Source of the DNA: a virus
IMG/VR virus record: IMGVR_UViG_3300023174_000641
Span: 1 to 23,540 of that record
Strand: one strand, 5' to 3'
Length of the DNA stretch: 23,540 nucleotides
Positions 1 through 23,540 of the stretch are shown one piece after another. Within the stretch, counting starts at the first letter, position 1. Every line of letters starts with the position of its first letter. Made by a program: the position numbers and the translations under genes. Under the pieces are notes generated by a model, which was given only the letters and a program-made list of their open reading frames with translations, had not been told where the DNA came from and made no database searches.

Positions 1-1
1 A

Positions 2-3000
2 CTAGGTTTTACACTACCAAAAAGTAGATTAGATGATAGCGGTTCGTTGTTTTTTACAGAGAGTGGTGCAATATCAAATATTGATAGAGCCAACTCAATG
101 TTAAACAATACAGGTAAAGGACAAAGGAAAGCTTTAGAAACTCAATTTAAAGCAAACTTATTAGGTATCTCAAATGATGGTAAAACTGATAACCCAGACG
201 AAACACCATTTAGAAGTGGTTATTCGCCGCTATATAAAGCTGGTGATTCTAGAAATTTTTTAGTGTCTGGTGGCAAACCAAAGTTATACGCTTTTGATGA
301 TTCACCAAACGGTGACGCTAGCGGAGCAAAAAGTGGAATTGTTAAGAATTTCTTAAAGCCTGCAACTGAAGACGAACCAATTAGCGATATGAATTGGAAC
401 CACGAAAAATTGGTTGTGGATGCTGGTTTTGTTGGACTACCTAATTCATCAAACTCAAAACCATTTGCACAAAATTTTGCATGGACATCAAATAAAGGCG
501 CGACAACAAATGTGGTTCAAGGACAAGTAGATTTAATTGATGCTGCGTTTCCAGACACCGAAAATCCTCAAATTACTGGTGAGAAAAAATCATTATTAAG
601 TAAAACACAAAAATTATTTAATAGCAAGGGCATGATGACAATGGTATCAGCATATGGTAGTGCTGATGGTAACAATAATAAAGAACAAACACAAACGTCA
701 GTATCATACAATGGTTTCATATCAAAAGGTTCTGGTGTTTTAGCAAAGGGTAAGTTCAATCCAGACGGAACTTTAGGAAATAAAACAACAAACGATTCTG
801 CTGCTAGCACTTTTTGTAGAACATGGATACCACAAAATAGATATGATACAGTAAATAAGTTAATTAGAAGTCGTGGTTTAAATCAAAAAGAATTAACAGG
901 TGGTCCAATATTAACAGGTGGAACAAGAGGTTGGAGATTACATAATTCTGAAAGAATGTCTGTTTTGGATGATAATGGATTTGTAAAAATTGCACCATAC
1001 ATAACAGATGACTTAACTAGAAGGTCAACAATACCTAAAAAATATATGTTCTCAATTGAGAATTTAGCATGGGTTGGTTCACCAGCGGTAAACTTATTAC
1101 CAATAGAACAAGGACCTGGTGACTTATTAACAGGAAAGTTTGGTAGAATAATGTGGTTTCCACCATACGACTTAACATTTAGTGAATCAAGTTCAGTTAG
1201 TCTTGAAAGTAATTTATTTATTGGTAGAGGCGAACCATTATACACATATAATAATACCGAAAGAACAGGACAATTATCATTTAAGATAGTTGTTGACCAT
1301 CCTAGCGCAATGAATGCGTTTAAGGGTAGCAGTGGCCCAAGTGATGAATATATACGTTCATGGTTTGCAGGTTGTGTTGAAGATGATTATTATACTAGCC
1401 TATTAACACAAGAAGAAAAAGAAAAAGTTAAACAAATCACTAAAACTGTTTTTGATGAAGAAACAATACCTGCAGTAGAAGCACCAAGTGAAATTACTAT
1501 TTATTTTCCTAACGATATAACAAAAATAGAAACTGTTTTAGATTGGAAATACGAGGACGGCAGCGGTGTAGGTCATGGACCATATAATGGTGAAAAACAA
1601 TATAAAAATGCGACAGATAAGACGGGATATGAGAGTCCAAACCCAAAACTTAAATATTATGCCACAAACCCCCCACCAGATTTTTATATAGGATATTGGC
1701 CAGATTCAACAAATTATGGTTTTAATAAGCCTGGTACTTCAGATACTCTTGGTAACTTAAAATTAAAAGTTCCGCCAGATAAAGAATTTGATACTTGGAA
1801 CGATGAGACATATAAGACAGCACTTAGAGATTATTTAAAAAATACGTGCCCTAGTTGTGTCGCTGAAATTGAGGGGTATGCTAGTAGCCAAGGCGGTGGA
1901 CAAACATACGCAAATGAGCAACTATCAATAAATAGAGCTGCAGCTATGAAAAAATGGTTATTGGATAACAATATTATTGAGGAGGGGAGAATTGTTGGCG
2001 CGGAAAAAACAGGTATTAAAGATGGTCAAAAATTTCCTTTTAATGAAAAAACACCCAGAGATTCTCAAGGTCCTAAGTATGCTAGATATGGTAAAATTAA
2101 ATTTAAAAATAATGCTGAAGCAATTAAAACAAAAAAACCAAGAACAATAACAGAACCTCAACAAATATCTTTAAATTCACAAGTATCTAATAGATATTAT
2201 ACTGAACAAGATTTTTTTGAAAAATTAACAAGAGAAGATTCTTTTGTGTTTGATAAGATTAGACAAAAAATAAGATATTTTCACCCAGCTTTCCATTCAA
2301 CCACACCAGAAGGTCTAAACTCTAGATTAACATTCTTATTACAATGTACTAGACAAGGCCCAACAACCAACGCAAATGAAAACCCACATAACTTAGCATT
2401 TGGTCCAGCACCAGTTTGTATTTTAAGAATAGGAGATTTTTATAATACAAAAATAATGATGGATAATTTAAGTATTGATTATGAACCATTGGTTTGGGAT
2501 TTAAATCCAGAGGGTGTCGGTGTTCAACCAATGATTGCAAATGTAACAATATCATTTAAATATATTGGTGGCTCTAGTATGTACGGCCCAATTAATAAAT
2601 TACAAAACGCTCTATCATTTAATTATTTTGCAAACTCGCAAGTTTATGACCCTAGAGCAGATTATATTGCAACTGTTGAGACAATACAAAACGAAAAATT
2701 AATTAAAAATTATCCAACAGACCCTAAACTTAGAAATAGAACAACATTTGAGTCCCAAACAAAATTAATGCCAGAGGGTACACAAGAAACAGCTTATGGC
2801 TTGGTACCAGGTCTAGATTCCGTTAATGATTCTATGGGAGCACTTGAAAATAAAACACCAACTTATGCCCCACCAACTGTAGACCAAACAGCAACTAGTG
2901 CCGAGGATAAACAACAAACAAGTCCAAATATTCAAGCCAGCGACGGCGCATCATCTTCTTGTGTAAAAGATAGGGATAACTTATATTGGGTTAATGAAAA

Positions 3001-5788
3001 TGGTGAAAAACTTAAACCAGTTCACTTTTTTGAAGGTTCTATTGGTTTTGAATTTGGATATAATGACCCAGCGGTACAAATATCGCAACCATATGATTGG
3101 TATCTTAATGTATATGATTTAAGCGATAAGAATATTGTTTATACTGCACATGAAGATGGTTTTTTATTTTATCAAAAAGATAAAACAACTTACGACCCTA
3201 AAAGAAATTCTTATGATTTTTCTGCTTCAAATTCAAAAATTTGGGGCAACAATCCACCACCACAATCATTAATTGATAGTGGTAATTATAGCGTAGCATA
3301 TAAATTAGTTGGTGTTACCGATAGTACGTGTGAAATCATATTTGATACAACAAATGAAACGATAACTAAAACAGAAACAAAATGTGATACTGATGGTCAG
3401 ATACTTTCTATTGGAATAACAGGTTCAGATACATCAAATCCAGATTTAACAGTACTTAAAGATGGTGCTAAAGGTAATTATATTTCTTTTTATATTAACG
3501 CAACGGATAAAACAATAGCCTTATCTCAAGACTACAAGTTAACTGTAACACTAGTTAGTGCCATTAATGACAACGATAGGTATGTTTGGAAAACACCAAT
3601 AGATGTACCTAGCACATTCATGAATTCAAACTCGTTACTTAATAATCTATATTTTTCAGATACAGAACCAAAAACGCCAGAGTTAATTGAGGGAAATGAA
3701 ATACCGTACAGTATTACATTTAGCTTTGTTGGTGTTACAGACCCGTGTAATTACGATATAGGTGTTGGCGCGATAACAAATTCGCAACAAGAACAAGAAT
3801 CAGCACTTAAAAAATTAATAGTAAAAGATGTAAGTTCTACCGATACAAACAAACAAGGTGGGGCTGTTAGTTTTAATCTTTATAATGACAGAGACCCAGA
3901 AAGACCACAACTTAGTGGATATAAGTTTAATGTTAAATCGACAATAAAAAGTACTGATGGTACACAACAATGGGAATATATACATCTTGACAACCTTAAT
4001 ACTGATACTGGACTTTTTTCATTTAAAACAAACACAAGAGATAACCCTCTTACAATTCTGCTTGCTAACACAACACCAGTATGTACTGGATTTACAGAGG
4101 GTAAACAATATAGCCTAGAAACATTAGTATACAACGATACAACAAAATTACAATTAAATAAAGTAATGTTAACAAATGCTGTAAATACAAATTTACAAGC
4201 GGACGCTCTGGGTGTTACTGGATTTAAGAATATTACAGTTGATAAGGTTTATAATAGCAGTACTAACAGAACAGTTACTATTTCATTATCGCAAGTGGGT
4301 ATCTTTAAAGAAGAGGGTATCACCTCAACTCAATTAATTACAGATGATGAACTTAAAGCATTTATCAATAAGAAAATTAATATAAAAATTAGATATAATA
4401 GTGAACCACCAAATGGTCATTTTGATTTAGACCAAACATTAACAGATACTGATGGCTCAATAGCTAGTGGACCAGCAGCCCTTTCATTTAAAACACTTTT
4501 AGGCGAGCCTGATAGCGCCAATGTAGCAGTAGTTAATTTCCCAGTAAATGGTGTTTATTATTTTGATTTATATTATGATAACCTATTAGTAGAAACAATT
4601 ACAACAATAAACATTGATGACAGGTCAAGTATTGAATATAATGCAAATAGTGCTGTAACACCAGCACCTACGCCACCAACACCAGTAGCTAATACTAATA
4701 AAGATGCTGATATTGTTAATGCTATTAAGATTAAAAAAATATATGCATATAAATTAGTTAATGATACGATTACGATTGAATTTGAATGGGATAAAACAAC
4801 AAACCTACAAACATTTGCATTAGAATCGTCACAGATGTACATAGGTAGAGCTAATATAATAACTAATCTAAGTGGCGTAAGAACTACATTTACTGTAAGT
4901 TCTTTAAGTGCTTACGGTAGTGCCCGAGGAATATTTAATGTTAAAAGAGACAGTGATACTTCTGTTTTATTTGGTGAAGGTGATGAAAACTATCCTTATA
5001 ATTCTTATATTAAATTAGAAAATACTGAAATAGCTACAGACCAACCTAGTGGCAAAGCTTGGCAACAAGGTAAAACTTGGACTACTATTTTATCTCTTGC
5101 CTCACCTCAGTCTCAGAATTCAAATACTGATGTAGATATAATCCTTGCAGCTCAAAAAGACCCTACTAGTATATTTGAAATAATTTGGGACACTGGCGGT
5201 AAAACAGAAATTAGTTTTTATTTAGAAAATGCACCAACAGAACCACCGAAACCACCAACACCAACACCAACATACCAATTACCATATGCTGTAACTGATT
5301 TTTATGACGTAACCACATTTAATTTTGGTAACAATTGCGACAAGTTGCATGCATTTCAAAGTACTGATGGTAGAGATGTTGGAGATATGCATATTAAAGT
5401 TCAAAAAGTTTTAAATGACTTGTATAATGCTGGAATAAACCCAACAGTTGTAGCTGTAGAAGTTGAAGTTAAAGGTCCTGTTGTTACTTGGACAGTTACC
5501 GTTGATAAAAGTACTGATGGAAAAGCTTGGGTTGGTTTCTCAAGCAGAGGAAGTGCAACTAGCTTAGCAAAAGCAAATGAAAATTATGACGGAAACCCAA
5601 ATGCAAAGCCGCCAGTTGTTGGATTGCTTGAAAATATTAAAAAGACTTTCCCATCTGACGCTAGTAGTGTAGAATTACAAGCAATAGCTGGTTTTGTAAA
5701 TATGCGCTCAACGATTGGTCAAACAAGGTGTGAATTCTGGCAAAAATTTGCTAAATACACATTACCAGTAACTAAACCACCAAAATAA
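2..5788 (+). CDS. Giant baseplate/tail structural protein with OmpA-like domain (5'-partial)
   Basis: The frame is open to the window edge without a stop, so the TTG at 47 is not a credible start and the gene begins upstream; 1928 residues are visible. Numbering from position 47, residues ~330-430 contain a block (FIGRGEPLYTYNNTERTGQLSF, around 1219-1290) typical of phage hub or tube-cap proteins, continued at ~780-870. Residues ~480-690 look like an OmpA/MotB peptidoglycan-binding domain: a first strand ITIYFPND, then IEGYASS and an N-x2-LS-x2-R helix with R630 at the diaminopimelate-binding position. Residues ~975-1600 are Thr/Asn-rich, beta-type repeated domains with sparse Cys. Pro/Thr linkers lie near 4660 and 5240. 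The gene lies 13 bp upstream of a LysM-like baseplate gene. A baseplate role is inferred from context and sequence style; the exact T4 counterpart is not clear. Confidence 0.5.
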   Translation, partial: LGFTLPKSRLDDSGSLFFTESGAISNIDRANSMLNNTGKGQRKALETQFKANLLGISNDGKTDNPDETPFRSGYSPLYKAGDSRNFLVSGGKPKLYAFDDSPNGDASGAKSGIVKNFLKPATEDEPISDMNWNHEKLVVDAGFVGLPNSSNSKPFAQNFAWTSNKGATTNVVQGQVDLIDAAFPDTENPQITGEKKSLLSKTQKLFNSKGMMTMVSAYGSADGNNNKEQTQTSVSYNGFISKGSGVLAKGKFNPDGTLGNKTTNDSAASTFCRTWIPQNRYDTVNKLIRSRGLNQKELTGGPILTGGTRGWRLHNSERMSVLDDNGFVKIAPYITDDLTRRSTIPKKYMFSIENLAWVGSPAVNLLPIEQGPGDLLTGKFGRIMWFPPYDLTFSESSSVSLESNLFIGRGEPLYTYNNTERTGQLSFKIVVDHPSAMNAFKGSSGPSDEYIRSWFAGCVEDDYYTSLLTQEEKEKVKQITKTVFDEETIPAVEAPSEITIYFPNDITKIETVLDWKYEDGSGVGHGPYNGEKQYKNATDKTGYESPNPKLKYYATNPPPDFYIGYWPDSTNYGFNKPGTSDTLGNLKLKVPPDKEFDTWNDETYKTALRDYLKNTCPSCVAEIEGYASSQGGGQTYANEQLSINRAAAMKKWLLDNNIIEEGRIVGAEKTGIKDGQKFPFNEKTPRDSQGPKYARYGKIKFKNNAEAIKTKKPRTITEPQQISLNSQVSNRYYTEQDFFEKLTREDSFVFDKIRQKIRYFHPAFHSTTPEGLNSRLTFLLQCTRQGPTTNANENPHNLAFGPAPVCILRIGDFYNTKIMMDNLSIDYEPLVWDLNPEGVGVQPMIANVTISFKYIGGSSMYGPINKLQNALSFNYFANSQVYDPRADYIATVETIQNEKLIKNYPTDPKLRNRTTFESQTKLMPEGTQETAYGLVPGLDSVNDSMGALENKTPTYAPPTVDQTATSAEDKQQTSPNIQASDGASSSCVKDRDNLYWVNENGEKLKPVHFFEGSIGFEFGYNDPAVQISQPYDWYLNVYDLSDKNIVYTAHEDGFLFYQKDKTTYDPKRNSYDFSASNSKIWGNNPPPQSLIDSGNYSVAYKLVGVTDSTCEIIFDTTNETITKTETKCDTDGQILSIGITGSDTSNPDLTVLKDGAKGNYISFYINATDKTIALSQDYKLTVTLVSAINDNDRYVWKTPIDVPSTFMNSNSLLNNLYFSDTEPKTPELIEGNEIPYSITFSFVGVTDPCNYDIGVGAITNSQQEQESALKKLIVKDVSSTDTNKQGGAVSFNLYNDRDPERPQLSGYKFNVKSTIKSTDGTQQWEYIHLDNLNTDTGLFSFKTNTRDNPLTILLANTTPVCTGFTEGKQYSLETLVYNDTTKLQLNKVMLTNAVNTNLQADALGVTGFKNITVDKVYNSSTNRTVTISLSQVGIFKEEGITSTQLITDDELKAFINKKINIKIRYNSEPPNGHFDLDQTLTDTDGSIASGPAALSFKTLLGEPDSANVAVVNFPVNGVYYFDLYYDNLLVETITTINIDDRSSIEYNANSAVTPAPTPPTPVANTNKDADIVNAIKIKKIYAYKLVNDTITIEFEWDKTTNLQTFALESSQMYIGRANIITNLSGVRTTFTVSSLSAYGSARGIFNVKRDSDTSVLFGEGDENYPYNSYIKLENTEIATDQPSGKAWQQGKTWTTILSLASPQSQNSNTDVDIILAAQKDPTSIFEIIWDTGGKTEISFYLENAPTEPPKPPTPTPTYQLPYAVTDFYDVTTFNFGNNCDKLHAFQSTDGRDVGDMHIKVQKVLNDLYNAGINPTVVAVEVEVKGPVVTWTVTVDKSTDGKAWVGFSSRGSATSLAKANENYDGNPNAKPPVVGLLENIKKTFPSDASSVELQAIAGFVNMRSTIGQTRCEFWQKFAKYTLPVTKPPK

Positions 5789-5801
5789 AAAATAAAACCA
5801 T

Positions 5802-6122
5802 ATGCCAAGATATTTCGACAGATACGAAGAATTTAGAAGTAACGACAAGATGAAGCCAATACCTGGTCTTACATTAACACAAACAAACGGTGATAAAACC
5901 GTATTATATAAATTAGGCGAAACAAGGCTTGACAAACTAAGTAATACGTATTATAATTCACCATACTTTGGTTGGTTAATAATGTCTGCAAACCCACAAT
6001 TTGGTGGTTTAGAGTTTTTAATACCTGACCAAACAATAATCGTTGTACCGTTTCCTTTTGAGGATGCAATAAGCAGATACATACAACTAGTAAACAGTTA
6101 TAAACTACTTTATGGGGGATAA
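5802..6122 (+). CDS. LysM-like baseplate wedge protein (gp53/tail protein X type)
   Basis: A 106-residue protein. Residues ~33-86 read as a LysM-like fold used in phage baseplates: a short strand (VLYKLGETRLDKLS), a helix ending in YYNSPYFGWLIMSANP, a glycine turn, then a proline-flanked strand (LIPDQTIIVVPFPF). The pattern 'D-x-L-S/A-x-x-Y-Y... W-L-I-x-x-A-N-P' is characteristic of the phage X/gp53 LysM group, which joins baseplate parts and does not necessarily bind peptidoglycan. The residual C-terminus is a short helix. The gene sits between two giant tail genes (13 bp after the first, 26 bp before the second), consistent with a baseplate cluster. No Shine-Dalgarno sequence is visible before the ATG. 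The family call is fairly secure; equivalence to T4 gp53 rather than another LysM baseplate protein is inference. Confidence 0.7.
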   Translation: MPRYFDRYEEFRSNDKMKPIPGLTLTQTNGDKTVLYKLGETRLDKLSNTYYNSPYFGWLIMSANPQFGGLEFLIPDQTIIVVPFPFEDAISRYIQLVNSYKLLYGG

Positions 6123-6148
6123 TTTTAGAATAAAAAACAATTTATATC

Positions 6149-9100
6149 ATGGGTAGATTTAGCATAGTTAACCCAAACAATTTTGATTATCAATATAATG
6201 GTGGTATGTTTGGCAATACAAATTATAATATGTCTGTACCGCCAGAAGAACTGTGTATTATTGTTGAATTGGTTACAACACAAAAAGCAAGAAGTGTATT
6301 AATTAACAATACCCAAAACGGCACAATATCAACAAAAAATAGTGACGGTAATAGATTCGTAAGCTTTATTAATGGTAAAAAAGACGGAACCACAGGTTAT
6401 GGTAATTTCCTAACAACTAGCTACACTGATTTAGGAACTGAAAACATCATCGAGGAAGCACTAGGTATTACCAATATTCAGGTGGAATTTAACTCATCAT
6501 ACGCACCAATGGTTAATATAGATTTTGTTGACGTTAGAGGTGGTGCAATTTTTCAATCTGGCGCAAAGTCAATCTATAATGTTTTATTTAGATTACCATA
6601 TCCATTATTCGAATTAAAAATCAAAGGGTTTTATGGTAAACCAGTTGTATATTGTTTACATATGGTTAAATGTAATACTAAATTTAATTCACAAACTGGT
6701 AATTTTGAGATTAGTGCAAATTTTGTTGGTTATACATATGCAATGTTTTCAGATATGATTCTTGGATATCTTAGAGCTGCTGTTAGAACAAAAAGAGGTG
6801 AAGAGTTATTAGCTAGCAAGGGTACGATTTCTATTAATGAATTCATGAAAAAAATGAATAATATTGATGAGTTAGTAAAAAAACAACTAGAAAACACATC
6901 AAATGTAAATAGAAATAACGTAGCATTAGTAAATGAATTGCAGGCTGATTTAAATGCTATTGAGAGTTTAGTGGATAGTTATATTGCGGACCTTAAAGAC
7001 CCAACAATATGCGAGGCAATACTTGGAGATACAACCGAGCCTTATCAAAATAGTATTGTTTTTTTTCCAGACCCAAATTCTGCAGACCCAAATAGCTTTA
7101 CTAACTCAAAGGCTAGTAAAATTAGTAGTAAATTTAAAAAAGAATATAAAGCAAAACGCGATGCATACAATACAAAAGTTGGCAATTTATTGAGTGCAAA
7201 ATTAATAGTAACAGATATAGTTCCTGGCGCTGCGCTATCAAAATCAAATGAATTAATTGGGCCAACTGGTGGACCTAATAACGCCGATTTAGTTGATAGT
7301 ATAAAACTAAATTATGGTGATTTAATAGACATTAATAACAATGATGTAATTAACAATGTGATAAAAAGATTGCAAAATGCGGCACCGAAAACATTATCAC
7401 CTAGTGATGCATATATTGAAGTTTTCGATGTTACTGAGACTAGGGGTTTCATACAAAACGCTAGAACAGAATTAACAAAGTCACAGAAAAATTTTACAGA
7501 TGCATTAGCAATTGATATAGCAAACGCAATTGAAAGCGAATTAACATTTGAACCAAATATAAGGAATATATTTAAAATGTTTACGGCACATATTGAAATA
7601 TTCCTACAATTAGTTTTTGAGGTGTCTTCAAAATATTTAGACGATGCTAGAATTAATGAACTTAAAAAGTTTAGGTCAAAAGACCTAACTAATCAAAGAT
7701 TAGATATTAAAAAAACCGATGACGCTGTAATATATCCATGGCCAGAATATATTGAAAATGATGAAGAAAAATATCTTGGTTCTGCGGGTGTTCTTGAAAT
7801 ACCACTTAATGTACCAGAGGTTAAATTTGTCGAAGAACTATATACAGCTATGGTTCAAAATAATAGAGAAGATAAAGAGGTGCAAGCCAATGCAAATGGT
7901 GTTGTGGCTTGGCAAGCGTTCAACCCAATTGACTCGATTAATTCAATACCAGATAAGACCCCGTATGATAGATTACCAGATAGCGCAACACATAATGATG
8001 TTGCTAGACTTATTGTTTTAAGAGCTGTCGGTGTATTGGGTTGGCAACCTAGTAACTTAATTGATGATAAAGAAATAGAATCGTTTGCGACATCTGAAGC
8101 AGAGTTAATAATTAAAAAATACGAAACAAATAAAATTATTTTACCAGCATTAACTAGTAACTATGAAAATGTTGACAAATATTCTGCGGTAAAAGGAACT
8201 GTTGACGGTACAGAAAAAAATCTACTATCAGCATCTACATATAATAATATTGACCATTGGGATTATAAATATATTGAAATACCATTTAAAGGAGGTACTC
8301 CTTTTAATAGATACGAAATACCTGCTGATAAAGGTTTTACTGACATAACTAAGCCTTATTATAGTAATTATTCTGATTTTAAATTATCAAATAGGTCAGG
8401 AAATGTAAAATATGATAATAATGCTGAAACCGCAGATACTGCAAAATATATTAGTATTATTGGTTCCAGTGATTACGATAACGCAAATTCGCAATCACCA
8501 ATAGCTAGAGGTCCTAGTATTTTTAAATATGATAACCTAACTAACGAAATGAATAAACCAGAGGATTTAATAAACGCTGATTTTTTTCTTAGTAATGGTA
8601 AGTATGGTGTTCAAGAATATTCACTTGTTGATTTTTCATCAAAATCTGAATATGGTGCTGGTCAGTTAAGTTATCATAGCATTTTTTATGATAACCCATT
8701 AATTGAAAATGGCTGGGAAGGCATTGAAAATGGATTATCAACACCAAGAATTAATAAAGAAACACCTCTTGACTTAACTTTTTCTGGTGGTGCATTTGCT
8801 GCTTATACTTTTGAAAATATAACAACAAGTGAATATGTTGATACTTTTATACCTGGGGAAAGATATAACATACTTTCAAATAACCACCAATCAGTTGGTA
8901 AAAATATAACATTGTTTTCAAACGAAACAACACAAGACCAAGTCGCTTTTCCTTTTTTTAATTTTGGTGCACAGACTTCTAAATATTCTTTTAACTTTTC
9001 ATTGTTTGGTAGTAGGTTATATAACGCACAAACAAGTGTTTATCCAAAAGCTTTTTTATTTTTACATTGTTTTCCTTGGAAAGGATTAGTCGGAAAATCG

Positions 9101-12100
9101 TCAAGGTCCGATGGTAAGACATATGTAACAGTAACACACGATATTGGTATTTTTAAACAAAAAGAAATTTTTAATACGTTTGCTATAAGAAATGGATTTG
9201 TTAAAGTTCCAAAATTATGGCCAGCATTTATAGGCTCTTTAATTTGGAGATATAGAGAAGGATTAGCAAAAAACAACCCAGTAAAATTTAAAATAGGTAA
9301 CGAATCTTTAATCCCTGGGTTTAGTACCGATGACGATGATTATCCAAAATACGATGAATATTTAAAAGCGTATCCAGATGTTTATTCATATCAAACATCT
9401 AAAACACAATTAAATATTTTTGGGTTACCAGTTGCAACTGGTAACGACGCTTTAAACGATAACCAAAGCAATTTTCCAATGTTTTTTTGTGATAGACTTG
9501 ATATGAATTATGAGAAAATCGACCCAGAAATTTTAGCGTTACCACCAAAAGTTCAAGATTTATTTGTTAGTGAATTTGACACATTTGTTAAAGGGGAGTT
9601 TACAAATGATATTATACCACTTTTGGATATAACCAAAGGGGACGGAACGGCATTTTTTGGCGATAGCCAGTGGAAAGCGCAATGGGATATATTAAGAAGT
9701 AGCACCGTTGTTAAAACTGATGCAAAATCTTTGGAAGAATATAATGTTAATGGTTCATATACTGAGATAACTGTTAACACACTTGCCAAAATGAATGAAT
9801 TATATGGTAATAAATTAAATATTGGTAAATTAGAAGATAACTATTCGGTTATGACATATATTTACTCACCAACAAATGGTAAATTTGATTATAATTTATT
9901 TATTGAATATAAACAAAATGGCCCAGCTGAAAAAAAATTAAAAGACTTACTTTTTTCATATAAATATATTGAAAACGATTCAGTATTTATATGGTCAAAC
10001 GGTATAACAAATACAAACCCAACACCTGCATTTCTTAAATCTAAATTTTCTAAATATATTGACACCATTAACCAAGCGTTAAAGACCAAGGTTACTGAAG
10101 ACCAAAAAACAATAGTATCACCAGGTGAAAATGAAAAAATTAAATTGGAAATATATAGAACAGTTAAAAAAATATATGACAAATGGGTTGCTGGCGTTGG
10201 TGGTAGCCCTAGACCATTTAGCGATATATTATTTCAATGCTGCTCTAGAGGTACAAATCAACCATATAGATTAAGTGGTGATACAGCAATTAATGCTAAA
10301 TATGGTAATGGAAAACCTAACGAATTAAATCTTATTGATAGCTTTAGATTTGTTACTAGGTCATTTCAAGATATTAGTACTCAATTTCAAATACATCCTG
10401 TTATGGTAACACATCAAATGTATGAGAGCCCCGATACTAGTATTTATGATTTATTTGGTAGAATATTAACTGATAATAATTTTGAATTTATTGCCCTACC
10501 AAATTTTATTAATTTTAATGACCCTAAAGAATTGCATTCTGTTTTTGAACCTTATCCTTATTATATGGCACAAAAACAAACAGCAACAGGCCCATCATTT
10601 GTTTGCGTATATGTTGGGCAAACATCTACTAAACTAGATTTTGGGCCAGATTCAGAATACCCTAATGATGGTTTTGATATTACAAATGATAAAACATGGC
10701 CAAAAGATTTTAGCGAAGAAAAAGCAAGTTGGGAAGATTTTGCGTCAGCTTTTATTGTTAGCTATGGGCAACAAAACCAAAATATATTTAAAGATATCAG
10801 ACTTGACCAATCAGAATTTAATGAAACTGCTGAATCGTTATCAATAACAGATGCAATATCAAACTCATTAAGTTCTACAAATCAATCATATGTTGGTCAA
10901 AATCTATATAATGTTTATTCTGTAAGAAGTTATAAAGCTGAAGTTGAAATGCTTGGTAATGCAATGATTCAACCAATGATGTATTTTCAATTAGATAATA
11001 TACCAATGTTTCATGGTGCTTATTTAATCACAAAGGTAACTCATAGTATTGTACCAAATAATATGACAACTGTCTTTACTGGTACAAGAATTAGAATAGC
11101 AAAAACACCACTAATAGATAAAGCAACACTATATTCTTCTTTGATATCTGGTCAAGAAATTGGTGGAGCAACAGCTGGTAGTACAATAAAGTATACCCCA
11201 ACTCAATTATTAGCACCTATTGCTGCGACAATATTTAGAAATGAAGGTCAAAACGCATATTTGAATCAAACAAATAATCAAATAACAATGAAAAAAGTTG
11301 CTGCACCTAACGGTGTTGGCAATCTTAAAGCTGGTACACAAGTAGATGCGCCAGCCCCAGACAACGAAAACGAACTTAATGAATCATTAATAACAGAAGC
11401 TGCAAATGCATTAGAAAAAATGTTAACAGATTTTGTTGCATACGCAAAACAAAATAATTATAAAACATTTAGTAGTGGAAACTATATCAATATTACTAGC
11501 TTATATCGTAACGCAACAAAACAAGCAAATTTAGTAAAAGATAATATAAAAAACAAAAAACCCGCTGGTTCTGTTGCCGCTGTTGGAACTTCTTATCATG
11601 GATGGGGATTGGCTGTGGACTTACAAACAATAGATGCTAATGGTAATGCGTTACAAATATCAACTGATGCTGATAATTTAAAAAGAGGTTTTGACCAAAA
11701 TATAAACATATCACTAAAATGGTTTTTAGAAAATTGTTGGAGATATGGGTTCTGGATGCCACTTAGCTTGAGAGATGGTAGTGGTGTCGAAGAGTTTTGG
11801 CATTTTGAATATCACGGAACAACAGCAATATGCTTATGGGAAAAATACCCACAAGTCAATAATCCGAATAATATTGTAAAAATACCAACAAATCCACAAT
11901 ATGACCCAGTTGTAAAAAATCCTAAAGAACCAGACGGAAAAGAAGCTGTTTATAACGGTTGTGATTTTGTTGAGGTTAAAGGGACTGCAAATTACGATAT
12001 GTTATCATCAGATTTACTTTGGATATATCTCTCATGGCAACAAGGTATCGGAGGTGCTGTACAGCATTACAAAATTTCTAGTGGTAGTATGGCATCGTAT

Positions 12101-13258
12101 ACTAACGATGTACCACCTACAAATATTATAAGTAATTGGCCAGGTAGTTTAGTATCAGATAACGGCGTTAAAAAATCTGATATTTCAACACTATACAGCT
12201 CAAACCCTCAAAAACTAGCTAATGCATTTATTAATGTATGGTCTAAAACTATAGCCCAAAAAGCAGCAGAATCACAAACACTAATCAATAGCAACAAAAA
12301 TGATAGATTAGGTAAACCGTATTTAAGACTTAAAGATATTTTTAAAAAATACGAACAACCAAATGAAGGGTTTTCAATTGATAATATCATTACGATGGGA
12401 TATATTGAAAATGGATTACTAACAGATACGGCACCAAGTGGCCAAGACGGTGGTAGCTATGCTGGCATGTTTCAAATGGGAAAAGCATACGACGTATATA
12501 AACCATATATAACAAGGTCATCTAAAGGTAAAAGTGGGTATTTAAATTTTGACGAATACGATATAGATATAATGACAGAAGGATTTGTTAAAGTAGGGAT
12601 AGATAATTTCAATCAATTTAAAAAATTAAGTGGTTACAATCCGCAAGCATTAAATTCATCAACACAACCAACTTCAACCAATTCACCAACAACATTAAAA
12701 AATATTATAATTGGTGATTCATTAGTAACTTGTTTAGAATCAATTTTAATAACTGCTGGTTCTTCTGCAAGAAGGATTTCACCAACTCAAAGCGAGGCAT
12801 CATTACATTTTGGTGGTAAAGATACTACATGGTTAATAGGTGCACTTAAAAAATATCCAGTAAGCACTGGGGTAGAAAATGTTGTGGTGTCAATAGGTAC
12901 TAATGACGGGTTTCAAAACTCAAACAATTTAATAAAAGTGCTAACAGAACTTAGAAGAGTATTTCCAAATGCAAAATACCTATTTGTCAGAGGAAGTGGT
13001 GGGTGGATAGGAAATATAAAATATAAACCTAATGGGGATATAAAAAAAATATACGGTACAACATTAAATGGTACGACAACTTATGATAACACTGACGTCA
13101 TATCATATTATTCTGTATTAAATGGTCAACCAAATGTTACAGTTTTAAATCAAGGCGTTGGTTATTCAGCATCAGACGGTGAAGCACATAATTGTACTGG
13201 CCCTTACAAGTTACACTATCCTGTACTGGCAAATGAAATTAAATCTAAAATTGGATAA
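6149..13258 (+). CDS. Baseplate hub/spike protein with M15 peptidase, transglycosylase-like and SGNH hydrolase domains
   Basis: A 2369-residue protein. Residues ~100-225 and ~1580-1650 resemble phage hub (gp27/VgrG/gpD-type) regions; the latter has the 'SYKAEVEMLGN...FHGAYLITKVTHSI' pattern. The C-terminal third carries enzymes. First is an M15 (VanY-like) zinc peptidase: R1787, then H1817-x2-G-x-A-x-D1824, then E1882-F-W-H1885, matching both zinc His, zinc Asp and the general-base Glu. Next is a lytic-transglycosylase-like stretch with E2087 (MGYIENGLL) and GSYAGMFQMG (2102-2111). After a Ser/Thr/Pro linker comes an SGNH hydrolase: GDS with S2191, GTND at 2250-2253, and D2343-G-E-A-H2347. 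Likely substrates are peptide and glycan bonds of peptidoglycan, plus an acyl or acetyl ester. The domain calls come from motifs; the hub role is inferred from position and the conserved hub stretch. Confidence 0.8.
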   Translation: MGRFSIVNPNNFDYQYNGGMFGNTNYNMSVPPEELCIIVELVTTQKARSVLINNTQNGTISTKNSDGNRFVSFINGKKDGTTGYGNFLTTSYTDLGTENIIEEALGITNIQVEFNSSYAPMVNIDFVDVRGGAIFQSGAKSIYNVLFRLPYPLFELKIKGFYGKPVVYCLHMVKCNTKFNSQTGNFEISANFVGYTYAMFSDMILGYLRAAVRTKRGEELLASKGTISINEFMKKMNNIDELVKKQLENTSNVNRNNVALVNELQADLNAIESLVDSYIADLKDPTICEAILGDTTEPYQNSIVFFPDPNSADPNSFTNSKASKISSKFKKEYKAKRDAYNTKVGNLLSAKLIVTDIVPGAALSKSNELIGPTGGPNNADLVDSIKLNYGDLIDINNNDVINNVIKRLQNAAPKTLSPSDAYIEVFDVTETRGFIQNARTELTKSQKNFTDALAIDIANAIESELTFEPNIRNIFKMFTAHIEIFLQLVFEVSSKYLDDARINELKKFRSKDLTNQRLDIKKTDDAVIYPWPEYIENDEEKYLGSAGVLEIPLNVPEVKFVEELYTAMVQNNREDKEVQANANGVVAWQAFNPIDSINSIPDKTPYDRLPDSATHNDVARLIVLRAVGVLGWQPSNLIDDKEIESFATSEAELIIKKYETNKIILPALTSNYENVDKYSAVKGTVDGTEKNLLSASTYNNIDHWDYKYIEIPFKGGTPFNRYEIPADKGFTDITKPYYSNYSDFKLSNRSGNVKYDNNAETADTAKYISIIGSSDYDNANSQSPIARGPSIFKYDNLTNEMNKPEDLINADFFLSNGKYGVQEYSLVDFSSKSEYGAGQLSYHSIFYDNPLIENGWEGIENGLSTPRINKETPLDLTFSGGAFAAYTFENITTSEYVDTFIPGERYNILSNNHQSVGKNITLFSNETTQDQVAFPFFNFGAQTSKYSFNFSLFGSRLYNAQTSVYPKAFLFLHCFPWKGLVGKSSRSDGKTYVTVTHDIGIFKQKEIFNTFAIRNGFVKVPKLWPAFIGSLIWRYREGLAKNNPVKFKIGNESLIPGFSTDDDDYPKYDEYLKAYPDVYSYQTSKTQLNIFGLPVATGNDALNDNQSNFPMFFCDRLDMNYEKIDPEILALPPKVQDLFVSEFDTFVKGEFTNDIIPLLDITKGDGTAFFGDSQWKAQWDILRSSTVVKTDAKSLEEYNVNGSYTEITVNTLAKMNELYGNKLNIGKLEDNYSVMTYIYSPTNGKFDYNLFIEYKQNGPAEKKLKDLLFSYKYIENDSVFIWSNGITNTNPTPAFLKSKFSKYIDTINQALKTKVTEDQKTIVSPGENEKIKLEIYRTVKKIYDKWVAGVGGSPRPFSDILFQCCSRGTNQPYRLSGDTAINAKYGNGKPNELNLIDSFRFVTRSFQDISTQFQIHPVMVTHQMYESPDTSIYDLFGRILTDNNFEFIALPNFINFNDPKELHSVFEPYPYYMAQKQTATGPSFVCVYVGQTSTKLDFGPDSEYPNDGFDITNDKTWPKDFSEEKASWEDFASAFIVSYGQQNQNIFKDIRLDQSEFNETAESLSITDAISNSLSSTNQSYVGQNLYNVYSVRSYKAEVEMLGNAMIQPMMYFQLDNIPMFHGAYLITKVTHSIVPNNMTTVFTGTRIRIAKTPLIDKATLYSSLISGQEIGGATAGSTIKYTPTQLLAPIAATIFRNEGQNAYLNQTNNQITMKKVAAPNGVGNLKAGTQVDAPAPDNENELNESLITEAANALEKMLTDFVAYAKQNNYKTFSSGNYINITSLYRNATKQANLVKDNIKNKKPAGSVAAVGTSYHGWGLAVDLQTIDANGNALQISTDADNLKRGFDQNINISLKWFLENCWRYGFWMPLSLRDGSGVEEFWHFEYHGTTAICLWEKYPQVNNPNNIVKIPTNPQYDPVVKNPKEPDGKEAVYNGCDFVEVKGTANYDMLSSDLLWIYLSWQQGIGGAVQHYKISSGSMASYTNDVPPTNIISNWPGSLVSDNGVKKSDISTLYSSNPQKLANAFINVWSKTIAQKAAESQTLINSNKNDRLGKPYLRLKDIFKKYEQPNEGFSIDNIITMGYIENGLLTDTAPSGQDGGSYAGMFQMGKAYDVYKPYITRSSKGKSGYLNFDEYDIDIMTEGFVKVGIDNFNQFKKLSGYNPQALNSSTQPTSTNSPTTLKNIIIGDSLVTCLESILITAGSSARRISPTQSEASLHFGGKDTTWLIGALKKYPVSTGVENVVVSIGTNDGFQNSNNLIKVLTELRRVFPNAKYLFVRGSGGWIGNIKYKPNGDIKKIYGTTLNGTTTYDNTDVISYYSVLNGQPNVTVLNQGVGYSASDGEAHNCTGPYKLHYPVLANEIKSKIG

Positions 13259-13260
13259 TT

Positions 13261-13290
13261 TTGACTTTTAAAATATTTTTTGTATATTTG
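13261..13290 (+). promoter_or_regulatory. Bacteroidota-type promoter for the 13295 gene
   Basis: TTG at 13261-13263 (in the context TTTTGAC) and TATATTTG at 13283-13290 are separated by 19 nt, matching the Bacteroidota -33 TTG / -7 TAnnTTTG consensus. Over 30 bp it is identical at 24 positions to the site at 15464-15493. The ATG of the following gene is only 4 nt beyond the -7 box, so the expected transcript start falls at or beside the start codon. Confidence 0.7.
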
Positions 13291-13294
13291 CGTT

Positions 13295-13891
13295 ATGCTT
13301 ATAGCGAATATTGTTTCAGTTTCTAATGTAAATGTTTCTTGTGATTTTAATGTGGTTAAATCCTTGGACCTAACGGTTCAGGGATTACCCACGTTAATCG
13401 TTGGATGGGATTACATCAAGAAGCATTATCCAGACTACGACATAATCGATAGAAAATTATCTGACAACCTATATTGGACATTTAAAAAAACAGAAAAAAG
13501 AGAACTACACGAAGAAGACATATACAACTTTGTTGAAAGAGTTTATAAACAACTTACTAAAGATATTAAATACACATTCGTCGACCCAATCATATTTGAT
13601 AGAAAAACAATTGTAAAATTAATAAAAAAAATTAACAAAACAAACAACATTATATCGTATAGGCATGATAGAATGTTATATACATATTTTGATAATTTTA
13701 TATTTGGTTTTGATTTAGAACTTATTGAATTTATTGGTTTGAATGTTGAAAAATTCTTATTGAAAATAAAGAATAAAAGTAAAGTGTTTTTAGAAAAAAA
13801 TATGATATTTATTGAGTATAAAACTAGAATTGAAAACCTTGATAATCAGGTCAAGTACATTCCATACTTATACTCTATAGAAAATGAATAA
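13295..13891 (+). CDS. Hypothetical protein (198 aa)
   Basis: I do not recognise this protein. The ATG at 13295 is chosen over the in-frame TTG at 13280 because that TTG lies inside the promoter and upstream of any plausible transcript start. The product is soluble, with no signal peptide or membrane segment. It has an N-terminal beta-rich part (LIVGWDYIKKHYPDYDIIDRKLSDNLYW, 13397-13481) and a Lys-rich, helical middle and C-terminus. It is the first gene of a new transcript after the hub and overlaps the next gene by 8 nt (ATGAATAA), suggesting translational coupling and a shared job with it. Nothing in the sequence ties it to a known pathway. It could be a small regulatory or assembly protein, but that is a guess. 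Confidence 0.75.
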   Translation: MLIANIVSVSNVNVSCDFNVVKSLDLTVQGLPTLIVGWDYIKKHYPDYDIIDRKLSDNLYWTFKKTEKRELHEEDIYNFVERVYKQLTKDIKYTFVDPIIFDRKTIVKLIKKINKTNNIISYRHDRMLYTYFDNFIFGFDLELIEFIGLNVEKFLLKIKNKSKVFLEKNMIFIEYKTRIENLDNQVKYIPYLYSIENE

Positions 13892-14285
13892 ATCAATATT
13901 ATTAGCATCCTTTATATTCCCAGAAAGATTAGATTGGTTTCTAAATTATTTAGAAACAAAATTTAATGTAACGAAAGATAAAGTCTTTTGTTATAATAAT
14001 ATAAACGATGACTCAAAAATCATACTAACCTTTAAATTATTATTACCCGAAGGTAAAAAAATAGACCTTAAAAATCTCTTCCCTAACGCCATAATCATAC
14101 ACAAAAAAGGCACAGCTTTTTATACAATAAATGCCTTAAACAAACTTATCGAATCTAAATTTGGTGACGACATTGGTAACATAGATTATAAGTCATATCA
14201 AGTAGATTGGTCTGAATACCAAGATAAAATGATATTAATAGATAAGAAAGAATTAATCGTTTTGGACTTAAAACGAGTTTTTTAA
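13884..14285 (+). CDS. Hypothetical protein (133 aa)
   Basis: Unrecognised. The ATG overlaps the stop region of the previous gene by 8 nt, which argues that the start is right and that the two are co-translated. The protein alternates hydrophobic strands and charged helices: an N-terminal strand-helix (LLASFIFPERLDWFLNYLE), then an aromatic/Asn turn (FCYNNINDDSKIILTFKLLLP), a central 'NAIIIHKKGTAFYTINALNKLI' stretch and an acidic C-terminus ending in KRVF. It has no signal peptide, Cys cluster or nucleotide-binding motif. It is followed 28 bp later by the 14314 gene. The coupling to the 13295 gene suggests a two-protein unit of unknown function. Confidence 0.75.
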   Translation: MNKSILLASFIFPERLDWFLNYLETKFNVTKDKVFCYNNINDDSKIILTFKLLLPEGKKIDLKNLFPNAIIIHKKGTAFYTINALNKLIESKFGDDIGNIDYKSYQVDWSEYQDKMILIDKKELIVLDLKRVF

Positions 14286-14313
14286 TTAATTTAAGATATT
14301 TATTAGTAGAATA

Positions 14314-14529
14314 ATGTACAAAAAAATAAATTTTATGTATAACGAAACTAATGAAAAAAACCTTAAAAAAGCTATGGATAGTTTTTTAGGTGAAAAACCA
14401 ACACTAGACGAGTCAAATCAAGAAATGGATTGCAGCTCAGGTGTTTGCATTATCAAAAACGACAAAAGCGTTTTAGAAAGAATCAACAAAAAGATAATAA
14501 CAGAAGACGGAAGACAATTATTAACTTAA
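14314..14529 (+). CDS. Small hypothetical protein (71 aa)
   Basis: A short, charged 71-residue protein. The N-terminal half is Lys/Asn-rich, followed by an acidic patch with two Cys in the context DCSSGVCII (C43 and C48 approximately), then a basic helix (SVLERINKKIITEDGRQLL). An alternative ATG seven codons downstream (14335) is possible. The stop is one base before the ATG of the acidic-repeat gene at 14531, so the two are almost certainly co-expressed. I do not recognise the family. The position before an acidic protein recalls small prohead-core genes of T4-like phages, but I see no sequence signature that proves it. Confidence 0.65.
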   Translation: MYKKINFMYNETNEKNLKKAMDSFLGEKPTLDESNQEMDCSSGVCIIKNDKSVLERINKKIITEDGRQLLT

Positions 14530-14530
14530 T

Positions 14531-15337
14531 ATGGCTAAGAAAATTAATCAAAAATTACTAAACGAAGAGCTTAAAAAATTTAGACTCTTATCTGAATATT
14601 CGTTTTATACTGAAGCACCAAAAGGAGAAGATGATTTAATCTTAGGCGCTGTAGACGAAGCTGATGAAGAACCAGTTGATGATTCAAAAACTGCTGCAGC
14701 AGGCGCTGAAGCAGGTGCCGAAGCTGGAGCAGAAGCTGGGGCAGAGGCGGGAGCCGATGCTGGTGCAGAAGCTGGTACTGATGATTCAAATATGTTTGGA
14801 ACTGAAGATGATGGGACTGAAGACAATGACGCAAATGCTGGAACCGAAGATGCTGGAACTGAAGATGCTGGAACTGAAGATGCTGGAACCGAAGATATGG
14901 GTGCTGAAGATACTGGTGGAGAAGAGGAAGTTGATATTGATGTAACCCAACTAGTTAAGGGTAGTGAAGAAGCAAAAAAAGCAGCTGATTTAAGTTTTTT
15001 AAAAACAACAGAACTTTTAAATAAATTTAATGATTTAGAACAAAGAGTTGCTGCTATGGATTCAATATCTAGTAAAATCGATACACTTGAAAAAGAAATT
15101 GTAAAAAGAAACCCAACACCTGTAGAAAAATTAGAAATGAGGTCTATGGATTCTTTCCCATACAATATAAAATTAACTGATTATTGGAAAGACGTTAATG
15201 GATATGATGCAACTGGAGAACAACAACCAAAAGAATACATCTTGAAAAAAGATGATATAGATACAGGTGGTGTTGTAGATACATCAATTAAAAAAACATT
15301 TGATGTTCCAGAAGATTACGAAGAAGAAGATATATAA
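14531..15337 (+). CDS. Acidic protein with EAGA and GTEDA tandem repeats; possible virion or scaffold protein
   Basis: A 268-residue, strongly acidic protein. Residues 1-35 form a basic/helical head (LNEELKKFRLLSEYSFYTEAP). Residues ~55-83 are a run of four-residue EAGA-type repeats, and residues ~103-132 are five-residue AGTED repeats, giving an unstructured, negatively charged middle. Residues ~145-200 are helical with a likely coiled coil (LLNKFNDLEQRVAAMDSISSKIDTLEKEI). The tail (~205-268) contains a conserved-looking SFPYNIKLTDYWKDVNGYD and ends in acidic EDYEEEDI. One base separates it from the preceding small gene, and a strong terminator follows. The acidic, coiled-coil make-up would suit a prohead scaffold or a structural linker, but no family was recognised; function is inference. 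Confidence 0.75.
   Translation: MAKKINQKLLNEELKKFRLLSEYSFYTEAPKGEDDLILGAVDEADEEPVDDSKTAAAGAEAGAEAGAEAGAEAGADAGAEAGTDDSNMFGTEDDGTEDNDANAGTEDAGTEDAGTEDAGTEDMGAEDTGGEEEVDIDVTQLVKGSEEAKKAADLSFLKTTELLNKFNDLEQRVAAMDSISSKIDTLEKEIVKRNPTPVEKLEMRSMDSFPYNIKLTDYWKDVNGYDATGEQQPKEYILKKDDIDTGGVVDTSIKKTFDVPEDYEEEDI
14708..14779 (+). repeat. 12-bp in-frame tandem repeat (EAGA units)
   Basis: Six consecutive degenerate 12-bp units of the form GAAGCTGGAGCA, starting at 14708, 14720, 14732, 14744, 14756 and 14768. A weaker related unit precedes them at 14696. Differences fall mainly in third codon positions, so the Glu-Ala-Gly-Ala product is nearly constant. Confidence 0.9.
14837..14926 (+). repeat. 15-bp in-frame tandem repeat (AGTED units)
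   Basis: Four near-identical 15-bp units (GCTGGAACYGAAGAT) start at 14837, 14852, 14867 and 14882; units 2 and 3 are identical. Two decayed units follow to 14926. They encode Ala-Gly-Thr-Glu-Asp. Confidence 0.9.
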
Positions 15338-15356
15338 GAATAAAAAAAAACAAAAC

Positions 15357-15386
15357 AAAGGGGTGTTAAAAAACATCCCTTTTTTA
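15357..15386 (+). terminator. Rho-independent terminator after the acidic-repeat gene
   Basis: The stem AAAGGGGTGTT pairs with AACATCCCTTT (one G-T pair) around an AAAA loop and is followed by a T run. It separates the structural/unknown block from the replication block. Confidence 0.85.
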
Positions 15387-15418
15387 TTTGCTTTATGTTA
15401 ATTAAGTTAGTATATTTG
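15387..15418 (+). promoter_or_regulatory. Upstream promoter of the ssb/replication block
   Basis: TTTG at 15387-15390 and TATATTTG at 15411-15418 are 20 nt apart, a match to the Bacteroidota -33/-7 promoter. It starts immediately after the T run of the terminator and is the distal of two tandem promoters ahead of the gp32-like gene. Confidence 0.6.
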
Positions 15419-15463
15419 CTTTATTGATGTAATATTTTTTAACCTAAAAAGTTTTCCTGCAAC

Positions 15464-15493
15464 TTGACTTTTCCCGAATTTTTCGTATATTTG
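15464..15493 (+). promoter_or_regulatory. Proximal promoter of the ssb/replication block
   Basis: TTG at 15464-15466 and TATATTTG at 15486-15493 are 19 nt apart. It shares TTGACTTTT and GTATATTTG, at identical spacing, with the site at 13261. The expected start is near 15499, giving an A-rich leader of roughly 48 nt before the ATG at 15547 with no Shine-Dalgarno sequence. Confidence 0.75.
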
Positions 15494-15546
15494 TATAATT
15501 AAAAACAAGTAAATAACATCTACATATATTTTAAAAAACAACAATT

Positions 15547-16461
15547 ATGAGTAAACAAGATGCGCTATTTGAAGCGATGATGAAACAGTATGAGAACAAT
15601 TCTAGTTCTTATGCTAAAAACAATTCAGCTAAAGAGTATGATTTGAAGAACTACTTCACAACATACCTTTCTGAAAAACAAAAAACAGCAACTAAAACAA
15701 TCAGGGTATTACCTACATCTGACGGTTCAACACCATTTAAAGAAGTTCACGGGCACAAAATGCAGGTTGACGGAGAATGGAAAACATTTATGTGTTTAAA
15801 GCACGAAAAGGATGAAGACTGTCCGTTCTGCGAGGCTCGTGAAGCTTTGTTAGCTTCTGGCAAAGATTCAGATAAAGAGTTAGCAAAAAAATATGGTGCT
15901 AAAAAAATGTACGTTGTAAAAATTATCGATAGAGATAATGAAGCTGACGGTGTTAAATTCTGGCGCTTTAACCATGACTACCGCAAACAAGGTATTTATG
16001 ACAAAATCTATGGTGTTTTGACAGCGATTAAACAAAATATCACTGACGCACAGACTGGTAGAGATTTAATGGTTATGATTGCTAGAGACCAAAACAATCG
16101 TCCAATTGTTCAGAGTATATCTCATTTAGACCCATCACCACTTTCTGAAGATGCTGAGGTTTCAGCTGAATGGTTATCAGATTCTAGAACTTGGGAAGAC
16201 GTATATAGCGTTAAACCATACGATTATCTTGAGATTATCGTTAAGGGTGGTGTACCTACTTGGGATAAAGAGGCAAAGAAATTCGTTGATAAAGCTTCTT
16301 TGACTGAAAAAGACAGTGATGATTTGGATGAAGAATTAACATTGGGTACACCAAACGTTAAATCAAACGTTACCGCAGCAGCAAAAACAACAGCACCAGC
16401 AGTTAAAGCTACTGAACCTGATGAAGATGATGAAGATGAAAACGATGATTTGCCGTTCTAA
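15547..16461 (+). CDS. 32: gp32-like single-stranded DNA-binding protein
   Basis: A 304-residue protein, close to the 301 of T4 gp32. It should coat ssDNA during replication, recombination and repair. The core carries the gp32 zinc-binding pattern H70-x12-C83-x8-C92-x2-C95 (T4: H64-x12-C77-x9-C87-x2-C90), within an OB-fold region (~50-240) with FWRFNHDY and other aromatic clusters. An N-terminal basic/polar arm (1-35) could serve cooperativity. A Thr/Ala linker (~275-289) leads to an acidic tail (290-304) ending DDLPF, which resembles the tip of bacterial SSB. Two tandem promoters precede it, it ends in a double stop (TAATAA), and uvsX follows. It uses CGT/CGC arginine codons more often than the large tail genes do, in keeping with high expression. 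Confidence 0.92.
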   Translation: MSKQDALFEAMMKQYENNSSSYAKNNSAKEYDLKNYFTTYLSEKQKTATKTIRVLPTSDGSTPFKEVHGHKMQVDGEWKTFMCLKHEKDEDCPFCEAREALLASGKDSDKELAKKYGAKKMYVVKIIDRDNEADGVKFWRFNHDYRKQGIYDKIYGVLTAIKQNITDAQTGRDLMVMIARDQNNRPIVQSISHLDPSPLSEDAEVSAEWLSDSRTWEDVYSVKPYDYLEIIVKGGVPTWDKEAKKFVDKASLTEKDSDDLDEELTLGTPNVKSNVTAAAKTTAPAVKATEPDEDDEDENDDLPF

Positions 16462-16473
16462 TAATTTATAATA

Positions 16474-16502
16474 AGAATGGGTGGTACATAACTACCCATT
16501 CT
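16474..16502 (+). terminator. Hairpin between ssb and uvsX (terminator or processing site)
   Basis: AGAATGGGTGGT pairs with ACTACCCATTCT (one G-T pair) around an ACATA loop, a 12-bp stem. No clean T run follows, so it may attenuate read-through or protect the ssb mRNA end, keeping SSB more abundant than UvsX. Confidence 0.6.
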
Positions 16503-16542
16503 CTATTATCTATATAATAATATTATTTTTAACTATATACAT

Positions 16543-17637
16543 ATGGGCACAAAGCCAAAAAAAATTATCGAAAAGAAATCGTTTAATATTGATTCATTTA
16601 AAGAGAGTGAAGGTTTAGATTTTACGGTTAAAGAAAAAGAAATACAGTGGATTCCATTGTCAGAAGCTTTTCATGAGGCTGTAAAAGTACCTGGTATTCC
16701 TATGGGTTATTTTGTATCTTTCAGAGGTTATTCAAATACTGGTAAATCAACCTCAATTTATGAGGCTGTTGCTGGTTGTCAAAAAATTGGTGTATTACCA
16801 ATTATCTTTGAAACTGAAAATAACTGGAATTGGGAACACGCTAGAAACATTGGTATGCAATTTGAAGAAGTTATTGATGCTGAAACTGGTGAAATCATTA
16901 ACTATAAGGGTGATTTTATATTTATGCAAGGTCCTGACCTTTTGAAAAAATATCAAAACTACGACCATCAGCATAGCAAGATGGGAACCAAAGCACTAAG
17001 ATACGAACCAGTTGTTGAAGACATATCAACATACATGCACTTCATATTGGACAAACAACAAGAGGGTTCATTACCTAGAGATGTTGCGTTCTTTTGGGAT
17101 TCAGTTGGTTCAATTAACTGTTTTAAAGGTGCCACATCTAAAACAACTAACAATCAATGGACTGCAGGTGCTTTAGCGACATGTTTTAAGTCATTAATTA
17201 ACTATCGTATTCCAGCATCTAGAAGAGAAGACGTACCATACACAGCAAGCTTTGCCGTTGTTCAACAGATTTGGTTGGATAATGAAAATAAAGTTATCAA
17301 ACACAAAGGCGGTGAGGCTTTCTTCTACGCTCCAAGAATGATATTCCATTTTGGTGGTATCTTAACACATAGTACTGAAAAATTAAAAGCAACATATAAA
17401 GGTGAAGAATACCAATTTGGTATTGTTACTAAAATTCGTTGTGAAAAGAATCAGGTAAATGGTATTGAACAAAAAGGTAGCATTGCATCTACACCTCACG
17501 GATATTGGAATCCTGACAAAATTGACTCTTACAAAGAGATACACAAAGATTTTATTAAAGAAAAGTTAAACACAGAATATGACGACTTTGTCATTGAAAC
17601 TGAATTAATTTCAGGTAGTGTTGAAACAGGCGATTAA
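16543..17637 (+). CDS. uvsX: UvsX-like RecA family recombinase
   Basis: A 364-residue ATP-dependent strand-exchange protein of the RecA/UvsX family (T4 UvsX has 391 residues). Walker A is G62-YSNT-G67-K68-S69; a probable catalytic Glu lies in IIFETENNW (90-92); Walker B is VAFFWDSVGS with D186. The 'NNQWTAGALATCFKSLI' stretch and later 'GGEAFFYAPRMIFHFGG' follow the order of the RecA core and its C-terminal part. It should load on SSB-coated ssDNA and drive recombination-dependent replication and repair. It sits directly downstream of its partner, the gp32-like gene, and upstream of RNase H. No promoter was seen in the 81-bp gap, so expression probably comes through the hairpin at 16474. Confidence 0.93.
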   Translation: MGTKPKKIIEKKSFNIDSFKESEGLDFTVKEKEIQWIPLSEAFHEAVKVPGIPMGYFVSFRGYSNTGKSTSIYEAVAGCQKIGVLPIIFETENNWNWEHARNIGMQFEEVIDAETGEIINYKGDFIFMQGPDLLKKYQNYDHQHSKMGTKALRYEPVVEDISTYMHFILDKQQEGSLPRDVAFFWDSVGSINCFKGATSKTTNNQWTAGALATCFKSLINYRIPASRREDVPYTASFAVVQQIWLDNENKVIKHKGGEAFFYAPRMIFHFGGILTHSTEKLKATYKGEEYQFGIVTKIRCEKNQVNGIEQKGSIASTPHGYWNPDKIDSYKEIHKDFIKEKLNTEYDDFVIETELISGSVETGD

Positions 17638-17669
17638 AACATTTTTTTTCACTTATTAACAATTAAGTT

Positions 17670-18719
17670 TTGAACAAAAGACCACCAAAAAATGGTGAAC
17701 GAATTAAAGTTATAAATACACTCTTGGTTGACGGAAATGCCTTATTCAAATTAGGACTTTACGGAGCCAAGAGTGAATATAACCATCGTGGAGAACACAT
17801 CGGTGGATTATACCAATTTTTAACTATATTGCGTAAGCTATTGGGTGAAAATCTATATCATAGAGTTTATGTTTTTTGGGATGGCAAGTTTAGTGGTAAA
17901 CTAAGATATAATATATACGAACCATATAAAAGCGGTCGTGGTAAAAATTATATTCATGGTACTGAACCAGATGAATCCGAAATGAAACAAAAAAAGATGA
18001 TATGGAATTATTTGGAAGAACTATGTATTAGACAAACACAACACGAATTTGTTGAAAGTGATGATTTTATTGGATATTATTGTTTAAATAGAAAAGAAAA
18101 CGAGTTCATAACCATTTGTACTACAGATAGAGACATGTGTCAATTAATATCTGAAAGGGTTAGAATATACTTTTGTGATTTAAAAACGTATGTTGATACC
18201 AACAATTACTCAACACATTTTAATCATCATCATGAAAACTCTGCATTAATAAAGATTATTACAGGTGACAATAGCGATACTATCAAGGGTATAAAAGGAG
18301 TAAAAGAAGCAACACTAATATCTCTATTTCCCGATATCAAAACTAAAAAAGTTACCCTAGATTCTTTAATTGAATCGGCCAAAGTACTACAAGAAAGTAG
18401 ATTAAACTCAAAACAAAAACCATTAAAATCATTGGATAATATTATCAATGTTATTACCGATGGTGTGCAGGGAGATAAACTTTACGAAATAAATACCGCA
18501 CTAGTTGATTTAAAAAACCCATTAATAACTAATGATGCTATTGAACAATTAAATGATTTAATCGATGGAGAGTTTAATATGGATGATAGAGGTCTTAAAA
18601 ATGTCCTAAAACAAATGAAGGTTGATGGTCTAGAAAAAACTATAGGTTCTTATAGATATGCCGATTATTTAATACCCTTTAAACAATTAATTGAGAGAGA
18701 AATTAAACAAACAAATTAA
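17670..18719 (+). CDS. rnh: RNase H/5'-3' exonuclease (FEN/PIN family)
   Basis: A 349-residue FEN-1-like nuclease, similar to T4 RNase H (305 residues), expected to remove RNA primers and flaps. The acidic metal-binding residues of the family are visible: LLVDGN (D21), FWDG (D71), the arch motif RYNIYEPYKSGR (79-90), E129-x-D131-D132, TTDRD (D153, D155) and the helix-3-turn-helix motif TGDNSDTIKGIKGV (D200, D203). The start is TTG at 17670: a stop lies two codons upstream, and no other standard start occurs before the essential first Asp, so a weak TTG start appears real. It lies 32 bp after uvsX and 11 bp before the next gene. The C-terminal ~110 residues are less conserved. Confidence 0.88.
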   Translation: MNKRPPKNGERIKVINTLLVDGNALFKLGLYGAKSEYNHRGEHIGGLYQFLTILRKLLGENLYHRVYVFWDGKFSGKLRYNIYEPYKSGRGKNYIHGTEPDESEMKQKKMIWNYLEELCIRQTQHEFVESDDFIGYYCLNRKENEFITICTTDRDMCQLISERVRIYFCDLKTYVDTNNYSTHFNHHHENSALIKIITGDNSDTIKGIKGVKEATLISLFPDIKTKKVTLDSLIESAKVLQESRLNSKQKPLKSLDNIINVITDGVQGDKLYEINTALVDLKNPLITNDAIEQLNDLIDGEFNMDDRGLKNVLKQMKVDGLEKTIGSYRYADYLIPFKQLIEREIKQTN

Positions 18720-18730
18720 AAAAAAACATT

Positions 18731-19210
18731 ATGAACAAAAAAATTGAAGAACAGAGATTTGAATTCTTGTTGTACATCAACAAACACATTATTTGTCAAA
18801 GATACTTTAGTATCAGAGATTATAACGAAAATTCAACAAAATCATTAGATTTAAAAGAGTTAATGGACAGAATCGTTGGTATGAGTAATGACGATTTTGG
18901 TAGTATGGGTATGATACCTTCTCACTTAAAAAAGAAATCTCGTGAGTATTTGTACAAATTTTACAATCCATATGCGCCTCAAAAAGAAGAGCCATATAAG
19001 AATATCTTTGAAAAAGAGGACATTTTTGATTTTGAGATTAGAGTAGACAAAACACCAATTGCACAAAGCACATTCTCTGGAAATAATTTTCCACCACAAG
19101 TAAGATATCAGGTAGATATTAAAGAATTAATTCCCAATATTATATCTGACATCAAGGACACGTTAAGTCAAAAAAAATACACAACAAAGTATGCTGATGT
19201 GCAACTTTAA
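18731..19210 (+). CDS. Hypothetical protein in replication cluster (159 aa)
   Basis: Unrecognised. It is a soluble protein: a helical N-terminal half (EEQRFEFLLYINKHIICQRYFSIRDY, 18746-18823; then LDLKELMDRIVGM), a mid region SHLKKKSREYLYKFYNPY, and a C-terminal half with FDFEIRVDKTPIAQSTFSG and a final helix (IKELIPNIISDIKDTL). There is no Walker motif, Cys cluster or signal peptide. It lies between RNase H and the replicative helicase in a strictly replication-related run of genes. In T4 the rnh-side cluster holds the late co-activator gp33 and the helicase loader gp59, so an accessory replication or transcription factor is plausible by position only. Confidence 0.8.
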   Translation: MNKKIEEQRFEFLLYINKHIICQRYFSIRDYNENSTKSLDLKELMDRIVGMSNDDFGSMGMIPSHLKKKSREYLYKFYNPYAPQKEEPYKNIFEKEDIFDFEIRVDKTPIAQSTFSGNNFPPQVRYQVDIKELIPNIISDIKDTLSQKKYTTKYADVQL

Positions 19211-19255
19211 TATATTTATAAAAATCACAAGTTTTCAAAAAAAAGTTAATATTAA

Positions 19256-20689
19256 ATGGCAAAAATAAGTAGAGAAAGTTTTGGGTATCTAGGTGATGAT
19301 TTTCAGCTTAGACTAATTGCACAACTTCTTGTTGACAACAGATTTGCCGAATCAATAATTGAAATAATTGATGCGAACTATTTTGAAGGTAATGCGTTAA
19401 AACTTATTGTTTCAACAATAAAGGAGGCTTATTCAAAACATAACATTATACTGGATATTGGTAGCCTAGAATATAGACTATTAGACGTTATAACGAATGA
19501 AATTGATAAAAAATGGGCACTTGCTGAATTAAAGAGAATAAAAGACGTTAGTCTAAATGATACTCTTGGTGTTCAAGAAAAGGCAATGAAGTTTTGCAAA
19601 ACACAAGAATTAAAAAAATCGATTAAGCAAATTAACAGCATTATTGAGGTAGGTGATGACACTAGATACGATGAGTGTGAAGAGTTATTAAAAAAGGCAT
19701 TAGAACATGGTGACCTTAAAGATAACGGAATCAATGTCTTAGACAATATAGAGTCCGTACTATTAGATGACTTTAGAAAGCCAATACCAACTGGTATAAA
19801 GGGTTTAGATGAAATCATGGATGGTGGCTTATCAAAAGGTGAACTTGCGATTATATTAGCACCATTTGGTGTTGGTAAAACCACAATGATTACCAAGATA
19901 GCAAATACGGCCAAGAATCTAGGTTACAATGTGCTACAAATATTTTTTGAGGACGCCGCAAAGGTTATCCAAAGAAAGCATTTGGCTTGTTGGTCAGGTT
20001 ATGAACTTAATAGTTTATCATTACATAAAGATGAACTAAAGAATCTAGTTAAACAAAAAGAATCGGAAAAGGGTGTATTAAGACTTAAAAAATTCCCTAG
20101 TGATGGAACAACAATACCGATTATTAGACAGTATATTAGAAAGCTGATAGCACAAGGATTTAGACCAGATATCGTCTTGGTTGATTACATTGACTGCGTA
20201 CAACCATCTAAGAAATTTGATGATGTTAATGTTGGCGAAGGAAATGTTATGAGACAATTTGAGACATTATTATCTGAGTTAGATATGGCAGGTTGGACAG
20301 CCGTTCAAGGTAATAGAAGTTCAATCAAAGCAACAGTTGTTGAATCAGACCAAATGGGCGGCTCAATCAAGAAAGGGCAAATAGGTCACTTCGTTGTTTC
20401 AATAGCTAAAACCTTAGACCAAAAAGAAAACGGAACGGCTACTATGGCTATCCTAAAATCTAGATTTGCTAAAGACGGTATAATATTAGAGGATATAATC
20501 TTTGATAATTCTAGAATTCAAATCGATATGAACCCTAATAAAAAAGCTAGAACCCAAGGCGAATTCAATAAAGGGAAAGAAAAAGAAACTACTGACTATG
20601 TTGCTGGTTTACTAAACGGAATGCAAGAAAGAAAAAAAGTTCTTAACAACACAGATAACGTCTCAGACGAAGAAAATAACAACAATTAA
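19256..20689 (+). CDS. 41: Replicative DNA helicase (DnaB/gp41-like)
   Basis: A 477-residue hexameric 5'-3' helicase of the DnaB/T4 gp41 family (gp41 has 475). The N-terminal helical domain (~1-160) starts with the DnaB-like 'GDDFQLRLIAQLLVDNRFAESI'. The RecA domain opens with TGIKGLDEIMDGGLSKGEL (179-197), Walker A is APFGVGKTT (202-210; Ala replaces the first Gly, as in DnaB), a FFED motif lies at 230-233, Walker B is DIVLVDYID (D310), then the VQGNRSS sensor-like motif and a KSRFAKDG arginine-finger region. The C-terminus is Lys/Asn-rich and disordered. It should unwind DNA at the fork together with a primase outside the window. The next gene is the ribonucleotide reductase, 26 bp downstream. 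Confidence 0.93.
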   Translation: MAKISRESFGYLGDDFQLRLIAQLLVDNRFAESIIEIIDANYFEGNALKLIVSTIKEAYSKHNIILDIGSLEYRLLDVITNEIDKKWALAELKRIKDVSLNDTLGVQEKAMKFCKTQELKKSIKQINSIIEVGDDTRYDECEELLKKALEHGDLKDNGINVLDNIESVLLDDFRKPIPTGIKGLDEIMDGGLSKGELAIILAPFGVGKTTMITKIANTAKNLGYNVLQIFFEDAAKVIQRKHLACWSGYELNSLSLHKDELKNLVKQKESEKGVLRLKKFPSDGTTIPIIRQYIRKLIAQGFRPDIVLVDYIDCVQPSKKFDDVNVGEGNVMRQFETLLSELDMAGWTAVQGNRSSIKATVVESDQMGGSIKKGQIGHFVVSIAKTLDQKENGTATMAILKSRFAKDGIILEDIIFDNSRIQIDMNPNKKARTQGEFNKGKEKETTDYVAGLLNGMQERKKVLNNTDNVSDEENNNN

Positions 20690-20715
20690 ACATCACAAAA
20701 CAAATTTAAATTAAA

Positions 20716-22692
20716 ATGGATTTATCAACAAAAATTTTATCTGACATTACCGTACATATGAAATACGCTAAGTATATGCCAGAGCTACAAAGAAGAGAAA
20801 CTTGGGAAGAGTTAGTAACAAGAAACAAAGAAATGCACAAGAAAAAATATCCGCATATTACGGATGAAATTGAAGCTGCATATGAATTCGTTTACGCGAA
20901 AAAAGTATTACCATCAATGAGGTCATTACAATTCGGTGGAAAGTCTATTGAGATTAGCCCAAATCGTATATATAATTGTGCGTATTTACCGATTGATGAT
21001 TATAGAGCATTCAGCGAAACTATGTTTCTTTTATTAGGTGGAACAGGTGTTGGATTTTCAGTACAAAGACATCATGTGGACCAATTACCAGAGATTAGAA
21101 AACCTAATACAACTAGAAGTAGAAGATACCTTATCGGTGATTCTATTGAAGGGTGGGGAGATGCGATTAAAATATTAATGAGGTCTTACTTTGAAGGTAT
21201 GTCAACACCTGATTTTGATTACTCAGATATTCGCCAAAAAGGTGCATTATTAGTAACTAGTGGTGGTAGAGCACCTGGCCCACAACCACTTAAAGATTGT
21301 ATTCACAATATTAAAAAAATATTAGACACAAAAAATGATGGTGAAAAATTATCACCGATTGAATGTCATGATATTATTTGTTTTATTGCTGATGCAGTAT
21401 TAACTGGTGGTATTCGTAGAGCTGCTCTTATTTCATTATTCTCAATTGATGACGAAGAAATGTTATCGTCTAAATCTGGCGCATGGTGGGAATTAAATCC
21501 ACAAAGAGGTAGAGCAAATAATTCAGCTGTTATCTTAAGACATAAAATAACTGAAGAAAAATTCTATCAATTATGGAAAAAAATTGAAGATAGCAATTCA
21601 GGTGAGCCAGGCGTATATTTCTCAAACGATAAAGATTGGGGTACAAACCCTTGTTGTGAGATTGGATTGAGACCATTCCAATTCTGTAACCTTTGTGAGG
21701 TTAATGTGTCAGATATTGAATCACAAGAAGATTTGGAGGCTAGAGCTAAAGCAGCATCGTTTATTGGAACGTTACAAGCTGGTTATACTGACTTTCATTA
21801 TCTTCGTGATGTATGGAAGCGTACAACAGAGAAAGATGCCTTAATTGGCGTTGGAATGACAGGTATTGGGTCTGGAGAGGTACTTAAATATGACCTAGAA
21901 TTAGCAGCAAAAGCCGTATTGAAAGAAAATGCTAGAATTGCTAAATTAATAGGTATTAATAAGGCAGCTAGAACAACTACAGTAAAACCATCTGGAACTA
22001 GCTCATTGGTGTTGGGTACAGCATCTGGAATACATGCTTGGCATAATGATTATTACGTTCGTAGAATACGTGTTGGTAAAAACGAATCAATATACACATA
22101 CCTTTCAATCTATCACCCAGAATTGGTTGAAGACGAATATTTCAAACCAAAAGAACAAGCGGTAATCTCATTACCTGTAAAAGCACCAGATGGTTCTATT
22201 TACAGATTTGAATCACCAATGAATCTATTAGAAAGGGTGAGTATGTTTAATAAAGATTGGGTTGGAACTGGTCACAGAGATGGTCAAAATACACATAATG
22301 TATCAGTTACTGTTTCTATCAAAAAAGAAACCGAAAAATTATCTAAATTAGATGAAAATGGTAAAGTTGTTTTAGATTCAAACAATAACCCAATCAAAGA
22401 AGATAGAAGAGACGAGAAAGGAAATTTAGTATATAAAATAAACGAATGGCCAATGGTAGGAAAATGGATGTGGGAAAATCGTGAATCATTTAACGGTATT
22501 TCGGTATTACCTTATGATGGAGGAAGTTATATTCAGGCTCCTTTTGAAGATTGTAATAAAGAAAAATATGAAAAAATGATGGAAGTTTTACGCGATATTG
22601 ACTTAACAAAGGTTATTGAGGTAAGCGACACAACCAATTTATCTGGTGAAGTAGCTTGCGGTGCTGGAGGTTGTGAGGTCACAACAGCATAG
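20716..22692 (+). CDS. nrdJ: Adenosylcobalamin-dependent (class II) ribonucleoside-triphosphate reductase
   Basis: A 658-residue enzyme that reduces ribonucleotides to deoxyribonucleotides using coenzyme B12. Active-site residues match the monomeric Lactobacillus enzyme: first redox Cys C88 (YNCAYLP), radical Cys C313 with E315 (NPCCEI), second redox Cys C324 exactly 11 residues later, and the C-terminal swinging pair C648-x4-C653 (CGAGGC). Further family motifs are GGTGVGFSVQRHH (108-120), GGIRRAAL (231-238) and the phosphate-binding KPSGTSS region near nt 21990. It is shorter than the 739-residue Lactobacillus enzyme but appears complete. It works on oxygen-independent chemistry, so dNTP supply would depend on host or scavenged cobalamin. 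It ends the replication block before a strong terminator. Confidence 0.93.
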   Translation: MDLSTKILSDITVHMKYAKYMPELQRRETWEELVTRNKEMHKKKYPHITDEIEAAYEFVYAKKVLPSMRSLQFGGKSIEISPNRIYNCAYLPIDDYRAFSETMFLLLGGTGVGFSVQRHHVDQLPEIRKPNTTRSRRYLIGDSIEGWGDAIKILMRSYFEGMSTPDFDYSDIRQKGALLVTSGGRAPGPQPLKDCIHNIKKILDTKNDGEKLSPIECHDIICFIADAVLTGGIRRAALISLFSIDDEEMLSSKSGAWWELNPQRGRANNSAVILRHKITEEKFYQLWKKIEDSNSGEPGVYFSNDKDWGTNPCCEIGLRPFQFCNLCEVNVSDIESQEDLEARAKAASFIGTLQAGYTDFHYLRDVWKRTTEKDALIGVGMTGIGSGEVLKYDLELAAKAVLKENARIAKLIGINKAARTTTVKPSGTSSLVLGTASGIHAWHNDYYVRRIRVGKNESIYTYLSIYHPELVEDEYFKPKEQAVISLPVKAPDGSIYRFESPMNLLERVSMFNKDWVGTGHRDGQNTHNVSVTVSIKKETEKLSKLDENGKVVLDSNNNPIKEDRRDEKGNLVYKINEWPMVGKWMWENRESFNGISVLPYDGGSYIQAPFEDCNKEKYEKMMEVLRDIDLTKVIEVSDTTNLSGEVACGAGGCEVTTA

Positions 22693-22711
22693 TAAAATAA
22701 AAAAATAATAC

Positions 22712-22738
22712 AAAAGGGTCCAATCGGACCCTTTTTTT
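22712..22738 (+). terminator. Rho-independent terminator after nrdJ
   Basis: A perfect 10-bp stem, AAAAGGGTCC with GGACCCTTTT, around an AATC loop and followed by Ts. It closes the replication/nucleotide block ahead of the baseplate wedge genes. Confidence 0.92.
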
Positions 22739-22792
22739 ATGGATTTACTTCCAAAAATAAATTATTATCATATTTATCATATAAAAGGTATT

Positions 22793-23179
22793 ATGGCTAA
22801 TGGTAAATTTATAAATATTGACTACCCCTTTAAGAATAGTACAAACGGTTTCTTTATAAAGCTTAATGATAATGAACAAAAAGCGATAAAGGCCGACTTG
22901 ATGCACTTATTATTAACCAGAAAGGGTCAAAGACTATATAATCCAGATTTTGGTACGGATATCCTTAGATATATTTTTGAACCAAATGACGCATTAACAT
23001 GGGAATCTGTACAAGATGAGGTTAAAAATTCGGTGAAAAAATATTTACCAAAGTTAAATATAACAGAATTAAGCGTTACACAATCTGATGAAAGCGAATA
23101 CGCTGCAAAAATAACACTACAATATACAATAACAGATAACGTTTTTGATATTGCTGATTCGGTTACAATAAATGTTTAA
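22793..23179 (+). CDS. 25: Baseplate wedge protein gp25-like (gpW/gp25 family)
   Basis: A 128-residue protein. The start is placed at ATG 22793 (MANGKFINIDYPF); the in-frame ATG at 22739 lies directly on the terminator's T run and would add 18 residues unlike the family. The gpW/gp25 signature is clear: an N-terminal YPFKNSTNGFF, 'LLTRKGQRLYNPDFGTDILRYIFEPND' (22907-22990) and a C-terminal strand region with repeated I/V. gp25 is a core wedge component that contacts the first sheath ring and is shared with contractile injection systems (TssE). The gene 6 homologue follows 11 bp downstream, as expected since gp25 and gp6 form part of the same wedge. There is no Shine-Dalgarno sequence before the start; AAAAGG at 22783 is weak. 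Confidence 0.9.
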   Translation: MANGKFINIDYPFKNSTNGFFIKLNDNEQKAIKADLMHLLLTRKGQRLYNPDFGTDILRYIFEPNDALTWESVQDEVKNSVKKYLPKLNITELSVTQSDESEYAAKITLQYTITDNVFDIADSVTINV

Positions 23180-23190
23180 AATACAATATA

Positions 23191-23540
23191 ATGGCACAAA
23201 GAGTTAATTACACATCTAGAAATTTTGCTGACATAAGAACGGACTTGGTTAATATGGTTAGGCAATATTATCCAGACATCTTCAATGATTTTAATGATGC
23301 ATCAGTAGGTATGATGCTACTTGAATTAAATGCCGCCGTTGGTGATATGTTATCATTCAATACCGACAGGCTATTTCAAGAAACACAAATAGATTATGCA
23401 CAAGAAAGAAGTTCAATTCTATCAATGGCTAGAACTTTTGGTTTAAAAGTACCTGGTAAGAGACCTTCGGTAACAATCCTAGATTTTAGTGTTACAGTAC
23501 CTGTTTTAGGTGACGGATTTGATGTAACATATTGTCCATT
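23191..23540 (+). CDS. 6: Baseplate wedge protein gp6-like (baseplate J), 3'-partial
   Basis: An open frame starts at ATG 23191 and runs off the window with no stop, giving 116 codons. It begins MAQRVNYTSRNFADIRTDLV and continues with YYPDIFNDFNDASVGMMLLE and 'AAVGDMLSFNTDRLFQETQIDYAQERSSI'. This is the N-terminal pattern of gp6/baseplate J-like proteins: 'Y..RdF..lr..l...', 'nDf..as.g.mlle..A.....l.fy.d....E..l..A..r.si..lA...G'. In T4, gp6 dimers form the inner ring of the baseplate wedges. It follows gp25 by 11 bp, the usual neighbour in contractile tails. Most of the protein, including the dimerisation regions, lies beyond the window. Confidence 0.88.
   Translation, partial: MAQRVNYTSRNFADIRTDLVNMVRQYYPDIFNDFNDASVGMMLLELNAAVGDMLSFNTDRLFQETQIDYAQERSSILSMARTFGLKVPGKRPSVTILDFSVTVPVLGDGFDVTYCP

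Follow-up and report, generated by a model that had tools for sequence, protein, structure and literature searches.

The window, a 23.5-kb fragment (23,540 nucleotides) from an uncultured virus, encodes a 2369-residue protein which is probably the central hub of a contractile phage tail, with three enzymes hung from its C-terminus at the tail tip, in a phage probably of Flavobacteriia. The chain ends in an M15 zinc peptidase, then a middle domain bearing a lysozyme-like motif, and last an SGNH hydrolase.

The Hub-Like Protein and Its Gene Neighborhood

The whole ORF occupies positions 6149..13258 of the plus strand. The residues named in a preliminary description of this DNA (H1817, D1824, E1882, H1885, E2087, S2191, GTND 2250-2253, D2343, and H2347) were all found at their places, and AGMFQMG lies at 2105. 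The window stems from an uncultured source, and the three-enzyme ORF might thus be a chance fusion or an assembly artefact of adjacent genes. However, a full-length homologue of identical architecture, with 85% identity to the window, was present in contigs of three other samples (L001-L003, which represent one population with identical tails). This recurrence refutes an artefact of assembly and, together with the reordered version in L107, means that such an origin can practically be dismissed. Between the window and L001, dN was well under dS in each module. The dN/dS ratio was about 0.17 in the core, 0.20 in both the M15 and the SGNH domain, and 0.19 in the second half of the middle domain, while the N-terminal half of the latter was the fastest-evolving part with about 0.40. 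These values (about 0.17-0.40) indicate that purifying selection maintains all modules as proteins.

The conserved core comprises residues 1-1668 (6149..11152, plus strand). Relatives of it were found in 228 IMG/VR loci, of which 80 were fetched, and the core was present in these 80 with a mean column identity of 34% over 18 diverse members. The ORF directly upstream (5802..6122, plus strand) encodes a 106-aa baseplate protein which matched the baseplate wedge family phrog_7145 (E = 0.0058), and a relative of it stood directly before the hub in 57 of 58 loci. Ahead of this lies a 1928-aa structural-type protein (2..5788, plus strand) whose 5' end is lost at the contig edge; its relative accompanied the hub in all 37 of 37 loci. 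An OmpA-like stretch was noticed in this protein (residues 610-665; window 1829-1996, plus strand) with an E-value of 2e-4, under the Pfam cut-off. As OmpA domains bind peptidoglycan, the baseplate may have a second contact with the wall.

Profile searches of the hub protein returned weak "tail protein" matches, comparison of its core with the PDB gave only weak and unhelpful matches to a coiled-coil-like stretch, and neither kind of search yielded a strong family match for the core. The term hub is therefore inferred from position and gene order, and the identification made in the preliminary description stands as far as the gene order fits it, while strong family evidence did not emerge.

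The genes behind the hub encode a single-strand binding protein, a UvsX-like recombinase, an exonuclease, a DnaB helicase, and a ribonucleotide reductase, followed by gp25- and gp6-like baseplate genes. This order largely matches that of the cultured Flavobacterium phage immuto, in which the position of the hub is occupied by a 938-aa protein with VanY at its end. Besides M15, five window proteins clearly matched their immuto counterparts (36% for the RecA-like protein and 27% for DnaB), which indicates that the two phages are distant relatives. From the shared gene order and these protein matches, a host in the Flavobacteriia is likely. The ribonucleotide reductase (window 20716-22689) was closest to that of a Microcystis phage (63%) and also resembled those of Vibrio and Oceanospirillum phages. 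It differs from its neighbor genes in this affinity, and a horizontal gain is possible. A 268-aa protein (window 14531-15337) carries a long acidic EAGAEAG/GTEDA repeat.

The M15 Peptidase and the SGNH Hydrolase

The M15/VanY zinc peptidase domain covers residues 1776-1890 (11474..11818, plus strand). It matched Pfam PF02557 with an E-value of 1.4e-12 and scored 47.9 bits against VanY, far over the cut-off of 25. Both zinc-site motifs, SxHxxGxAxD and ExxH, were complete at H1817, D1824, E1882, and H1885, and with all four metal-binding and catalytic residues in place the M15 assignment is confirmed.

The SGNH domain closes the protein (residues 2184-2369; 12698..13255, plus strand). In an alignment of 17 homologues, the GDS motif (S2191), G2223, the GTN motif (N2252), and H2347 were invariant, which corresponds to blocks I, II, III, and V. 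An AlphaFold model of the domain reached a pLDDT of 78.9 and a pTM of 0.81. Foldseek aligned this model with 13 PDB chains at E < 0.001, all of them platelet-activating-factor (PAF) acetylhydrolases or putative relatives (E = 5.3e-6 and probability 1.00 to PAF-acetylhydrolase, with TM-scores of only about 0.5), in agreement with the SGNH (flavodoxin-like) fold. The domain of the window itself had no direct Pfam match; among its homologues, L102 was over the Lipase_GDSL cut-off and L026 just under it. The invariant residues, the fold match to SGNH acetylhydrolases, and the Pfam-positive homologue L102 thus bear out the SGNH assignment.

D2343 had been proposed as the catalytic acid, a role which the alignment does not bear out. 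This residue lies four positions before H2347; among the homologues the acid stands at -4, at -2, or at a greater distance, some lack one, and the canonical DxxH acid at -3 occurred in none of the 17 sequences. The D of GTND is also frequently replaced by G. Some SGNH enzymes operate as Ser-His dyads. As judged from the alignment, Ser and His of the domain are well supported as putative catalytic residues and the acid is not.

A tblastn search with the SGNH domain of the window found it in no deposited phage, and a search of genome contigs with a single pattern confirmed no bacterial SGNH-family relatives. Stand-alone SGNH relatives occurred in L084-L088, L094, L096, and L100, most of them with a short N-terminal leader of the KIKITE type and with GTNG replacing GTND.

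The Middle Domain

Between the two lies the middle domain (residues 1949-2165; 11993..12643, plus strand), which consists of a half with SWQQG...GA.QHY followed by a half with E2087...MFQM. Homologues were found in L001-L003, L107, L115, and L101/L116. Across five aligned sequences, E2087 and MFQ were invariant, as were SWQQG and NWPG in the half ahead of E2087. A Glu followed by a G-M-F-Q-like motif, as in SLT/lysozyme-like transglycosylases, is present, a motif that is weak by itself. The domain had no match in Pfam, PHROG, or the PDB sequences, and its predicted model had no fold match; one good model of five was obtained, and its moderate quality (pLDDT 74.2) limits the fold search. In a comparison with other tail modules by hhalign, even known lysozyme groups failed to find each other, so that its outcome carries no information on the domain. 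The SWQQG half precedes the Glu half, and a circularly permuted lysozyme was considered; the domain was still without a match after the halves were swapped. Of the transglycosylase proposed earlier, E2087 and AGMFQMG are thus in place, and no family or fold match confirms the assignment. Its conserved motifs suggest that the middle domain may be a candidate glycan-cutting enzyme of a new family, as yet unproven.

A C-Terminal Swap Slot

The tails which follow the core were compared in 59 distinct relatives. Four were shorter than 100 aa, 11 had 233-302 aa, 39 had 412-494 aa, 4 had 640-712 aa, and one was cut by the contig end; the tail of the window has 715 aa. The lengths of these 59 tails rise in steps, at about 55, 270, 450, and 640-715 aa. 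A third module is not required for such hubs generally, since about 55 of the 59 tails lack three modules. In 55 tails, Pfam recognized VanY (30), Phage_lysozyme2 (10), Hydrolase_2 (9), DUF2272 (7), SLT (7), M23 (6), and T4-type lysozyme (3). Almost every recognized module was a peptidoglycan hydrolase, and in individually inspected tails the peptidase (VanY, M23) usually came first and the glycan cutter second.

At the end of the hub, the SGNH domain was found with three types of partner: M15 and the middle domain (window and L001-L003), Phage_lysozyme2 (L004/L017), and another, Pfam-negative module (L026, L061, L102, and L109). In L107, a similar core is followed by SGNH, then M15 motifs (SWHGAGLAIDV and ELHHFEF, for which Pfam gave no confirmation), and then the middle domain. 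This locus (L107:3-10115) encodes 3371 residues in one hub-type ORF, whose 5' end is still open. In a second distinct hub-like family, the SGNH domain forms the C-terminal end in L099, and in L101 the hub is split into two ORFs, of which the first carries SGNH and the second the middle domain. These results indicate that the C-terminus of the core is a swap slot for zero to three modules, which are gained, lost, reordered, and replaced, and that SGNH was joined to hubs several times. This pattern of shuffling fits separate tools that are useful jointly and in any order.

In L012, L034, L053, and L066, M15 is present and the last module is an alpha/beta-hydrolase-like domain with GFSxGG and an invariant His, which had weak PDB matches to esterases. 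Among viral contigs, this domain was seen mainly or only in hub tails. Its presence also bears on whether the C-terminal modules other than M15 have lost catalysis and serve as binding or structural domains, as the missing conserved acid in SGNH, the lack of an enzyme match for the middle domain, and the fast evolution of the N-terminal half of the latter (dN/dS of about 0.4) could suggest. We consider such a loss improbable, because 17 divergent SGNH sequences all retain Ser, Gly, Asn, and His, and other hubs have an unrelated serine-hydrolase-like domain in the same place.

Possible Mode of Action

If the protein acts as a three-enzyme hub, contraction of the sheath would drive the tail tip into the envelope, where the M15 domain would cut peptide stems or cross-links and the middle domain would cut the glycan strand. 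The SGNH esterase would strip acyl groups, most likely acetyl, which block one of these two steps or decorate envelope sugars, and the swap slot presumably fits the enzyme set to the host wall. That the enzymes act jointly on the envelope, as the preliminary description had supposed, gained strength from the same set in another order in L107 and from SGNH and the middle domain on neighboring proteins in L101. The esterase that it named is supported as an SGNH enzyme, for which peptidoglycan de-O-acetylation is only one of several possible uses.

Alternatively, the SGNH domain would have acylated capsule, lipopolysaccharide, or lipid as its target, at the outer membrane or outside, and would open the way to the wall, and the other two modules alone would act on peptidoglycan. 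PAF-acetylhydrolases and a sialic acid esterase as the closest folds would suit this role, as would the stand-alone SGNH-domain relatives in other phages and the SGNH domains carried by receptor-binding fibers of other phages (PMC10684548; PMC11058221). We regard it as rather unlikely, since the hub-borne SGNH domain adjoins peptidoglycan enzymes or lysozyme-like modules in nearly all cases. More tentatively than the three-enzyme hub itself, we propose that these phages cross the envelope with the help of a dedicated ester-cleaving step, for which two unrelated serine-hydrolase folds would have been recruited convergently into one hub slot, together with a new, unnamed family of glycan-cutting domains (1949-2165).

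The C-terminus of the hub is a natural record of the wall enzymes that can be borne and joined together at a tail tip. It also offers modules which can be put to the test, one of them a domain without a named relative. An active esterase would show that phages face acyl groups on the wall or envelope as a barrier at entry, in Gram-negative hosts as well.

Comparison With Known Systems

In phage T4, gp27/gp5 form a contractile-phage tail tip with a muralytic enzyme, in which hub and lysozyme are separate proteins and one enzyme is present. A search of the window's relatives for PF09097, run without a positive control, gave no match. The comparison with T4 gp5 made in the preliminary description holds for the muralytic tail tip and missed a closer precedent, the Tal protein of the Staphylococcus phages phi11 (Gp44) and 80alpha (gp59). 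Tal is gp27-like and has a C-terminal SGNH/GDSL domain at the tail tip, whose activity is not established there (PMC4876445; PMC7048315). The window protein shares with Tal a hub-like part followed by a C-terminal SGNH hydrolase. In contrast, Tal belongs to siphophages of a Gram-positive host, has 633 aa, and lacks an M15 or glycan-cutting module of its own in the chain.

The Immutovirus protein immuto35A_237 (QQO92155.1) of a Flavobacterium phage shares the gene order and a C-terminal M15/VanY domain with the window. However, it has 938 aa, a core without detectable homology to that of the window, no SGNH domain, and no middle domain. The two-domain virion-associated lysins CwlP, HydH5, and phi11 Gp49 likewise unite more than one cell-wall enzyme in a single virion protein (PMC5380687), and they differ from the window protein in having two lytic domains and Gram-positive hosts. 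Domain shuffling has been reviewed for tail proteins and endolysins (PMC10684548). A Gram-negative contractile hub with M15, a glycan cutter, and SGNH was not found in the open-licence literature. What is new beside Tal is the set of three modules, their presence in a phage with a contractile tail and a host that is probably Gram-negative, and the exchange slot, in which two unrelated folds seem to serve a third position for ester cleavage.
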